NCBI RefSeq assembly: GCF_002572525.1
Contig: NZ_PDBS01000001.1
Span: 1,054,001 to 1,118,000, forward strand
DNA length: 64,000 bases
From: Natrinema sp. CBA1119
GTDB lineage: Archaea; Halobacteriota; Halobacteria; Halobacteriales; Natrialbaceae
Reading direction: 5' to 3'
The notes below the pieces were generated by a model. That model had not been told where the DNA came from. It ran no database searches and saw only the letters and a list, made by a program, of their open reading frames with translations. Positions 1-64,000 of this stretch are shown in pieces; the first letter of the stretch is position 1; every line of letters begins with the position of its first letter. The translations under genes and the position numbers were made by a program.

Positions 1-1797
1 GAGGTCGTCGAGGTCGTCGGTGTCCGTCATACCGCCTGATTCGTCCCCTGCCGTGTCGTCGCTTTCGGTTTCGGCTGCGTCGTCCGTCTCGTCGTCGCCG
101 TCCGTGGCCGCGTCGACGCGATCCTCGAGTTTTTCGGTCAGTTCCGCGACGCGGTCGTCCTCGATCTTCTCGAAGAGTTCGCCCGGTTCGTCGAAGCTCC
201 GCGGCGGGGCCTCGAGCGCGTCCTCGAGGTGGGCGTCGGCAACGTCGCCGTCCTCGCCGATCTGCGCCCAGAGGTCCTGGGATTTGTCGGGGGTGATCGG
301 CTCGAGGAGGACGCCGACGGCCTTGGCGAGCTGGACGCAGTCGCGGATGACCTGTGCAGCTTTTTCGGGCTCTTCATCGGTGAGCTTCCAGGGCTCGTTG
401 CGCTGGATGTACTCGTTGCCGAACTGGGCGAGTTGCGTCGCGGCCTGACCGACCCCGCGCATGGAGTAGTCGTTGACGCTCTCGCGCACGTCGCCGATGG
501 CTCCCTCGATACGCTCGCGGACTTCCTCGGAGACGTCGGCGTCCGGCGTGCCCTCGTAGTTGCGGTAGGCAAAGAGCAGCGAGCGGTACCAGAAGTTGCC
601 GACGGTACCCACTAACTCGCCGTTGACTTTCTCCTGGAAGGCGTCCCAGGAGAAGTCGACGTCCTGCTGGAGGCCGCCGGTCGTCGTCAGGTAGTAGCGC
701 AGCAGGTCGGGATGGAACCCCTCCTCGAGGTACTCCTTCGCCCAGATCGCTCGATTTCGGCTCGTCGAGAGCCCCTTCCCGTTGATCGTAATGAAGCCGG
801 TCGCGGCGATCCCGCGGGGCTTGTTGTAGCCCGCGCCCTCGAGCATCGCCGGCCAGAAGATCGCGTGGTGCTGGATGATGTCCCGGCCGATGACGTGCAT
901 GATCTCACCGTCTCCCTTCCAGACCTGTTCCCAGTCGTACTCGTCCGTGCCGACGCGTTCGGAGTACTGCTTCGTGCTCGAGATGTACTCGATCGGGGCG
1001 TCGACCCAAACGTAGAGGACGAGGTCGTCACCGTCGTCTCCGGCGGCTTCGTCGTCAGGATAGTCGATCCCCCAATCCATGTCCCGCGTGATACACCAGT
1101 CTTGGAGGCCGTCTTCGATCCACTGCCGCGGCTGGTTGCGCGCGTTCGAGGTCCCCTCGAGCCCGTCCAAAAATTCGGTGAGGAAATCGGTGAACTCGGA
1201 GACCTCGAAGAACTTGTGGCTCCGCTCGCGATACTCTGCGGGGTTGCCCGTGATCGTGCTCGTCGGGTCTTCGACTTCGCCCGGCTCGAGGTGGCGCTGA
1301 CAGCCCTCGTCGCACTCGTCGCCGCGGGCTTTCGCGCCGCAGTAGGGACAGGTGCCCTCGACGTAGCGGTCGGGGAGGTACTGGTCGGCCTCGGGGTCGT
1401 AGGCGACCTGAATCTCCTTCTCGTAGATGTAGCCCTCGTCGTCCAGCGTGCGGACGATCTCCTGCGTGAGTTCGGTGTTCGTCTCGTCGTGGGTGTGGCC
1501 GTAGTTGTCGAAGTCGACGTTGAACTTCGGGAACGTCTCCTCGTACTGGCGGTGCCACTCCAGCGCGAAGTCTTCTGGGTCGACGCCCTGCTGTTCAGCG
1601 TTGACCGCGACCGGCGTCCCGTGCATGTCCGATCCGCAGACGTAGATGGAGTCCTGGCCCAGCGTCTCGAGCGCGCGATTGAACGCGTCCGCGCCGATGT
1701 ACCCCCGAAGGTGACCGATGTGCAGGTCGCCGTTGGCGTAGGGCAACCCGCAGGTCACGACGGCGGGTTCGTCCGTCGGAAACTCGTCGTGGCTCAT
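1..1797 (-). CDS. metG: Methionyl-tRNA synthetase (C-terminus beyond window)
   Basis: Charges tRNA-Met with methionine in the cytoplasm. The frame stays open from the ATG at 1797 to the window edge, giving 599 residues; the end of the protein lies outside. Class I signatures are readable: HIGH at residues 26-29, a zinc knuckle with Cys150, Cys153, Cys162 and Cys166 (CPYC then CDEGC), and KGLSTS at 341-346 in the place of KMSKS. The last visible residues form an acidic Asp/Glu/Ser-rich linker, so a C-terminal tRNA-binding (EMAP/Trbp111-like) domain may follow, as in some MetRS; that part is inference. Long frames on the opposite strand are shadows of its high-GC codons. Confidence 0.97.
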   Translation of the reverse strand, partial: MSHDEFPTDEPAVVTCGLPYANGDLHIGHLRGYIGADAFNRALETLGQDSIYVCGSDMHGTPVAVNAEQQGVDPEDFALEWHRQYEETFPKFNVDFDNYGHTHDETNTELTQEIVRTLDDEGYIYEKEIQVAYDPEADQYLPDRYVEGTCPYCGAKARGDECDEGCQRHLEPGEVEDPTSTITGNPAEYRERSHKFFEVSEFTDFLTEFLDGLEGTSNARNQPRQWIEDGLQDWCITRDMDWGIDYPDDEAAGDDGDDLVLYVWVDAPIEYISSTKQYSERVGTDEYDWEQVWKGDGEIMHVIGRDIIQHHAIFWPAMLEGAGYNKPRGIAATGFITINGKGLSTSRNRAIWAKEYLEEGFHPDLLRYYLTTTGGLQQDVDFSWDAFQEKVNGELVGTVGNFWYRSLLFAYRNYEGTPDADVSEEVRERIEGAIGDVRESVNDYSMRGVGQAATQLAQFGNEYIQRNEPWKLTDEEPEKAAQVIRDCVQLAKAVGVLLEPITPDKSQDLWAQIGEDGDVADAHLEDALEAPPRSFDEPGELFEKIEDDRVAELTEKLEDRVDAATDGDDETDDAAETESDDTAGDESGGMTDTDDLDDL

Positions 1798-2044
1798 GGT
1801 CGTCACGTTGCGCTGCCGGGCGTAAAACCCGCCGGTTTCGATCGCTCGATCCGCCGACCGCTGTCACGCGTTCGCGACCGTTCGGCCCCCGCCTCGAGCG
1901 AGAACGGTGGAGGTGTGTCGAGTACGACCGCGAAAAGCGATAGACGCGAAACGATGACGGCGGCACGAGGGGCGTGATACGGCCGTCGAAACGAACGCGA
2001 TACTACGCTACCGGGAACCACCGTCGGGCGACGGCGAGAGATGG

Positions 2045-2308
2045 CTACTGAGTGGGAGAGTTCGCCGGGCGGAGCGTGAGAGACGCTCCGTTAGTAACGG
2101 TGATCAGATAGTCACTGAACGTGAACGTTACTGTGATCGGATCGGTGCTCGACGTGGAGGGCTGCGAATCGAACAGCGCCGTCAGTGCCTCCGGGTCGAT
2201 CGCCTCGTACAACGGCGTCAGCGAACAGGGATCGCACCCCTCGGCCGAACTCACCGCGAGAACGATCGCAGTACACATGGATTCGTCCTCTCCGATTTCA
2301 TATTCCAC
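2045..2308 (-). CDS. HalOD1 output-domain protein
   Basis: An 87-residue acidic protein that matches the stand-alone haloarchaeal output domain HalOD1: an A-V-S-x-x-E-G-x-D-P-C-x-L-x-P-L-Y-E-A-I-D helix followed by a beta-rich end built around TVTFTFSDYLITV. In longer proteins HalOD1 sits at the C-terminus of haloarchaeal response regulators and is thought to pass on the signal; the short free-standing form has no established role. It lies between metG and the TrmB-like regulator on the same strand, with about 100 bp before the latter's stop. No DNA-binding motif or membrane segment is visible. Confidence 0.75.
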   Translation of the reverse strand: MEYEIGEDESMCTAIVLAVSSAEGCDPCSLTPLYEAIDPEALTALFDSQPSTSSTDPITVTFTFSDYLITVTNGASLTLRPANSPTQ

Positions 2309-2407
2309 AGCGGATGTTAGGGTTCTATCAACGTAAAGATACGACCTGTGAGGTATCGAGTGAACGTTCGGTCCGATCGTCAGTACGGCTACGTGAGACG
2401 ATCGAAA

Positions 2408-3223
2408 TCACGTAGGTTCGTGGGTTTCGTCGGTTTCCGCCGTGACGTTCTCCTTCAATTCGTACGTGAAAACCCGCTCGGCGAAGGTCGCGAAGCCGTG
2501 GTCGACACCGTCGGTCCACACCGCCGTTTCGTTCGGTACACCCGGCAGTTCCTCCTCGTGGAGGGCGCTCACGAGCACTGGCCCCCGGTCGACGAGGAGA
2601 AGCCGGCTGAGGCGCGGAGAGCCGGACATGGCGGTAAACCACTCGATCAGGTCGGTGGTGAAGACTGTCGCGTCGATCGCCATGCCCTCGACGTGATCGC
2701 GGGTCGATTCGGAGACGGTTCCGACGTGAACGGAGATGTCGTCGTCACTGACGTCCACCAAGGCGTCGGCGGTGGCCTCGTCCAGCATGTCTTCCTCCAA
2801 CACCAGCAACACGACCTCGTCGCTCGCATCGGTGATGAGGTCGACGATTCGCCCGGTGACTTGCTCGTGGGTATTGAGCGCCCACACCCCCTGCTGGGCT
2901 TCCTTGTACGCCGGTTCCAGTTGCTCGAGCGTCCGTTCCGCCGTGTCGAAGTACGATTCGTACTCCTTGCGGAGAATCTGGATCGCGGTGTCGGTCGACA
3001 CGCTCTGATACATCCGCGGCTCCGTCTCGTGGATCTCGATCAGCCCCTTCTTCCGAAGCCGATCCATCGTCTCGTACACCCGCGACCGCGGGATATCCGC
3101 CACTTGACCGATTTCCTTGGCCGTCCCGTGCGGGAGTTGTGCGAGCGCGACGAAACACCGCGCTTCGTACTCGGTCAACCCGAGTTCCTCCAATGCCGCT
3201 ATCGCTTCCTGAGCCTCTCCCAT
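2408..3223 (-). CDS. TrmB-family transcriptional regulator
   Basis: A 271-residue regulator. Residues 1-75 form a TrmB-type winged helix (a LxxLGLTEYEAR entry helix, then A-K-E-I-G-Q-V-A-D-I-P-R-S-R-V-Y-E and a wing with the GLIE turn). A coiled segment follows at about 85-115, then a C-terminal sensor-like domain with alternating hydrophobic strands. The ATG at 3223 is preferred because the upstream in-frame extension is Arg-rich and noncoding in character. It diverges from the DUF7344 gene across 188 bp, so the two may share control elements. TrmB proteins often sense sugars, but no ligand can be deduced here. Confidence 0.85.
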   Translation of the reverse strand: MGEAQEAIAALEELGLTEYEARCFVALAQLPHGTAKEIGQVADIPRSRVYETMDRLRKKGLIEIHETEPRMYQSVSTDTAIQILRKEYESYFDTAERTLEQLEPAYKEAQQGVWALNTHEQVTGRIVDLITDASDEVVLLVLEEDMLDEATADALVDVSDDDISVHVGTVSESTRDHVEGMAIDATVFTTDLIEWFTAMSGSPRLSRLLLVDRGPVLVSALHEEELPGVPNETAVWTDGVDHGFATFAERVFTYELKENVTAETDETHEPT

Positions 3224-3411
3224 ATCGAGGGTAGGGTCCGCAGCGGGTAGTCTCTTTGGCGTGTTCTTCCCGGAGGAACACTGTGGCCGGTGTTCCTCTC
3301 GAACTGTCGGTCGACTTAAACGGATCCGCGGGGTACTGCGGGACAGTCGATCAGCGACCGTTCCCGTCACCTCACAGGGACGGGCACTGTGACTCACACT
3401 CATCAACGACC

Positions 3412-3762
3412 ATGGAATACGAAACACATCCTCCCGTGACCGACGAACAGACCATCGATACGCTCTTCGCGCTCCTTCGCAACCGATACCGCCGCGACGT
3501 CGTCGATATCCTCTCCGAGCGGGAGTCGTCGATGCCGCTACACGACCTCGCCGCGGTGGTCGCAACAGCCGAAACGGGGCCGGAATCGGACCGCGCGTCG
3601 ACGGAACGAACGCACGAAGTCGCCGCCACGTTGCATCACAGCCACTTGCCGAAGTTGGACGACGCCGACATCGTCGACTACGATACCGAGACGCATTCTG
3701 TGACGCCCGTTCGAGCGACGGCGCTCGCCGCGCTCATGCGCTCCGTCGAGAACGGTCGGTAA
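3412..3762 (+). CDS. DUF7344 winged-helix protein
   Basis: A 116-residue acidic protein with the haloarchaeal DUF7344 layout: T-L-F-A-L-L-R-N-R-Y-R-R-D-V-V-D-I-L near the N-terminus, a middle helix pair, and the H-x-x-H-L-P-K-L-D-D-A-D-I-V-D-Y turn and wing that resembles ArsR/MarR-like folds. It is probably a small DNA-binding regulator; the target is unknown. The ATG at 3412 is chosen because upstream in-frame sequence is not acidic and reads like spacer. It is transcribed away from the TrmB-type regulator, and its 3' end converges on mfnA. Confidence 0.75.
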   Translation: MEYETHPPVTDEQTIDTLFALLRNRYRRDVVDILSERESSMPLHDLAAVVATAETGPESDRASTERTHEVAATLHHSHLPKLDDADIVDYDTETHSVTPVRATALAALMRSVENGR

Positions 3763-3791
3763 GCAGAGACAGCAAGAGCAAGGACGGCGAT

Positions 3792-4877
3792 TCAATCGTC
3801 GCTCACGACGGGAACGCTCGCGCGAACCTCGAGCCGGTCCAAGTCCCCGATAAAGGAAGCCAGCATCTCGCGGGTGACGTGGGGCATGCAGACGACCCGC
3901 AACTCGCCCGTTGCGGTCCGCGAAATCCGCCAGCCCTTGGCCCGCAGCGCGTTGAACGTCGACCGCGGCACGTCGGCCGCGACCAGCGGGAGCGTGGGAT
4001 CGGCGACCTGATAGCCCCGCTTCTCGAGGGCGTCAGCGAGCCACTCGGCGTTGTTCTGCGAGCGGACGTACTGGCGGCGGTAGCCGCCGGGCCACAGCTC
4101 TTCCATCGCGGCGACGGCGCTGGCGACGCCCGCGCCCGAACGGGTGCCGGTCAGCGTCGCCTGGGAGGTCGACTCGAGGTAGGGCGTGTCGACGGCGAGT
4201 TCGTCGAGCAGGTCGGGAGTGCGGACGAGCAGTCCCCCCGCGGGAACCGCGGCCTGTCCCATCTTGTGGGGATCGATTGTCATCGTGTCGACCGCGGCGT
4301 GGTCGAAGTGCCAGTCGTAGTCGGTAAACGGCAGGACGAAGCCGCCCCAGGCGGCGTCGACGTGGAGCAGGGCGTCGACCGAGCTCGCGATTTCGCCCAG
4401 TTCCGGGATGGGGTCGACGCGGCCGTACTCGGTCGTCCCCGCGACGCCGACCACCAGCGCCGTGTCGTCGTCAACGCTGGCGCGGACGGCCTCGAGATCC
4501 GCGCGATGGCGGTCATCCGTCGGCACGATGCGCAGTTCGACGCCGAGCAGGTCGGCGGCCTTCTGGAAACTGAAGTGACCCGACTCGGGCATGACCACGT
4601 TCGGCGAGCGGCTCCCGGCCCGCTCGCGGGCGATCCGGACCGCCTGAATGTTCGCCTCCGTGCCGCCGCTGGTGACGTAGCCCGCGGGGTCGTCCAACCC
4701 CGCGACCTCGCTCAGGAGGGCGATAGCGTCGTCCTCGAGCGCCGATACGTTCGGATAGGTGCCGGGATCGCCGGGGTTCGTCGCGAGAAACCGCTCGGCC
4801 GCGTCGCGCGCCGCAGGATGGGGTTCCGTACACATCGACGAGAGAACCCGATCGAACGCTTGCGGCTCGATTTGCAT
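3792..4877 (-). CDS. mfnA: MfnA-type tyrosine/aspartate decarboxylase
   Basis: A PLP-dependent group II decarboxylase of 361 residues. TSGGTEAN at 69-76 binds the cofactor phosphate, HVDAAWGG at 172-179 holds the cofactor aspartate, and TIDPHKMG places the Schiff-base lysine at Lys205. In methanogens MfnA makes tyramine for methanofuran; haloarchaea lack methanofuran, and there and in Thermococcales the enzyme is generally taken to make beta-alanine from aspartate for coenzyme A. That assignment is from family knowledge. The ATG at 4877 gives the conserved short N-terminus. It is divergent from gatD, with a TATA-like T-rich stretch at about 4900-4915. Confidence 0.9.
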
Positions 4878-5014
4878 ATCACGTCTGTGAACGGTCGTGC
4901 GTTTATTTGTTACGTTTGTCACCGTTTCTCGACGGGGATCGTTCGGGTCGAAACGTGACGGACGCGTGCCGCCGAAAGCGTGCCTTCAAGTCCGCCGCCG
5001 CGCAACGCCAACCC

Positions 5015-6298
5015 ATGAACCCAGGCGACCGCGTCCGCGTCGACCGCGCGGATCGCACGTACGAAGGCGTGTTGCTCCCCTCGAGCACGGACGAGCAGCT
5101 CGTGGTGAAACTCGAGGGCGGCTACAACGTCGGCGTCGATCGCGAGGCTGCCGACGTGTCGGTCCTCGCGGAGGACGTCTACGAGATCGACGGCACGGAC
5201 TCGACGGGGGTCGACGATACCGAGAGCGAAGGCGAGGAAGCAGGCTCCGAGATCGAGTTCGACGACGACCTGCCGACGATTTCGCTGCTCTCGACCGGCG
5301 GGACGATCGCCTCGACGATCGACTACCGGACGGGCGCGGTGACGGCGCAGTTCGACGCCGAAGACGTCCTGCGGGCCGTTCCCGATCTCGCGGGCCGCGC
5401 GAACTACCGCGGGCGGGTCGTCGCCAACATCCTGTCGGAGAACATGGAACCGCCGATCTGGCGGGACCTCGCCGAGGCGGTCCACGAGGAGATCGCGGCC
5501 GGTGCCGACGGCGTCGTCGTCATGCACGGCACCGACACGATGCAGTACTCCGCGTCGGTCCTCTCGTTCATGCTCGAGACGCCGGTGCCGATCGTCTTCA
5601 CCGGCTCCCAGCGCTCGGCCGACCGGCCGTCCTCGGACAACGTCATGAACGCCGTCTCGGCCGTCGAGGCCGCCAAGAGCGACTGCGCGGAGGTCATGGT
5701 CTGTATGCACGCCTCCGAATCTGACGACGTCTGTGCGCTCCATCGGGGCACCCGCGTGCGGAAGAACCACACCTCGCGCCGGGACGCGTTCGAAACCGTC
5801 GGCGCGAAGCCGCTGGGTGAGGTTAACTACGAAGCGAGCGGGGACGAGACGGTCTCGTTCCGCCGCGACTATCGGGAGCGCGGCGCGGTCGATCTCTCGA
5901 TCGAACCCGATCTCGAGGACGACATCGAACTGATCAAGTTCACGCCCGGGATGGATCCCGCGTTCCTCGACGTGGTCGAGGGCTCGGAAGGGCTGGTCAT
6001 CGAAGGGACCGGACTCGGCCACGTCCACACCGATCTGATCCCCCGCATCGAGGAACTGATCGAAAACGGGACGACGGTCGTCATGACCAGTCAATGTCTC
6101 GAGGGGCGGGTCTGCGACCGGGTCTACGACACGGGTCGGGACCTGCTCGAGGCCGGCGTGGTCGAGGCCGGCGATACGCTCCCGGGGACGGCGAAAGTCA
6201 AGTTGATGTGGGCGCTCGCGAATTCGGACGACGTCGAGGAAGCGATGGGGACCTCGCTGGCCGGCGAGATTCAGGAACGGTCGGTTCCCTGGGAGTAG
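5015..6298 (+). CDS. gatD: Glu-tRNA(Gln) amidotransferase subunit D
   Basis: The asparaginase-like subunit of archaeal GatDE, which frees ammonia from glutamine so that GatE can convert Glu-tRNA(Gln) to Gln-tRNA(Gln). The 427 residues show the GatD N-terminal barrel (about 1-60), a Glu/Asp/Ser-rich linker (60-86), then the L-asparaginase core with TGGTIAS at 94-100, HGTDTM at 171-176 and a TGSQRS segment. The ATG at 5015 begins the conserved MNPGDRV. gatE is not in the window, which is common because the two genes are often unlinked. The 3' end is followed by a dispersed repeat. Confidence 0.95.
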   Translation: MNPGDRVRVDRADRTYEGVLLPSSTDEQLVVKLEGGYNVGVDREAADVSVLAEDVYEIDGTDSTGVDDTESEGEEAGSEIEFDDDLPTISLLSTGGTIASTIDYRTGAVTAQFDAEDVLRAVPDLAGRANYRGRVVANILSENMEPPIWRDLAEAVHEEIAAGADGVVVMHGTDTMQYSASVLSFMLETPVPIVFTGSQRSADRPSSDNVMNAVSAVEAAKSDCAEVMVCMHASESDDVCALHRGTRVRKNHTSRRDAFETVGAKPLGEVNYEASGDETVSFRRDYRERGAVDLSIEPDLEDDIELIKFTPGMDPAFLDVVEGSEGLVIEGTGLGHVHTDLIPRIEELIENGTTVVMTSQCLEGRVCDRVYDTGRDLLEAGVVEAGDTLPGTAKVKLMWALANSDDVEEAMGTSLAGEIQERSVPWE

Positions 6299-6365
6299 AT
6301 CGGACTTTCTGAGCGCCGACAACCGCGAATGAAGTAGTGAATTCTCGTGAAAATAGGTGTAACAG

Positions 6366-6532
6366 AGCGTCCTGCTACCGTGGCAACAGGGAATCACCAC
6401 ACCCTCCCCAGCCGATTCACTCACTCCCCACGGTCGTTCGCTCATCCCTCGCACGGCATTGTCCCGCTGTTCGCCGATTGCGAACCGCGGTACAGCGTGC
6501 GCCACCGCACGTCGGATGGCCAGTCTGAGTGA
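6366..6532 (+). repeat. Dispersed repeat copy A
   Basis: A 167-bp segment in the 366-bp gap after gatD. It begins AGCGTCCTGCTACCGTGGC and runs through CCCTCCCCAGCCGATTC and CGCTCATCCCTCGC to GTCTGAGTGA. The reverse complement of 47116-47345 (copy B) follows the same order with near identity over the first about 100 bp and again over the last about 45 bp; copy B has about 60 extra bases in the middle. No convincing coding frame is present. The rest of the gap (6533-6664) shows only the short leader of the next gene. Confidence 0.75.
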
Positions 6533-6664
6533 GACAGAGATCGATGCCGGAATACAGTACGAGAAGCCCCGGTGATCTATCACGAGGGTGGCTGGCATTG
6601 CCCACGGCTTCCGGGAACGGCAAGGTTCTTGGTACAGGTCTTGAATATCCGAGTACAAACAGCC

Positions 6665-6958
6665 ATGTCGTCCTCCGCCGCGGCAATGCCGACCGCGATC
6701 GCCCTTGCGGTGGTCAAGACGCTCGTCCTCATCGTCGGCGGTGTCATCACCTTCTTCGCCTACAAGGCCTATCGGCGGACCCGTCAACCCGCGCTCGGCT
6801 ATCTCTCGCTCGGCTTCGGACTCGTCACCCTCGGGCTGGTGCTCGCCGGCATGCTCTATGAACTGCTCGCCGTCCCGTTGATGACCGGCATCCTGCTCGA
6901 GAGCCTGCTGGTCCTCGCCGGCTTTCTCGTGATCGCGCGTTCGTTGTACGTCACCTGA
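6665..6958 (+). CDS. DUF7521-like small membrane protein
   Basis: A 97-residue protein with three hydrophobic helices, at about 9-30, 40-63 and 68-92, and a short basic turn K-A-Y-R-R-T-R after the first. This size and pattern fit the haloarchaeal DUF7521 family of small integral membrane proteins, which has no known role and often sits near winged-helix regulators. The ATG at 6665 is used; longer in-frame starts add non-membrane, Arg/His-rich sequence. It stands alone between gatD and an FAD oxidoreductase, and a perfect palindrome follows the stop codon. Confidence 0.75.
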   Translation: MSSSAAAMPTAIALAVVKTLVLIVGGVITFFAYKAYRRTRQPALGYLSLGFGLVTLGLVLAGMLYELLAVPLMTGILLESLLVLAGFLVIARSLYVT

Positions 6959-6962
6959 CGAA

Positions 6963-6976
6963 CCAAACTAGTTTGG
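6963..6976. promoter_or_regulatory. 14-bp perfect palindrome
   Basis: CCAAACTAGTTTGG lies 4 bp after the stop of the small membrane protein gene. It is perfectly self-complementary and AT-rich against its surroundings. It could be a dimeric-repressor operator or a short transcript-end hairpin; no T-run follows directly. The rest of 6977-7124 shows no gene. Confidence 0.35.
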
Positions 6977-7124
6977 CGCCACTTCTATCGGTGATCGACC
7001 GGTACGTTACCGTACGGCAGGGAGACGGGGCACTGAACCATGGAGTTCCGTCTCCGCTGCCGTCGTACCCCCTTCCTCTCCGGTGTCAATCACGGGCCAG
7101 CCGTCGCAACCACCGGCGGACGTA

Positions 7125-7142
7125 CTGACGGACAGCCGTCAG
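7125..7142. promoter_or_regulatory. Inverted repeat upstream of FAD oxidoreductase
   Basis: CTGACGG-ACAG-CCGTCAG is a perfect 7-bp stem with a 4-base spacer. AGTATAAGTGG follows at once and reads as a TATA-like box for the oxidoreductase gene at 7259. An operator overlapping the upstream promoter edge is plausible, but a chance hairpin cannot be excluded. Between here and 7258 no small gene is evident. Confidence 0.35.
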
Positions 7143-7258
7143 TATAAGTGGCCTCCACAACGAGTGGTGGCCATGAGCGGCGATCCCGACCACGTGAGTC
7201 CCACCGGCGGCCGTGATTCGAGCCGACTCCGTCGAATAGTTCTCGCGAGTGATCGACA

Positions 7259-8449
7259 ATGAGCGACGCCGACGAACCGGCGCTGGCCGTCGGTGCGGAC
7301 GCGCTCACCGACCGTGGCGCGGGGCTCGAGGTGGCGGTCGTCGGCGCGGGAGCCATCGGTGCGACCGCGGCCTACGATCTGGCGTGCGAGGGCGCGGCCG
7401 TGACGCTCTACGATCGCGGCGGCGTCGCCAGCGAAGCGACCGGTCGGGCCGCAGGAATCTGCTACGACGCCTTCGCGGACGGGCTCGACGCCGAGATCGC
7501 CGGCGACGCGATCGAGCGGTTCCGCGCGTTCTCGAGCGACGATACGTTCTCGTTCGTCGAGTGCCCCTACGTCTGGCTCGCCCGCGAGGGCGATGGTCAA
7601 CGTGCCGATGCGATCCGCGACCAGGTTCGGCGGATGCAGGACAACGACATCGTCGCCCTCGAGATGGGCGGCGACGCGCTGGCAGAACGATTTCCCGCCC
7701 TTCGGACGGACGACGTCGACGTCGCGGGGATCGCCGGCGGGGCGGGCTACGTCGATCCAACCGCGTACACCGCCTGCCTCGCGGCCGCGGCCACCGGTGC
7801 CGGCGCGACCCTCGAGACCGAGACGGCGGTCGACGTCCGAACCGATCCCGCGCGAGTCGTTCGTCCCGATGGCGAGGTCCACGAGGTCGACGCGGTGCTC
7901 GTCGCCGCCGGCGCGCGTACCAAGGGACTGCTCGCAGATGCGGGTATCCCCCTCGCAGTCAAGCCGTACCGCGTGCAGGCGCTGGTCGCGACCGCCGACC
8001 TCGCGGAACCGATGTGTTACGACGCGACCGGCGGCTTCTACCTGCGACCCCACTCGGCCGGCCTCCTCGCGGGCGACGGGACCGAAGACCGCGAGGCCGA
8101 TCCCGACGCGTACGAGCGCGAGGCCGATTCCACGTTCACAGACGATCTCCTCGAGCGGGTCAGCCATCGCGTGCCGGGCATCGCGGACGGCGATCACGGA
8201 CTCGAGCGAGCGTGGGCCGGCCTCTGTACGGCGACGCCCGACCGGGATCCGCTCGTCGGACGCGTCCGCGACGGGCTGTACGTCGCGACCGGATTCCAGG
8301 GCCACGGCTTCATGCGTGCGCCGGCGATCGGAGAGCGGCTCGCGGCAGAAATACTCGGCGGAGACGGAACCGACGCCTTCGATCCGACGCGGTTCCGGGG
8401 CGACGAGGCGTTCGATGTCGTTGAAGGGATGGCGCTCGACCCGAACTGA
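7259..8449 (+). CDS. FAD-dependent DAO-family oxidoreductase
   Basis: A 396-residue member of the D-amino-acid oxidase/sarcosine oxidase superfamily. The dinucleotide-binding GAGAIG is at 29-34, preceded by an acidic haloarchaeal extension of about 20 residues. SEATGRAAG follows as the second flavin-contact loop, and the late GLYVATGFQGHGFMRAP segment is the typical C-terminal FAD motif. It probably oxidises an amine or amino acid; the substrate is not readable. It stands alone, with a possible operator and TATA-like box upstream, and converges on the Hsp20 gene. Confidence 0.88.
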   Translation: MSDADEPALAVGADALTDRGAGLEVAVVGAGAIGATAAYDLACEGAAVTLYDRGGVASEATGRAAGICYDAFADGLDAEIAGDAIERFRAFSSDDTFSFVECPYVWLAREGDGQRADAIRDQVRRMQDNDIVALEMGGDALAERFPALRTDDVDVAGIAGGAGYVDPTAYTACLAAAATGAGATLETETAVDVRTDPARVVRPDGEVHEVDAVLVAAGARTKGLLADAGIPLAVKPYRVQALVATADLAEPMCYDATGGFYLRPHSAGLLAGDGTEDREADPDAYEREADSTFTDDLLERVSHRVPGIADGDHGLERAWAGLCTATPDRDPLVGRVRDGLYVATGFQGHGFMRAPAIGERLAAEILGGDGTDAFDPTRFRGDEAFDVVEGMALDPN

Positions 8450-8542
8450 GACGGTCCGCTGTCACTGTGTCCCGGCGTGCCCACATGGCGGGTCGCAGAT
8501 GTGCCGAAACTGACCGACAGTAGTCGTCCGAAGTCGCCCGAG

Positions 8543-9019
8543 TCAGTCGTCGATGACGACCGGTTCGGTGTCGGATTCCGAATCGGACGCGTCGGTTGCG
8601 TCGATTTTCGTATCCGATTCGGCCTCGGACGCGTCGCTGACCGCGGCGTCCTTCGGAATTTCGACCCTCAGCGTTCCGGTTTCGGAGAGTCGCGCCGTTC
8701 CGGCATCCGGATCGACGACCGCGTCGGTCGGTAACTCGGCGTCTGCGGACAGCGACATTCCGCGGCCGGGAAACCGCATCTCGTACCCCTCGTGGAACTG
8801 TCGGAACCGGTCGATCCGGATCTTAACGTTTCCCTCGAGATAGCGGACCTGCACGTCGTCCGGTTCGGCGCCGGGCGCATCGAAGACGACGCGGTAGGAG
8901 GCGTCGTTCTCGAGGACATCAACGGGTAGCGATCGATGGTTCTGGACGCGACCGTTTGCGCGCCCGACCTGCCGGTACAGCGCGCTACCGACCGATTTTC
9001 CGAGGTCTTTGAGGGTCAC
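8543..9019 (-). CDS. Hsp20/alpha-crystallin family small heat-shock protein
   Basis: A 158-residue acidic protein. The central domain (about 30-120) follows the alpha-crystallin strand order with D-A-P-G-A-E-P-D-D-V-Q-V, then K-I-R-I, and closes with G-T-L-R-V-E-I-P, the usual C-terminal strand motif. The last about 35 residues are Asp/Ser/Glu-rich and look disordered, a haloarchaeal trait. Family members are ATP-independent holdases; some haloarchaeal relatives act with gas vesicles (GvpH-like), but no gvp gene is nearby. Some of the 166 bp before the next gene on this strand must hold its promoter. Confidence 0.85.
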   Translation of the reverse strand: MTLKDLGKSVGSALYRQVGRANGRVQNHRSLPVDVLENDASYRVVFDAPGAEPDDVQVRYLEGNVKIRIDRFRQFHEGYEMRFPGRGMSLSADAELPTDAVVDPDAGTARLSETGTLRVEIPKDAAVSDASEAESDTKIDATDASDSESDTEPVVIDD

Positions 9020-9185
9020 GGGGCGTCACCCCGGGTGGTGCGTGGGACGCGGGCGGCGGTCGCAGGGACCTGGAGAAAGGGTGTGCAGTACATGGGAGAC
9101 ATGACCGTACGAACGGGTACGATAGCCGGGTTGATATTCCTTTTGCTCGGAACAAAAGAAACGTCTGACGAGCGGAGCACTCCGC

Positions 9186-9344
9186 TCAGAGTTCCACCCG
9201 CTCGAGGCAGTCGGTTCCGCCACAGACCGGACACGAGAGCTCCGAGACGCCGAAGTCGTCGGGCACGTCGTAGGTGTAGTGATTCTCGAAGATGTCGAGA
9301 AAGCAATCATCCGCGGTACAGACGATCTCCTCAGTGGGTGGCAT
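9186..9344 (-). CDS. DUF7559 small zinc-binding protein
   Basis: A 52-residue protein with Cys pairs early (VCTADDC) and late (CPVCGGTDC), as expected for a compact zinc ribbon. It matches the haloarchaeal DUF7559 pattern, including the DIFENHYTYDVP centre. The ATG at 9344 starts MPPTEE; a longer in-frame start adds only hydrophobic noise. Function is unknown. It lies upstream of the hsp20 gene on the same strand. Confidence 0.8.
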   Translation of the reverse strand: MPPTEEIVCTADDCFLDIFENHYTYDVPDDFGVSELSCPVCGGTDCLERVEL

Positions 9345-9469
9345 GTGCGATAGTAGCATCACGACGACCATCAACGTCGGGGTTGCGGCACTCGAGTGCC
9401 GACCCGTGACCGTCCCGTCTTCCAGCCGATGTCACTGTGCCTCCGACGCGCAGCCGAGATCGTGCGAGG

Positions 9470-9690
9470 TGCGAGTGAGCGAGCGTGACGCAGCGCTTTG
9501 TACCGCGGAACGGCGAACGGCCGAAGGCCGTGAGCCGAGCGAGCGAATGAGGCGGCTGGGGTGTGCGAGGCACGAATGGAGTAAGCGCCTCGAAAGATGC
9601 GAACGGGAGAACGGAGTGACCCGTGAGCGGCGAGGCATCGGGCGGGACGGAAAGGGGCGGCTCGCTGGGCGCACACACCCGCCGGCCCGG
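9470..9690 (+). repeat. Dispersed repeat copy C (diverged)
   Basis: The 394-bp gap before the radical SAM gene is filled by purine-biased short repeats such as GAGCGAGCGAATGAGG and GGCTGGGG. The stretch AGCGCCTCGAAAG followed by GAACGGGAGAACGGAGTGA and CCGTGAGC matches, in the same order, AGCGCCTCGAAAG and CCGTGAGC inside copy B (about 47179-47221). Several frames stay open through it, but their translations are Arg/Ser-rich and unlike real haloarchaeal proteins. Confidence 0.6.
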
Positions 9691-9738
9691 AGCGTTCGTG
9701 TAGTCATCGTTTTACCCCTCGAGTCGCTATCGGGAGCC

Positions 9739-11466
9739 ATGACAGACCCCGAGACGCTGGCGGTGACGATCGTCGACGGCTACGTCGACGAGCCCGCGCA
9801 CTTCGGGGTGCCGCCGTACATCTCGACGTATCCCCGGTACGCGGCGGGCGCGCTCGTCGACGCGGGCGTCCCGCGCGAGCAGATCACGTACCACACGATC
9901 GATCGACTCCGCGACGAGCCCGACTACTGGCGCGACGTCGACGAGGCCGATCTCCTGCTCTACCTCGGCGGGATGACCGTCCCCGGGAAGTACGTCGGCG
10001 GCACGCCGGCCGAACCCGACGAAGTCCGAAAGCTCGCCTGGACGACCGACGGCACGAGCCTCATGGGCGGCCCCGTCAAGTTCGGCGTCGGCGACGAGAA
10101 CGCCGGCGCAACCGAGACCGAACGCCGGGATCTCGACTTCGATTTCGTCGCCAAAGGCGACGTCGAGGCCGCCGTCTACGACCTCGTCGAGAGCGGTCTC
10201 GAGGGGTTCAACAACCGAATGCGCGACGTCGACGAGGTATCGCGATGGGCGCAAGAGGGAGCCTTCGTCGTCGAACAGCACCCCAATCATCCCCAGCATC
10301 TCATCTGCGAACTCGAGACCTCCCGCGGCTGTGCCTACCGGTGTTCGTTCTGTACGGAACCGCTCTACGGTAACCCGTCCTTCCGGTCGCCGCCGTCGGT
10401 CGTCGGCGAGGTCGACGCGCTCTCGGATTACGGCGTGAAACACTTCCGGCTCGGCCGGCAGGCTGACATCCTCGCCTACGGCGGCGACGGCGAAGCCCCA
10501 AATCCCGACGCCCTGCGCCAGCTCTACAGCGGGATCCGCGAGGTCGCTCCCGACCTCGAGACGCTCCACCTCGACAACATGAATCCGATCACGATCGTCG
10601 AGTGGCCCGAACAGAGCCGGGAGGGGATCCGGATCATCGCCGAGCACAACACGCCCGGCGACACGGCCGCGTTCGGCCTCGAGTCGGCCGACCCAGTCGT
10701 CCAGGAGGCGAACAACCTCAACGTCACCGCCGAGGAGTGTTTCGAAGCGGTCAGGATCGTCAACGAGGAAGCGGGCTGGCGACCCGGGGGAGATCGTGAC
10801 GCCGCGCCCACCTTTGGCGACGACGCGCCGCGCCGACTGCCCAAGCTCCTCCCAGGAATCAACCTCCTGCACGGCCTCAAGGGCGAGCGCGAGGAGACCT
10901 ACGAGCGCAATCGCGCGTTCCTCCAGCGGGTGTACGACGAGGGCTACATGCTCCGGCGGATCAACATCCGGCAGGTGATGGCCTTCGACGGCACCGACAT
11001 GAGCGAGACGGGCGCCGAGATCGCAAACGAGCACAAGCAGCTGTTCAAACGCTACAAGAAGCGGGTCCGCGAGGAGATCGACAACCCGATGCTGGAGCGC
11101 GTCGTGCCCCCGGGAACCGTCCTCCCGGACGTCCACCTCGAGTATCACCAGGACGGCAAGACCTTCGGCCGCCAGCTCGGCACCTACCCCCTGCTGGTCG
11201 GGATCCCGGGCGAGCGCGAACTCGAGCGGACCATCGACGTCGCGGTCGTCGATCACGGCTACCGCTCGGTGACCGGCGTTCCCTACCCGCTGGATCTCAA
11301 CGGGGCCTCGATGGACGAACTCGCCGCCATCCCCGGTATCGGCGACCGCACCGCGGGCGATATCGTCGTCAATCGACCCTACGAATCCGTCGCCGACGCC
11401 GCCCTCGGGACCGAGTTCGACCTGACGCAGTTCATGACGACGCGGCCGCTCGAGCGCGCGGACTGA
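9739..11466 (+). CDS. Radical SAM protein with C-terminal helix-hairpin-helix
   Basis: A 575-residue protein. The N-terminal about 180 residues resemble a B12-binding-like Rossmann part; the radical SAM core starts at E-T-S-R-G-C with the cluster cysteines Cys198, Cys202 and Cys205 (CxxxCxxC). Near the end, M-D-E-L-A-A-I-P-G-I-G-D-R-T-A-G-D-I is a helix-hairpin-helix, suggesting nucleic-acid contact. Conserved archaeal relatives have no settled reaction; RNA modification is possible but unproven. The ATG at 9739 follows a repeat-filled gap. A hairpin follows the stop. Confidence 0.9.
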   Translation: MTDPETLAVTIVDGYVDEPAHFGVPPYISTYPRYAAGALVDAGVPREQITYHTIDRLRDEPDYWRDVDEADLLLYLGGMTVPGKYVGGTPAEPDEVRKLAWTTDGTSLMGGPVKFGVGDENAGATETERRDLDFDFVAKGDVEAAVYDLVESGLEGFNNRMRDVDEVSRWAQEGAFVVEQHPNHPQHLICELETSRGCAYRCSFCTEPLYGNPSFRSPPSVVGEVDALSDYGVKHFRLGRQADILAYGGDGEAPNPDALRQLYSGIREVAPDLETLHLDNMNPITIVEWPEQSREGIRIIAEHNTPGDTAAFGLESADPVVQEANNLNVTAEECFEAVRIVNEEAGWRPGGDRDAAPTFGDDAPRRLPKLLPGINLLHGLKGEREETYERNRAFLQRVYDEGYMLRRINIRQVMAFDGTDMSETGAEIANEHKQLFKRYKKRVREEIDNPMLERVVPPGTVLPDVHLEYHQDGKTFGRQLGTYPLLVGIPGERELERTIDVAVVDHGYRSVTGVPYPLDLNGASMDELAAIPGIGDRTAGDIVVNRPYESVADAALGTEFDLTQFMTTRPLERAD

Positions 11467-11494
11467 GTTTGACTTCAGTCGAATTCGTCCCGAA

Positions 11495-11511
11495 ACGGGC
11501 GCTTTGCCCGT
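11495..11511 (+). terminator. Short hairpin after radical SAM gene
   Basis: ACGGGC-GCTTT-GCCCGT, a perfect 6-bp stem with a 5-base loop, about 28 bp after the radical SAM stop codon. A transcript-end role is a guess from position. Confidence 0.35.
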
Positions 11512-11580
11512 CAATCGACGGCTCGGTGTCGGTAGTTCTATTATGGATGGGGATCAGAAGTGAAACAGAGGGGTCTCCCT

Positions 11581-11991
11581 GTGGAAATATCTGAAAAACT
11601 GCTGTGTCTGTTCAGTACGGACGTTTCGGAAGAGGAGGATCGATACGTCATTGAGGTGCCGCGCCAGGAGATCGAGACCGGCGATATCGACCCCGGCGAG
11701 GTCTACCGCGTCGCGCTCATCTCGCGGGAGGGCGAGGCGAGTACCGACGAAGGGACGACGACCGCGACGGCCCAGAGCGCGCCGTCGGAGCCGCAGCCGC
11801 CGGTCGACGTCGGTGAAACGCGCTACGTCGAGATCGAAGACATCGGCAAGCAAGGCGACGGCATCGCCCGCGTCGAACGCGGCTACGTCATCATCGTTCC
11901 CGGCGCCGACGTCGGCGAACGCGTCAAGATCGAAGTCACCGAGGTCAAGTCGAACTTCGCCGTCGGCGAGATCATCGAAGATACGTTCTAA
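11581..11991 (+). CDS. TRAM-domain RNA-binding protein
   Basis: A 136-residue protein. After an N-terminal part beginning E-I-S-E-K-L-L-C-L-F-S and a Pro/Ser/Thr/Ala-rich linker, the TRAM domain runs from about residue 80 to the end: a Y-V-E-I-E-D-I-G-K-Q-G-D-G-I-A-R strand pair, then G-Y-V-I-I-V-P-G-A and the V-G-E-I-I-E close. TRAM domains bind RNA in tRNA-modifying enzymes and act alone as small RNA-binding proteins in archaea. The start is taken as GTG 11581 because the conserved family N-terminus begins there; GTG 11560 in frame is the alternative. A TATA-like TATTAT lies near 11540. Confidence 0.88.
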   Translation: MEISEKLLCLFSTDVSEEEDRYVIEVPRQEIETGDIDPGEVYRVALISREGEASTDEGTTTATAQSAPSEPQPPVDVGETRYVEIEDIGKQGDGIARVERGYVIIVPGADVGERVKIEVTEVKSNFAVGEIIEDTF

Positions 11992-11998
11992 GACCCAC

Positions 11999-12057
11999 CT
12001 TTTTTGTCGGGGACATCGGCCGGCGTCGAAGACGCCGGCCTCAATCCCCGACAAAAA
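11999..12057. terminator. Nested hairpin, probable bidirectional terminator
   Basis: Eight bases after the TRAM stop codon, a 13-bp outer stem (12001-12013 with 12045-12057, TTTTTGTCGGGGA) encloses a perfect 10-bp inner stem (12018-12027 GGCCGGCGTC with 12031-12040) with a GAA loop. T-runs appear at the 3' side on both strands, the archaeal terminator signal, so it can end both the TRAM gene and the convergent YkgJ gene. Confidence 0.65.
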
Positions 12058-12059
12058 TC

Positions 12060-12240
12060 TGGACCAAAAAACGCCGAGCGCTCGCTCCGCTCACGGGTCG
12101 TTCCTCCCCGTTCGCTTTTCCGAGGGCTTCGCTTCGCTCAGCCCTCGCACCGCTCGCGCTCGGTGAAACGGCGCGCTTCGCGCGCCGTACAGTGACTCTA
12201 CCGCCATTCGCTCCGCTATCCGTTTCTGTGTGGTTCGTTA
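12060..12240. repeat. Low-complexity inverted-repeat spacer
   Basis: The rest of the gap between the convergent TRAM and YkgJ genes is made of short GC-rich palindromes and near repeats (GCGCTCGCTCCGCTC, GGCGCGCTTCGCGCGCC, GAGGGCTTCGCTTCGCTCAGCCCTC). It has the same flavour as the gaps at 9.5 and 42.9 kb. No gene is supported. Confidence 0.5.
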
Positions 12241-12307
12241 CTCGAGTCGCAACGGTTTGGAACCGTCTTCTGAAAGGTAGATATCGACCGAACTGCCGGC
12301 GTACGCC

Positions 12308-12982
12308 TTATTTCTCGAGCGGCGTCCCGTCCGCCCGTTTCGCGCCTTCGGAGTCGTGGACGACGATCTCGCCGGGGTCCCGATCGACGGGCTCGTAGTT
12401 GTCTCGAACGGCGATAGCTTCTTCGAGTTCCCGAACGGCGCGTTCCTTGAGCGCTCGAGCGAGGTCTTCGGCGTCATTTCGAGAGATGTCCCGGCCGAGT
12501 CCCTCGCACTCGTGGGCGCGGACCATTCCCGCTTCGTCGACCGCCTCGCCCATCGGCTGGCTGGTTCCCGCGAGCGCGACGCTGAACGGGTAGGTTTGAC
12601 AGATGAGCGGGCGGTCGTCGTGGGCGGCGCAGGCTCCTATTCCCGAATCGTCCTCTTCGTAGAACGTACAGTCGCCACAGTTGTCGGTCTGCAGCGCCCA
12701 CTCGAAGGTCTCACCCTCGAGGTCGCCGTCCTCAGTCTCCGAGAGACCGTAGGGCATCGGCCGGGCGATATCGCGCCAGTCGTAGTCACCCTCGTAGCTG
12801 TCGCTCTCCTCGAGATTGCGAACTTCGTCAGGAAACACCGTCGCGGTGTGGTCGTCCTCGGCGTCGGCCTTGCAGCAGGCACCACAGCGGGTACACTCGA
12901 AGCCGATCGACTCGATCGCGTCCGCGAGGTCGTCGACCGCGAGTCGGCGGGCGTCGTCGAGTTCGGCCTCGAGCGATTGCAC
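12308..12982 (-). CDS. YkgJ-family cysteine-cluster protein
   Basis: A 224-residue protein of the YkgJ (Fe-S/zinc oxidoreductase-like) family. The diagnostic F-E-C-T-R-C-G-A-C-C cluster is at about 28-37. Further cysteines occur at about 99-102 (N-C-G-D-C) and in the later G-A-C and L-I-C-Q-T-Y-P-F-S segment, completing the usual set. The start is GTG at 12982; no in-frame ATG fits. The biochemical role of the family is not settled; the cysteines are presumed to bind a metal. It follows the MBL-fold gene on the same strand with about 30 bp between them, so co-transcription is likely. Confidence 0.85.
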   Translation of the reverse strand: MQSLEAELDDARRLAVDDLADAIESIGFECTRCGACCKADAEDDHTATVFPDEVRNLEESDSYEGDYDWRDIARPMPYGLSETEDGDLEGETFEWALQTDNCGDCTFYEEDDSGIGACAAHDDRPLICQTYPFSVALAGTSQPMGEAVDEAGMVRAHECEGLGRDISRNDAEDLARALKERAVRELEEAIAVRDNYEPVDRDPGEIVVHDSEGAKRADGTPLEK

Positions 12983-13012
12983 ACCTGAGCGGAGGGCGTC
13001 AACGCGGAAAAG

Positions 13013-13843
13013 TCAGTCGTCCTCGGCGTCGGTCGCGATCGCCCGCTCGCCGTCCCACGCTACGCTGTCCTCCACGGCGAGTTTCTCGAGGTGGGCGACG
13101 ACCGTCGCCCGCGCGAGGTCTCGCACGCCGGAGAGGTCCTTCTCGTAGGCCGACTCGAGGATCTCCTCGAGGGACTGGGAACCCGACGTGACAGCCTCGA
13201 GCACCCGCTGCTCGCGCTCGGCCCGGTGAGAGAGCAGGCGCTCGAGGGTCTTCCGGGGCGCGTCGATTTCGGGGCCGTGACCGGGATAGAGAATCGGCGG
13301 GTCCATCGCCCAGAGGCGACGCAGCGTCGTCACGTACGCGCGCATGTCGCCCTCCGGCGCGCCGACGACGACGCTCCCCTCGCGGACGGCGCAGTCGCCA
13401 CAGATGATCGGCCCGCCGCGGCCGGCCTCGAGCGCGACGTGATCGGGCGCGTGTCCCGGCGCGTCGAGGACGCGGACGCGATCGTCGCCGAGCGGGATCG
13501 CCGTCCCGGGCGTGAACGTGCGGTCGGGATCGATCCCCGTCGCGTCGCGAAAGCGGTCCGGCCGGCCGTATCGAGCCCAGACCGTCGCGCCGGTTTCGGC
13601 CGCGTACGTGTCGACGGCACCGACGTGGTCGGGATGGGTGTGAGTGACGAGGAGGTGTTCGACGGATCGCTCGCGAACCGCTCGATCGAGGGCGTCGGTT
13701 CGAGCCGCGGGGTCGACGAGGACCGACGGCTCGCGGCCTGGCTCGCCGTCCGACGACGGTTCTGCCGCCTCGAGTAGATACGCGTTGGTGTCGCCGGACG
13801 GCGCGCGCGTCGCGACCGGGACGGACCACCGAGTGACGTGCAT
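13013..13843 (-). CDS. MBL-fold metallohydrolase
   Basis: A 276-residue metallo-beta-lactamase-fold hydrolase. The HTHPDH motif (T-H-T-H-P-D-H-V-G) is near residue 75; later metal ligands are in APGHAPDH, the GD of I-I-C-G-D, and Y-P-G-H-G-P near 200. The C-terminal third is helical and resembles the LACTB2-like winged-helix tail. Substrate is unknown; hydroxyacylglutathione-type or RNA-directed activity are both seen in the family. The ATG at 13843 begins MHVTRW. It lies downstream of a winged-helix regulator on the same strand, with about 98 bp between. Confidence 0.88.
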   Translation of the reverse strand: MHVTRWSVPVATRAPSGDTNAYLLEAAEPSSDGEPGREPSVLVDPAARTDALDRAVRERSVEHLLVTHTHPDHVGAVDTYAAETGATVWARYGRPDRFRDATGIDPDRTFTPGTAIPLGDDRVRVLDAPGHAPDHVALEAGRGGPIICGDCAVREGSVVVGAPEGDMRAYVTTLRRLWAMDPPILYPGHGPEIDAPRKTLERLLSHRAEREQRVLEAVTSGSQSLEEILESAYEKDLSGVRDLARATVVAHLEKLAVEDSVAWDGERAIATDAEDD

Positions 13844-13941
13844 GTCGGAACAGTGTGACCGGGCGAAAAAAGACGTATCGACGGCGACCGGCGTCGGTCC
13901 CATCCCATTCCCGAGCAGCGGAGACGAGGCCGGCGAGACGG

Positions 13942-14223
13942 TCAGTTCTTGAGGAAGTACACCTGCTTGCGCGCGTCGCGGAAACTGTACCGCGAGCCGA
14001 CGAGGCCGACGTCCTCGAGTCGGTTGAGCGCGTAGCGAACGGTGCGGTCGGGGAGCAGCGATTCCTCGGCGAGTTGGCCCTGGGAAAGCGGCGAGTCGGC
14101 CTCCAGCACTTTCGCGACGAGCTTCGCGCTCGGCGGCAGGTCGCGGAGTCGGTCGCGGTATTCGTCCTCTGACAGGGTTTCCTCGGCTGCGGCGCCACGG
14201 TCCTCGGCTGTACTCGTGCTCAT
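13942..14223 (-). CDS. MarR-like winged-helix regulator
   Basis: A 93-residue DNA-binding protein. After an acidic/Ala N-terminus, P-P-S-A-K-L-V-A-K-V-L-E leads into L-S-Q-G-Q-L-A-E-E-S-L-L-P-D-R-T-V-R-Y-A-L-N-R-L, a clear helix-turn-helix, and the wing ends Q-V-Y-F-L. It matches small haloarchaeal regulators of the MarR/winged-helix type; targets are unknown. The upstream region is AT-rich and shared with the divergent methyltransferase gene. Confidence 0.85.
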   Translation of the reverse strand: MSTSTAEDRGAAAEETLSEDEYRDRLRDLPPSAKLVAKVLEADSPLSQGQLAEESLLPDRTVRYALNRLEDVGLVGSRYSFRDARKQVYFLKN

Positions 14224-14447
14224 ACCTACTGCAGCGAAACCGTCGATGGTAAAGCTTCCCTATATGTGGATACGAATAATACAGTTTGTATAAGGCATAT
14301 GAATGAGATATTAACACAGATATATGATTGCCCGTTTTCGGCATCGATCACCGCACTGGACGGCGAAAAGCGGGTTTCATGTCGACAGCAATTCGTCAAC
14401 GGACTCCAGTATCGTTTTATCCCATCGCGACAGTAGATTCGCTCAGT
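14224..14447. promoter_or_regulatory. AT-rich divergent promoter region
   Basis: The gap between the winged-helix regulator and the methyltransferase is strikingly AT-rich at 14255-14330 (TATATGTGGATACGAATAAT, then GGCATATGAATGAGATATT). A TTTTAT box near 14414 suits the plus-strand gene starting at GTG 14448. Control by the adjacent winged-helix protein is plausible but not shown. Confidence 0.4.
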
Positions 14448-15155
14448 GTGAAAGGACAGGAGTGGTACCAGGCCGACGACATCGCCGAGGAATACGACGA
14501 CAAGCGATTCTCCCGGGGCGGTCAGCTGATTGACCGGCGGGAGAAAGCGGCCGTCCTCGAGTCCATCATGCCCGTCGAGGACAAGAAGGTCCTCGAGATC
14601 GCCTGTGGTACCGGGCGGTTTACGGTCATGTTGGCCCATCAGGGAGCCGACGTGGTGGGACTGGACATCTCGGCGGCGATGTTACAGCAGGGACGACGGA
14701 AGGCCCGGAACGCGGACATCGCGGGCACGCTCGAGTTCCTCCGGGGTGACGCGGGACGGCTCCCCTTCCCGGACGATCACTTCGATACCGTCATCGCGAT
14801 GCGGTTTTTCCACCTTGCGGACGATCCGGAGGCGTTCCTGGCGGAGATGCGACGCGTCTCCCGCGATCAGATCGTCTTCGACACGTTCAACCGATTTTCG
14901 TCGCGGAGCATCTACAACTGGGCGCTCCCGATGGGGTCGCGACTCTACTCGAAGAGCGAGGTCGCGGTTCTGCTCGCGAAGACGGATCTGACGCTCGTCG
15001 ACGTCGAGGACGACTTCCTCCTCCCCTACGGGCTATACCGATCGATTCCCAACGGCCTCGCGTCGCCGCTGCGCGCGCTCGACAACGCCGTCGGAGAACT
15101 ACCGATCACCGACCACTTCGCGTCGGTGTCGTACTGGAACGCACGCGTTCGCTGA
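14448..15155 (+). CDS. Class I SAM-dependent methyltransferase
   Basis: A 235-residue enzyme. Motif I is V-L-E-I-A-C-G-T-G-R-F at about 47-57, the acidic loop is V-V-G-L-D-I-S, and D-T-V-I-A-M-R-F-F-H is motif IV. The conserved region begins K-G-Q-E-W-Y-Q-A-D-D-I-A-E-E-Y-D-D-K-R-F, so GTG 14448 is taken as start; an ATG at 14379 and the frame to 14328 are alternatives with poor sequence character. The substrate is unknown. A GT2 gene follows 52 bp later on the same strand, and both may act on a cell-surface glycan or lipid. Confidence 0.85.
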   Translation: MKGQEWYQADDIAEEYDDKRFSRGGQLIDRREKAAVLESIMPVEDKKVLEIACGTGRFTVMLAHQGADVVGLDISAAMLQQGRRKARNADIAGTLEFLRGDAGRLPFPDDHFDTVIAMRFFHLADDPEAFLAEMRRVSRDQIVFDTFNRFSSRSIYNWALPMGSRLYSKSEVAVLLAKTDLTLVDVEDDFLLPYGLYRSIPNGLASPLRALDNAVGELPITDHFASVSYWNARVR

Positions 15156-15207
15156 CCGAGCGAACTGAATCCCATCTATTTACTATCAGGAGCCCCTATC
15201 GGGGGGT

Positions 15208-16158
15208 ATGGAGCTCTCGGTAGTCGTCTCGACGCTGAACGACCGGGAGCGATTGCTGTCGTGTCTCGACGCCCTCACGGAGCGAACGCCGTCGTCGACG
15301 GAGGTTATCGTCGTAAACGGCCCATCCTCTGACGGGACGACCGGCGTCGTCCGCGACCGCGACGACATCGACGTCCTCGTCGAAATCTCCGAGCGGAACT
15401 CGAGCGTCTCCCGAAACGCCGGCCTCGAGCTCGCGACGGGCGAGGTCGTCGCCTTCCTCGACGGCGAGTACGCGATCGATCACAGCTGGTATCCGGCCAT
15501 CGACGAGGCGATGGCCGGCGCGACGGACGTCGTCACCGGCCCCGTGACGGGCGGTCCCGCGAGCGGAGACCGGCAGTCATCCCAGCAGGTCGCCGGTCGA
15601 ACGGTGACCCACGTTCACGGCGGCAACGTCGCCTTCGAACGGTCCGTCCTCGAGGCCCTGAACGGCTTCGACGAGTACCTCGAGGAAGCAAGCGAGCGCG
15701 ATTGCGCACACCGTCTGGCCGGCCTCGAGTACGAGGTGTCGTGGGACGCGGCCATGGCCGCCCGCCGCGAGATTGGGACCGACGGCGGCGAGCCGATCGA
15801 CATGGGGCGGTCCGCGTCGGAACTCCGTTCCGACGGCGGCCGGGCCGATCCGGACTGGGGAGCGACCTACCGGTCGCTGTCCTACCGATTGGCGAAGAAC
15901 TACGGACTGCGACCGAGCGTCCTCGCCCGGACCGTCGGCAGCGCGCTGGGGGAGGCTGCCGCCGGCGTCCGTCGGCTGGCAGCGGGTGAGGCGACGCCGA
16001 CGGGATGGGTATCCGACGGCACGGCCGTCGTCACGAACGTCACGCGCGGCCTGTGGGACGGCGTTCGAGCACGGTACGGGGATCGCTCGAGCCGGCGCAA
16101 CCCCAACGGGATCGCCGAGCGCCACGACCGAGCGGTCCGGGTCTACGACTGGCGTTGA
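15208..16158 (+). CDS. Family 2 glycosyltransferase
   Basis: A 316-residue GT-A-fold transferase. L-S-V-V-V-S-T-L-N-D-R opens the nucleotide-sugar domain, I-V-V-N-G-P-S-S-D-G-T takes the usual DNxSxDGT place, and F-L-D-G-E-Y supplies the acidic pair in place of the DxD motif. N-V-A-F-E-R-S and G-F-D-E-Y-L-E-E-A-S-E-R-D form the acceptor region. The C-terminal 100 residues carry one weak hydrophobic stretch and no clear membrane helix. It probably acts at the inner face of the membrane on glycan assembly; donor and acceptor are unknown. Confidence 0.88.
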   Translation: MELSVVVSTLNDRERLLSCLDALTERTPSSTEVIVVNGPSSDGTTGVVRDRDDIDVLVEISERNSSVSRNAGLELATGEVVAFLDGEYAIDHSWYPAIDEAMAGATDVVTGPVTGGPASGDRQSSQQVAGRTVTHVHGGNVAFERSVLEALNGFDEYLEEASERDCAHRLAGLEYEVSWDAAMAARREIGTDGGEPIDMGRSASELRSDGGRADPDWGATYRSLSYRLAKNYGLRPSVLARTVGSALGEAAAGVRRLAAGEATPTGWVSDGTAVVTNVTRGLWDGVRARYGDRSSRRNPNGIAERHDRAVRVYDWR

Positions 16159-16202
16159 TCGGCGACGTGGCCGATACGGAGATGGTGCGTCTCGACCGCG
16201 AG

Positions 16203-17156
16203 TCAGTACTCGTCGGTGTCGGAGTCGTAGAGAGCGGTCGAGAGGTAGCGTTCGCCGGTGTCGGGAAGCACGACGACAACCAGTTCGTCCGGGTGGTCGC
16301 TCGCGTATTCAGCGGCGGCCGCGAGCGCTGCACCCGAAGAGATACCGACCAGCAGTCCGTCCGTCCGGCCCAGTTTCCGGGCCGCGGCTTTTGCGTCGGC
16401 CGCCTCGACGGCGCGGACCTCGTCGATGAGGTCAGTCCGGAGGATATCCGGGACGAAGCCGGGGCCGATTCCCTGGATCTCGTGACCCTCGGTACTGCAT
16501 TCCGAGAGGGTCGGTGACGCGGCGGGTTCGACCGCGACCGACGTGACCTCGTGTTTTCCCTGCGCTTCTTTCAGGAACTCCGAGACGCCGGTGATTGTGC
16601 CGCCGGTCCCGACGCCCGCGACGACCGCGTCGACCGCGCCGTCGGTCGCGTCCCAGATCTCCGGTCCCGTCGTCTCCCGGTGGGCCGTGGGGTTGGCCTC
16701 GTTCTCGAACTGCCTCGCCATGACGGCGTCCTCGCGGGTCGCGACGATCGACTCGGCGCGCTCGTTGGCGCCCGTCATCCCGTCCTCGGCGGGCGTGAGT
16801 TCCAGGTCGGCCCCCAGTGCCCCCAAGAGTTGCCGGCGCTCGGTCGACATCGAGGCCGGCATCGTCAGCACGCAGTCGTACCCCCGCGCGGCAGAGACCG
16901 CAGCCAGCCCGATCCCCGTGTTGCCGCTGGTAGACTCCACGACGGTGCCGCCTGGCTCGAGCGCGCCCGCTCGCTCGGCGGCATCGAGGATCGCTCGAGC
17001 GATCCGATCCTTGACCGAGTAGGGGTTGGCCGCCTCGAGCTTCCCGACGCAGTTGTCGGCGACGCTCTCCAGTCGCAACAGCGGTGTCTCGCCGATCAGG
17101 TCGGCGACGGTCGCAACGGCATCGATGTCGGCTGTGGGTTCGGCGGTTCCGTCCAT
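16203..17156 (-). CDS. cysK: Cysteine synthase (O-acetylserine sulfhydrylase type)
   Basis: A PLP-dependent beta-replacement enzyme of 317 residues. Lys49 in N-P-Y-S-V-K-D-R is the cofactor lysine. STSGNTG at 75-81 is the substrate loop, and GTGGTITG later binds the phosphate; GISSGAA near the end is typical of CysK. It makes cysteine from O-acetylserine (or a phosphorylated analogue) and sulfide. The ATG at 17156 is used; upstream extension is short and lacks family character. It converges on the GT2 gene and faces the SIMPL gene across 133 bp. Confidence 0.93.
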   Translation of the reverse strand: MDGTAEPTADIDAVATVADLIGETPLLRLESVADNCVGKLEAANPYSVKDRIARAILDAAERAGALEPGGTVVESTSGNTGIGLAAVSAARGYDCVLTMPASMSTERRQLLGALGADLELTPAEDGMTGANERAESIVATREDAVMARQFENEANPTAHRETTGPEIWDATDGAVDAVVAGVGTGGTITGVSEFLKEAQGKHEVTSVAVEPAASPTLSECSTEGHEIQGIGPGFVPDILRTDLIDEVRAVEAADAKAAARKLGRTDGLLVGISSGAALAAAAEYASDHPDELVVVVLPDTGERYLSTALYDSDTDEY

Positions 17157-17289
17157 TGGTTCAGTCGACCGGGGCCACCCCACTGCCAGTTTCCCCGAAC
17201 GTCTTCGGGTCTCGGCGGAGACGCTCGAGGCTCAAAGGACCGTTTGAGCTTGGGGAGGGTTTATTCCCGTCTGCGGCGGTCGATCACCT

Positions 17290-18078
17290 ATGGACCGACG
17301 ACAGTTCCTCGCGGCCTCGAGTATCGGGCTGACGACAGCGGTGGCGGGCTGTGCGGGAAGCCCGCTCAGTAGCGGCGACGCCGGAACGGAACCGGACGAC
17401 GAACCCGGATCGAATTCGGATACCGCTCCCGAATCTGAATCAAGCGCGACCGACGCGGACGGCGAAATTTCGGTCAGCGCCAGCGGGGAGGTCGAAGCGG
17501 AGCCGGACCGGGCGATCGTCAGCCTCGGCGTCGAGGCGTCCGGCGAGAGCGCCGAGGCCGTCACCGACGCGCTCTCGAGCGGTGCCAAAGCGCTTCGTGC
17601 AGCATTCGACGACCTCGAGATTCCCGAGGAGAACGTCGAAGAGGGACAGTACCGCGTCTACCCGGCACGTGGACGGAACGCCGACGGGTTCGAGGGAAGA
17701 CACTCGTTCCGGGTAGCCGTCGCCGAGGTCGACCGCGTCGGCGAGGTCATCGACGGTGCGGTCGAGGCCGGTGCAGACGACGTAGGTCACGTGAGCTTTA
17801 CGTTGACGGAGGAGACGCGGTCCGAACTTCGGAAGGACGCTATCGACGCGGCGCTTTCGAACGCCGACGAGGAGGCGGGGCACGTCGCCGACAACCGCGG
17901 CGTCGAACTCGAGGGGACGACGGCCGTCACGACCGGCGACGTGCAGGTGAATTCGGTTCGCCGCGAAACCGCAGCCACGGACGACGCGGCCAGCGGCGGG
18001 GCACCGCCGACGGAGATAGACGCGGAACCGGTCAGCGTCAGCGCCAGCGTGACGGTCACATACGCGTTCGCGGCGTGA
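17290..18078 (+). CDS. SIMPL-domain (DUF541) lipoprotein
   Basis: A 262-residue exported protein. M-D-R-R-Q-F-L is a twin-arginine signal and V-A-G-C (about 18-21) a lipobox, so it is likely a Tat-exported lipoprotein facing outward. A Ser/Asp/Glu-rich linker follows to about residue 58. The SIMPL domain runs from G-E-I-S-V-S-A-S-G-E-V to the V-S-V-S-A-S-V-T-V-T-Y-A-F end. The domain is linked to oligomeric periplasmic scaffolds in bacteria; its archaeal role is unknown. Confidence 0.9.
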   Translation: MDRRQFLAASSIGLTTAVAGCAGSPLSSGDAGTEPDDEPGSNSDTAPESESSATDADGEISVSASGEVEAEPDRAIVSLGVEASGESAEAVTDALSSGAKALRAAFDDLEIPEENVEEGQYRVYPARGRNADGFEGRHSFRVAVAEVDRVGEVIDGAVEAGADDVGHVSFTLTEETRSELRKDAIDAALSNADEEAGHVADNRGVELEGTTAVTTGDVQVNSVRRETAATDDAASGGAPPTEIDAEPVSVSASVTVTYAFAA

Positions 18079-18169
18079 CCGGTGAGGCACGACACCGGTT
18101 TTGAGCGGCGCTTTCGTGTCACAGCAGCGATTTTTTGGCCCGCCTAAAACCGAACGCTTTTTACAATTG

Positions 18170-18183
18170 TTAGGTCTCCCTAA
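18170..18183. promoter_or_regulatory. DtxR/Idr-like metal-repressor operator
   Basis: TTAGG-TCTC-CCTAA is a perfect inverted repeat with the half-site and spacing of DtxR/IdeR/SirR boxes; haloarchaeal iron repressors (Idr1, Idr2, SirR) are DtxR-family proteins. It sits 5 bp before the ATG at 18189 and downstream of a T-rich CTTTTTACAATT box, so a bound repressor would cover the transcription start. A second half-like GCCTAAAA occurs at 18142-18149. Confidence 0.7.
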
Positions 18184-18188
18184 ACCAC

Positions 18189-19373
18189 ATGGAATCGACG
18201 CAGCAGTTCGATCGAAGTCGACGAGCGTTCGTGGCGGGGGGGATCGCAGCCGGGAGCGCAGCGCTGGCCGGCTGTCTCGGCGGGGACGGCAACTCGGAGG
18301 ACGGAACCGGCTCGTACACGGTGTCGATGGCACCGATGGGCGAGATCGAGTTCGACGCCGTCCCCGAGGACGCGATGGTCACCTTCGCACACTACGCCGA
18401 CATGGCGGTCGCGCTCAGCCACGGTGACGCCGTGAACTCGCTGCACGCTCCGGAGATGTCGGGATCGACGATGAACAAGTTCTACGAGCGACTCGAGGGG
18501 GTCTCCTTCGACTGGGAGGGCCTGGAGAACCCGCTCGAGGACGGCGTGACGGAGGAGGAACTCTACGACTACGATAGCGACGTTCACTTCCTCGATCCGT
18601 CGTACGTGCTGACGACCCAGGACGATTGGGACGAATCGACCGTCGAGGAGATCGCCGACACGATCGGCCCGTGGGTCGGCAGCTATCACAGCGGCGTTCA
18701 CAGCGACCCGGCTCCGGCCTACGACGACAGCTACGAGTACTACACCCTCTGGGAGCTCTTCGAGAAGATCGCGGCCGTCTTTCAAGAACGGGAGCGGTAC
18801 GAGGCGCTCAAGGGCGTTTACGAGGACACGATGTCGGAGATCGAGTCGAACCTACCGGCCGAGAGCGAGCGGCCGACGGTCGCACGCGCGACGCTGGGCG
18901 ACGGCGTGTTCTACACGTACAATCTCAACACGCCCGGCTTCTGGCAGGCAGAGACGCGACCGCTCGGTGCTCGCGACGCGCTCGCCGACGTGGAGTGGTC
19001 GGGCGACTGGGGGACCGTCAACTACGAGACGATGCTCGACGCGGATCCGGACGTCATCCTTCACCTCTGGGGAATCACGCCGACGTACGCCATCGACGAG
19101 GTCCGCGAGGAGATGGAATCGCACTCCGCCGGCAGCGAGTTGACGGCAGTACAAAACGATCGGGTCCTCGCCAGCGGCATGCGGTATCAGGGCCCCATTA
19201 TGAACCTCTTCCAGCTCGAGATGACCGCCAAGCAGCTCTATCCCGAAGAGTTCGGCGAATGGCCCGGCTACGAATCGGGCGACTCGTACCCGGAAATTCC
19301 GGCGGACGAGCAACTGTTCGATCGCGACCGGGTCGCGAACATCGTCACTACCGGAAGCGACGACGAGGAGTGA
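18189..19373 (+). CDS. Ferric-type ABC transporter substrate-binding lipoprotein
   Basis: A 394-residue solute-binding protein. S-R-R-A-F-V-A-G-G is a Tat signal and L-A-G-C a lipobox, so the mature protein should be anchored outside the membrane. The body follows the two-lobed class III (siderophore, heme or vitamin B12) type, with G-P-W-V-G-S-Y and D-A-D-P-D-V-I-L-H-L-W as typical lobe strands. The DtxR-like operator at its start supports an iron role; the precise ligand is unknown. No permease or ATPase gene is adjacent, so it must work with a transporter encoded elsewhere. Confidence 0.85.
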   Translation: MESTQQFDRSRRAFVAGGIAAGSAALAGCLGGDGNSEDGTGSYTVSMAPMGEIEFDAVPEDAMVTFAHYADMAVALSHGDAVNSLHAPEMSGSTMNKFYERLEGVSFDWEGLENPLEDGVTEEELYDYDSDVHFLDPSYVLTTQDDWDESTVEEIADTIGPWVGSYHSGVHSDPAPAYDDSYEYYTLWELFEKIAAVFQERERYEALKGVYEDTMSEIESNLPAESERPTVARATLGDGVFYTYNLNTPGFWQAETRPLGARDALADVEWSGDWGTVNYETMLDADPDVILHLWGITPTYAIDEVREEMESHSAGSELTAVQNDRVLASGMRYQGPIMNLFQLEMTAKQLYPEEFGEWPGYESGDSYPEIPADEQLFDRDRVANIVTTGSDDEE

Positions 19374-19621
19374 GGACCGAGACAAGGGAGGTCAATAGGG
19401 TGTAACGGGCAGCAGCGAACGCTGAGAGGACGGGGTACGACGCTGATGTCACCGTCGTCGGGGCCGGCCCCCACGCGGTCCCGCGGGCTTCCCGTCGGCG
19501 TCGTCACCGCTCGAGCGTCGAGTTTCTCCGTCCTGCGAACGGCTATCCGGCCGCGGTCGACGGCCGACGCTGGTCGGTGGCAGTAGAAAGCAGTGTCACG
19601 GAACGAGCGGCCGTCAGTCAG

Positions 19622-20701
19622 TCAGTCGTCGGCCGGCACCGCTTGCGTCTCCGCTCGCCCGGAAGCCATGGCGAGCACGTCGTCGAAGAAGTCGAGGGTG
19701 TCTTCGGGGCCGGGATTCGCTTCGGGGTGGTACTGGCGGGTGATGACATCGTACTCGATGCCGTCGATCCCCTCGGGCGTGTCGTCGTTGACGTTGATCT
19801 GCGTGATCTCGAGGTGCTCGCCGGGTTCGGCGACTGTGTAGCCGTGGTTCTGGGTCGTCATGACGACCTTGTCGGACTCGAGGTCGAGGACGGGCTGGTT
19901 GACGCCGCGGTGGCCGAAGGTCATCTTCTCGGTGGAGCCGCCAAGCGCCTCGGCGACGATCTGCTGGCCGAGACAGATGCCGGCGACGGGCGTGTCCTCG
20001 ACGAATGCCTCGACGAGCGTGATCGCCTGCCCGAAGTTGACCGGGTCGCCGGGGCCGTTCGAGATGAAGAGGAGATCGGGGTCGACAGCCTCGACGTCGG
20101 CAACGCTCGCGTCGTAGGGAAGGACGTGGACCGTCGCGTCACGCTCGAGCAGCGAACTGATGATCGAGCCCTTCGCGCCGCAGTCGATCAGGGCGACCGT
20201 CTCGCCGTCGTTGTCTTCCCCGTGGACGACCGGTTCGTCGACGCTGACCTGTGCGCCGATATCGGTGTGGTCGCTCATGGCCTTGCACTGCTCGAGTTGC
20301 TCGAGGGCGTCTTCCTCGGTGACGTCCTCGCCGACGGCGATGCCACACTTCATCGCGCCGCCGTCGCGGATGTCGGTGACGACCTCTCGGGTGTCGAGGT
20401 GGTCGACGGCTGGGACGCCCTCGCTCTCGAGCCACTCGACGACATCCTCGGTGAACTCCTTTGCGAGCGCGGCGCGCGGGTGGACGCGGTCGGACTCGAA
20501 GCGCTCCTCTCGGACGCCGTAGTTGCCGATCAGCGGGTAGGAAAACGTGAGGATCTGCTCCTCGTAGGAGGGGTCGGTCAGACTCTCCTCGTAGCCTGTA
20601 TACGCTGTGGTGAATACGATTTCGCCGCGAGCCGTTCCTGACGCGCGACCACGACCCTCGAGTACGTGGCCGCCTTCCAGTGCGACGTAGGCTTCCGTCA
20701 T
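19622..20701 (-). CDS. carA: Carbamoyl-phosphate synthase small subunit
   Basis: The glutaminase subunit that feeds ammonia to CarB for arginine and pyrimidine synthesis. The 359 residues contain the N-terminal CarA domain (about 1-160) and a class I amidotransferase with catalytic Cys243 (G-I-C-L-G-Q-Q) and His326/Glu328 (Y-H-P-E). T-G-Y-E-E-S-L-T-D-P-S-Y is the conserved N-terminal signature. carB is not adjacent. The gene diverges from an Lrp regulator across 102 bp that hold a perfect palindrome, which suggests amino-acid control. Confidence 0.97.
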   Translation of the reverse strand: MTEAYVALEGGHVLEGRGRASGTARGEIVFTTAYTGYEESLTDPSYEEQILTFSYPLIGNYGVREERFESDRVHPRAALAKEFTEDVVEWLESEGVPAVDHLDTREVVTDIRDGGAMKCGIAVGEDVTEEDALEQLEQCKAMSDHTDIGAQVSVDEPVVHGEDNDGETVALIDCGAKGSIISSLLERDATVHVLPYDASVADVEAVDPDLLFISNGPGDPVNFGQAITLVEAFVEDTPVAGICLGQQIVAEALGGSTEKMTFGHRGVNQPVLDLESDKVVMTTQNHGYTVAEPGEHLEITQINVNDDTPEGIDGIEYDVITRQYHPEANPGPEDTLDFFDDVLAMASGRAETQAVPADD

Positions 20702-20752
20702 TACGATCTACGTATCGGATGGACCATCATAAGTGTTGTCTTCGAAGCTCAG

Positions 20753-20767
20753 TTACGATTTTCGTAA
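20753..20767. promoter_or_regulatory. Palindromic operator between carA and the Lrp gene
   Basis: TTACGA-TTT-TCGTAA is a perfect inverted repeat with AT-rich centre, the form of known Lrp/AsnC sites. It lies midway between the divergent starts at 20701 and 20804. A related TACG-ATC-TACGTA occurs at 20702-20713. Binding by the adjacent Lrp protein is inferred from position. Confidence 0.55.
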
Positions 20768-20803
20768 TCGGTAAGTGCAGGCCACACGTAGGTTCGCATC
20801 TCC

Positions 20804-21217
20804 ATGGACGACCTGGACCGACAGATCCTCGATATTCTCCGGCGAGACTCCCGGACGCCGTACACCGAGATCGCCGACGAGGTCGGGACGAGCGAGGGGA
20901 CCGTTCGCAATCGCGTCGAGCGGATGATGGACGACGACGTCATCGAACGCTTCACCATCTCGACCCGGACCGGAAACGTCCAGGCGATGCTCGAGATCAG
21001 CGTCGCGGTCGACGTCGACACGAAGGGCGTCTCCGAGCGGATGGCCGAGTGGGACGAGGTCGACTTCGTCTGGATGGTCTCGGGCGAGCAGGACGTCGTC
21101 CTCGTCGTCGACGCCGCGGACACGCGCGGGGTCAACGATCTCATTACCAAGGCCCGCGATCAGGAGGAGGTCGTGAGCACGAAGACGCGACTGATTCTGG
21201 ACGAGGAGCTCGGGTAG
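20804..21217 (+). CDS. Lrp/AsnC-family transcriptional regulator
   Basis: A 137-residue regulator. L-D-R-Q-I-L-D-I-L-R-R-D-S-R-T-P-Y-T-E-I-A opens the helix-turn-helix, with the recognition helix around S-E-G-T-V-R-N-R-V. From about residue 62 the RAM-like sensor domain carries W-M-V-S-G-E-Q-D-V-V-L-V-V and T-K-T-R-L-I-L. It is slightly shorter than bacterial Lrp. Divergence from carA and the palindrome between them suggest that it controls carA and itself, perhaps in response to an amino acid. Confidence 0.92.
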   Translation: MDDLDRQILDILRRDSRTPYTEIADEVGTSEGTVRNRVERMMDDDVIERFTISTRTGNVQAMLEISVAVDVDTKGVSERMAEWDEVDFVWMVSGEQDVVLVVDAADTRGVNDLITKARDQEEVVSTKTRLILDEELG

Positions 21218-21319
21218 GACGGGACGCAATACGCCCGACGACCGGTCCGGACGATGTCCCGCCGTCCCACTCGGAGCGACGACCCGGCGTGCGGTCACCG
21301 GTCCGCTGCGGCGGGCGAG

Positions 21320-22042
21320 TTACGAGTCGGATTCCGGTTCCTCGCCCGGCGGTTTCCCCACGCCCGGCGTCGGCCGCTCGATCGCGTCGATCACCTGTTT
21401 GCGGTTGTGGATCGCCCGATACCCCTTTCGCAGTAGCCGGTCGAACCCGGACCTCGAGACGCGTGCGCTCACGCGGCCGTCACGGATCGCGTCGACAATC
21501 GACTCGGGCGTGAGCCGATCGGCCTCGACGACCGTGTACGCCCGACCGACCTCGAAGGGGTAGTGGGCGTCGCTCCCGCCGATCAGCGGCAGGTCGCGGT
21601 CGTCCGCCAACTGCTCGACGAGCGGCCGCGAACGCGGATGTTTGCCGTTCACTTCGATCGCGTCGAAGGGGACGTCGTCGAGTTCCCGCACCGTGCTGTT
21701 TCGGAAGGGGTGGGCGACGATCGCGGCGCAGTCCCGATCGTGGGCCAGCGCGACCGCCTCCTCGGGAGAGAGCGCGCTGGGTTTCGTCGCCGCGGGCGGG
21801 TCGGGACCGACGACGAGGACGTGACCGCGGTCGGTCGTGATTTCGATCCCCGGTAGCGTCTCGACGTCCGGAGCGGGGTCGAACGCCGTGTAGTAATCGT
21901 GATTGGTCGTCGCGACGCCGTCGAGTCCGCGGCGTTCGGCCGCTTCGGTGAGCAGTCGGACGCCGACCGGGTCGAATCGATCGCCGAGCGATCGTCGCCC
22001 GTGGAAGAATCGCGTGTGCGCGTGGAGGTCGACCGAGTACAT
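21320..22042 (-). CDS. PHP-domain phosphoesterase
   Basis: A 240-residue metal-dependent hydrolase. D-L-H-A-H-T-R at residues 5-11 is PHP motif I; T-T-N-H-D (motif II), G-I-E-I-T-T (motif III with its Glu), I-V-A-H-P-F (motif IV) and G-G-S-D-A-H-Y (final motif) are all present. PHP proteins cleave phosphoesters, from histidinol phosphate to nucleic-acid ends; the substrate here is not evident. The ATG at 22042 gives the normal start. It diverges from the diacylglycerol-kinase-like gene with only 54 bp between the two starts. Confidence 0.9.
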   Translation of the reverse strand: MYSVDLHAHTRFFHGRRSLGDRFDPVGVRLLTEAAERRGLDGVATTNHDYYTAFDPAPDVETLPGIEITTDRGHVLVVGPDPPAATKPSALSPEEAVALAHDRDCAAIVAHPFRNSTVRELDDVPFDAIEVNGKHPRSRPLVEQLADDRDLPLIGGSDAHYPFEVGRAYTVVEADRLTPESIVDAIRDGRVSARVSRSGFDRLLRKGYRAIHNRKQVIDAIERPTPGVGKPPGEEPESDS

Positions 22043-22096
22043 ACTGGGGCAAACGCCGGGCAGATCCTTTTGCGTGCGGCCGGCATGCACTGCAGT

Positions 22097-23056
22097 ATGG
22101 TATCCGACGAGGCGAGCGATCGCGTTCTCGTCTGCAACCCCGTCAGCGGATCGGGGGATCACGTCGACGACGTCGTCGAACTCGCGGCCGACCACGGGTT
22201 CGAGATTCGAAAGACCGAGGAGGCCGGCGACGCGAAACGGTTCGCTCGAGAGGGTGCGCCCGACGCCGACCTCGTCGCCGCGGCCGGCGGTGACGGCACG
22301 CTCAACGCCGTCGTCAACGGTGTGGCAGCGGCGGACGCCCTCGAGACGACGACCGTCGCCGTCGTCCCGGCGGGGACGGGGAACAACTTCGCGGCGAACA
22401 TCGGCGTTCGGGGGCTCGAGCACGCGTTTACGGTGATCGAAGACGGTCGCCGGCGGTCGATCGACGTCGCGACGGCGAACGATCGGGTCTTCGTCAACTC
22501 CTGCGTCGGCGGGATCACCGCCGAGGCGAGCAGCGAGACGACGACGGAGAGCAAGGCGGAGCTGGGCGTGCTCGCGTACGTGAAGAACACCCTCGAGACG
22601 GTCGGCGAGTTCGACTCGCTCCCGCTGCGAGCGGAGACGGCCGCGGGCCCGAACGGCGAGGCGGCGCGGGCGTGGGAGGGCGACGCGCTGTTCGTCCTCA
22701 TCGGAAACTGTCGGCGGTTCACCGGCGCGCGGACCGCACAGGCCGACGTCGAGGACGGCCTGCTCGAGGTCACGATCGTCGAAGACGCCGCGACGACGAA
22801 CCTGCTCGGCGGCGCGGCCCTCGAAGGGTTGTTCGACCGGGACAGCGCGCATATCGTCCGCCGTCGAACGCCGTCGCTGACGATCGAGAGCCGCGGAGAC
22901 TCCGTCGAGTACAGTCTCGACGGCGAGATGCTCGAGACCGAGCGCCTGCGGCTGGGGACCGAACCGAAGGCGCTCACGATTCCCGTCGGGGACGGCTATC
23001 AGCCGGATCCGGACGAGGGGGAGTTGTGGCCGCTCGAGACGGGGACTGATCGGTGA
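22097..23056 (+). CDS. Diacylglycerol/sphingosine kinase-family protein (YegS/LCB5-like)
   Basis: A 319-residue lipid or NAD kinase-fold protein. V-C-N-P-V-S-G-S-G is the first nucleotide loop, A-A-G-G-D-G-T-L-N-A-V-V-N-G the catalytic GGDGT motif at about 58-71, and P-A-G-T-G-N-N-F-A the third signature. The C-terminal beta domain ends E-Y-S-L-D-G-E. It is expected to phosphorylate a membrane lipid alcohol such as a dialkylglycerol; that is inference from the family. It is 90 bp upstream of idi, an isoprenoid gene, consistent with a lipid role. Confidence 0.9.
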   Translation: MVSDEASDRVLVCNPVSGSGDHVDDVVELAADHGFEIRKTEEAGDAKRFAREGAPDADLVAAAGGDGTLNAVVNGVAAADALETTTVAVVPAGTGNNFAANIGVRGLEHAFTVIEDGRRRSIDVATANDRVFVNSCVGGITAEASSETTTESKAELGVLAYVKNTLETVGEFDSLPLRAETAAGPNGEAARAWEGDALFVLIGNCRRFTGARTAQADVEDGLLEVTIVEDAATTNLLGGAALEGLFDRDSAHIVRRRTPSLTIESRGDSVEYSLDGEMLETERLRLGTEPKALTIPVGDGYQPDPDEGELWPLETGTDR

Positions 23057-23145
23057 CCGAGGACGGATCGGTGACCGACGGTATCGATTCGAAACGGCCG
23101 AGACGAGACGATACTGGTTTCACGAACCGTCGTAATTGTGCGGGT

Positions 23146-23706
23146 ATGAGCACGCCGGACGAGGACCTGCAACACGAGAACGCGGGACAGGACGTGATCG
23201 CCGTCGACGCCGACGACACCGAACTCGAACTAGTCAACCGACTCGACGCCCACACCGGCGACGGGATTCGACACCGAGCGTTCACCTCGCTCGTCTTCGA
23301 CGGGGAGGGGAACGTCTTGCTCGCCCAGCGAGCGCCGGACAAACGCCTCTGGGGCACCTACTGGGACGGCACCGTCGCCTCCCATCCCGTCGAGGGCCAG
23401 AGCCAGAAGGAAGCGACCCGCCAGCGCCTCGAGGAGGAACTGGGGATTTCCCCCGACCAGTACGACGACCTGCGACTGACCGACCGCTTCGAGTACAAGC
23501 GCTACTTCGAGAACGCGGGCGTCGAGCACGAGGTCTGTGCCGTCCTGCAGGTGACGCTGACCGATCGAACGCTCGATCCCGACGAGGAGGAGGTCGCCGG
23601 CCTGATGTGGGTTCCCTACGAGCGACTTCACTCGAATCCGGAGTGGTACCGACAGCTCCGACTCTGCCCGTGGTTCGAGATCGCGATGCGCCGGGACGTG
23701 CGATAG
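23146..23706 (+). CDS. idi: Isopentenyl-diphosphate isomerase, type 1 (Nudix)
   Basis: Interconverts isopentenyl and dimethylallyl diphosphate for archaeal ether lipids. The 186 residues follow the IDI-1 plan: R-A-F-T-S-L-V-F, W-D-G-T-V-A-S-H-P, a Nudix-like helix A-T-R-Q-R-L-E-E-E-L-G at about 88-98, and E-V-C-A-V-L-Q-V, which carries the catalytic-region Glu and Cys. The ATG at 23146 is chosen because the in-frame sequence before it overlaps the preceding gene and is Arg-rich. The type 1 enzyme is the common haloarchaeal form. Confidence 0.92.
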   Translation: MSTPDEDLQHENAGQDVIAVDADDTELELVNRLDAHTGDGIRHRAFTSLVFDGEGNVLLAQRAPDKRLWGTYWDGTVASHPVEGQSQKEATRQRLEEELGISPDQYDDLRLTDRFEYKRYFENAGVEHEVCAVLQVTLTDRTLDPDEEEVAGLMWVPYERLHSNPEWYRQLRLCPWFEIAMRRDVR

Positions 23707-23907
23707 GGGGATCGATCCGTCCCGATCACAGCGGTTCCGCGCCGTCGGTGGTCGGACCGCGTGTCGATCGCTCGAGGTTCCCGCCGACCGGTCCCCGCTC
23801 GACGACCGCCCTCGATGCAGTCGCGTCTCCGGACTGAACACTGTCAAGAAACAGTACACGAGCGGGAGGTTTATGAGGGAGTGTCCACACATGCAGGATA
23901 GACTGCG

Positions 23908-25287
23908 ATGGTCATTGGCACGTTCAGACGGCTTCTTCGGGGGAGCGTTATCACGTCGTCCGCGTCGGCAGGGGGGGCGACGGCTGCGGGAACGACCGAC
24001 TCCGAGCCGTCGCTCGAGTCGACCGCCGCGACCGACGAGCCACTCGATATCTGTCTGTTGAGCTACCGTTCGAACCCGTACTCCGGGGGACAGGGAGTCT
24101 ACGTGAAGTATCTCAGCCGAGCGCTGACCGATCTCGGTCACTCGGTCGACGTGCTCTCGGGCAAGCCCTATCCGGACCTCGACGACGACGTCGGGCTGGT
24201 GAAACTGCCCGGCGAGAACATCGTCGACGAACTCGACCGACTCGGCCAGTTCGAGCCGTCGTACCTCCGCGATCCGCTCGCGCTCTACGAGTGGCTGAGC
24301 GCGCTCACCGGCGGCTTTCCGGACCCCTACGTCTTCGGCCGGCAGGTCGTCGATTACTTCGAGGAACACCAGCCCGCATACGACGTCGTCCACGACAACC
24401 AGTCGCTCTGTCACGGGCTCCACGCGCTCCGCGAGCGGGGCCACCCCGTCGTGGCGACCGTCCACCACCCGATTACCGTCGACCGAGACGCCGCCCTCGA
24501 GGCGGCGGACGACTGGACCGAGCGGCTGTTGATCCGCCGGTGGTACAGCTTCCTTCGGATGCAACGCGATGTCGTCCGGGACCTGCCACACGTCCTGACC
24601 GTCTCCGAGTCGGCCAAGCACCGCACCGTCACCGACTTCGGCGCCGATCCCGAGTCGATCCGCGTCGTCCACAACGGCATCGACACCGAGCTGTTCGAAC
24701 CCGTCGATCGGGCTCCCGATTCCGAGCCCGACCGCCCGCGCGTGATGACGACCGTCAGCGCCGACGTTCCCCTGAAGGGGACCCGGCACTTGCTCGAGGC
24801 GTTCGCGGCCGTCCGCGAGACGATCGACGCCGAGCTCGTCGTCGTCGGCGAGTTCGACGAGGGGGGCGACTGCGAGCGGCTCGTCTCGGAACTGGGGCTC
24901 GCGGACGCGATCGAAACCCACAGCGAGATCAGCTACGAGCGGATGGTCGAACTCTACGGGAGCGCCGACGTCGCCGTGGTCCCCTCGATCTACGAGGGAT
25001 TCGGCCTCCCGGCCGGCGAGGCGCTGGCCTGTGGCGTCCCGGTCGTCGCGACCACCGGCGGAGGGCTTCCCGAAGTGGTCGGCGACGCCGGCGTCCTCGT
25101 CGAACCGGGCGACTCGGAGGCGCTGGCCGGGGCCGTTCGCGACCTGCTCGAGGACGACGACCGCCGGCGTACGCTCGGCGAGCGGGGACGAGAGCGAATC
25201 GTCGCGGAGTTCGACTGGGATCGGGCCGCCCGGGAGACCGTACAGACGTACCGCAACGCTATCGAGACGCGCGAACAGGGGGACTGA
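23908..25287 (+). CDS. Family 4 glycosyltransferase
   Basis: A 459-residue GT-B-fold transferase. A Ser/Thr/Ala-rich leader of about 45 residues precedes the fold. S-G-G-Q-G-V-Y at 59-65 is the acceptor-side Gly loop, V-V-H-N-G-I-D-T near 252-260 links the domains, and E-G-F-G-L-P-A-G-E at 363-371 is the GT4 donor-sugar motif. It is the first of three genes with no space between them: the next ATG is one base after this TGA. A TTTATG box lies about 40 bp upstream of the start. A role in surface-glycan synthesis is inferred. Confidence 0.9.
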   Translation: MVIGTFRRLLRGSVITSSASAGGATAAGTTDSEPSLESTAATDEPLDICLLSYRSNPYSGGQGVYVKYLSRALTDLGHSVDVLSGKPYPDLDDDVGLVKLPGENIVDELDRLGQFEPSYLRDPLALYEWLSALTGGFPDPYVFGRQVVDYFEEHQPAYDVVHDNQSLCHGLHALRERGHPVVATVHHPITVDRDAALEAADDWTERLLIRRWYSFLRMQRDVVRDLPHVLTVSESAKHRTVTDFGADPESIRVVHNGIDTELFEPVDRAPDSEPDRPRVMTTVSADVPLKGTRHLLEAFAAVRETIDAELVVVGEFDEGGDCERLVSELGLADAIETHSEISYERMVELYGSADVAVVPSIYEGFGLPAGEALACGVPVVATTGGGLPEVVGDAGVLVEPGDSEALAGAVRDLLEDDDRRRTLGERGRERIVAEFDWDRAARETVQTYRNAIETREQGD

Positions 25288-25288
25288 G

Positions 25289-26011
25289 ATGGAGACGATC
25301 GATTTTGATCGTATGACGTTGACGCCGGGGATGCGCGTCCTCGACGTCGGCTGCGGCGAGGGCAGACACGTTCACGCCGCCGCCCTCGAGAACGTCGCGG
25401 AAGTCGTGGGGCTCGACCTCGAGCGGGAGAGCCTGGCGGCCGCACGGGACGATTACGGGGAGTACATCGCCGAACTATCCGACGTGCCGGTCACCTTTCT
25501 CTCGGGGGACGCGCTCAGACTGCCCTTCGAGGACGGCGCGTTCGACGTCGTCTGCTGTACCGAAGTGCTCGAGCACATCCCCGACTACGAGGCGGCGGTG
25601 GACGAGCTCCGGCGGGTCTGCGCGCCGGGAGGGACGCTCGCGGTGAGCGTCCCTCGAGCGGGTCCCGAACGCGTCTGCTGGGCCCTCTCGGACGACTACC
25701 ACAACGTCGAGGGCGGGCACGTCCGCATCTTCGATCGCGAGGAGCTACGGGCGGCCATCGAGCGCCGCGGGTTCCGGCGCGTCGACGGCCACTTCGCCCA
25801 CGCGCTGCACGCCCCCTACTGGTGGCTCAAGTGTCTCTGGCGCGAGCGCGACGAGCGGGGCGAGCCGCCGCTGCCCCTGCGGGCTTACGACCGCTTCCTC
25901 GAGTGGGACGTCATGGAATCGCCGCGGCCGGTCCGCCTGCTCGAGGAAGCGCTCGATCCCGTGCTCGGCAAGAGCGTCGTCTACTACTTCGAGCTGGAGG
26001 GGCGGTCGTGA
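25289..26011 (+). CDS. Class I SAM-dependent methyltransferase of the glycan operon
   Basis: A 240-residue enzyme. V-L-D-V-G-C-G-E-G-R-H (17-27) is motif I, V-V-G-L-D-L-E the acidic loop, and F-D-V-V-C-C-T-E-V-L-E-H-I-P the Methyltransf_11-type motif. Near 150-165 it has D-D-Y-H-N-V-E-G-G-H-V-R-I, common in sugar- or lipid-modifying members. The start follows the GT4 stop by one base, and its stop overlaps the GTG of the next gene (GTGA), so the three genes are probably translated together. Confidence 0.9.
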   Translation: METIDFDRMTLTPGMRVLDVGCGEGRHVHAAALENVAEVVGLDLERESLAAARDDYGEYIAELSDVPVTFLSGDALRLPFEDGAFDVVCCTEVLEHIPDYEAAVDELRRVCAPGGTLAVSVPRAGPERVCWALSDDYHNVEGGHVRIFDREELRAAIERRGFRRVDGHFAHALHAPYWWLKCLWRERDERGEPPLPLRAYDRFLEWDVMESPRPVRLLEEALDPVLGKSVVYYFELEGRS

Positions 26012-27066
26012 GCAACCTGTCGTCGGGGGAGTCGCTGGCCGACTGGGGACTCGAGCCCGCGGTGGACTACATCGAGCGCGTGCAGCGGCCGGACGGGCTC
26101 ATCCTCTGGTATCCCGACGGCCCGGCCGACCCCTGGGATCACGTCGAGAGCGCGATGGGGCTCTCCGTCGGCGGCCGCCACGAGGCCGCTCGCCGGGCGT
26201 ACCGCTGGGTGGCCGACGCCCAGCACGACGACGGCGCGCTCTGGGCGACCTACGGCGAGCCCGACGAGGGTGACGACGGTGCCCACGCCGGCGACGAGCC
26301 GCGCAAGGAGACCCACCGCAGCGCGTACGTCGCCGTCGGCGCCTGGCACCACTATCTCTGTACCGGGGATCGGGAGTTCCTCGAGGAACTCTGGCCGACC
26401 GTCCGAGACGCGCTGGAGTTCGCGTGCGACCGGCAGGCCCCGACCGGCGAGGTCTACTGGACCGTCGGCGCGGACGGCGAGGTCTACGAGGACGCGCTGA
26501 TCTCCGGCTGCGCCTCGATCTACAAGAGCCTGGCCTGCGGCGCGGCGATCGCTGGCGAACTCGGTCACGAGGAGCGCCGCGACCGGTGGCTCGAGGCTCG
26601 AACCCACCTCGGCGAGGCGATCCGCTCGCGGCCCGACCGGTTCGACCGCACCTGGGAGAGCAAGTCCCGCTACGCGATGGACTGGTTCTACCCCGTCCTC
26701 TGTGGCGTGATGACCGGCGATTCGGCGCGGGATCGGCTCGAGGAAGGGATGGATCGCTTTCTCGAGGTGGGGCTGGGCTGTCGGTGCGTCTCCGACGAAC
26801 CGTGGGTGACGGTCGCCGAGTCCTGCGAACTCGTGGTCTCGCTGGCCGCGGTCGGGCGGACGGAGCGCGCGCGTGAGATCCTCGAGTGGCTCTTTCAGTG
26901 GACCGACGACGAGGGAATCTTCTGGACGGGGTATCAGTTCGAAGACGAAGAGTTCTGGCCGGGCGAGCGGCCGACGTGGACCTGCGGGGCGGCGGTGCTG
27001 GCAGCCGATGCGTTGTCGGGGGTGTCGGGGGCGGCGGATCTGTTTACCGATCCGGTCTCCGAATGA
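26008..27066 (+). CDS. Alpha/alpha-toroid (prenyltransferase/glycosidase-like) protein
   Basis: A 352-residue soluble protein starting at GTG 26008 inside the preceding stop region. Repeated helix pairs with Trp/Gly-rich turns (Y-I-E-R-V-Q-R-P-D-G-L-I-L-W-Y-P; A-Q-H-D-D-G-A-L-W-A-T-Y; W-T-D-D-E-G-I-F-W-T-G-Y) point to a six-hairpin alpha/alpha toroid. Such proteins are variously annotated prenyltransferase or glycosidase-like. No canonical catalytic pair can be assigned. Its coupling to GT4 and methyltransferase genes suggests handling of a glycan or polyprenyl-linked sugar. It is the last gene before the AT-richer insert. Confidence 0.8.
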   Translation: MSNLSSGESLADWGLEPAVDYIERVQRPDGLILWYPDGPADPWDHVESAMGLSVGGRHEAARRAYRWVADAQHDDGALWATYGEPDEGDDGAHAGDEPRKETHRSAYVAVGAWHHYLCTGDREFLEELWPTVRDALEFACDRQAPTGEVYWTVGADGEVYEDALISGCASIYKSLACGAAIAGELGHEERRDRWLEARTHLGEAIRSRPDRFDRTWESKSRYAMDWFYPVLCGVMTGDSARDRLEEGMDRFLEVGLGCRCVSDEPWVTVAESCELVVSLAAVGRTERAREILEWLFQWTDDEGIFWTGYQFEDEEFWPGERPTWTCGAAVLAADALSGVSGAADLFTDPVSE

Positions 27067-27245
27067 ACTGATTTGGGCGGATGTATCCTGATTTGTCCGA
27101 ACAATCAGGAATAGGACTACGATAGGGGGATCTTAATGAATGTCTGTCAGTAGTGGCTGATGCTGAATTTTGTTCCCTCATTAATCCTATTCAAGATGGC
27201 TGCATAATAGGGGAAACATTAACTGCAGCCCTTTCGAAGCGCTGG

Positions 27246-28196
27246 ATGAATACGATGTCTGAGGAGGAACCGGAGTTCGGTGAACCAGAGTTCTTAGGCT
27301 GGCATCTGCTCCGGGAACTAAAAGACCAGAGCGACGACCAGATTTCTCGCTCGAAGTTTCTCAAACTTTGTTGTGTCGCCGATCGAAACCTCCTCGAGAC
27401 ACACGAATATGATGTTGGACTTGCCCGCTACTGGTATATGTACGGAGAACTCACGAATGAGCACGAATTCTCCGGGCGGTTCTATAATGCACCACAAGCA
27501 ATGGGCTGGGATGGCCAACAATATATCCCAAAATCACTGGACATAGAGGCATTTGGCGTATCCAAAGAGGGTCTCGAACTGATTACTGACTCTGTAGAGT
27601 GGACTGTACGAGAGTTTGGAAGGGAGAACGTCGAGGCAATTAAGCAACATCAGTACGAGGAACACGCTGAGAACAGTTTCATTCAGGAGTACAGTGAACT
27701 ACGCTGGCTACTAAGCACAATTGATCTCGGAAGCCAGCAACGTCTGGAGAACTTTACCGAAGGAGGAACCGAGGAAACGGTGGAATCGAACGAGGAGTAC
27801 CTCCGACAGAAACTGGATACAATGGTGGAGGCATACCCTGAAGATGAAGGGCGTCATGAGGAAATGAAGGCGCTCTATCTCCGATGGGATGACACGGTCC
27901 GACTCATGCTCGATCAATCTGTCCAATATAGTCGAATCGCAGAATTCCTCGACGACTTCATTTTCGCCCTCAGTAGAGTTGTACTTCGATTCGACTACAA
28001 CCAACACATTTCCGACAGTCGACTGGCTGATTGGGAGGAAGATGCAGCTGATGTGAAGTCGGATTTCACAAACAATGTCCGGGAAACGAGACGAGAGCTA
28101 CTCGGTAATCGTTCTCGAAGCACCGAACTGGACGGGGTTTCACGCGCATACTCTCGTACTATTGAAGAACAAATCGAACGGCTTCGGTCCTACTAA
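27246..28196 (+). CDS. Uncharacterised protein, possible Panacea-like antitoxin
   Basis: A 316-residue protein of lower GC than its neighbours. Residues about 15-90 contain R-S-K-F-L-K-L-C-C-V-A-D-R-N-L-L-E-T then G-L-A-R-Y-W-Y-M-Y-G-E-L-T-N-E, which resembles the SocA/Panacea pattern of K-L-L-Y-L-A-D followed by an aromatic-rich Y-G-P turn; this is a visual likeness only. The rest is acidic and helical. ATG 27246 is preferred; ATG 27255 and GTG 27153 are in frame. The stop is 3 bp before the PIN-like gene, so the two form one unit. Confidence 0.6.
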   Translation: MNTMSEEEPEFGEPEFLGWHLLRELKDQSDDQISRSKFLKLCCVADRNLLETHEYDVGLARYWYMYGELTNEHEFSGRFYNAPQAMGWDGQQYIPKSLDIEAFGVSKEGLELITDSVEWTVREFGRENVEAIKQHQYEEHAENSFIQEYSELRWLLSTIDLGSQQRLENFTEGGTEETVESNEEYLRQKLDTMVEAYPEDEGRHEEMKALYLRWDDTVRLMLDQSVQYSRIAEFLDDFIFALSRVVLRFDYNQHISDSRLADWEEDAADVKSDFTNNVRETRRELLGNRSRSTELDGVSRAYSRTIEEQIERLRSY

Positions 28197-28199
28197 TCG

Positions 28200-28862
28200 A
28201 TGACTGATGCCTCGTTTCTTGATACAGGTGTCGCTCTCGGCTACTGTTTTCGGGACGATACACACCATTACCGGTGCAGAGAATATCTAGAGGAAAACGG
28301 ATTCTCGTTGTATATCTCCGACCATGTTGAGGATGAATACCTGAACAGAGAACCTGATCTCGCTGAGGAGATTGCAGACGCGATTCGCGATCATATTTTC
28401 CAACTCCAGAACTCCGATTACGAAGGGCAACTGGATTCCATGGATACTTCACAAATTCGCCAAAATATGGTTAGTGGAAATAACAACGCTAGTACGTCAC
28501 TCCACGAGTTTTATCGAAACCAGCTGCCAAATTTCATTCAGGTTGAAGAACTGATTAAGCGACTCAGAGAGCTTGCACGTGACATCGAACAGAATGCCAT
28601 CGAAAACCGGCAGTGGCTGCTAGCAAGAACCGAGATTTGGAGCCGTGAAAACGATTACTCCGAAATCGATGAATCACTTTCCGAGGTTCCCTGGGACGAC
28701 CGTCGGATCTGTCTTGACGCACACGATGTCGTTGAGCAAACAGGAGAGATTACAGAACTAGCGACAGTCAATCCTCGTGATCTGGTTGACGAAGGATATC
28801 GAGAACTCATACTTGGCCAGACAGCGCTTGAGGATGTCGTTTCCCTAGCAGTCAGATCATGA
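28200..28862 (+). CDS. PIN-like nuclease domain protein
   Basis: A 220-residue acidic protein. S-F-L-D-T-G-V-A-L-G-Y-C at residues 5-16 has the first PIN aspartate (Asp8); H-Y-R-C-R-E-Y-L and S-L-Y-I-S-D-H-V-E-D-E-Y-L give the second acidic position; the late D-D-R-R-I-C-L-D-A and T-V-N-P-R-D-L supply the remaining acidic region. The middle about 90 residues are an insert. PIN proteins are metal-dependent RNases and the commonest archaeal toxins. The tight spacing to the preceding gene suggests a toxin-antitoxin pair. Confidence 0.7.
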   Translation: MTDASFLDTGVALGYCFRDDTHHYRCREYLEENGFSLYISDHVEDEYLNREPDLAEEIADAIRDHIFQLQNSDYEGQLDSMDTSQIRQNMVSGNNNASTSLHEFYRNQLPNFIQVEELIKRLRELARDIEQNAIENRQWLLARTEIWSRENDYSEIDESLSEVPWDDRRICLDAHDVVEQTGEITELATVNPRDLVDEGYRELILGQTALEDVVSLAVRS

Positions 28863-28899
28863 GAGAAATAGATCTTTGAGGGATGTGAGTACGAGTTCG

Positions 28900-29166
28900 T
28901 TATGATGATTCGAGATCATCACTCTCTAATTCCCCCTCGAGATAGGCACGACCTCGATCCGTAATTCGGTAATAGCCCCGATCATCGTCGACTTTTCGGA
29001 GAAGTCCATGATCTTCCAAGACCGGAAGACGGCGCTTGACTGTTGGATGGGAGACGCCGTCAATGTTGTACGAAACCACCGCTGGCGGCATCGCTATTCC
29101 CGTTTCCTCGAAGAACTCGAGCAATGCGGGATCGGATTTCGTCATCCACGATACCAGCGGGCGCAT
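28900..29166 (-). CDS. PhiH1-repressor-like winged-helix regulator
   Basis: An 88-residue protein in the family of the halovirus phiH1 repressor. R-P-L-V-S-W-M-T-K-S-D-P is the usual start, V-S-H-P-T-V-K-R-R-L-P-V-L the recognition helix, and R-G-Y-Y-R-I-T-D-R-G-R-A-Y-L the wing. It lies convergent to the PIN-like gene with 37 bp between stops. Relatives are frequent in integrated haloviral and plasmid DNA, supporting an acquired origin for 27-31 kb. Confidence 0.85.
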   Translation of the reverse strand: MRPLVSWMTKSDPALLEFFEETGIAMPPAVVSYNIDGVSHPTVKRRLPVLEDHGLLRKVDDDRGYYRITDRGRAYLEGELESDDLESS

Positions 29167-29397
29167 TCAGTAGCGAATCGCCATGTGCCGCTATAACTGG
29201 GGGTGCTCTCACTGAGGTTGATGCGCTACAGTGAATGTATGATACTATAGAGGATCAAATTTTAAGTCAGAACGGATCATCAGTGCACCTTACGGAGGCC
29301 AGACGGACCCACAACTACCCGAATCGGTCCTCGAGAGAAAACGCGGACCCGGTGCCCTACCACCGGCCCGCGTGGCTTCCGTACCTCGCAGAAAGCC

Positions 29398-29829
29398 ATG
29401 CCCGACCACGATTCGCGGGGCCTTGAAAGCCCCGCTCGAGCGGACGCATCACCCCCTGACTACCCGCCGAAGGACGGCCGACGCGCGTGGATCGAACTCA
29501 CCGCCTTCCAGCGCGACTGTCTCGAGGCCGTCGCCCGCCGCGAGCGCGACGGCAAGCCCTGTTACCCCTCGGGGATCACCTGGACCCTCGAGCGCCGGTA
29601 TCCCACGGTCAGCCGCGCCCGGCTCGAGCCGAACCTGCGCGCGCTCGTCGGGCGCGACCTCCTCGCCGAACGCGACGATCCCGACGATCGGGTGAGCGCC
29701 TACCGGCTCACGGGTGCCGGGCACGCGCTGCTCATCCAGCGCGCCGAACGCCTCGCCGTGCTCTGTGACCTCCGCGACTGTGTTGACTCCGGCGCGCCCG
29801 CTCGAGAAGTCGGCGACAGGAACCGCTGA
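29398..29829 (+). CDS. Winged-helix (PadR-like) DNA-binding protein
   Basis: A 143-residue protein. The N-terminal about 32 residues are Pro/Asp/Ser-rich. Then W-I-E-L-T-A-F-Q-R-D-C-L-E-A-V-A-R-R leads a winged helix with R-L-E-P-N-L-R-A-L-V-G-R-D-L-L and a wing V-S-A-Y-R-L-T-G-A-G-H. It is GC-rich, unlike the flanking insert, and fits haloarchaeal PadR-like regulators often found on plasmids. The target is unknown. The 230 bp before it hold a TTTTAAG box near 29268 but no gene. Confidence 0.65.
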   Translation: MPDHDSRGLESPARADASPPDYPPKDGRRAWIELTAFQRDCLEAVARRERDGKPCYPSGITWTLERRYPTVSRARLEPNLRALVGRDLLAERDDPDDRVSAYRLTGAGHALLIQRAERLAVLCDLRDCVDSGAPAREVGDRNR

Positions 29830-30104
29830 CCCGGGCTCGAAACAGGATTCCGCTGGGTGCGTTGCACTCGAGCAACCGAATGATGACCTCCCAACTATCC
29901 AAGCCTCGCCGGCAGAATACTGTCACCGTTCAGCACTCAGGCGGCGCTGTACGCCGTCCACGGCCGTCTTCACAAAAGACTTAATTAGCTCCCAGAGATA
30001 GAAGCAATTGTCTTACAGGGAGGAGCCGAAGATCCCAACGCATAGATCACTGCCTGTTTCTTCGGTTCGTCCCTAACTTCCTCTCGAATGCTCGAGAACC
30101 ATCC
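29830..30104. other. Gap with possible coding relics
   Basis: No complete gene. On the minus strand, directly after and in frame with the TAG of the DUF3800 gene, about 40 codons read like a helical coding segment (R-E-E-V-R-D-E-P-K-K-Q-A-V-I-Y-A-L). It may be decayed or fortuitous. An AAGACTTAATTAG stretch near 29980 is AT-rich. Confidence 0.3.
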
Positions 30105-30821
30105 CTACAGGAGGAGCTTGTGTAGATATCGCATCGCTTCGTGGCAATCCCCATCTTGCAGCCGCTTTCGACGCGAGTACGCAGCGATATCTGCGAGCTG
30201 AATGCCGGGCGTTTGCTCGCTGTCTCTAATCGTGAAGTCGACGGCGGGAACCCAATCTAAGGACTGAACGATGCTCTCGAGTTGAGATCGTGGCCGAACC
30301 CACGTCTCAGCGTCTAGTACTCTCCGATATCGTTCTATGGAAGCTGAGATCTGATCGCCGAGTCGCAGTACGGGACTGATGATCGAAGAGAGTCCGATGA
30401 GTTGCGCAGGTGTCTGCGATCGGCCCTGACCAAAATACTGTTGTGCGAGACCTCGTCCGATGTCGCTATCGGAGTCGTAGATCGTATACGCAACGGGAAA
30501 ATCCGTCCACGGGTAGTCTTGCGTGTCGATCGTTTGATCCTGATCGAAGATATTCCGCATGTACGCGAACGTAGAGTTGAGCGTCGATTCGTCAAGCATT
30601 GCCCCCTTCAGTTCCCGACCGGGTGACGGACCATCGCTGTCGAAGACGACATTGTCCGAAATCCGGTTTTTCGTCGGCCGCAGTATCCGGCCCAAGTCAC
30701 TGCTTTCGGAGAGACACCAACAGCCAGCCACGACGTAACAATCTCGCCGCGTGTGATTACCGCTTTCGTCAACGAAAACGTACAGGTCGCTCAACGGTGA
30801 TTGTCGAGTCCGTGTTCGCAA
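30105..30821 (-). CDS. DUF3800 protein
   Basis: About 230-238 residues. The N-terminus L-Y-V-F-V-D-E-S-G-N-H is the DUF3800 hallmark with its conserved Asp and Glu, and the C-terminal I-Q-L-A-D-I-A-A-Y-S-R-R supplies the second conserved Asp. The fold is predicted RNase H-like, so a nuclease role is suspected but unproven; members are common in mobile and defence regions. No ATG fits: TTG at 30821 or TTG at 30794 must be used, the latter giving the usual short lead. It lies at the right part of the 27-31 kb insert. Confidence 0.8.
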   Translation of the reverse strand: MRTRTRQSPLSDLYVFVDESGNHTRRDCYVVAGCWCLSESSDLGRILRPTKNRISDNVVFDSDGPSPGRELKGAMLDESTLNSTFAYMRNIFDQDQTIDTQDYPWTDFPVAYTIYDSDSDIGRGLAQQYFGQGRSQTPAQLIGLSSIISPVLRLGDQISASIERYRRVLDAETWVRPRSQLESIVQSLDWVPAVDFTIRDSEQTPGIQLADIAAYSRRKRLQDGDCHEAMRYLHKLLL

Positions 30822-30917
30822 CTCTTAGTTGTTCCTACATGAAGTCGAAACAGGCGATCCTATTGATCGGATCACCGCTTCCCTCGTCGAGTTGGAAGCG
30901 ATCGTTCGACACGAACA

Positions 30918-31649
30918 CTATCGTGATTGCCGCCCGACCCCCGTATCGCAGACCACGCACGCGTCCAACCCGTTTTCCTCGGTAACCCGATCGAACAGCC
31001 TCGAGAGCCGCACGTCGTGACTCGCCAGGACCCCGCCCGGCTCGAGGTGGTCCAGCGCCGCCTCGTACTCGAATCGCATATGGGGCAGCCGGTGGTCCGA
31101 GTCATGAAGAAACAGGTCCAGGGGGCCGACGCGCTCGAGCAGCCCGGGCAAAACGTCCCGCGCATCGCCCCGATGGAGTTCCCACCGGTCGCGACACCGA
31201 TCCGGGATCAGGTGGCCGTACTCGAACGGCCCCGGCGGCCCGCCGGGCAGGTCGACCGCGTGCAGGGTTCCGCCGCCGTTCTCGCACATCGCCGCCAAAA
31301 TGTGCGCGTCGAACGAGCCGAACAGCACCCCCGTTTCCACGACGGTCTCGACCTCGAGCGCGCGACAGACGACGTAGAGCGTCACCCCGTCGCGCCAGTG
31401 GGTCGTGTCGGTGGCCACGCCGGCCTCGTGGATCTCCGCCACGCGGTCCGCGTAGCTGTCGTGGAACCACTCGAGAGCCTCGTACTCGCGCTCGTACTCG
31501 CGCAGTTCGGCCGCCGAGGCGGGGAGCACCGCGGCCAGCCGGTCGGCCCGCTCGCGGGTCTCCGCGCCGTAGTCGAGTCGCCGACGCTCGAGTCCCAGTC
31601 GGGCCTTCCGGACGGCGTAGATCGCGTCCCTGAGCGTGTTCGGGGCCAT
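30918..31649 (-). CDS. Class I SAM methyltransferase (Methyltransf_24-like)
   Basis: A 243-residue enzyme. A basic, helical N-terminal part (about 1-75) precedes V-V-E-T-G-V-L-F-G-S-F-D (motif I variant), A-V-D-L-P-G-G and L-D-L-F-L-H-D-S-D-H, typical of methyltransferases near glycosyl genes. The last residues differ from a smooth domain end. Its ATG shares one base with the TAA of the upstream sulfatase-like gene (TAATG), so the two are translationally coupled. Confidence 0.82.
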   Translation of the reverse strand: MAPNTLRDAIYAVRKARLGLERRRLDYGAETRERADRLAAVLPASAAELREYEREYEALEWFHDSYADRVAEIHEAGVATDTTHWRDGVTLYVVCRALEVETVVETGVLFGSFDAHILAAMCENGGGTLHAVDLPGGPPGPFEYGHLIPDRCRDRWELHRGDARDVLPGLLERVGPLDLFLHDSDHRLPHMRFEYEAALDHLEPGGVLASHDVRLSRLFDRVTEENGLDACVVCDTGVGRQSR

Positions 31650-32737
31650 TACCGGTAGCCCAGCGCCTCGAGGCGCGATTCGATCTCCTCGCTATCCCCA
31701 CCGTCCGCATCCTCCGCACCGCTGGCCCCGCCCTCGCGAATTCCCGCGGGAAGTGGGGGATCGCAGGTCTCCCGATCCTGTCCCTCGCGGACGACCCAGG
31801 GAACCCGTCGGAGCGCGGGGACCGGCGTCCCGGGCGGGTGCGACCAGACGCCGAACTCGCCGAGACCGTTCCCGTGGTCGCTGGTCATCGCGACCCGACC
31901 GTCGCAGTTCGCGAGCAGTCGAGAGACGTCGTCGAGGACCCACTCGAGGTTGTCCCGGTAGGCCGCCCAGACCGCGTCAAATGAAAAGTCGCCGTCGCGC
32001 AGTCGCATCCAGGGATCGTTCATCGAATCCGTCTCGTCGTCGCTCTCGGCCTCGGCTTCGGCGAGCGCCTCGAGGGCCTCGCGTTCCGCGGGCGAGAGGT
32101 CGTCGGGATCGAAGTCGTCGTCCGCGGCGGACGACTCGCCGTCGGTGAACTGCCCCCAGTGTTCGATGTCGGCCGAGCCGAAGAACCACCCCGGCTCCGA
32201 CCGGAAGGGGGCGTGGGGCTGCATGTAGTGGACGAGCACGCGGTCGATCCCCAGTGCCTCCCGGTTGCGCCAGATCGCGATCGCGGCGTCCGTGAGGGGG
32301 GCGGGCGGGATCGTCGAGATGTCGTCGTCGACCCACTCGTCGCGCCAGGCCTCGTGAAAGACGCCGAAATCGTCGGCCTCGAGCGGCAGGACATCGCCGG
32401 ACGTCACGAGGATGTGCTCGCAGGACTGCGACGAAAAGGGGTTGCCGGTGACGTAGGCGGTCCGGGCCATCTCCTCGCGGTACCGCGGCGCGAAGGTCCG
32501 GTCCATCCACTCCGCGGACTGGGAGCCGACCGACCACAGCGAGTCCACCCCGTCCGGCTCCGGCAGCGCGTCGTGGCCGGCCGCGGACAGTTCTCGCATG
32601 AGATCGAGGCGGCAGCCGTCGAGCACGCAGCAGACGTCCCACTCTCGCTCCCAGATAGGAGTTGCGGGGACCAGTCGCGAGACCGCGTGTCCGATGCGAC
32701 CGGTCGCGATCCGCTCGGAGACCGTCTCGAGATCCAT
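31649..32737 (-). CDS. Sulfatase/alkaline-phosphatase-superfamily protein
   Basis: A 362-residue protein. C-C-V-L-D-G-C-R-L-D-L-M at about 36-47 has the first metal-binding Asp of the superfamily; V-H-Y-M-Q-P-H-A-P-F and M-T-S-D-H-G-N-G-L-G-E-F-G supply further metal ligands. There is no signal peptide. The last about 35 residues are Gly/Glu/Asp-rich. It probably cleaves or transfers a sulfate, phosphate or phosphoglycerol group of a surface glycan. Start ATG 32737 is preferred to the GTG 6 bp upstream. Confidence 0.82.
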   Translation of the reverse strand: MDLETVSERIATGRIGHAVSRLVPATPIWEREWDVCCVLDGCRLDLMRELSAAGHDALPEPDGVDSLWSVGSQSAEWMDRTFAPRYREEMARTAYVTGNPFSSQSCEHILVTSGDVLPLEADDFGVFHEAWRDEWVDDDISTIPPAPLTDAAIAIWRNREALGIDRVLVHYMQPHAPFRSEPGWFFGSADIEHWGQFTDGESSAADDDFDPDDLSPAEREALEALAEAEAESDDETDSMNDPWMRLRDGDFSFDAVWAAYRDNLEWVLDDVSRLLANCDGRVAMTSDHGNGLGEFGVWSHPPGTPVPALRRVPWVVREGQDRETCDPPLPAGIREGGASGAEDADGGDSEEIESRLEALGYR

Positions 32738-32923
32738 TACCACTGCACCTGTCTGTCGAGTGGATACGGTTCTGTTAGTAGCTTTTGATCGCCAAACGAA
32801 CCGTTCGGACGGAGCGAACGAAACCGCGGCCGCGTCGCAACTATGGCATGCGGTAACAAGGCTTATTACATCCCTGTTCGTAGCCCAAATCGAGGACCAC
32901 GAACACAGGTCCCGTCTGACGAT

Positions 32924-33241
32924 ATGAGCTCCTCACCACCGGAAACCGAGACGTACGAAGTCACGCTCACCCGAGACGAGCAATGGGTCGCCCACCACGT
33001 CCTCTCGAAACGCTTCAACGAGGCCCTCGAGATAGACGAGATGCCACCCGAGTGGACCGTCGAGTTACTCGAGACGCTCGAGGCTGACGGCGACACGGAA
33101 CGACTCACCGGCCCGCAGGCCGATCGCCTCTATGACGAACTGGCGACGTACGTCGACCGCGAGGAGACGCCCGACCGGGACGTAAGCGACGGCTCGACCG
33201 TTCTCGACCGGCTCGAGGTCGTCTGCGAAGCCGAAGTCTAG
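32924..33241 (+). CDS. DUF7853 protein
   Basis: A 105-residue acidic protein beginning MSSSPPETETYEV and carrying the family feature L-T-R-D-E-Q-W-V-A-H-H-V-L-S-K-R-F. It is rich in Glu and Asp, has no membrane segment and no known role. A CTTATTAC box near 32862 lies about 60 bp upstream of the ATG at 32924, indicating its own promoter. Confidence 0.75.
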   Translation: MSSSPPETETYEVTLTRDEQWVAHHVLSKRFNEALEIDEMPPEWTVELLETLEADGDTERLTGPQADRLYDELATYVDREETPDRDVSDGSTVLDRLEVVCEAEV

Positions 33242-33302
33242 ACCGTTTTCGTTTCAGTAGTCCTGCGATTCGTCGTCGAACAGCCCGCACGGGCAGCCGT
33301 TC

Positions 33303-33623
33303 TCAAGGTCGCGTCGTCGCCCAGACCGCCGTAATCGCGAGCAAAATAGCGGGTGCCAGGGGCACGATCAACAGCGCAAACCGGTAGCCCTCCGCACCGG
33401 GTGGGACGAGGTAGATCAGAGTCGGAGCGGCGAGAAACGCGAAGACGATAACGCCGACGAGGGTCCAGCCGCGCCAGTCGAACTCCCGGTCGGCCGTCGC
33501 GGGGTGTACCGGTTCGTAATCGTCCCCGCTATCGGCCGGTCCGTCGGCTCCCCGTTCGCCGTCCGCGTCGGCGTCGACCGCCGCTGGATCGTGGACGTAG
33601 CCGCCGTCATCGCTCGAGCTCAC
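33303..33623 (-). CDS. Small two-helix membrane protein
   Basis: A 106-residue protein starting at GTG 33623. The first about 50 residues are Asp/Gly-rich and hydrophilic; W-R-G-W-T-L-V-G-V-I-V-F-A-F-L begins the first membrane helix and F-A-L-L-I-V-P-L-A-P-A-I-L-L the second. I do not recognise the family with certainty. It lies between DUF7853 and the dehydrogenase gene. An ORF reading farther upstream is less likely because its N-terminus is basic. Confidence 0.65.
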   Translation of the reverse strand: MSSSDDGGYVHDPAAVDADADGERGADGPADSGDDYEPVHPATADREFDWRGWTLVGVIVFAFLAAPTLIYLVPPGAEGYRFALLIVPLAPAILLAITAVWATTRP

Positions 33624-33730
33624 TATCGATTCGTTTCGAGCGCGCAGTGAAAGCACTCACGGTTCCCCCGCCGCTCGTCTCCGAAGCGATCGGAAACGGG
33701 AACGGTTCGTCGGGCGTCAGTCGCTTCCGA

Positions 33731-34756
33731 CTATAATTCGCTGTCCGGCCGGACGACGACCTTGCCGAACCCTTCGCGGTTCTCGATGATCTCGTGGGCG
33801 CGTGCGGTCTCGCTCATCGGCAGTTCCTCGCGGATGGCGGGCTCGAACGTGCCGTCCCAGACGAGTTCCATCACGTCGTCGACCTGATCGGGCGTGGCCA
33901 TCGTCGAACCGATGATCTGCAGCTGATTCCAGAAGATACGCGGAATGTCCGTCTCCGGGTTGCCGCCGCCGGTGCCCCCGCAGGTGACGAGTCGCCCGCC
34001 CTTGGTCAGGCTCTTCAGCGAGTTCTGCCACGTCGGCGCGCCGACGTGTTCGACGACGACGTCGACGCCGCGGCGGTCCGTTTCCTCGAGGATCCAGTCC
34101 GCGAAGTCCTCCTCCTCGTAGTTGCAGACGTGGTCCGCGCCGTGTTCGCGGGCGTAGTCGAGTTTCTCTTCGGTGCTACCGGTCGCGTACACCTCCGCGC
34201 CCGCGTAGTCGGCGATCTGAAGCGCGGCGTGGCCGACCCCGCCGCTGGCACCCAGCACGAGCACCGACTCGCCGGCCTCGAGATCGGCGCGTTCGATGAG
34301 CATCCGCCAGGCGGTCTGGAAGACCAGCGAGCTCGAGCCGGCGACCGACCAGTCGACGTGGTCGGGGACGGGGATCAGGTTATCCTCGGGAATCGCGGCG
34401 TATTCGGAGTGAACGCCGGTGACGTGCTCGCCGATGATGTGAAAGCGCGGATCGAGCGTCGGGTCGTCCATCCGCAGGTCGCCGACGCCGGCCGAGAGCG
34501 CGACGTGATCGCCCGCCTCGAAGCGAGTTACGTCCTCGCCGACGTCCTCGACGACGCCGGCCCCGTCGCTGCCCGGAATGTGTGGCATCTCGAGGTCGAT
34601 CCCCGGCATTCCCCGTCGCGTCCAGATGTCCAGGTGGTTGAGCGCGGCCGCCTTGATGTCGACCAGTACCTCGTCCCGATCGATCTCGGGATCGGGATAC
34701 TCGCCGTACTCGATGACGCCCCTGTCGCCGTGGTCCGCGAATTGGACTGCCTGCAT
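33731..34756 (-). CDS. MDR-superfamily zinc-type dehydrogenase/quinone oxidoreductase
   Basis: A 341-residue medium-chain dehydrogenase. The N-terminal GroES-like domain holds A-A-A-L-N-H-L-D-I-W and I-P-G-S-D-G-A-G-V-V; the Rossmann part begins V-L-V-L-G-A-S-G-G-V-G-H-A near 160-172. The Cys of classical zinc ADH at the first catalytic place is not present (A-L-N-H instead), so it is closer to the NADPH:quinone reductase/crotonyl reductase branch. The substrate is unknown. It diverges from the ABC exporter pair. Confidence 0.88.
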   Translation of the reverse strand: MQAVQFADHGDRGVIEYGEYPDPEIDRDEVLVDIKAAALNHLDIWTRRGMPGIDLEMPHIPGSDGAGVVEDVGEDVTRFEAGDHVALSAGVGDLRMDDPTLDPRFHIIGEHVTGVHSEYAAIPEDNLIPVPDHVDWSVAGSSSLVFQTAWRMLIERADLEAGESVLVLGASGGVGHAALQIADYAGAEVYATGSTEEKLDYAREHGADHVCNYEEEDFADWILEETDRRGVDVVVEHVGAPTWQNSLKSLTKGGRLVTCGGTGGGNPETDIPRIFWNQLQIIGSTMATPDQVDDVMELVWDGTFEPAIREELPMSETARAHEIIENREGFGKVVVRPDSEL

Positions 34757-34830
34757 ATAGGCGGACCAACGGAAACGGCGTCCATAACAGTTGGGCTACC
34801 AGCATGCCGTATTCGCCGCGATCACGTTGT

Positions 34831-34840
34831 ACTATAAACT
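34831..34840 (+). promoter_or_regulatory. TATA box of the ABC exporter operon
   Basis: ACTATAAACT lies about 40 bp before the permease ATG at 34879 in a local AT-rich patch, fitting a haloarchaeal TATA element with a short leader. Confidence 0.5.
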
Positions 34841-34878
34841 ATTATTTGTCAGAGGTGTGTCGAGACAACGGAAGACCG

Positions 34879-35736
34879 ATGGCAACTGAAACGGAGCCGG
34901 TGTCCAAGACCGAACGAGAGTCGGGCGGAGAGTGGCGCGTCTGGCTCGAGCAGGCCGGCGCGTTCACTCGCCGGAATCTACAGGAGGTGCGAAACAGCGG
35001 GATCATGCTGCTGTGGGTACTCGCATTCCCCGCGATTATGTACTCGCTCCAGACGGTGCAGGGGGCCGGAACGACTGCCACGGCCGATGCGAGCGCGTCC
35101 ATCGGAATCGGCGTCCTCGGGTCGATGTTCGTCTGTCTCTTCGTCTTCGGAAACCAGCTCGCGACCGACCTCGAGGACCGGCGCTACGTCGCCTATCGAT
35201 CGATGCCCATCTCGCCGTCGGCCGAACTGACCGGCCGAATGGTCGCCGGGCTCGTCCTCGCGGCGGGCGCGTTCACCGCGACGCTGGTCGCCGGGCTGGC
35301 CACCGGCGCGTCCTACGGTCTCCGCGGTCCCGAATCAATACCGATCGTCCTGGTCGCCGGCGTGCTGACCGGCCTGATCTGGATGGTCGTCGCCATCCCG
35401 TTCGTGATCGCCGCGGGGAACAAACAGGTCGCAACGCTGGCGACCACGTTCGTCGCCATCACGACGTTCACCCTGACCGGGCTCAACGGCGCCGTTCCGG
35501 CGCAATCGGTGATCGACGGCCCGGTGCTGAACTATCTCCCGAACACGCTCCCGACTCGAGTGCTCATCGCTCACCTCGTCCCGGCCGAGAGCTGGACGGG
35601 GCTCGGCATCGCACCGCCTGCGATGCCGACCGGGCCGGAGTTCCTCGCGTTACTGGCCATCTATGCGGCCCTCGCAGTCGTCGCCGGAACGATGCTCGTG
35701 AATCGACTGCTCTACGACCAGGGGTGGTGGCCGTGA
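34879..35736 (+). CDS. ABC-2 type transporter permease
   Basis: A 285-residue integral membrane protein with six hydrophobic helices, near residues 35-55, 70-92, 120-145, 150-175, 185-205 and 255-275. R-R-N-L-Q-E-V-R-N-S-G precedes the first, as usual in ABC-2 exporters. The stop overlaps the GTG of the ATPase gene (GTGA), so the pair makes one transporter. The export substrate (lipid, drug or antimicrobial) cannot be deduced. The ATG at 34879 fits the hydrophilic start MATETEP. Confidence 0.9.
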   Translation: MATETEPVSKTERESGGEWRVWLEQAGAFTRRNLQEVRNSGIMLLWVLAFPAIMYSLQTVQGAGTTATADASASIGIGVLGSMFVCLFVFGNQLATDLEDRRYVAYRSMPISPSAELTGRMVAGLVLAAGAFTATLVAGLATGASYGLRGPESIPIVLVAGVLTGLIWMVVAIPFVIAAGNKQVATLATTFVAITTFTLTGLNGAVPAQSVIDGPVLNYLPNTLPTRVLIAHLVPAESWTGLGIAPPAMPTGPEFLALLAIYAALAVVAGTMLVNRLLYDQGWWP

Positions 35737-36659
35737 CCGATCCGGTCGCGACCGTCGACGGCGTCCGCAAGTCCTTCGGCGAGGAGGGCGTCCTCGAGGA
35801 CGTCGATCTCACGGTCGAGGACGGCGAACTCCTCGTTTTGATGGGCCCGAACGGAGTCGGCAAATCGGTGTTGCTCTCCTGTCTCGCCGGCAGCGAGCGT
35901 CCCTCCGCGGGCAGCGTCGACGTCTTCGGCGAGCCGGCGACGGCTCGCGCGGACACGACGAGTTTTCTCCTGCAAGACGCACTCGCCCTCGAGAAACTCA
36001 CCGGTCGAGAAACCATCCACTTCTACCGCCGGCTCCATCCGGCGTTCACGGACGACTGGCGCACACACGTCGAGCGTCTCGGTCTCTCCGACGACCTCGA
36101 CAAGTCCGTCGCGGACTACTCCGGCGGAATGGTGCGGAAACTCGAGTTCGCCATCGCCGCCAGCATCGACGTCCCGCTGTACCTGTTCGACGAGCCGACC
36201 GCGGCGCTCGATCTCGCGACGATCCCGGCGATCCACGAGCTGTTCCGCGAGAAACAGGCTGCGGGAAAGACGATCGTCGTCGCCAGCCACCGACCGATGA
36301 CCGCCGACATCGCCGACCGAATCGCCTTCCTCGCGGACGGTCGGATCGTCGCGACTGGAACACCTGCGGAACTGCTGGCGTCGGTGCCGCCCGTCCTCGA
36401 GACGGGAGCATCGAACGCGAACGCGCTCACGGAGGTCGTCGACGGCGAGCCGTTCGCCGTGGCCGGGAGTATCCACGGGTTCGTCCCCTCGCAATACGAA
36501 GACGCGGTCGCAGAGACTCCGGGACGGATACTCGACGAACTCGCGGCCACATCGGGGATCGACCGAACGGCGCTCGCGATTGCCGAACCGACCGACACGG
36601 ACCTCTTCACGTACTACACGAACGGTCCGTCGACATCGACTTCCGTCGATCACCGATGA
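35733..36659 (+). CDS. ABC transporter ATP-binding protein
   Basis: A 308-residue ATPase for the upstream permease. Walker A is G-P-N-G-V-G-K-S at about 36-43, the signature is Y-S-G-G-M, Walker B is L-Y-L-F-D-E-P-T-A, and S-H-R follows as the switch His. The last about 90 residues form a C-terminal extension with no nucleotide motif, perhaps regulatory. It starts at GTG 35733, overlapping the permease stop by 4 bp. Confidence 0.93.
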   Translation: MTDPVATVDGVRKSFGEEGVLEDVDLTVEDGELLVLMGPNGVGKSVLLSCLAGSERPSAGSVDVFGEPATARADTTSFLLQDALALEKLTGRETIHFYRRLHPAFTDDWRTHVERLGLSDDLDKSVADYSGGMVRKLEFAIAASIDVPLYLFDEPTAALDLATIPAIHELFREKQAAGKTIVVASHRPMTADIADRIAFLADGRIVATGTPAELLASVPPVLETGASNANALTEVVDGEPFAVAGSIHGFVPSQYEDAVAETPGRILDELAATSGIDRTALAIAEPTDTDLFTYYTNGPSTSTSVDHR

Positions 36660-36702
36660 CCAGAGACGGATGTTTTTACCCGCCGGCTTTCGAAGACGCA
36701 GT

Positions 36703-37353
36703 ATGAACGAGACGGACTCGGACGCCACCGAACCCGGCGACGGGACGCTCTGTACCGGCGTCGTCACGATCGCCTCGGATCGCAGCCTCGCGGCCGACGA
36801 CGCCGGTGAGGCCATCGGCGAGGCGCTCGAGGACGACGGCAACGAGGTCGTGGTCCGGGAACACGTCGGCTCGGACTACGACAGGGTCCAGTCGATCGTC
36901 TCGCGGCTGATCGACCGCGACGACGTCGAAGTCGTCATCACCGCCGGCGCGACCGGCGTCGAGCCGGAAGATATCACCATCGAGGCCGTCGACCCGCTCC
37001 TCGAGAAGAAACTGACCACGTTCAGCGAGCTATTCACCGTGTTGGCCTACGAGCAGATCGGCACGAAAGCCGTCGCCGCGCGGACCCTCGCCGGCATCGC
37101 CGAGGGGACGCCGGTCTTCTGTCTCCCCGGCAACCCCGACGCGGCCCGTCTCGCGCTCGCGGAGATCATCCTGCCGGAAGCGACCGGGATCGTCGAGCTC
37201 GCACGCGAACCGGAACCGGAGTCCGAGGGCGAGGCGGATACCGAGGAGGATCCGGACACCGAGAACGAGGCGGGCACCGGAGAAGAATCAGAGACCGCGG
37301 ACGAGACGGTGGATACCAGTGTCCCGAACGAAGCGACGGACGAGGGGTCCTGA
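36703..37353 (+). CDS. moaB: MoaB/MogA molybdopterin adenylyltransferase family protein
   Basis: A 216-residue protein for molybdenum-cofactor synthesis. V-T-I-A-S-D-R-S starts the core; I-T-A-G-A-T-G-V (the TGGTG-like loop) and L-P-G-N-P-D-A-A-R-L-A are the cofactor-binding motifs. The C-terminal about 50 residues are a nearly pure Glu/Thr/Asp tail absent from bacterial MoaB. A TTTTTACCCGCC box at about 36671-36682 and an ATG 20-30 bp downstream suggest a near-leaderless transcript. Its stop is followed by the GTG of the next gene after one base. Confidence 0.9.
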   Translation: MNETDSDATEPGDGTLCTGVVTIASDRSLAADDAGEAIGEALEDDGNEVVVREHVGSDYDRVQSIVSRLIDRDDVEVVITAGATGVEPEDITIEAVDPLLEKKLTTFSELFTVLAYEQIGTKAVAARTLAGIAEGTPVFCLPGNPDAARLALAEIILPEATGIVELAREPEPESEGEADTEEDPDTENEAGTGEESETADETVDTSVPNEATDEGS

Positions 37354-37354
37354 C

Positions 37355-38266
37355 GTGGGCTCCGGCGACCGCGATGGCGGCGGGACAGGAAGCGACGCCA
37401 TCGACAAGGCGTCCGTCCGCGAGCGAATCTGGGACGACCTCGAGGAGAGCGGCGAGGCCCGGTTTCCGTTCCCGCCCCACGGCCGGATTCCGAACTTCGC
37501 CGGGGCGAGCGACGCTGCAGACCGGCTGGCCGAGCAACCGGAGTGGAAGGGGGCGACGACGATCAAGGCCAATCCCGACGCGCCGCAGTTGCCCGTGAGG
37601 CGGCGGGCGCTGCACGAAGGAAAGACGGTCTACATGGCCGTGCCGCGACTTCGGGACGAGCGGTGTTTCCTGAAACTCGATCCAGACGAACTCGAGGACT
37701 ACGACGCGGCGACGACCGTCTCCGGTTCGTCGAAACACGGCGAGCAGGTCGGCCCCGAAGCGGTCGACCGCGTCGATCTGATCGTCTCGGGGAGCGTCGC
37801 AGTGAGCGTGGATCGTGGATCCACGGAAATAGCGAGTAGCGCGGAACGAAGTTCCGCGGACGGTCGAGCGGCAAAGTCGTTCGAGACGGCTCCGCCGTCT
37901 CGTGATGACGGAAGCCGCAAAGCGGCTTCCGAACCACCGCGAGACAACGGCGATAGCCGCGAGCCCGAGGGGGGTGGCCGAATCGGCAAAGGGGAGGGCT
38001 ACAGCGACCTCGAGTACGCCGTCCTCCGGGAACTCGGTCTGGTCGACGAGTCGACGCCGGTGGCGACGACGGTCCACGAACGGCAGGTGATCGACGACGC
38101 CGTCGCGATCGAGGCTCACGACGTCGCGATGGACCTCGTCGTCACGCCCGAGCGGGTGGTGCGACCCGAGAGCGAAAGCGAGCAACCCGCGGGGATCGAC
38201 TGGAACCTGCTCACGAACGAGCGACTCGAGGAGATTCCGGTCCTCAAGCGGCTCGAATCATCGTAA
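37355..38266 (+). CDS. 5-formyltetrahydrofolate cyclo-ligase family protein with insertion
   Basis: A 303-residue protein converting 5-formyl-THF to methenyl-THF, or a related folate/thiamine-salvage role. R-E-R-I-W-D-D-L-E-E-S-G starts the fold, G-K-T-V-Y-M-A-V-P-R-L is the substrate region, and R-I-G-K-G-E-G-Y-S-D-L-E is the highly conserved nucleotide loop. Between the usual V-S-G-S-V-A-V and that loop lies a Ser/Arg/Ala-rich insert of about 58 residues not seen in the family, encoded by four consecutive DNA hairpins. GTG 37355 is taken as start, 1 bp after the moaB stop. Confidence 0.88.
   Translation: MGSGDRDGGGTGSDAIDKASVRERIWDDLEESGEARFPFPPHGRIPNFAGASDAADRLAEQPEWKGATTIKANPDAPQLPVRRRALHEGKTVYMAVPRLRDERCFLKLDPDELEDYDAATTVSGSSKHGEQVGPEAVDRVDLIVSGSVAVSVDRGSTEIASSAERSSADGRAAKSFETAPPSRDDGSRKAASEPPRDNGDSREPEGGGRIGKGEGYSDLEYAVLRELGLVDESTPVATTVHERQVIDDAVAIEAHDVAMDLVVTPERVVRPESESEQPAGIDWNLLTNERLEEIPVLKRLESS
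37796..37975 (+). repeat. In-frame hairpin-rich insertion inside a coding sequence
   Basis: Four perfect inverted repeats stand in series: CGTGGATCCACG (37814-37825), CGCGGAAC-GAA-GTTCCGCG (37840-37858), GAGACGGC-TCC-GCCGTCTC (37883-37901) and GGAAGCCGC-AAA-GCGGCTTCC (37910-37930). Three have 3-base loops. The frame is kept through all of them. The style matches the low-complexity hairpins in the intergenic spacers of this window. Confidence 0.8.
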
Positions 38267-38863
38267 CCGACGCGTCATCGACCGATTCTACCATTGAAAT
38301 GCAGGTTTCAGACGGACGGTTCGAGGAGAGCGGAACGTGGCGACCACGACGGTCTCGAGAGAGGGGATCAATCGGTACAAAACGATCGCGAAGCGGTCCA
38401 TCCCCGGAGCGCGGCGAAAAACGCCGCGCCCCGAGTGCCAGAATCGCAGGGTGCGACGCGAGCCGGTGGGGTGGGCCCGCGTCAACGAGAATCGGTTGGC
38501 AGTGGTGGGGAAGGGTGCTGTGGTGGGGTTGCTGGAAGTCGCGGGTACAGGTGGTGGGTGCCATCGGTGGGGTCTGCCCGTCGACCTCCACTCGTGACTA
38601 CTGGCGATTGCTACTTGAACGGCGGTGATGGTATACCGATCTTACGCCGAGTTCCCCCGAATTCAATACGAATTTATACCGGCGAAATCCGCCTCGAGAC
38701 AGTTCATACGGCGGCTGTAGCGAAGCGGAGTTCTCACGATGAGATTACCCGGTCGATGCCCGCCCGTGAGCAGTTCGGCGGTGCGACTGGCGGTCGATCA
38801 GGAGCTCAGTACGAAACCGATCGGCAGAATGTGTGAACGGACTCGCGGTCGACGGATCCGGCG
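38267..38863. other. 597-bp gap without a supported gene
   Basis: Several frames are open but their translations are Arg/Gly/Ser-rich and lack acidic haloarchaeal character. Visible features: a perfect hairpin GCGCGGCG-AAAAA-CGCCGCGC at 38409-38429; a G-rich run on the plus strand at about 38500-38575 with repeated GTGGTGGGG; and an AT-rich GAATTTATACCGGC stretch near 38670-38685 that could be a promoter. A structured RNA cannot be excluded. Confidence 0.4.
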
Positions 38864-39199
38864 TCAGGCGACCAGTTCGTCGGCGACGATGCTCGCGTCC
38901 ATCAACTGCGGGTCGATCGCGAGGTCGAGTTGCCCCCTGACGAACTCGGGGACGGAGTCCCGAGCGTAGACGACGGTTCGGAGCCCGTCGTTCAGGTCGC
39001 AGGCAATCGGGATCGTCGTCGCCTGTTCGGTGTCGGTCAGGACGTACAGATCAGCCGCGACGATGCCGGCTTCCTCGAGGTGCGGACGAGAGATCACGCC
39101 GTTGATTCGGGTGACGTCGACGCCCTCGTGCTCGAGCGCGTCGCCGATACCGTCGTCGTCGGGGCCGGCGACGATTGCGGTCGTGGTTGTGGTACTCAT
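38864..39199 (-). CDS. DUF7126 protein of the pyrG-guaA operon
   Basis: A 111-residue protein with a Rossmann-like start [15 protein letters not shown] and [12 protein letters not shown]. Haloarchaeal relatives are sometimes labelled CTP synthetase only because of this neighbourhood; it has no synthetase or amidotransferase motif. Its ATG overlaps the guaA stop by 4 bp (ATGA), so it is coupled to guaA. A nucleotide-sensing or regulatory part in purine and pyrimidine synthesis is a guess. Confidence 0.8.
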
Positions 39200-40113
39200 T
39201 CGTACTCGATTGTCGCGGGCGGCTTGTGGGTCACGTCGTAGACGACGCGAGCGACGTTGTCGTTCTGACCGGTGATCCGGGACTGAATGCGCTGGAGGGT
39301 CTCCCAGTCGATCTCCTGGGCGCGGGCGGTCATCCCGTCACGAGAGTCGACCGAGCGCACGGAGACGACCCAGCCGTGGACTCTGTTGTCTCCCTTGACG
39401 CCCGTTGCCTTGCCGATGACGGCTGCAAGCGCTTGCCAGGGCTCGTACTCCTCGAGTTCCTCCTCGACGACGTGACAGGAGTGGCGGGCGACCTCGAGTT
39501 TCTCCTCGGTGACTTCGCCGATGACGCGCACGGCGAGTCCGGGACCGGGGAACGGCATCCGCTCGGCGACGATCTCGTCGAGGCCGAGGTGGCGGGCGAC
39601 CTCGCGAACTTCGTCCTTGTAGAGGTCGCGGACCGGTTCGACGATGCCCTCGAAGTCGACGATCTCGGGGAGCCCGCCGACGTTGTGATGGGACTTGATC
39701 CCGCCCTCGCTCTCGATGCGATCGGGGTAGATCGTCCCCTGCACGAGATAGTCGGCGTCCGCGTCTTTGGCCTCGCGCTCGAATTCTCGGATGAACTGCT
39801 CGCCGATGATCTCGCGCTTTTCCTCGGGATCGGTGGTTCCCCCGAGCGCCTCGAGGAAGCGGTCTTTCGCGTCGACGATCCGCAGGGACTCCATGTAGTC
39901 GAACGTCTCGCGGATCTGGTCGGTCTCGCCTTTCCGCATCAGGCCGGTGTCGACGTAGACCGGCGTGAGTCGGTCGCCGATGGCCTCGTAGGCCAGTGCG
40001 GCGGCGACCGACGAGTCGACGCCGCCCGAAAGGGCGATGACGGCGTTCGCGTCGCCGATTTCGTCGCCGATCTCTGCAACTGCGTCTGGAACGAACGTCT
40101 CGGTGTCTACCAT
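39196..40113 (-). CDS. guaA: GMP synthase, ATP pyrophosphatase subunit
   Basis: The subunit B type of the split archaeal enzyme that aminates XMP to GMP. S-G-G-V-D-S-S at 29-35 is the PP-loop; [11 protein letters not shown] and the C-terminal [10 protein letters not shown] dimer end are standard. At 305 residues it lacks the glutaminase domain, which archaea encode separately; that subunit is not in the window. The ATG shares one base with the pyrG stop (TAATG), giving tight translational coupling of two nucleotide aminases. Confidence 0.95.
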
Positions 40114-41804
40114 TAGTGGGTTACCTCTGTTTCCGCGTCGGTGTCCGCGTCGTCGGGTTCGCTCTCGGCCTCGACCCCATCGTCAGTCTGCTCGAGGATG
40201 GCCTCAACCAGCCCCAAAAACGGCGGGCTCGGCTGTCCGGGTCGTGACGTGTACTCGGGGTGGAACTGCGTCCCGAAGAAGAACGGGTGATCCTCGAGTT
40301 CGAGGATTTCCATCCGGTTGCCCGCAGTGCCCGAGAAGACCAGCGGTTCGTCCTCGAACTGGTCGAAGTACTCGGGGTTGACCTCGTAGCGGTGTCGGTG
40401 GCGTTCGGAACAGGACGTGTCACCGTAGAGCTGGTAGGCCAGCGTTTCGGGTTCGATCACGGTCGTGTGCTCGCCCAGCCGCATCGTTCCGCCCATGTCC
40501 TCCACCTCGTATTGCTCGGGAAGGATGTCGATGACCGGGTGGGGTGTGTCTTCTTCCATCTCCGCGGAGTGAGCGTCCTCGAGGCCGAGCACGTTCCGGG
40601 CGTACTCGACGACGGCCATCTGGAAGCCCAGACAGAGACCGAGGAAGGGGACACCGTTCTCGCGGGCGTGCTGAACCGCCCGAATCTTGCCTTCGGAGCC
40701 GCGCATCCCGAACCCGCCGGGGACGATGATCCCGTCCATCCCCTCGAGTTGGCCGTCGTGGCCCTCGCTCAGTTCGTCGGCGGACACCCAGTGGGTCGTG
40801 ACGTTACTGCCGACCTCGAAGCCGGCGTGTTTCAGCGACTCGTGGATCGACATGTAGGCGTCCTCGAGATCGTACTTGCCGACCAGTGCGATGTCGATTT
40901 CGCCGTCTTTCTCCGTGGTGACGATCTCCCGCCACGCGTTGGTGCGCTCGCCCTCCGGCAGCGCCTCGTCGGCGAGGCCGAAGTGCTCGAGGACGTACTG
41001 GTCGAGCCCCTCGTCTTCGACCATCAGCGGGACGTGATAGACGTCCTCGACGTCCGGATTGGAGAACACCGCGTCCGTTGGAATATCACAGAACAGCGCG
41101 ATCTTCTCCTTGGTCTTCGGCTCGAGGCGATCCTCGCAACGGCCGACGATCACGTCTGGCTGGAGGCCGATCGAACGGACCTCCTTGACCGAGTGCTGGG
41201 TCGGCTTCGTCTTCTGCTCGCCGTTTTTCGAATACGGAACCAGCGTGACGTGCGTGAAGAGAACGTTCTCTTCGGGCTCCTCATGGGCGAACTGACGAAG
41301 CGCCTCGAGGTAGGGCATGCCCTCGATGTCCCCGACGGTGCCGCCGACTTCGATGAGACAGACATCGGTGCCTTCGGCGGCCTCGCGGATCCGCCGCTTG
41401 ATGTCGTCGGTGATGTGGGGGATGATCTGGACCGTCTTTCCCAGGTAGTCGCCGGCGCGTTCCTTCTCGATGACGTGCTGGTAGGTCTTGCCCGTCGTGA
41501 TGTTGTGATCCGAGGTCATGTCGATATCGAGGAACCGTTCGTAGTTCCCGAGATCGAGGTCGACCTCGCCGCCATCCTCGAGGACGTAGACCTCCCCGTG
41601 CTGGTAGGGGTTCATCGTCCCCGCGTCGACGTTCAGATACGGATCGATCTTGACCGCGGTGACGTCGAACCCGGCGTTTTTGAGGAGCCGGCCGGTGCTC
41701 GCGGCCGTGATCCCCTTGCCGAGCCCCGACATGACGCCGCCGGTGACGAAGATGAACTTGTTCCCCAGCGAGGGGTCATAATGAGTGTCCGATTCCGTCG
41801 GCAT
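40113..41804 (-). CDS. pyrG: CTP synthase
   Basis: Converts UTP to CTP using glutamine ammonia. The 563 residues have the synthetase domain with [16 protein letters not shown] at 16-31 and a class I glutaminase with Cys391 (G-L-C-L-G-F-Q) and the His515/Glu517 pair (F-H-P-E-Y). The final about 25 residues are an acidic tail. The start at ATG 41804 gives the conserved beginning; frame upstream is Arg-rich. It leads an operon with guaA and the DUF7126 gene. Confidence 0.97.
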
Positions 41805-41942
41805 ACCGAGTGTGCGCGCGACCGCTTGAAAACGATTTCGGGACCGCACTGCCTCCGACACAGGTTGTCATCCCCTCGTCGAGGGGGCACCCCTCGGTGT
41901 TCCGCGCTATGGGAAAACATTCGTCCAAAAACGGGGAGGTGC

Positions 41943-42299
41943 TTACTTCGGGTTTTCGTCCTGTACTTCGACGATCTCGGCGTGCTCGAGTGACTCGAGA
42001 TCTCCTTTCATGCGGAGCTGAATCGTCCGTCCGGGGAGACCCGGATCCTCCACCTCCTCGGTCGAATCCCCGGGGACGGAGACGGCGGTGACCCCGTCGA
42101 TCGTGACGGAACGGCGCTGGATCGGATCGTCCTCGTACTCGACGGTGTCCCACGTCTCGACGTCGAGATCGTCCATGTCCGTGCCGAAGTAGTCGTCCGC
42201 GTCCGGGTTGACCGTGTCTTCGGTCTGGGACTCTCCCGTCGTTCTGTTGTCGTCGAACTGGACCTCCTCGTGTTTGTACTGGCGGAGCTCTACGAGCAT
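41943..42299 (-). CDS. Uncharacterised acidic haloarchaeal protein
   Basis: A 118-residue, strongly acidic protein with no membrane segment or cysteine. M-L-V-E-L-R-Q-Y-K-H-E-E-V-Q-F opens it, and the C-terminal half is beta-like (R-S-V-T-I-D-G-V-T-A-V-S-V-P; R-T-I-Q-L-R-M-K-G-D). I do not recognise the family. ATG 42299 is chosen over an in-frame start 15 bp upstream because that extension is hydrophobic. It precedes pyrG on the same strand by about 140 bp. Confidence 0.65.
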   Translation of the reverse strand: MLVELRQYKHEEVQFDDNRTTGESQTEDTVNPDADDYFGTDMDDLDVETWDTVEYEDDPIQRRSVTIDGVTAVSVPGDSTEEVEDPGLPGRTIQLRMKGDLESLEHAEIVEVQDENPK

Positions 42300-42336
42300 G
42301 TAAACGGCCACCACGAGGAGCGTGTTAATCCTTACA

Positions 42337-42357
42337 GGGGCACCGATCGAGTGCCCC
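42337..42357. promoter_or_regulatory. Inverted repeat in a divergent gap
   Basis: GGGGCAC-CGATCGA-GTGCCCC, a perfect 7-bp stem with a 7-base spacer, lies between the starts of two divergent genes (42299 and 42419). The spacer is itself largely the palindrome TCGATCG shifted by one. It may be an operator for either gene. Confidence 0.35.
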
Positions 42358-42418
42358 GTCTCGAGTCGACGGTAATCCGGTCGTCACCGAGAAGTACCGC
42401 CCGTTCGTGGCCACGAGC

Positions 42419-42796
42419 ATGACCGATCTACACGTCACCGTCGACGGCCGCGACCTCGAGGCAGTCTGGACCGACGACGCACCCGAAACGAGGGGCGCAC
42501 TCGAGGACGCGCTGCCCGTCGCAAGCGAGGCGACGCGCTGGGGCGACGAACTCTATTTCGATCTCGAACTGGATGTGCCGCCGGAAAACGCACGGGAAGC
42601 GGTGCCTGAGGGTGCGATTGCCTACTGGCCAGCGGGCGGGAAGCTGTGTCTGTTCTGGGGCCCGACCCCGGCCAGCGACGACGGCGAGCCCCGCGCCGCC
42701 GCGCCCGTGACTGTCGTCGCGCGGGTTACTGAGACGGGGCCGCTCACGGACCTCGAGGGCGGGGCACGGGTTCGGCTCGAGCGGTCCGAGGAGTGA
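42419..42796 (+). CDS. Cyclophilin-like-fold small protein
   Basis: A 125-residue protein. The alternating strands D-L-H-V-T-V-D-G-R, R-W-G-D-E-L-Y-F-D-L, and the loop G-A-I-A-Y-W-P-A-G-G-K-L-C-L-F-W-G-P-T-P are the features of the archaeal cyclophilin-like (DUF369-type) family. True cyclophilin catalytic residues are not evident. Its biochemical role is unknown. The ATG at 42419 is preferred to one 12 bp upstream. An inverted repeat lies in the promoter region. Confidence 0.75.
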   Translation: MTDLHVTVDGRDLEAVWTDDAPETRGALEDALPVASEATRWGDELYFDLELDVPPENAREAVPEGAIAYWPAGGKLCLFWGPTPASDDGEPRAAAPVTVVARVTETGPLTDLEGGARVRLERSEE

Positions 42797-42896
42797 ATAC
42801 GCGGACGCTCTGGAGGTGAACGGCTGTATCGATGGGTAGGTAATGGTGCGGTCAACGTTCTAGCGGTAAGTGGCAACTGGATAACTTACCGCTGCC

Positions 42897-43020
42897 AGCA
42901 TCCGCGAACGAAGTGAGCGGTTTCCCGCCGGAACGGGCGAAGCCCGTGACGGCGGCCTTTTTAGCGTAGATTTTTGCGCCGAGTGGTGAGCGAGCGCTGC
43001 GAGCGAACCCGAGGCGGAAA
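42897..43020. repeat. Low-complexity spacer near the infB 3' end
   Basis: Short palindromic and purine-skewed units (GAACGAAGTGAGC, GAACGGGCGAAGCCCGT, GAGCGAGCGCTGCGAGC) fill the gap between the cyclophilin-like gene and the convergent infB stop. A T-run (CCTTTTTAGCG and GATTTTTGCG) near 42957-42977 may end plus-strand transcription. The character matches the repeats at 9.5 and 12.1 kb. Confidence 0.5.
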
Positions 43021-43029
43021 AAGATACGT

Positions 43030-44829
43030 TTACTTGCCCCAGAAGGGATCCCGACTGCGCTGCTTGTCGAGGTACATGTTCAGCGCCTCGAGTTCGTCGC
43101 CGGGGATATCGCTCGCGAGTTCCTGCTCGAGGATCTTCGCGTGTTTCTCGGGGATCTCGATCCAGAGTTCGTCGTCCTCCTCGATCTGGCGGCCGACGGT
43201 GGGGCCGTCGATGGCGACGGACACGCGGTTGCCCGCGCGGGCTTCGTCGACGTCTTCTCCCTGCTCCTGGATCCCCTTGACCTGACCGACGCGGTCGGCC
43301 TCGTTGCCATCGAACTTAACGACGTTCGCGTTGTTCTGGACCGTTCCGGCGTTCACCTCGACGCCGACGACCGCGGGGTCGTTCTGGCGGAAGGTGTGGT
43401 CCGGGAGGATCCGGAATCGAGCGGGTCGCGTGATGTTCTCGAGAATGGTGTCCTGCTGGGCCTTTTCGATGCCCTCGACGTACTCCTCGTACTCCTCGAT
43501 GAGCTGATAGATGACCTCGTCGGTGAAGATCGTCACGTCCTCGATCTCCGCCCGGTCCTCGGCGTCGTCGAGCACGTCGACGTTGAACCCGAGGATGGCC
43601 TTCTGTTTCCCGTCTTCGGCCGTCGAGGCGACCGAGACGTCCCGCGGCGCGACGTCGCCGACCTCCGCGCGGACGATCGGCACCTCCGCGTCGCCTAAGG
43701 CGTCGGCCATCGCCTCGAGACTGCCGAGCGTGTCGGCCTTGACGACGACACCTTCTTCGGCGGTGTCGACGGCGATATCCGCGAGTTCGGCCTGGACTTC
43801 AGCGACGACCTCCTCGAGGTCGCGGTCGCGGACGACCCGGACCGGCGCGCCGGCCATCGCGTCCGCGAGTTCAGGTGCGGCGACCTTGATTCCGGACGCT
43901 GCCGAGACCTCGTCGACTTTCTCGAACCGGCTCTCGGTTCGGATCTCGGCGAGCGGCCGCGGCTGGAGCAGCGCGCGCACCTCGGTCACGATCGGCTCGT
44001 TCTGGCCGCCGACGACGATCGTGTCGTCCGACCGGATCGTCCCGTCGTACAGCACCGTGTCGATCGTCGTCCCGAACCCTTTCTCCTCTTTGACCTCGAG
44101 GACGGTACCGACGCCGGGGCCGGCGACGTCGATCTCCATCTCCTCTTTCATGTAGCGCTGGGAGAGGCCCATCATGACGGTCAGGAGGTCCGGAACGCCC
44201 TCGCCGGTCATCGCCGAGACGGGGACGACGCCGACGTTTCGCTGGAAGTTCTGGACCCGCCAGTAGAGATCGGCGGAGAAGCCCTCGTCCGAGAGATTCC
44301 CGATGATCTCGTAGAGGCTCTCGTCGAGGCGCTGGCGGACGCGCTCGGACTGGGACTCGTAGGTGTCGTTGATCGGCGAGTCCTCGTTGGGGTTCCAGCC
44401 GGGAACCGTGTCGATCTTGTTCGCCGCGACGATAAACGGCGTTTCGGAGCGCTTGAGGATGTCTAAGGCCTCGAGCGTCTGGGGCTGGAAGCCGTCGTTG
44501 ACGTCGACGACGAGAATTGCGATATCGGCCAGCGCGCCGCCGCGCGAGCGCAGCGTGGTAAAGGAGTGGTGACCCGGCGTGTCGATGAAGAGGAGGCCGG
44601 GGAGGTCGAAGTCGTCCGGGTCGACGAGATCGCCCGCGATCGTGGAGATGATGTCCAGCGGGACGGCGGTCGCGCCGATGTGCTGGGTGATCGCGCCTGC
44701 TTCGCCCTCGATGACCGCGGAGCCGCGGATCTTGTCGAGGAGACTTGTCTTGCCGTGATCGACGTGTCCGAGGACGGCGACGATCGGCGTTCTGAGAGAT
44801 GTGGGGTCGCGTGTATCCGTATCCGACAT
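43030..44829 (-). CDS. infB: Translation initiation factor IF-2 (aIF5B)
   Basis: The ribosomal GTPase that joins subunits at initiation. The 599 residues have G1 G-H-V-D-H-G-K-T at 21-28, G3 D-T-P-G-H at 83-87 and G4 N-K-I-D at 137-140, followed by the beta-barrel, alpha/beta/alpha and C-terminal domains. The G1-to-G3 spacing is uninterrupted, so the intein often present in haloarchaeal IF-2 is absent. Start ATG 44829; the frame upstream is Arg-rich. Divergent from the PRC-barrel gene across 298 bp. Confidence 0.96.
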   Translation of the reverse strand: MSDTDTRDPTSLRTPIVAVLGHVDHGKTSLLDKIRGSAVIEGEAGAITQHIGATAVPLDIISTIAGDLVDPDDFDLPGLLFIDTPGHHSFTTLRSRGGALADIAILVVDVNDGFQPQTLEALDILKRSETPFIVAANKIDTVPGWNPNEDSPINDTYESQSERVRQRLDESLYEIIGNLSDEGFSADLYWRVQNFQRNVGVVPVSAMTGEGVPDLLTVMMGLSQRYMKEEMEIDVAGPGVGTVLEVKEEKGFGTTIDTVLYDGTIRSDDTIVVGGQNEPIVTEVRALLQPRPLAEIRTESRFEKVDEVSAASGIKVAAPELADAMAGAPVRVVRDRDLEEVVAEVQAELADIAVDTAEEGVVVKADTLGSLEAMADALGDAEVPIVRAEVGDVAPRDVSVASTAEDGKQKAILGFNVDVLDDAEDRAEIEDVTIFTDEVIYQLIEEYEEYVEGIEKAQQDTILENITRPARFRILPDHTFRQNDPAVVGVEVNAGTVQNNANVVKFDGNEADRVGQVKGIQEQGEDVDEARAGNRVSVAIDGPTVGRQIEEDDELWIEIPEKHAKILEQELASDIPGDELEALNMYLDKQRSRDPFWGK

Positions 44830-45127
44830 GGTGAACCACCCGAGGAAGGTCTTGTCTAAATCGTCCGTATCGCCGCAGTTAAACCCATCGTCATCGGCGT
44901 TCCGGTGATCACGGCCGCAATCGCGGCCCGCCCGACGACTGCGGACCGGTTCGACGGGTGGGTCCAGCCCCGACCGTCCGCGTCGAACTCGAGCGCGTTC
45001 GAACGGATCCAACCGTGTCCGAACGAGGTTCGATCGGACGGGCATTCGGCCCGTGTCTGCCCGGCGTCAGACGCCAAGCCGCGCTCACCCCGTGGTTTTT
45101 AATACCGATTAGTAAGTACGGGTATGC

Positions 45128-45373
45128 ATGAGCGATATACTCGCTGAAAACCTCTCGGGGAAGTCCGTCATGGGTTCCGACGGCACCGAGCTTGGATTGC
45201 TCTACAACATCACGATGGATCTCAAATCGGGGAAACTCAACGATCTCGTTATCGAGCCGGACGAGGAACTGTCCCGGCGCGCCGTCGATTTCGATCTCGA
45301 CGACGCCGGCCACTTCCTCGTTCCCGTCAACCGCGTTCAGGCGGTCAAAGACTACATTGTCGTCCAGCGCTAA
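45128..45373 (+). CDS. PRC-barrel domain protein
   Basis: An 81-residue single-domain PRC-barrel: L-S-G-K-S-V-M-G-S-D-G-T-E-L-G-L-L-Y then K-L-N-D-L-V-I-E-P-D and F-L-V-P-V-N-R-V. The family is related to the RimM barrel and is common in archaea as an RNA- or protein-binding unit. It lies 4 bp before nob1 on the same strand, which agrees with a role near ribosome maturation. A TTTTTAATACCG box at about 45097-45108 is the probable promoter of both genes. Confidence 0.92.
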   Translation: MSDILAENLSGKSVMGSDGTELGLLYNITMDLKSGKLNDLVIEPDEELSRRAVDFDLDDAGHFLVPVNRVQAVKDYIVVQR

Positions 45374-45377
45374 CGGT

Positions 45378-45836
45378 ATGTACGTTCTCGACTCCTCGGC
45401 TTTTATCCACGACTTCCACACGACAGAACAGACTGCAACCATCCCGCTCGTCCGCGAGGAACTCGAAGACGAGAGCGCCTATCGCTACGACGCGATGGAA
45501 GGCTCCGGGATGCACGTCCACATTCCAAACGACGACACCACCGAAAAGGTCGAACGCGCGGCCCGAGAGTCCGGCGACCTCGAGGTCCTCTCCGACACCG
45601 ACGTTCGCCTCATCGCGGCGAGTTTCGAACTCGACGCCGTCCTCGTGACCGACGACTACGCGATGCAAAACGTCGCGGAGAAACTCAACGTCGACGTCGA
45701 AGTGATCGCCCGCGAGGGGATCGACGAGCAGCGCCACTGGCGCTACCAGTGTCAGGGCTGCGGTCGCGAGTTCGACGAGGAGAAGGATCGGTGCCCGATC
45801 TGCGGGTCGGAACTGGCCAGAAAGAACCCCTCATAA
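45378..45836 (+). CDS. nob1: rRNA maturation endonuclease Nob1
   Basis: A 152-residue PIN plus zinc-ribbon protein that cleaves the 3' end of pre-16S rRNA. Asp5 in Y-V-L-D-S-S, Asp75 in T-D-V-R-L-I and Asp92/Asp93 in V-T-D-D-Y are the PIN acidic residues; Cys125, Cys128, Cys139 and Cys142 (CQGC, CPIC) make the ribbon. The length and order are standard for archaea. It is co-transcribed with the PRC-barrel gene and converges on the CPBP gene. Confidence 0.93.
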   Translation: MYVLDSSAFIHDFHTTEQTATIPLVREELEDESAYRYDAMEGSGMHVHIPNDDTTEKVERAARESGDLEVLSDTDVRLIAASFELDAVLVTDDYAMQNVAEKLNVDVEVIAREGIDEQRHWRYQCQGCGREFDEEKDRCPICGSELARKNPS

Positions 45837-45858
45837 CGGGACGGGGTCTGGGCGAATG

Positions 45859-46992
45859 TTATCCGTAAAGGGTGTAGAGGTTCGCGAACAGCAACGCATT
45901 ATAGAGCCCGTGGACCAGCGCGGGGATCACGAGGTTCTCGGTTCGCTCGTAGATCGTCCCGAGAACGAGCGAGAGCCCGAAAACGGTGCCGAGACTGGCG
46001 ATGACCGCGCCGAGACCGGCCGTCGCGTACGCGGAGACGTGGACGGCCGCGAAGATGACGCTCGCTGTGACGACGGAACCGGCCCGCGAGAACGTGTCGT
46101 AGAGCGATTTCTGGATGACGTTCCGGTACAGTAACTCCTCGAAGGGGCCGATGACCAAGATCGCGATCGGAATCATCACGAGCATCAGCTCGGGACGCTC
46201 CTGTGCTTGCTGTGTCGTCGCGTGATCCGAGCCCTCGACGCCGACCGTCCGCATGACGAAATCGATCGCGAAGACGGCCCCGAAGAGGACGATCAGTCCG
46301 GCGACGGTCCAGCCGACCTCCCGCGCCGTCGGCAATCGGAGATCGATGAAGGAGCGGTCGCGATCGGTCAGCCGGAGATAGCCCACGACGATGATCGCCG
46401 TCCCCAGCGCCATACCGAGATTGGCGACGACCTGACTGACCACGAGGAGTTCGGTCTCCGAGAGCGACTCGACGAAGGGGATGACCGGAATTGCGAGGAT
46501 TGGCGTCGTCACTTCGGGGGCAAAGAGACCCGCAAACCCGACGCCGGTGAGGACGGCCAGCTGCTGCGCACGGCGTTTGAATCCGACGAGTCCGATGCCC
46601 AGGGACTCCGCGACGCCCACGCCGGCAGTCAGTCCCGCAGTGACGAAGGCGACGAAGACGAGGGGGATCGACAGCGAGACCGACGGCAGCGATGTCGATG
46701 CCGTAATCCCCTGGTTCAGGGCGTAGCCGGCGAGCAAGACGACCGCGACGCTCGAGAGGGCGGCGATCGGCCCGGCAATCGTTCGCTCGAGGCCGCCGTG
46801 GCGACGGACGAGAAACGCGAGGACGGCTGCGACGGCGAACCCGACTCCCGCCCAGACGGCGGGGTCGTCGACGCCCTGGCGGACGGGGACGAGCATTGCG
46901 ACCATCGTGATTCCCGCGAGGGCCGTCCCGATCCCGGGAATCACGTCTGAGGCGATCGGGCCGGCGTCGTCGGCCCGTGCAGTCTCGGTCAT
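45859..46992 (-). CDS. CPBP-family intramembrane metalloprotease
   Basis: A 377-residue membrane protein with about 10 hydrophobic helices. The C-terminal CPBP (Abi/CAAX protease) part has Glu285-Glu286 and Arg290 in F-E-E-L-L-Y-R, His318 in A-A-V-H, and His361/Asn365 in H-G-L-Y-N, all the residues expected for metal-dependent cleavage within the membrane. The N-terminal half adds extra helices. The ATG at 46992 is chosen; the substrate is unknown. Bacterial homologues process CAAX-like proteins or bacteriocins. Confidence 0.88.
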   Translation of the reverse strand: MTETARADDAGPIASDVIPGIGTALAGITMVAMLVPVRQGVDDPAVWAGVGFAVAAVLAFLVRRHGGLERTIAGPIAALSSVAVVLLAGYALNQGITASTSLPSVSLSIPLVFVAFVTAGLTAGVGVAESLGIGLVGFKRRAQQLAVLTGVGFAGLFAPEVTTPILAIPVIPFVESLSETELLVVSQVVANLGMALGTAIIVVGYLRLTDRDRSFIDLRLPTAREVGWTVAGLIVLFGAVFAIDFVMRTVGVEGSDHATTQQAQERPELMLVMIPIAILVIGPFEELLYRNVIQKSLYDTFSRAGSVVTASVIFAAVHVSAYATAGLGAVIASLGTVFGLSLVLGTIYERTENLVIPALVHGLYNALLFANLYTLYG

Positions 46993-47115
46993 ACGTAGGT
47001 GTTCGTGCGAGGGCTGATAGGCGCACCGCAAACGGACGATGTGACGGGGGCTCCGGTTGCACCCCCAACGGCACCGTGTCTACTCACCCCTGCGGTTAGT
47101 ATCGGGAACGACGTG

Positions 47116-47345
47116 TCACTCCGGACCGACCAGCCGGCATGCGGTGGCGCGCGCTGTCGGCGAGGCGCGACCTGAGGGAGCGCCTCGAAAGTGAACGGAG
47201 AGCGAAGCGATCCGTGAGCAGACCGGCCGAACGACAGTGAGGGCGGCTGACGACATTGCGCGAGGGATGAGCGAGCGACGGCAGGAGCGAGCGAATCGGC
47301 TGGGGAGGGCGTGGCGATTCCCTGTTGCCACGATAGCAGGACGCT
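47116..47345 (-). repeat. Dispersed repeat copy B
   Basis: A 230-bp element in the 522-bp gap between the CPBP and pgi genes. Read on the minus strand it starts AGCGTCCTGCTATCGTGGC and ends in GCGCGCCACCGCATGCCGG and GTCCGGAGTGA, collinear with copy A at 6366-6532. Its central part shares AGCGCCTCGAAAG and CCGTGAGC with copy C. Short purine-biased repeats lie inside. The rest of the gap (47346-47514) is featureless spacer with homopolymer-free A-rich stretches. Confidence 0.75.
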
Positions 47346-47514
47346 TCGTCTCACCCGAACCCATCAGAACCCAGCGTTCCAGTCACTACGAGAAGTGAGC
47401 GACGCTTCACGCCGAAGGACACGCGAAAAGAACAACGCGAAAAGCACACTCGAGAACGGGATTTCAACGGCGCGAAATTTCAACGGCGCGACGAGGACGG
47501 GACCCGGCGATCGA

Positions 47515-48810
47515 CTACCGTTCGATCCGAAGCTCCGTCTTCTCCGCGACGGCGTCGGCCTCCTCGAAGTCCCCGCCGCCGAGCAGCCCGCGCGTCGCCT
47601 TCTTGGCCCACTCGACGGCCGGCTGCTCGAACGTGTTCACACCGTAGAGTTCGCCCGCGAGCACGCAGGCGGCTTCCATCCCGTAGAGCAGTCCACCGAG
47701 TTCGTACTCATCGACGCGCTCGAGTTCGACGCGGACGTTCGGCCGGCCCGCGGCGGCGAGGCTGGCCTCGGTGGCCTCGAATTCGGCCTCGAGCAGCTCA
47801 CCCAGCGTCGCGTCGCCGAGATACGCCAGCTCCTCGACGTCAGTGTCGGGAATCGGCCGGTCCGTTCCGTCTCGAGCGGTGACGAAGGTGACGAGTTTGT
47901 CCCGCGGGCCGGCTCGATAGAGCTGGAGTTGCGAGTGTTGATCCGTCACCCCGAGAGCTCGCACGGGCGTCTGGCCGAGGTCGTCCTTCCCGAGGCTCTC
48001 GGCCCACAGCTGTGCGAACCACTCCGCGGACGTCTCGAGGGACTCCGCGTAGGGCATGATCGCGTTCACGCCGGCACCGCGCCCGTCCAGCGCGTAGGTC
48101 GTCGCGCCGTAGGCGTAGGCCGGACAGTCGAAGAGCGAGTCCGACAGCGTCTCGCGCTCGGCGGCCGCGCCCGCGAGCAGCGCCTCGAGGTCGTGGCCGC
48201 AGACGGCCGCGGCGACCATGCCGACCGCCGACAGCGCGGAGAAGCGACCCGGGACCCCATCGGGGACCTTCAGCGACGGCAGATCGTGACGATCCGCGAG
48301 GTCGCGAAGCGGACCGGCCTCGCCGGTGGTGACGATCGTCCGCTCGGTCCAGTCGACGCCGGCCGACTCGAGGGCCTCGCGGACGACCAGGAAGTTCGCC
48401 AGCGTCTCCGCCGTCGTCCCGGATCGCGAGACCACGTTGATCGCGGTGTTCTCGAGGGGGAGTCCCTCGAGGCGGCTCGAGACCCACTCGGGGTCGACGT
48501 TATCCAGAAAGACCGTTTCGGTGTCCGAGTCGAGCGCGTTCGTGATCGTCGCCGCGCCCAGCGAACTGCCGCCGATGCCGACGGTGAGCAGCGCGTCGGC
48601 GTCGGCGACGGGCTCGACCGCCGCTCGAATCTCGTCCGGATCGGTCCGTTCGGGGAGGTTCAGCGCCTCGTAGCCGTGTTCCTCGTTCGCCATTCCGCGC
48701 TCGATGCGCTCGTGGGCGGCCGCCACCTGCTCGTCCAGGCGCTCGAGGGACTCCCTCGAGACGCCCGGCGACGCGACGGACGCGAGCGCGTTACCGATGT
48801 CGACGTTCAT
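47515..48810 (-). CDS. pgi: Glucose-6-phosphate isomerase
   Basis: Interconverts glucose 6-phosphate and fructose 6-phosphate. The 431 residues show V-G-I-G-G-S-S-L-G at 77-85, S-R-S-G-T-T-A-E-T at 128-136 (the phosphate-binding sugar isomerase loop), V-P-G-R-F-S and the late Q-P-A-V-E-W-A-K-K, which contains the catalytic-region Lys. It belongs to the PGI superfamily rather than the cupin type found in Thermococcales. The gene stands alone between a repeat-filled gap and the response-regulator gene. Confidence 0.95.
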   Translation of the reverse strand: MNVDIGNALASVASPGVSRESLERLDEQVAAAHERIERGMANEEHGYEALNLPERTDPDEIRAAVEPVADADALLTVGIGGSSLGAATITNALDSDTETVFLDNVDPEWVSSRLEGLPLENTAINVVSRSGTTAETLANFLVVREALESAGVDWTERTIVTTGEAGPLRDLADRHDLPSLKVPDGVPGRFSALSAVGMVAAAVCGHDLEALLAGAAAERETLSDSLFDCPAYAYGATTYALDGRGAGVNAIMPYAESLETSAEWFAQLWAESLGKDDLGQTPVRALGVTDQHSQLQLYRAGPRDKLVTFVTARDGTDRPIPDTDVEELAYLGDATLGELLEAEFEATEASLAAAGRPNVRVELERVDEYELGGLLYGMEAACVLAGELYGVNTFEQPAVEWAKKATRGLLGGGDFEEADAVAEKTELRIER

Positions 48811-48987
48811 ACGCGAGGGGGCGACCGCCGGGCCTAAAGTCGTTCCGTGATCGGTTCAGCGGCGCTCCGGGATCGGTTCAGCGGCGCCGCCGTCGCCGAC
48901 CTCACCGACCGCGCCGCCCCGGCGGACCCACCACGTGTGTAGGGACCGGCCTTACGCGTCCGCATCTCGTAGTCGAGAACGAGCACC

Positions 48988-49440
48988 ATGACCAGCCACA
49001 CGCCGACCGAGCCGATCGATATCCTGCTCGTCGAGGACAATCCGGGCGACGTTCGTCTGACCAGAGAAGCGTTCAAAACAGTCGACAGCGACATCGAATT
49101 CCACACCGTCACCGACGGGAAGGAGGCGACGACGTACTTCGACGTCTGCGAGACGGACACCGCGAGTACGGACCTAGATCTCGTCCTCCTCGATCTGAAC
49201 CTCCCGCGAGTAGATGGGCTCACGGTCCTGGAGACGCTCGAGAACGAACTGGACTACCCACCGCCGCCGATCCTCGTCCTCTCGAGTTCGGAAACGAAAG
49301 CGGACATCGTCAAGAGTTACGATCGGGCCGCGAACGCGTACCTCACGAAGCCTGAGGGGCCCGACGAGTTCGACACGCTCGCACAAGCGATCGAGGACTT
49401 CTGGATCGACTCGGCCCAGCATCCGCCTGCACCGTCGTAA
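48988..49440 (+). CDS. Rcp1-like single-domain response regulator
   Basis: A 150-residue receiver domain with no output domain. Glu16/Asp17 and the phospho-acceptor Asp69 (L-L-D-L-N-L-P), Ser100 (L-V-L-S-S-S) and Lys121 (L-T-K-P) are in place. The R-E-A-F region and L-N-L-P-R-V-D-G are typical of the Rcp1-like haloarchaeal group that pairs with light or redox histidine kinases. No kinase gene is adjacent. Confidence 0.9.
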   Translation: MTSHTPTEPIDILLVEDNPGDVRLTREAFKTVDSDIEFHTVTDGKEATTYFDVCETDTASTDLDLVLLDLNLPRVDGLTVLETLENELDYPPPPILVLSSSETKADIVKSYDRAANAYLTKPEGPDEFDTLAQAIEDFWIDSAQHPPAPS

Positions 49441-49449
49441 CTCAGTGCT

Positions 49450-49474
49450 GGTGACCACCGGTGGTGACCACCGG
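49450..49474. repeat. Tandem 12-bp repeat after the response regulator
   Basis: GGTGACCACCGG occurs twice with one base between, 9 bp after the stop codon. Each unit holds a GGT-n-ACC mini-palindrome, so the whole may fold or bind a dimer. Nothing else is visible to the next start at 49603. Confidence 0.4.
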
Positions 49475-49602
49475 AGTCGGCCGGTCCAATCCCGAGGAGT
49501 CGCTCGACCGATGACCGAGCGGCTGGTACCCGACCAACGAACTCCATCGGACAGCGAGCGAAAGCCGAAACCCCGAAACCGACGGTGCGCGTACGGTCGC
49601 CC

Positions 49603-50076
49603 ATGAGCGAAAAGACGGGCACGTTCGTCGTCACGCACGCCGAAGACGAATCGGCGGTCGTCCGCGACGTCGACACCGCACAGGTCCACACCCTCGCATC
49701 GAACCCCGGCCTCGAGGTCCACGACGTCCTCGAGGCCACCGTCGCACCGGAGCCGCCGCTGGATGTCGCCTGGGAAGTGATCGCTGTCGAAGACCGACGC
49801 TCGATCGACCTGGTCGACAGCGACCTCGAGCCGACCCAACACGAAAGAGAGCTCGCGGCCGACAGCGAGGTCGGCGACCTCGTTCAGGAGGAACGCGCCG
49901 GGACGGGCGAAATTCACGTGTTCTGCGTGCCAGAGGGCGAAGTCGAACCCGCAGCGCAGGACGTTCTCGCGGACGAGGAAACGATCGCGCGCGCGGCCCG
50001 GCTCGAGGCGGTCCGCGTGGAAGTGCGTCGCTCGGCCGACGACGGCGTGGTGAGCGTGCGATATCTGCCGGACTGA
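49603..50076 (+). CDS. DUF5812 protein
   Basis: A 157-residue acidic protein. M-S-E-K-T-G-T-F-V-V-T-H-A-E-D-E-S-A-V-V-R begins the family, and L-E-A-T-V-A-P-E-P-P-L-D-V-A-W and G-E-I-H-V-F-C-V-P are characteristic inner strands. Haloarchaea-specific and uncharacterised. It precedes secF by about 165 bp on the same strand; co-transcription with secFD is possible, but a separate promoter is likely. Confidence 0.82.
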   Translation: MSEKTGTFVVTHAEDESAVVRDVDTAQVHTLASNPGLEVHDVLEATVAPEPPLDVAWEVIAVEDRRSIDLVDSDLEPTQHERELAADSEVGDLVQEERAGTGEIHVFCVPEGEVEPAAQDVLADEETIARAARLEAVRVEVRRSADDGVVSVRYLPD

Positions 50077-50242
50077 TCGGCGGCGTTGGTGGAAAATCGA
50101 CTCGCTACCTGCTGTGTCAGATGAATCCTTACTCATACGGACGACGCTCCGTCAGTTTCGGGCTCGAGTCGGCGCCTCGGGGCCGCGAGAGGCCGGTGGA
50201 ATTGAGAAGGCTTACTTCGGGAGGGTGCAAGTGGTCCGGTAT

Positions 50243-51118
50243 ATGGCGTATTTCGACGTACCGGAAATAGAGTACACCCGGTACAGCAACCGTCAGCTCG
50301 CGGCGGTTCCGCTCGTGGTTCTCGCGGTTGCACTGCTCGTCCTCAGCGGATCGTTTCTCGTGTACGGCACGCCGGTCCCGCTCGGGATGGACTTCGCCGG
50401 CGGAACGGAGTTGACCGTCCAGACGACGACGCCGGCCGACGAAATTCCGTCGGCGTTCGACGAACAGCCCGAATCGGTGACCGGAACCGGGAGCGAAAAC
50501 CAGTACATCGTGCAGTTCTCCTCGACCGACTCGCAGGCCCTGGGCGATCAGGCCGAGGAGGGGCTCAATTCGGACGGCGATAGCGAGGTCGTTCAGGCGG
50601 TCTCCTCGACGTCTGCAAGCTTCGGCCAGCAGAGCCAGCAGACGGCCATGCTGGGGGTCGCCATCGCGTTCGTCGGGATGAGCGCCATCGTCTTTTTGCT
50701 CTTCCGGACGTTCGTCCCGTCGATCGCGGTCGTCATCTCGGCGTTTTCCGACCTCGTAATCCCGCTGGCGTTCATGCGCCTGGCCGGGATCCCACTCTCG
50801 CTCGGGACGGTCGCCGGCTTGCTGATGTTGATCGGATACTCGGTCGACTCCGATATCCTGTTGAACAACCACGTACTGCGCCGGAGCGGTAGCTTCTACG
50901 AGAGCACGCACCGCGCGATGCGGACCGGCGTCACGATGACGGTTACGTCGATGGCCGCGATGCTCGTCATGGCCATCTCGGCGTATATCTTCGGTATCGG
51001 CCTCCTGGCATCGATCGGTATCATCCTCTTCGTCGGCCTCGCAGCCGACCTGATGAACACCTACATGTTGAATCTGAGTCTGCTCCGCTGGTACAAGTTC
51101 GAGGGGATCCGCTCATGA
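50243..51118 (+). CDS. secF: Protein-export membrane protein SecF
   Basis: The 291-residue SecF half of the SecDF export booster. There are six membrane helices, the first at about 19-42. A short outer domain carries the conserved G-M-D-F-A-G-G-T-E-L. The helix-4/5 pair holds S-D-L-V-I-P-L-A-F and G-Y-S-V-D-S-D-I-L-L-N, the Asp-containing ion-path motifs. Start ATG 50243 (M-A-Y-F-D-V-P) is preferred to longer in-frame reads. It overlaps secD by 4 bp (ATGA). Confidence 0.94.
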   Translation: MAYFDVPEIEYTRYSNRQLAAVPLVVLAVALLVLSGSFLVYGTPVPLGMDFAGGTELTVQTTTPADEIPSAFDEQPESVTGTGSENQYIVQFSSTDSQALGDQAEEGLNSDGDSEVVQAVSSTSASFGQQSQQTAMLGVAIAFVGMSAIVFLLFRTFVPSIAVVISAFSDLVIPLAFMRLAGIPLSLGTVAGLLMLIGYSVDSDILLNNHVLRRSGSFYESTHRAMRTGVTMTVTSMAAMLVMAISAYIFGIGLLASIGIILFVGLAADLMNTYMLNLSLLRWYKFEGIRS

Positions 51119-52764
51119 ACCCGATCGCTGCCGTCAAGTCCAACTGGCGGCTCCTCTTGCTCGTCCTGTTCGTCACCTTCGCCGTCGTCGCCCTCTTCAT
51201 CCCCGGCGGTATCGTGGCCGACAGCAGCTACGCCGAGAGCACCGTCGACAGCGGCCCAACCAACCTCGAGTTCGGGCTTGGCCTCGAGGGCGGGACCCGA
51301 ATCAGGGTCCCGGCCACCGGAATGACCGCCGAGAACATCGCGCCCGAGATGGCCGATGACGGAATCGACCAACAGGAGAGCCAACGGCTCGACGAGATCG
51401 AATCGACGATGACCGACGAGCTCGGCCTCGAGCCGGCGGACACCAGCGTCGACGTACAGGACGACGGGACCGTCACCGCGGAGGTGTTCACCGACAACGT
51501 GACCGAGGCCGAGTTCGCCGCGGCCTTGCAGTCAGCGGACGTCGACGCCTCGGAGGACGACATCCGCGACGGGGTCACCCAGAAGACGCGCGACGACATG
51601 ATCCAGACGATCCAGACGAAGGTCAACGCGGCGGGGCTCTCCGGCGGGACGGCCTACGAGCAGACGACGCCGGGCGGCGAACACTACATCGTCGTCGAGG
51701 TCCCGAACATGGACGCGGACGAACTCCGTCAGTTGCTCTCCGAGCGCGGGGTCGTCGAGGTCGTCGCCTACTATCCCGACGATAGCGGAAACCAGACGAA
51801 CCAGTCGAATCAGACGGTGTTGACCGGCGACGACATCGCCGATGTCGATCCGCCAACGCAGCGAGGGGATAGCGGCACATACGCGGTCCCGGTGCAGGTC
51901 CGCGACAGCGCTGCAGGCGAATTCCAGCAGCAACTGAACGACCTCGGATTCACCAGCGAAGGGGTCGGTCGGTGCAGCCTCTCCAGTACCGATGACGGTG
52001 TCAGCTTCGACCACGACCAACCCCAGTACTGTCTGTTGACCGTCGTCGACGGCGAGGTACTCGACGCACACAGCATGGGCGACGATAGTACGGGGCAAGG
52101 GCCTGGTCTCGCGACCTCGATGCGAAACGGCGACTGGGCGGACAACCCGACCTTCCAGATGAGCGCCCCGAGCCAGCAACAGGCCCAGTCGCTCTCGGTC
52201 AACCTCCGAGCCGGCAGCCTGCGCGCCCCGCTGGACTTCGAAAACGATCAGGTCTACTCGATCGAGCCGGCCCACGCCACCCAGTTCAAGGAGTTCTCGC
52301 TGCTGATCGGGTTCCTCTCGGTGATCACCGTCAGCGGCGTCGTCTACGCCCGATACACGGACACGCGGGTTGCGCTTCCGATGATCGTGACGGCGGTCGC
52401 GGAGGTGGTAATATTGCTCGGGTTCGCCGCGCTGATACGCATGCCGCTGGATCTCTCCCACGTCGCCGGGTTCATCGCCGTCGTGGGGACCGGGGTCGAC
52501 GACCTCGTGATCATCGCCGACGAGGTGATGGACGAGGGAGACGTCAGCTCGGAGCGGGTCTTCCAGTCGCGGTTCCGCAAAGCCTTCTGGGTCATCGGCG
52601 CCGCCGCGGCGACGACGGTCGTCGCCCTCTCGCCGCTCGCCGTGTTGAGCCTCGGCGACCTCAAAGGATTCGCGATCATCACCATCCTCGGCGTGCTCAT
52701 CGGGGTCCTCATCACCCGTCCCGCCTACGGTGATATCCTGCGACGCCTGCTCACCGATCGGTAG
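51115..52764 (+). CDS. secD: Protein-export membrane protein SecD
   Basis: The 549-residue SecD partner. One N-terminal helix, then a long outer domain from about 40 to 385, with F-G-L-G-L-E-G-G-T-R-I-R near residue 50, then five more helices with I-A-V-V-G-T-G-V-D-D-L-V-I-I-A-D-E as the conserved Asp motif. The archaeal order secF-secD, with overlapping stop and start, is kept. SecDF uses ion flow to complete Sec translocation. It is the last core gene before the 53 kb island. Confidence 0.95.
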   Translation: MNPIAAVKSNWRLLLLVLFVTFAVVALFIPGGIVADSSYAESTVDSGPTNLEFGLGLEGGTRIRVPATGMTAENIAPEMADDGIDQQESQRLDEIESTMTDELGLEPADTSVDVQDDGTVTAEVFTDNVTEAEFAAALQSADVDASEDDIRDGVTQKTRDDMIQTIQTKVNAAGLSGGTAYEQTTPGGEHYIVVEVPNMDADELRQLLSERGVVEVVAYYPDDSGNQTNQSNQTVLTGDDIADVDPPTQRGDSGTYAVPVQVRDSAAGEFQQQLNDLGFTSEGVGRCSLSSTDDGVSFDHDQPQYCLLTVVDGEVLDAHSMGDDSTGQGPGLATSMRNGDWADNPTFQMSAPSQQQAQSLSVNLRAGSLRAPLDFENDQVYSIEPAHATQFKEFSLLIGFLSVITVSGVVYARYTDTRVALPMIVTAVAEVVILLGFAALIRMPLDLSHVAGFIAVVGTGVDDLVIIADEVMDEGDVSSERVFQSRFRKAFWVIGAAAATTVVALSPLAVLSLGDLKGFAIITILGVLIGVLITRPAYGDILRRLLTDR

Positions 52765-52818
52765 GCGTCTCGAGAGCTCACTACTTCTACGACGTTTTGC
52801 ATCCGCTCCGGAAAAGCG

Positions 52819-52923
52819 CTAGCGTCCCCGACACCGCGGACACCAGTCGACGGTGTCGCCGTCACCGTGTGCAGCAGCGAAATCGTACGAGACAGGGTCG
52901 TTACAGGCGGTACAGATCGGCAT
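52819..52923 (-). CDS. 34-residue zinc-finger microprotein
   Basis: A tiny open frame from ATG 52923 to TAG 52819. It reads M-P-I-C-T-A-C at the start and W-C-P-R-C-R-G-R at the end, giving two CxxC pairs (Cys4, Cys7, Cys28, Cys31) 20 residues apart, with an acidic middle. Haloarchaea encode many such one-domain zinc microproteins with roles in regulation and biofilm formation; this one is not assigned. It converges on the end of secD. Confidence 0.65.
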   Translation of the reverse strand: MPICTACNDPVSYDFAAAHGDGDTVDWCPRCRGR

Positions 52924-53137
52924 CACGATCACCACAACAAAGCAGCGCCGGGACAAGGAAGAACGACCAGCCTGCAATTGCAGCCGGGCTCGAGGCCAAG
53001 TTGTCGTCGGACAGTAACAGTTCGAAACGGGCGATGAACTGGTTCCCTCCGTCTGTAGTTGAAGTGTGTTCTCGAGATCGGACGAAAAAGACGGGAATAG
53101 CAGCGCCTGTCAGCGAAGCCGCAAACGAGAGCAACAC
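52901..53137 (-). CDS. Possible small membrane protein at the island edge
   Basis: A 78-residue frame from GTG 53137. It has a hydrophobic start (L-L-S-F-A-A-S-L-T-G-A-A-I-P-V-F-F) and a second hydrophobic stretch near the end (I-A-G-W-S-F-F-L-V-P-A-L-L), with a hydrophilic centre. The stop overlaps the zinc microprotein start by about 20 bp. The start follows directly on an in-frame TGA, and no family is recognised, so it may be a relic or a shadow. 53138-53242 holds the integrase promoter region (ACTTATTAAAGG near 53215). Confidence 0.3.
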   Translation of the reverse strand: MLLSFAASLTGAAIPVFFVRSREHTSTTDGGNQFIARFELLLSDDNLASSPAAIAGWSFFLVPALLCCGDRDADLYRL

Positions 53138-53242
53138 TCAACGACGTGAATCACGACAGAAACGGTGAAGCCGAACAAGCCTAGGCCGGGACATATACGA
53201 AAGGTTCAATGTCCCACTTATTAAAGGTAGCTCATTCAAAAC

Positions 53243-54487
53243 ATGCCGGACATCCGAAAGCAGATCACGAACTTGCAGGACAGAATCATGGAATCTAATG
53301 ACATCGATAAGAGGGATAAGGAACTTCTCCTCGCGTTCAGCGACGAACTCGACCTCCTCAAATCTAAGTATTCTGACCATCGTCACAACAAACTCCTCCG
53401 CCACTGCACCATCATGGCCGAAGAGGGCGGAGAACTCGCCGCGGCACTCGAAGATGAGGATGCCACGAAAGACATCCTCCGCTGGATCAACCAAAAATAC
53501 AATAACGAATACACGAATCACGATTACCGAACGGCGCTTCGCGTCTTTGGCAAACGCGTTACCGATGGCAGCGACTATCCGTCGAGTATCGAGTTGATTC
53601 CGTCTGGCACCTCGAGCAGTCACGATCCCGTTCCCAATCCAGCGGACATGCTCGAATGGGAAGCCGATATCCTGCCGATGGTCGATGCAACGAGAAATTC
53701 TCGCGATGCAGCCCTCATCACCGTCGCTTTCGACGCCGGCCCTAGAGCAGACGAGCTTCGTAATCTCTCGGTCGGGGACGTAACCGATACCGAACACGGA
53801 CTTCGGATTTGGGTCGACGGGAAGACTGGACAGCGCTCGGTCGACCTCATACCCAGTGTGCCGTATCTCAAGCGCTGGCTCAGTGACCATCCAGCACCGG
53901 AGGATAGTACAGCACCACTCTGGTCGAAGCTGAACACCGCTGATGGGATCAGCTACCGTCAGTTCCTGAACTGTTTCAAAGACGCCGCCGAACGATCCGG
54001 TGTCGACAAAACGGTCACGCCGACCAACTTCAGGAAGTCCAATGCCACCTATCTCGCTCGGAAGGGGATGAATCAAGCTTTCATCGAGGACCGGCAGGGA
54101 CGAAAGCGTGGAAGTGATGCGACCGCTCACTACGTCGCCCGCTTCGGGACCGACAGCGAAGCCGAGTATGCTCGACTGCACGGTCTCGAAGTCGAAGAAG
54201 AGGAACCCGAGCCGATCGGTCCTGTCGAATGTCCTCGTTGTAGCAAGGAGACACCGCGTCACGAGAGTTCTTGTGTCTGGTGTAATCAGGTCCTTGAGTA
54301 CGATGCGATCGATTCCATCGAAGACGCTCAACGAGACATCAGAGATGTCGTCCTGAAATTTGCTCGAGATGACCCCGAAATCCTCACTGACTTCCAGCGA
54401 AACCGGGAGTTGATGGATCTCTTCGAAAGTGATCCCGATCTCTACGAAGAAGCACAGGAGTTCGTCGAGAGTCTGCCTGACGAGTAA
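53243..54487 (+). CDS. Tyrosine recombinase/integrase with C-terminal zinc ribbon
   Basis: A 414-residue site-specific recombinase. After a SAM-like N-terminal domain (to about 130), the catalytic part has Arg168 (A-G-P-R-A-D-E-L-R), Lys194 and, near 261-270, T-N-F-R-K-S-N-A-T with Arg264 but Thr where the usual first His stands; Y297 (A-H-Y-V-A-R-F) is the nucleophile. Cys330, Cys333, Cys344 and Cys347 then form a zinc ribbon, a haloarchaeal feature. It marks the left end of an integrated element spanning at least to about 63 kb. Lower GC than secD. Confidence 0.9.
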   Translation: MPDIRKQITNLQDRIMESNDIDKRDKELLLAFSDELDLLKSKYSDHRHNKLLRHCTIMAEEGGELAAALEDEDATKDILRWINQKYNNEYTNHDYRTALRVFGKRVTDGSDYPSSIELIPSGTSSSHDPVPNPADMLEWEADILPMVDATRNSRDAALITVAFDAGPRADELRNLSVGDVTDTEHGLRIWVDGKTGQRSVDLIPSVPYLKRWLSDHPAPEDSTAPLWSKLNTADGISYRQFLNCFKDAAERSGVDKTVTPTNFRKSNATYLARKGMNQAFIEDRQGRKRGSDATAHYVARFGTDSEAEYARLHGLEVEEEEPEPIGPVECPRCSKETPRHESSCVWCNQVLEYDAIDSIEDAQRDIRDVVLKFARDDPEILTDFQRNRELMDLFESDPDLYEEAQEFVESLPDE

Positions 54488-54489
54488 CG

Positions 54490-54672
54490 TCATTCGAGGT
54501 CGCGCTTTATTCGATCAAGTTCCGCCTGAACCTGATCGATCGTCTCGACGTTCCCACTGTTCGCGAGAACCGTCAGTGCGTATGCGCGTGATTCGGAATC
54601 TCCGTATGCTAGGAGCCGACTCAGGAGTTCGGTATTGGATTCCGCATAGCGGCGGATTTCAGCACTACTCAT
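54490..54672 (-). CDS. Small uncharacterised protein next to integrase
   Basis: A 60-residue acidic helical protein from ATG 54672 to a stop immediately abutting the integrase end. S-S-A-E-I-R-R-Y-A-E-S-N leads, and V-E-T-I-D-Q-V-Q-A-E-L-D-R-I-K-R-D-L closes as a coiled helix. The frame stays open to 54843, but that extension is His/Thr/Arg-rich and noncoding in character. Similar small convergent genes accompany integrases in haloarchaeal elements; its role is unknown. Confidence 0.6.
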   Translation of the reverse strand: MSSAEIRRYAESNTELLSRLLAYGDSESRAYALTVLANSGNVETIDQVQAELDRIKRDLE

Positions 54673-55191
54673 CAGATCACTTCCGTAGTGGATGGTGTAG
54701 TCAGCGAACGGTTCTGCAGTCCCTGAATGCGAGGTATGTTCATTTGCATTCTGTTGAGTTCTGATCTTCGTGGTGTGTGGCTGATATCGATAGAGTGGAG
54801 AGTCTCGCCAGTCACTGACTGGATAGTGAAACTCTCGACCCAATCGGGTAGGTCTTGGTCAGAGCCGTTCAGGCTCCGAATTACCCGTCTCGATTTTGTC
54901 TTCCTGCAACCCGGTGTTGCATACTTGTACAGTTAGATCGACTCAGACAGACGTATTAAATTCTCACTTCTTTTGGGCGGTGAACTCGACCCTCAAAAAT
55001 CGATAGACTGCGTCGCCTAGTTGGTCAATTTCCACACCAATTAATATCGAATACATTAGGAGACATCGGCCACTGTTCAGACTGAATATTCGCGGTCAAA
55101 ATGGTGCGCGATGAACCGGTTTTGTCGAATGCTATCCAGTAAGTCTAGGTAGGAGTGATTTAACAATGTATCTGCCAGAGAAAGTGACTGT
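54673..55191. other. 519-bp gap in the island
   Basis: No gene supported. The sequence is near 45 percent GC, has TATA-like runs (CAATTAATATCG near 55041 and GATTTAACAATG near 55159) and a short frame on the minus strand continuing the previous gene that lacks protein character. An attachment-site core or promoter for the gene at 55192 may lie here, but no repeat pair was found. Confidence 0.35.
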
Positions 55192-55641
55192 ATGAGCGAG
55201 GCTCGCCAACTCTTTTGGAAAGAGCTCAACGATTCGATTAGACAGAGACCCAATACCCCACTCCGTGAAACGGCTCGAGCTGATTCTGAGAACGACAGCT
55301 GGAGACCACAACGTCATTTGACGGATTCAGTTGGCTACAGTTTCAATCTCCCTGTGCGGAACAATGAGATTATGGTGTACCTCGTAGCCAAAAGAACACG
55401 GGATAGGGAAACTATTTTTGAGTATCTCAGTGAATACCGGGAGGAAGTTGAGGGAGCATTCGAGGAGACGTTAGAGTGGAGACCGTCTGATGGAACGTAC
55501 AAGCTCATTCTTAGGCGGGAAGCCGATCTCGAAAATAGAAGAGATGAATGGGTGAACTACTGTGACTGGTTGATCGATCGAGCCGAAAGACTCTATTTTG
55601 CTACTGGCCCTTACCTCGCCGGTTTTGATACGAAAAAGTAG
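55192..55641 (+). CDS. DUF4268-like protein
   Basis: A 149-residue protein of the island. S-E-A-R-Q-L-F-W-K-E-L-N-D-S-I-R at the start and N-R-R-D-E-W-V-N-Y-C-D-W-L-I-D-R-A-E at the end resemble DUF4268 (restriction-related or helicase-linked C-terminal units), with W-R-P-S-D-G-T-Y-K-L between. The likeness is by eye only. It stands alone and its role is unknown. Confidence 0.5.
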   Translation: MSEARQLFWKELNDSIRQRPNTPLRETARADSENDSWRPQRHLTDSVGYSFNLPVRNNEIMVYLVAKRTRDRETIFEYLSEYREEVEGAFEETLEWRPSDGTYKLILRREADLENRRDEWVNYCDWLIDRAERLYFATGPYLAGFDTKK

Positions 55642-55854
55642 GTATCACTATAATCACCAACTTCACCAACTCGTCTTTCTGGCCAACGGATGGTTTGCAA
55701 GAGGGCAGATTGAACTCTATACCGGGCTGGAATGGTCTTCTTGGGCTTCAGTACTTATTCGACCTCGTACTCAGATCTATTCTATCACGAAAATACGCAT
55801 CTGAGTCGATAGAGTGCATGAAGTTACGGTTTGGAGCGTATCAAGTGACAATAA

Positions 55855-55970
55855 CCGGCTAGCAGTAGTCGGGTCTTCTTCTATCTCATTCCCCTTCTCC
55901 CGGCTCGAAGGTTGATTGGCCGTTGAGAAAGGAAACATGACTTCGCGACCCGACTAGCAAGAGTCGGATC
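55855..55970. repeat. Pair of related stem-loops
   Basis: CCGGCT-AGCAGT-AGTCGG-GTC (55855-55875) and CCGACT-AGCAAG-AGTCGG-ATC (55950-55970) are 17 of 21 identical and each forms a 6-bp stem (one G-T pair in the first). The 74 bp between are AT-rich and uncoding. They could bracket a small RNA or be recombination-protein binding sites. Confidence 0.5.
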
Positions 55971-56007
55971 TCGGGTACGCGTTCTGTCGTTAAAAGGAGT
56001 ACCTCAG

Positions 56008-56274
56008 TCGGTCGAAATAGCCATATTCGAATTTACAATAACGCCAACAAACATCTCCCTGTCCGGCCCGGGTTTAACTACCGGTTTCATCGAATATACC
56101 GATCCCGGTAACAAGAGCTACTCCCTGAGAGACGTTATGGTATGATCTGACGGGAGCAGTTCCGACTATAGGTAGCCAGGTTCCGAATTCTTCGTTCTAT
56201 CGCAAAAACCAGTATTTCGGTCGGTCGAAATAGCTGTATTCGAATCCACGGAGAGTTCGAGAAATAGCCATATG
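56008..56274. repeat. Spaced direct repeats upstream of 56300 gene
   Basis: TCGGTCGAAATAGC-CA-TATTCGAAT at 56008-56032 recurs as the same 25-mer with TG for CA at 56221-56245. A third, partial copy TTCGAGAAATAGCCATATG is at 56256-56274, just before the ATG at 56300. Each full copy contains ATTCGAAT, an 8-bp palindrome. Spacing 213 and about 35 bp. They look like binding sites of one regulator or recombinase. The 55971-56299 remainder has no gene. Confidence 0.6.
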
Positions 56275-56299
56275 TGCCCCCGGTACATTCCCGAGTATA

Positions 56300-56650
56300 A
56301 TGACCGGTCTCGTCCACTACCACCACTCCGACGACGAGCAATATTCACTCACATACGTTACGCTCGATCGTGGCGAGATCGACCCCGACGACGGAAAGGT
56401 CGAACCCTACCAACTCGAGGAAACGGTGCACGTCCTTTACACCAACTCCGGGGTGAGTGGAACAGTCGACGACATCACCGAGGACTTTGAAGCCGTATTG
56501 GACGAGACGGACGAATCAGATCGGTTCGTGACGATGCAAATTCTCCAGACGTTCCAAAGTGTCCTCGAAAAAAGGGAGAAACTCGAGATCTGCAAGCAGA
56601 TGTCTCTGTTTATACCATCATACGATAATATGTTTAAGCGTCCCTACTAA
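56300..56650 (+). CDS. Uncharacterised acidic island protein
   Basis: A 116-residue protein with an acidic profile like genuine haloarchaeal genes: T-G-L-V-H-Y-H-H-S-D-D-E at the start, a run of Asp/Glu-rich beta segments, then a helical region (V-T-M-Q-I-L-Q-T-F-Q-S-V-L-E-K) and an oddly nonacidic end S-L-F-I-P-S-Y-D-N-M-F-K-R-P-Y, suggesting that the original C-terminus was replaced. No family recognised. Repeats upstream may control it. Confidence 0.5.
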   Translation: MTGLVHYHHSDDEQYSLTYVTLDRGEIDPDDGKVEPYQLEETVHVLYTNSGVSGTVDDITEDFEAVLDETDESDRFVTMQILQTFQSVLEKREKLEICKQMSLFIPSYDNMFKRPY

Positions 56651-56990
56651 ATGGACATATACATTCAGCAAATCAGTAACTATAGTAAATTCAATAAAAT
56701 TAAGATATTTGCGTCCTAATTCCGTGTTCTGCTGTCACCTGAGGCCACGCGTTGAGGGTGTCACGCTATATACAGATTTCTTTATACATGCCAGTTCACT
56801 TAGTGATATTTCAAACACTCCTTACTAAGAATCTAATATAGTTGAATTTTCATTCGTACTCCCTCTGCAGTACAGAGGCACATTAGCAAGAATCAGTTAA
56901 ACAGAAACCGATTTATGTCCTGTGTCATAACGATAATCCAGACATCCTGTAGCTGTGCGGAGGTTAAGAACTTACGGATGGTTGATTAAG
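56651..56990. other. 340-bp AT-rich gap
   Basis: About 36-40 percent GC, among the lowest in the window. No open frame with protein character. TATA-like stretches occur (CTATATACAG near 56766, CGATTTATG near 56909); the latter may serve the nucleotidase at 56991. Confidence 0.4.
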
Positions 56991-57575
56991 ATGCGAATTG
57001 CAGTCGACGTAGATGGCGTATTGGCAGACCATGTCTCAGCAGTACTTTCGCGGCTGCGTACCGAACATGGGAGTTTTACCAGAACGAAGTCGACTATGAC
57101 CCATTGGGACGAGGCGCTTCCGGCGCTGGACACGAGCCTCAAATCAGAAATCGAAGCCGCCGAGTCAGACCCGGCGTTCGTTCGTTCCATGGCACCCATT
57201 GAGGGAGCTGTTGAAGGGACCAACGCCCTAGTGGACCGAGGCCATAAATTGGTCATTGTGACTGCTCGGCCGGAAGAGAACCTTCCAATGACCCATGAGT
57301 GGCTCGAAGTCAATGGTATCCCCCATAGCCGTGAAGAAAGTCTATCCACCAGAGGCCAGATGAAGACGATTGCGGATGCGGCGTTATTGATTGATGACTT
57401 CCCAGGTCATATATGCGAATTCGCGAAGACTGGGAAATACGCAATTCTCTTCGTCCAGCCGTGGAATGAAGCGCAAGTAGACGAACTTACGGAGTCGCCC
57501 CGAGTTTTTGCTGCTGAGGATTGGGGGCAGGTGGTTGACATTATACAGTCCCTCTCCGAGACGTCTGAGTCATAG
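56991..57575 (+). CDS. HAD-family 5'(3')-deoxyribonucleotidase-like protein
   Basis: A 194-residue HAD phosphatase of the NT5C type. M-R-I-A-V-D-V-D-G-V-L-A-D-H has the nucleophile Asp6 and acid/base Asp8; V-I-V-T-A-R-P is motif II; L-L-I-D-D-F-P motif IV. A small helical cap follows the first motif. Relatives dephosphorylate nucleoside monophosphates; in phages they alter nucleotide pools. ATG 56991 starts directly with the conserved core. The position in the island suggests a mobile-element gene. Confidence 0.8.
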   Translation: MRIAVDVDGVLADHVSAVLSRLRTEHGSFTRTKSTMTHWDEALPALDTSLKSEIEAAESDPAFVRSMAPIEGAVEGTNALVDRGHKLVIVTARPEENLPMTHEWLEVNGIPHSREESLSTRGQMKTIADAALLIDDFPGHICEFAKTGKYAILFVQPWNEAQVDELTESPRVFAAEDWGQVVDIIQSLSETSES

Positions 57576-57692
57576 GCCTCAAGCGCTTTTCGAGGGTTTA
57601 TTGTTTCCTGTCACTTCAAAGATGTCTATTGAGACTCCTGTTCCAAGGATAGGGAAGAACCGTGGTTAGCTCGCTTGCTTAGGACGGTTTGC

Positions 57693-58439
57693 TTAATCAG
57701 TCCCGTTTACTCGAGCAATCTTTTCTTCATCACCATAGAACGTCCATTCTACCTTATTTATTCGATATGTGATCGAAATAACGAACAATGCGATGATAAC
57801 GGCTGCATCTTTCCATAAGCCATGGGATTCAAAAAAGCCTGAGAATTCAATGAGAGATACAAACACCAATGGGAGGAGATAGAGAAGTGACCCCCGTTCG
57901 AATAATTTCCAGGTGATCGACAAACCAAAACTCCCGAATCTCTTGAGTAGACCATCGTCTTGGCTTTGGTCTCCTTCTTTGTCGAAGGGCTCTCTTCGAT
58001 ATTCCATAAGTTTCAGTAGATCCCAAACAGAATATAGAAAAAAGATCAGCACCAGCAGGGCTGTCACAATTTTTAATTCTTCATACATAATTAACATAAA
58101 TCCATAGATCACGACAAGAAATGCATCGAGGAAGAAGCGAAACATTCCTGCAACAGAACCATACAAAACGGGATTATTGCTAATTGAGGCGTTGAATCCA
58201 TACCAACTGAATAGTAGTGTACTTACTCCAAGGAGGAACGTTCCTAGGTGGGTTAGGAAGGCCAAATTGGGAAAGCCGAGTGCCCAATTGTGTGAAAGTA
58301 ATCCACTCCCCCCAACGAGCTCCGGAGCAATGCCAATCGTCAGGGCAAGTGTAAACAAGAAATCCAGCAAGTCTGGCTTTACTTGATCTTTATACTCTTG
58401 TCTGCTATCACTACTGCCAGTTTTGGTGCCTGGCCTCAT
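57693..58439 (-). CDS. Polytopic membrane protein coupled to a methyltransferase
   Basis: A 248-residue protein with six hydrophobic helices at about 25-45, 58-80, 88-112, 118-140, 178-200 and 208-228. A charged Glu/Asp/Lys loop lies at 140-165. Not recognised. Its ATG shares one base with the TAA of the upstream methyltransferase gene (TAATG), so both products are made together. AT-rich codon use marks it as part of the island. Confidence 0.75.
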   Translation of the reverse strand: MRPGTKTGSSDSRQEYKDQVKPDLLDFLFTLALTIGIAPELVGGSGLLSHNWALGFPNLAFLTHLGTFLLGVSTLLFSWYGFNASISNNPVLYGSVAGMFRFFLDAFLVVIYGFMLIMYEELKIVTALLVLIFFLYSVWDLLKLMEYRREPFDKEGDQSQDDGLLKRFGSFGLSITWKLFERGSLLYLLPLVFVSLIEFSGFFESHGLWKDAAVIIALFVISITYRINKVEWTFYGDEEKIARVNGTD

Positions 58440-59173
58440 TAGTTGTCAAACACTGCTGAGACGATCGACCGCTGGTACAAGTCACCAGCCACTTCATCTT
58501 CGAAGATCAATTCCATCGCTAATGTAGGCCCGCCCCCGAACGGTAATTCTACATCGAGATTCCTCGCGTCATAGAGTTTCTTGGGAATGGAATTCAGTGG
58601 ATCGACGATCACGTTCGCAGCTGGATGGGAATTAGCGATACTCTGGTAGTATTCATCCCCTATGCCTAATCCGGACCAGTAGAACTGCCCATCGGGAGCA
58701 AGGGCCCGACGGACCTCAATAAAGTAATTCTCTAGGGCTACTTCCTCTATGAAATGACAGGATAAATATGAATCAACGATTAAATCGACAGAGTCATTAG
58801 CAATCGGGAGTCCTGCTGTGATGTCAATAAGCAGGACTTCAACCGAATCGCTGACTGACGATTGGGCAATCCGTTCTTTCGTTCGGGCGACCGCCTCAGG
58901 TGAGAAATCGAGAGCGATAACGTCGATTCCTTGTTTTGCCAGATAAACTGCGTTTCGTCCGTTGCCACACCCGATATCGACAGCAACGTCGACGGACTCG
59001 TAATCTAACTCTGCTTGTGCGGCAACAAGCGCCTTTGAGGCATCATCCCGATCACTACTTGGGATGGCATTGTACTGGACATATTCTCGATCCCAACGCT
59101 CGCGACTAGCTGACACTGGAAATCGTAGAGGCTTGCTCGCCTGATCAGCGGCCGCCTCATCACTGTCGGTCAT
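58439..59173 (-). CDS. Class I SAM-dependent methyltransferase of the island
   Basis: A 244-residue enzyme. V-A-V-D-I-G-C-G-N-G-R-N at about 62-73 is motif I, V-I-A-L-D-F-S the acidic loop, and D-S-V-D-L-I-V-D-S-Y the motif IV region, like TehB/Methyltransf_11 members. An acidic start of about 15 residues precedes. It is the first gene of a two-gene unit with a membrane protein. Substrate unknown. Confidence 0.85.
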   Translation of the reverse strand: MTDSDEAAADQASKPLRFPVSASRERWDREYVQYNAIPSSDRDDASKALVAAQAELDYESVDVAVDIGCGNGRNAVYLAKQGIDVIALDFSPEAVARTKERIAQSSVSDSVEVLLIDITAGLPIANDSVDLIVDSYLSCHFIEEVALENYFIEVRRALAPDGQFYWSGLGIGDEYYQSIANSHPAANVIVDPLNSIPKKLYDARNLDVELPFGGGPTLAMELIFEDEVAGDLYQRSIVSAVFDN

Positions 59174-59397
59174 TGTTGAGGTTGTCTTTGTTATCCGAGT
59201 ATTTGATAATGGGGGTTCTCTGTATTCAACATCATGCTAGCTGCGTAATCGATACGCGCTCTTGGACTTGTTTAACTGCGTGATATCTGTGGTATCAGAT
59301 TTCATACTTGCCCGACGTTTCTGATGTCAGCCTTTAGAACTACCTCCCTGAAGTGACCAAATCAGGTTCTGGCCCGCAACGTCTCGCCGAACATGTT

Positions 59398-60167
59398 TCA
59401 ATGCGGAAAGGTCGATTTGACAATCGAGCAGCGGTGATAGACGCCCTCGTCGTGGCGAGCGTTGTGCGCTTTGTCGAGTGAATAGAACTCATGGTGTTTG
59501 ATTATCGGACGGATTTCAGCTTTTCTGAGTTCGTGCCAGAGCGCGTCAAGTCGTAGCTTTTGTCCCCGGTGATCGTGGTTATCCGTGCCAGGTTTCTCGT
59601 GAGTGTCTGCCATCTAACTTGTGTCGTGCGGTTGTTTCATCGAAAATGAATATCGAGGATGACGCTGGTATCGCAATCGACGAGCGCTGTTGTCTTGATA
59701 TAATCAAAGTTGTAGCCGACGTGAAGGGCAAAAATGACGGCTGGCTTGATGGCATTTGAACCCCGTTGCGTCGATCGGCTGAATGTCGTCGAGTTCGTAC
59801 AGGGAGACAGACAGCCGCAGCAACACCCGCCAGACCCGCATTTTGAAGACCTGTTTCCGCTTACAAACAATCGTGAAATCCGGCAGCTGATCCGCCGCAA
59901 GGCCGAGTTTAGCGAAATTCAGAGCATCTCGTGCAACCGGCGGTAGGGCTGATTCAGGTATTCTCGGAGGCAGTGAATTGAGACGGTTACCCAGTCTGCT
60001 AACCGCGTCACTCTTCTCGACCACCGGTGCTGACGCCAATAACAGCATCTTGAGAGAAATCGACACATCGTTCGGTGAACTGGGCGAGTTGAGATGGCAT
60101 ACTCGCTACTTCTCCGCTCATTCCACATGATATCAATTGAAATATATCCCACCCGACAACTCAACAT
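59398..60167 (-). pseudogene. Decayed IS5-family transposase
   Basis: At least three frames on the minus strand give consecutive pieces of the common haloarchaeal IS5-type transposase. First, L-A-D-W-V-T-V-S-I-H-C-L-R-E-Y-L near 59950-60010. Then W-R-V-L-L-R-L-S then P-I-D-A-T-G-F-K-C-H-Q-A-S-R-H-F at about 59740-59840, with the first catalytic Asp. Then T-T-A-L-V-D-C-D-T near 59680. Last, R-P-I-I-K-H-H-E-F then D-K-A-H-N-A-R-H-D-E at 59430-59510. Frameshifts and stops break it. Ends and inverted repeats were not found. 59174-59397 and 60168-60225 hold no gene. Confidence 0.75.
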
Positions 60168-60225
60168 GGTTCAACTTCCGACCGTATACATGGACCAGAA
60201 GTTTGAGAATCGACTATGATGAAAC

Positions 60226-60400
60226 TCTCTTTCGAAAATTTGTTTCAGTGGCCGGCTGTATACAGGGTGCAAACATAACGCCTTCGCCTATGTTGATCAG
60301 CCTGATTTTGGTAGAGAGTTGGGGGCGAAAGCGCTTGTACACGATACAAGGCGCGAATTACACAGTGAGATTCCCTGTTCCTACAACTCGGGTCCGCTGG
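60226..60400 (+). pseudogene. Short coding-like fragment
   Basis: Plus-strand frame reading G-C-K-H-N-A-F-A-Y-V-D-Q-P-D-F-G-R-E-L-G-A, then A-L-V-H-D-T-R-R-E-L-H-S-E-I, of natural protein composition, without a start and running into the 3' end of the convergent methyltransferase gene. Possibly the relic of a gene removed when the methyltransferases or the IS arrived. No family recognised. Confidence 0.3.
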
Positions 60401-61733
60401 CGACTACGATATACTCCTCGGTCATTGTGTCCCCGGCACGATTGCTGTGGGGCAAGGTTTTGTCCTTGATCAAGCGAGGCAACACCGCTCGAGTCGTGTA
60501 GCCGGCAGTTTCACATAGTTCGCGGACGATTTCGTGGGTCGGGATCCAAACATCGCTCATCCGGCGGTTGGCCACAACCCAGGCCACCGGTTGGCCTGGT
60601 TTGATGATTTTCCCGATGGTCTCGATGACCGAATTGAAGTCAATGAAGAACTCAAGTGCGTCTTTCGACCGACCTTCGACTGACTTTAAATCCTCAATAA
60701 CAGAGTGCAGCGACTCCGAGTCAGCCCGAAGACCAGAAAGCGTGCGTTCGACGTTGATACCGCCGAGACCGCGTTTGTCGACATCGACCATGCGGTCGTA
60801 AGATTCACCGAACGCGAGTGTCGAGAGGTTCGTCGAAAATTCACCGTAGGCGACCGTTGTTTGATGGTCGCCGTACGGCGGAGACGTAATAATGATGTCC
60901 GCACAGTTCTCCTCCAATCCTAGCGACGGGTGCTCTAGAGAGTTTCGTGAATCAGCCTGCTCGATCCGAGTGTGTATCGATGGATCGGCCACATTCAGGA
61001 AAGATCGCATCCGTTGTCGATTATCTCGTAGCACAGTCATGATCTCATTGAAGACATTCGGGTTGTGGTCCGTACGGTCGGCCGGCGCTAGTCTGTAGCG
61101 CTTGAATTCGCCCTGTCGTTGGTAGCTCACTTTCCGCGCACACTTCGCTAGGCCAATGCGCAAGAACCGGATGATGTCTCTCGAAAATTGATCGGCGAGG
61201 GAATCCAACCTCTCACGGACTATGAACAGTTGTGTCAACTGGGGTTCGGGGAACCAGTCAGTGCTGACCTGTTTGGCTTCGGCCGCAAGCTCCGGGGGAA
61301 GCACGTCTTCGCCACGGTCGACGGCCGCTCTGACGTTTCTGAATCGAGTTTGGAGATTCCCTAGGAGCGCTTCCATGGCGGCATCTAACTTGTCCAAATC
61401 GAGGGGTGTCGACTTAGCCTTGCTCAGTTCAACTGCGAATGGATTGATGTCATTGGCGATAGCATTGATTCCCCGCAACCGCGCTTCGGTTGCGGTCGTA
61501 CCGCTGCCAGAAAACGGGTCGTACACTGTGTCTCCGTCCGAAACTTCACCAGTGGACTTAAAGTGAGAGAACAATCCCGCTGGGAGTTGCGGGGGCATTC
61601 GGGCGGGGTATTTATGGATCCCATGGGTCAGGTACTGCGTATCGGCGTTCGCGAACGTCCAGTCATAATCATTTAAGGAGTGTGATTGCTGACCGACCGC
61701 GTTGAGGGTGAGTTGGTTCGAATGCTGTCTCAT
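60381..61733 (-). CDS. DNA methyltransferase 1 of a divergent paralogous pair
   Basis: A 450-residue site-specific DNA methyltransferase. Y-L-T-H-G-I-H-K-Y-P-A-R-M-P-P-Q is near 34-49, the SAM-binding D-P-F-S-G-S-G-T-T at 72-80 and the catalytic T-S-P-P-Y-G at 283-288, so the order is SAM motif, about 200-residue variable region, catalytic motif. TSPPY is usual in N4-cytosine enzymes; N6-adenine remains possible. ATG 61733 is used; a TTG 12 bp upstream is in frame. The pair with the next gene and their divergent orientation suggest a two-methylase modification unit. Confidence 0.88.
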   Translation of the reverse strand: MRQHSNQLTLNAVGQQSHSLNDYDWTFANADTQYLTHGIHKYPARMPPQLPAGLFSHFKSTGEVSDGDTVYDPFSGSGTTATEARLRGINAIANDINPFAVELSKAKSTPLDLDKLDAAMEALLGNLQTRFRNVRAAVDRGEDVLPPELAAEAKQVSTDWFPEPQLTQLFIVRERLDSLADQFSRDIIRFLRIGLAKCARKVSYQRQGEFKRYRLAPADRTDHNPNVFNEIMTVLRDNRQRMRSFLNVADPSIHTRIEQADSRNSLEHPSLGLEENCADIIITSPPYGDHQTTVAYGEFSTNLSTLAFGESYDRMVDVDKRGLGGINVERTLSGLRADSESLHSVIEDLKSVEGRSKDALEFFIDFNSVIETIGKIIKPGQPVAWVVANRRMSDVWIPTHEIVRELCETAGYTTRAVLPRLIKDKTLPHSNRAGDTMTEEYIVVASGPEL

Positions 61734-61876
61734 AGGAGTATCCAAAAGCTCCGATATTGGTCCAGTCCGCAGGGGAGATTGATGAGTTCACCGATCCGTA
61801 GACTGGAATGGGATTGGTTGCGTGTCTGTGTGATACACAAGAAGATCCAATAGCAAAGAATTTACCAGGAGGCTTA
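61734..61876. promoter_or_regulatory. Divergent promoter with a clear Shine-Dalgarno site
   Basis: The 143 bp between the two methyltransferase starts. GGAGG at 61868-61872 stands 4 bases before GTG 61877, a perfect complement to the 16S tail and rare in haloarchaea, where most transcripts are leaderless. It decides the start of the plus-strand gene. Confidence 0.55.
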
Positions 61877-63265
61877 GTGAGTGAAAAGCAGAGCCCAATG
61901 GCAAGTCATTCAGATGGTTATTCTACTACCTATCCCGGCGATCGCAACCTCGCGGAGATCAACTTCGAATTCGCGAACTGCGATACCTCGTATCTAACGC
62001 ATGGCTTGCATAACTATCCAGCCCGGATGCCACCACAGATACCGAAGTTCTTCTTTGGCCACTATCTCGGAACGGATGATATCCAACCAGGTGACACCGT
62101 TTGGGATCCATTCGGGGGTAGCGGGACCACCGCCTTGGAGGCCCAACTCTTGAATCTGCGAGCGACGGTCAGCGACATCAACCCGCTTGCATGTATGATC
62201 ACGCGAGCAAAGACCACCCCAATTGATATTGAGTGTTATCGCGAGGCCTGGCGGGTCTTTGCTCGCGGCCGGCTTCCAGAGTTCTCGAACACCATCACCG
62301 AGGCTTTCCAACAGATCGACGAGTCATACACAGCCGGGGACGATATGGCGGCGCTGCGCCCCGAGGTAAGCGAGAGATTCGAGTGGTTTCCCAAACCACA
62401 ACTCTACCAGCTCCGTCATCTCCGTCAACGCATTGACGCGGTCGAAACCGCCTATGGGGAGACGATCGCCCGGTTCTTCCGCATCGCCCTGTCCATTACT
62501 GCGCGCGAGGTCAGCTACCAGCGAACAGGCGAGTACAAGCGCTATCGCATCCCCGAAGAGGCGCGTACAGAGCATGACCCAGACGTGTTTCGGATCTTTA
62601 CACGGGAACTTCGAAGCAACCTCCAACAAATGGATCGATATATTAGCGCAATCCCCAATCCAGAGCCAGTAGTGGTCTCCCATGGGGACTCGCGGACGGC
62701 AACTCACATCCCAACTAACTCAGCAGACATCGTCCTCACATCACCGCCATATGGTGACCATGACACAACCGTTGCGTATGGTCAATACTCCCTTGACCCG
62801 GCCGTCATTTCAATGAAAGTTTCACGTGCCATGATGAAGGAAGTAGACAAGATGGGCTTAGGCGGGCGCAACAACCAGGGTGACAGACTCAGATCACTGG
62901 CAACGCGATCTGAGAAGCTTGGTGACATCCTGGACGTACTTCGGTCCCAGAATGGACGGAGCGGAGACACTCTCTCCTTTTTCAATGATTACTTTGACGT
63001 GATCAAGCAGGTCAAGCGCGTGCTTCGTGGCGGGCAGCCAGCCGTGTTCGTCGTGGCAAACCGTACTGTCTCAGACGTACAGATCCCCCTAGATCAGATT
63101 ACGATGGAGTTGCTGGAGAACGTTGGCTTTGAACCCCAAATGATCCTGTCTCGCTCACTGCCATATAAGACGCTTCCATACGCAAACTCCCCACGGAACG
63201 TGGCGGGCCAGACTGGTTCGATGATGTCCAATGAGAACATTGTAATCGCTCGGAGTCCGAACTAA
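61877..63265 (+). CDS. DNA methyltransferase 2 of a divergent paralogous pair
   Basis: A 462-residue paralogue of methyltransferase 1. It has Y-L-T-H-G-L-H-N-Y-P-A-R-M-P-P-Q at about 39-54, D-P-F-G-G-S-G-T-T at 77-85, V-S-Y-Q-R-T-G-E-Y-K-R-Y-R in the middle (also in the other copy) and T-S-P-P-Y-G-D-H at 288-295. The two proteins align along their whole length, but the region between the motifs differs, as expected if each reads its own strand or sequence. GTG 61877 is set by the GGAGG before it; ATG 61898 is the alternative. Confidence 0.88.
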   Translation: MSEKQSPMASHSDGYSTTYPGDRNLAEINFEFANCDTSYLTHGLHNYPARMPPQIPKFFFGHYLGTDDIQPGDTVWDPFGGSGTTALEAQLLNLRATVSDINPLACMITRAKTTPIDIECYREAWRVFARGRLPEFSNTITEAFQQIDESYTAGDDMAALRPEVSERFEWFPKPQLYQLRHLRQRIDAVETAYGETIARFFRIALSITAREVSYQRTGEYKRYRIPEEARTEHDPDVFRIFTRELRSNLQQMDRYISAIPNPEPVVVSHGDSRTATHIPTNSADIVLTSPPYGDHDTTVAYGQYSLDPAVISMKVSRAMMKEVDKMGLGGRNNQGDRLRSLATRSEKLGDILDVLRSQNGRSGDTLSFFNDYFDVIKQVKRVLRGGQPAVFVVANRTVSDVQIPLDQITMELLENVGFEPQMILSRSLPYKTLPYANSPRNVAGQTGSMMSNENIVIARSPN

Positions 63266-63535
63266 GCGGAACCTATAGATGATCGACGATCACCGAAAAG
63301 TTGAGTTCCAAGTCTATTGTGATTATTGAATCTCCGTAGCCAGGACCCCGTACGAAGTTATGATATTTTCAAGGAGCGACATCTCAGTCTCAAGATACGG
63401 TTCCACGAAGGGTTCGAGAGCAGTTCGAACGTGGATCATTGGGTAGTAAAATTATGATGCGATTTCGGGATCGCACCCCTTGTGTCAATTGGATACCAAT
63501 AACATCTATAATACTCTATTGATTTATCTAGTCTA

Positions 63536-64000
63536 GTGTCTCTCTCCTCAATTACGGATGCAGCCGTCCGATGTGAAGAGAAACCGGAGTTGACGCTATG
63601 GTTCGGTCAGCCATTCTCGATCGGTAGTGACCTTATGTCGTTCGGTGACGTTGAACTTGCGGCCGTGGATACGTCGTTGGATGCCCTTAATCGAAATCAG
63701 AGTCTTACGATACAGAACCCACTACCGGCCGATGAACTCCTCCTCAGTATCTGTCTAGGGTACATTCGCTTACAAAACCCTAGATTTCCCACCAAGGGGA
63801 TCATCGGCCAAGGAAAATCACTCTGTTTGTTTCCGGCCCTCTCGAAAGGTTACGTGACCAATTTTGACAATATTCGTCGTACTGGTGTAGGTGAAATGCC
63901 GAAACTGATCGACCGAGAGTCGATCGGTGCGATGAGTGAAATCGATGGGGAAGCAGATCTCTATACTGCCAAACATGGGATCGGTCTGGACACTGTTCCT
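63536..64000 (+). CDS. Unrecognised gene, cut by the window end
   Basis: An open frame from GTG 63536 to the window edge, 155 residues visible. TATAATAC at about 63508-63515 lies 25 bp upstream, so the transcript is probably leaderless. The product starts S-L-S-S-I-T-D-A-A-V-R-C-E-E-K and holds K-G-I-I-G-Q-G-K-S-L-C-L-F, which formally fits a GxxGxGKS P-loop but lacks a strong preceding strand, so ATP binding is uncertain. No family recognised. Its place beside the methyltransferase pair makes it a candidate nuclease or helper. 63266-63535 holds no other gene. Confidence 0.7.
   Translation, partial: MSLSSITDAAVRCEEKPELTLWFGQPFSIGSDLMSFGDVELAAVDTSLDALNRNQSLTIQNPLPADELLLSICLGYIRLQNPRFPTKGIIGQGKSLCLFPALSKGYVTNFDNIRRTGVGEMPKLIDRESIGAMSEIDGEADLYTAKHGIGLDTVP

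Follow-up and report, generated by a model that had tools for sequence, protein, structure and literature searches.

Gene content at the edge of the window

The window analysed here, a stretch of 64,000 nucleotides from Natrinema sp. CBA1119, ends within what is, by its profile matches, a 14 kb haloarchaeal defence island with a DrmE-DrmA-DrmB core. Features past 64000 were located on contig C1 of the genome (G000:C1), with the window numbering carried on (L002 coordinate + 55000), giving the following arrangement:

60381..61745, minus strand: mtA, amino-DNA methyltransferase (from the open reading frame list, Pfam, PADLOC, motifs and the ortholog in genome G102)
61746..61897, no strand: intergenic region between the divergent mtA and mtB with their putative promoter, delimited by the ortholog-supported mtB start at 61898
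61898..63265, plus strand: mtB, paralogous amino-DNA methyltransferase (listed open reading frame 61808-63265, conserved protein from 61898)
63536..64000, plus strand: drmE, 5' part in the window (full gene 775 aa, to 65863; PF24955, DrmE_N, E 1e-48 in the window part)
65853-69257, plus strand, past the window: drmA (PADLOC DrmA)
69260-71101, plus strand, past the window: drmB (PADLOC DrmB)
71181-72080, minus strand, past the window: o299, winged-helix-like gene
72232-74505, plus strand, past the window: GmrSD, type IV-like nuclease (Pfam domains)

The open reading frame at 63536 leaves the window open-ended and is complete in the genome, where the full protein matches PF24955 (7e-84) and PF24957, DrmE_C (7e-67), in Pfam, as well as the PADLOC DrmE model. 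The sequence-only reading had proposed a candidate restriction or defence locus, grouping the two methyltransferases with the gene that follows, and in this it was borne out: the next gene, neither a housekeeping nor a transposon gene, is the drmE of a DISARM system, with drmA and drmB downstream. The accompanying suggestion that this cut-off gene could be the nuclease was rejected: the profile search gives DrmE, already for the part inside the window. A TATAAT about 25 bp ahead of the drmE GTG, seen directly in the sequence, makes it plausible that drmE has its own promoter.

DrmA is a YprA-family SF2 helicase (PADLOC DrmA, 2e-126) that aligns with the solved DrmA at E 1e-52 with intact Walker motifs; the trigger loop and V1296, parts of DrmA known to gate or sense DNA, fall outside the region alignable by sequence. 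Its DUF1998-type partner DrmB was matched by PADLOC DrmB (5e-34), and its C-terminus by the solved DrmB (E 1e-4). GmrSD carries both GmrSD_N (DUF262, PF03235) and GmrSD_C (DUF1524, PF07510) above cut-off, domains that it has in common with known GmrSD and SspE proteins together with the DGQQR and EHIxPQ motifs, although only its N-terminal part aligns with the solved SspE.

We are highly confident that this is a DISARM locus, and its gene content makes it a variant of the known system. DrmE with both Pfam domains, DrmA and DrmB occur in the same order and orientation as in DISARM class 2 (drmMII-drmE-drmA-drmB-drmC), and here, too, a methyltransferase gene lies directly upstream of drmE, mtB occupying the place that DrmMII takes in class 2 relatives. 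In contrast to class 2, DrmMII and the PLD nuclease DrmC are absent and two amino-methyltransferases are present instead; canonical haloarchaeal loci also have a DrmA longer by about 120 aa. DrmC had no match at the locus (L002/L003), PLDc_2 proteins occurring only elsewhere in the genome, and DrmMII (5mC) had none near it, the sole PF00145 match of the genome lying on contig C8, divided between two reading frames. Neither the open reading frames nor Pfam or PADLOC gave a recognisable type II nuclease from 60381 to where GmrSD ends.

When DrmE was compared by fold with solved structures, the top matches were almost all SF2-type helicases, the best at E 1e-5; TM-scores relative to the query were only 0.16-0.28 and the model has a mean pLDDT of 74, and we treat a possible SF2-helicase-like nature of DrmE as a lead only. 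The motif GxxxxGK[ST] is present in five of the six DrmEs of its own clade, with GxxxxNKS in the sixth, and in no other DrmEs. A Walker A motif is expected between the first strand and helix; the predicted model puts this one between helix 67-80 and strand 95-99, and we do not claim a P-loop of an active ATPase. We also considered a nearby tRNA-Thr as an integration site, and no 16-base stretch of the tRNA recurred in the searched region.

The methyltransferases and their relatives

The two full-length, divergent paralogous methyltransferases of the sequence-only reading were confirmed, with intact motifs. Both match N6_N4_Mtase in Pfam (E 1e-11 and 1e-9), among all PADLOC models both score best with one MTase_II profile, PDLC03322 (E 6e-122 and 5e-119), and they are 40% identical across 468 aa (E 1e-116), a paralogy far beyond chance. 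Motif I (DPFSGSGTT in MtA, DPFGGSGTT in MtB) and motif IV (TSPPYGDH in both) are intact, and in MtA motif I precedes TSPPY. A TSPPY-type motif IV favours an m4C product, and the chemistry is probably cytosine-N4 methylation. The open reading frame proposed for MtB, 61808-63265, is present; its start at 61808 is probably wrong, because the ortholog in G102, a genome of a second genus, begins at the residue equivalent to 61898, the probable MtB start, so that the first 30 residues of the listed frame are probably not translated. For MtA, TTG at 61745 or ATG at 61733 is the probable start. The G102 orthologs are 89% (mtA) and 91% (mtB) identical, with dN/dS of 0.15-0.24 for mtA and 0.13-0.21 for mtB; both genes are intact and under purifying selection. 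A fold search returned the generic Rossmann methyltransferase fold, with TTHA0409 as the best DNA methyltransferase, and carried no information on specificity, and no relatives of MtA/MtB or DrmA turned up in the viral collections searched.

By homology, MtA and MtB are members of the methyltransferase family that accompanies MvaI/BcnI-type nucleases in restriction-modification systems. A single relative lies near PF15515-type (MvaI/BcnI) genes in 12 of 17 genomes, and relatives also stand beside such nucleases on Lactococcus and Latilactobacillus plasmids; in the remaining 5 genomes no such nuclease lies near the relative (L082, L086, L088, L090, L091/L093). Identity is 46-50% to most haloarchaeal single copies and falls to about 31% for the copy on the Lactococcus plasmid. 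Unlike these systems, the locus has two diverged paralogs rather than one methyltransferase, and PF15515 had no match anywhere in the G000 or G102 genomes. MtA and MtB have strongly diverged from the nuclease-linked family (branches of 1.2 and 1.6): of 177 positions that do not vary among ten single relatives, both copies depart at 16, and at 14 of these in different ways. The characterised nucleases R.MvaI and R.BcnI cut the pseudo-palindromes CCWGG and CCSGG, so that one methyltransferase can serve both strands, and the BcnI system has two methyltransferases sharing one specificity, not one per strand (PMC5974420).

A natural deletion and the DrmA clades

G000 and G102 share the island as one conserved block. 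In the latter it has other flanks, and drmE-A-B is deleted with a 230 bp drmB scar remaining, which makes G102 a natural deletion control. mtA, mtB, the winged-helix gene o299 and GmrSD are all still intact there, and their persistence after the loss indicates that the pair can do without the core. The methyltransferases are no unlinked solitary genes, their shared neighbours o299 and GmrSD having been kept in a second genus.

Our census of DISARM loci rests on sampled genomes of the class and is not complete; it was not built on a separate contig scan with DrmA, in which narrow patterns returned only four loci. In the haloarchaeal DrmA tree, 6 of 6 loci in the clade of this locus (support 99/99) are without DrmC and DrmMII, whereas both are carried by 5 of 5 loci in the sister (5mC) clade, indicating that a change of core lineage goes with a change of both the marking and the cutting arm. 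Where the sister clade has DrmMII, this clade has unrelated amino-methyltransferases, or none. Sister loci within the clade (Halorubrum salinum GX71, Halorubrum salipaludis WN019, Haloarchaeobius sp. FL176, Haloplanus rubicundus pCBA1112-01, a Haloquadratum MAG and G136) share DrmE-A-B without DrmC and DrmMII but have other methyltransferases, or none, and no GmrSD-o299; several carry UvrD/AddAB-like and PD-(D/E)XK genes, or an SNF2/PLD protein, beside the core. Haloarchaeobius sp. FL176 likewise has a divergent pair directly upstream of drmE, made up of unrelated, beta-order methyltransferases; the single related methyltransferase adjoining the core in Halorubrum has its own MvaI-type nuclease, and the Haloplanus core has no recognisable methyltransferase within the roughly 20 kb stretch examined. 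The mtA/mtB pair with an intact core occurs in one sampled genome only. PADLOC's type II rule requires all of DrmA, B, C, E and MII (PMC9252829), and, applied strictly, would miss these loci.

Proposed role of the methyltransferase pair

We moderately favour a DISARM variant in which a DrmE-A-B core without DrmC and DrmMII works with a recruited methyltransferase pair that marks self DNA; that MtA and MtB are the modification arm of this locus we infer with slightly more belief than doubt. Another reading, unlikely but the most serious of the others, would make mtA/mtB, o299 and GmrSD a separate modification-linked unit in which GmrSD cleaves, with drmE-drmA-drmB an independent cassette between them. 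G102 retains exactly these four genes intact without the DISARM core, with the methyltransferases under purifying selection, and GmrSD homologs (60% and 46%) stand beside related single methyltransferases in two DISARM-free loci (L085, L087). However, o299 was not found next to those two homologs, the drmB scar shows that the core was once in the island and was lost there, and a nuclease role alongside a protective methyltransferase would be unusual for the GmrSD family, whose enzymes cleave DNA that is modified (PMC8565348).

It is less probable still that the pair is the remnant of an MvaI/BcnI-type system whose nuclease was lost, leaving solitary methyltransferases by chance beside DISARM. 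The relatives with a nuclease neighbour (12 of 17 genomes, and the plasmids), those in 5 genomes without such a neighbour, and the lack of an MvaI/BcnI nuclease in G000 and G102 are in line with such a loss, and the divergence of both copies also fits altered orphan enzymes; yet two conserved copies, under purifying selection and so strongly diverged, suggest that the two took on new roles as a pair instead of decaying. As for the sequence-only proposal of a type II-like system for an asymmetric site, with one methyltransferase per strand and a nuclease or helper encoded by the downstream gene, we regard it as very improbable. Two divergent paralogs of similar size would suit it, and type IIA enzymes for asymmetric sites often come with one methyltransferase or two, of which each acts on a single strand (PMC4081073), but we found no positive evidence for it: the downstream gene is drmE and no type II nuclease follows, which refutes the nuclease part, the relatives are mostly single methyltransferases of systems whose nucleases, in the characterised members, target pseudo-palindromes, and the BcnI pair shares one specificity.

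In the favoured DISARM variant, mtA/mtB would have been recruited from the MvaI/BcnI-type family into the class 2 DrmMII position and would most likely mark the host's own DNA, the probable modification being N4-methylcytosine at CCNGG-like sites or sites derived from them. The DrmA helicase and DrmB may load onto unmarked incoming viral DNA having free 5' ends, and DrmAB would then travel along it, blocking replication, with destruction possibly left to GmrSD or host nucleases and DrmE acting as a degenerate SF2-helicase-like accessory. Serratia DrmAB is methylation-sensitive and loads on 5' overhang DNA (PMC9142583). GmrSD and o299 probably add a further line of defence, directed at viral DNA that is modified, by analogy with the pEFER island, in which BREX, a methylation-based system against unmodified DNA, lies beside the GmrSD-type BrxU, directed against modified DNA (PMC8565348); there the partner is BREX, here a DISARM core, and complementary protection here is putative. 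Among the genes listed for Woesearchaeales proviruses, of another phylum, are DrmE-DrmA-DrmB and an MTase_II gene, DrmC not being listed and that account describing no divergent pair or GmrSD; the likeness concerns the MTase_II label, not a comparison of the methyltransferases (PMC11705971).

More tentatively, and with doubt outweighing belief, the self-mark may be interchangeable, the same DrmE-A-B core working with unrelated methyltransferases and telling marked from unmarked DNA instead of recognising one chemistry, with the loss of DrmC offset by differing neighbour nucleases (GmrSD, AddAB-like, SNF2/PLD). In the published model, DrmA senses base methylation without a fixed sequence, and the lineage bears on how DISARM discriminates self from non-self: with unrelated amino-methyltransferases replacing the 5mC enzyme, and without DrmC, it is natural material with which sensing of chemistry, site or DNA ends alone could be told apart. 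Examples of differing marks are 5mC in the sister clade, the paired TSPPY-type enzymes here and the paired beta-order enzymes in Haloarchaeobius.

A DISARM core beside the methyltransferase pair

We read the island, about 14 kb from mtA to a GmrSD-type gene, past the window edge in L002, a stretch of the 5.06 Mb source genome whose coordinates plus 55000 give window numbering. The window itself spans G000:C1:1054001-1118000.

Genes of the island (window numbering)
60381-61745, minus strand: mtA, methyltransferase; real, intact ORF
61808-63265 as listed, start by ortholog at 61898, plus strand: mtB, methyltransferase; real, intact ORF
From 63536, first of the drmE-drmA-drmB run: drmE, 775 aa; PF24955/PF24957, PADLOC DrmE
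After drmE: drmA, 1134 aa; PADLOC DrmA; solved Serratia DrmAB complex 7s9v
After drmA: drmB, 613 aa; PADLOC DrmB; solved Serratia DrmAB complex 7s9v
After drmB, minus strand: o299, winged-helix-like gene
After o299, plus strand: GmrSD-type protein, 757 aa

The sequence-only reading had proposed two full-length paralogous methyltransferases, and this was confirmed: MtA and MtB are 40% identical across 468 aa, both retain motif I (DPF[SG]GSGTT) ahead of motif IV (TSPPYGDH), and the top PADLOC model for both is MTase_II PDLC03322 (E about 1e-120). Each sits on a long branch of the methyltransferase family tree, and both deviate at 16 of the 177 positions invariant across ten single relatives, 14 of these having changed in different ways, indicating divergence of the two proteins both from the rest of the family and from one another.

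The truncated gene at the window edge, previously suggested as a possible nuclease or helper, is instead drmE: its 155 in-window residues match DrmE_N (E 1e-48), and reading beyond 64000 with a profile search yielded drmE followed by drmA and drmB, a single run in which gene ends overlap or nearly touch. The locus is a defence locus, as had been proposed, and the restriction-system reading is replaced by that of a DISARM variant. Neither DrmC, the usual PLD nuclease of class 2 DISARM, nor DrmMII, its 5mC methyltransferase, was found beside this core. Island GC is 54%, compared to 62% for the window, which fits horizontal transfer.

A fold search with an AlphaFold2 model of DrmE returned SF2-type helicases at low TM-score and, as clear Walker motifs are not in place, suggests that DrmE may be a degenerate helicase-like partner. 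A GxxxxGK[ST] string at DrmE residues 88-95 (window about 63797-63820) occurs in five of the six DrmEs of its own clade, the sixth having GxxxxNKS, and is absent from all other aligned DrmEs; it was rejected as a Walker A motif owing to its wrong structural position.

Relatives of the methyltransferases and of the core

Among relatives of MtA/MtB (METHYLTRANSFERASES), MtB matches at E <= 1e-40 occur in 19 of 391 genomes, the divergent pair being present only in the source genome and in G102, a genome of another genus of the same family. A PF15515-type nuclease gene lies in the same stretch as the MtB relative in 12 of the 17 other genomes and in none of the remaining five; no PF15515 gene exists anywhere in the source genome or G102. 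Sequence matches link the haloarchaeal nuclease to R.MvaI (E 9e-21) and R.BcnI (E 1.5e-10), and plasmid relatives of MtA/MtB in Lactococcus and Latilactobacillus adjoin annotated MvaI/BcnI family nucleases. A halobacterial survey predicted the sites CCWGG (42%) and CCSGG (18%) for its 'probable_T_II_M' family (PMC6471742), which would correspond to the MtA/MtB family.

Of the genomes sampled from the class, 12 of 391 carry DrmE_N; one family has it in 1 of 146 genomes. DrmE relatives turned up in 4 of 125 genomes from the source genome's family, and a further family has DrmA relatives (E <= 1e-100) in 16 of 170 genomes, a count that takes in more distant DrmA types. In a maximum-likelihood DrmA tree of haloarchaeal class 2-type loci, with two Halorubrum species as one row, a branch of five loci carries DrmMII upstream of drmE and DrmC downstream; the adjoining genome G348 has DrmC, with a weak DrmMII-like match located apart. 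The source locus falls in a branch (support 99/99) with the two Halorubrum species, Haloarchaeobius sp. FL176, Haloplanus rubicundus, a Haloquadratum MAG and G136, and both DrmC and DrmMII are missing from these loci, an absence that is weaker for Haloquadratum, whose contig is short (17.6 kb). Since the five-locus branch has both genes and DrmE-A-B-C is present in two genomes of the phylum from outside the haloarchaea (one of them also showing a DrmMII-like gene), the loss looks derived within one haloarchaeal branch. Among the class 2 loci, an otherwise canonical one in G255 has drmE in two frames (404 + 330 aa; L028 7929-10146), possibly a pseudogene or an assembly error, and in G287 a GmrSD-like protein lies upstream of a canonical one (L029 2731-5196).

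Gene neighbours differ among members of the DrmC-less branch. The source locus has mtA/mtB and GmrSD. In the Halorubrum locus, an MvaI_BcnI nuclease (PF15515, 3.5e-45) accompanies a single relative of MtA/MtB. Directly upstream of drmE, Haloarchaeobius (L010 13638-17691) has divergent beta-order methyltransferases flanking a 508 aa Mrr_cat protein; this pair is unrelated to MtA/MtB and gives an independent example of paired methyltransferases adjoining the same DrmE-A-B core. The Haloquadratum MAG has a beta-order methyltransferase downstream of the core, G136 an SNF2/PLD protein and, at the stretch edge, a DPPY-containing methyltransferase-like gene, and in Haloplanus no methyltransferase was found near the core within the stretch examined.

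In Halorubrum and Haloplanus, a weakly CARF-like 158 aa gene and a 362 aa gene with no family assigned (44-46% identity between the two genera) adjoin drmE (L030 12321-13882; L094 16331-17838), hinting at a signalling accessory of the branch. Three DrmC-less loci, Halorubrum and Haloarchaeobius included, carry a UvrD helicase with a PD-(D/E)XK domain and a second PD-(D/E)XK gene downstream of drmB (L030 177-4537; L010 1005-5413; L094 1-4376), a possible DrmC substitute.

A natural deletion of the core

G102 aligns with L002 5349-19536 (about 14.2 kb), an interval that opens shortly beyond the mtA stop and closes shortly beyond GmrSD; the alignment ends at these island borders, with nothing aligned beyond. 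The 230 bp between mtB and o299 in G102 (L077 10988-11217) match the end of drmB, its last 77 codons, at 92% and contain an in-frame stop, indicating that the G102 island formerly had the core and lost drmE, drmA and the greater part of drmB through deletion. All of mtA, mtB, o299 and GmrSD are intact in G102, with pairwise dN/dS to the source genome, from two methods, of 0.15-0.24, 0.13-0.21, 0.19-0.34 and 0.08-0.14, respectively, values that span the whole divergence rather than the time since deletion.

Precedents and proposed function

DISARM has been reported in archaea, as has DrmE-A-B with an MTase_II gene in Woesearchaeales proviruses (PMC11705971); the Haloplanus rubicundus DrmE already carries that name at NCBI. 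The PADLOC type II rule demands DrmA, B, C, E and MII (PMC9252829), and the source locus, having neither DrmC nor DrmMII, fails it. We found no description of the DrmC-less haloarchaeal branch or of the divergent pair in the open-licence literature searched, and the available portion of a YprA-family helicase survey that covers DISARM relatives does not describe this branch (PMC12458937).

The locus is best read as a variant of DISARM whose modification arm has been exchanged. In the characterised system, a DrmA loop keeps DrmAB inactive, the complex loads on 5' overhang DNA, base methylation lowers its ATPase activity, and DrmC is reported to be non-essential and is frequently missing (PMC9142583). 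The analysis shows the gene content and the evolutionary pattern, and we infer every functional step: MtA/MtB would mark the chromosome, DrmAB and DrmE would target unmarked incoming DNA, and GmrSD would handle modified DNA, much as BrxU complements BREX (PMC8565348).

Elsewhere in the source genome, its only PF00145 5mC methyltransferase match (G000:C8:520988-522444) is split between two reading frames and probably reflects a broken gene or a sequencing error. To the right of the island, about 2.4 kb from its end, a DUF7845/winged-helix protein (L003 173-1798) is followed by a tRNA-Thr (1877-1948), for which a repeated stretch was looked for and not found. Left of the island, a small DUF4268 protein (window 55192-55641) matches the PADLOC candidate PDC-S11 (E 2e-14) and is possibly another defence gene.
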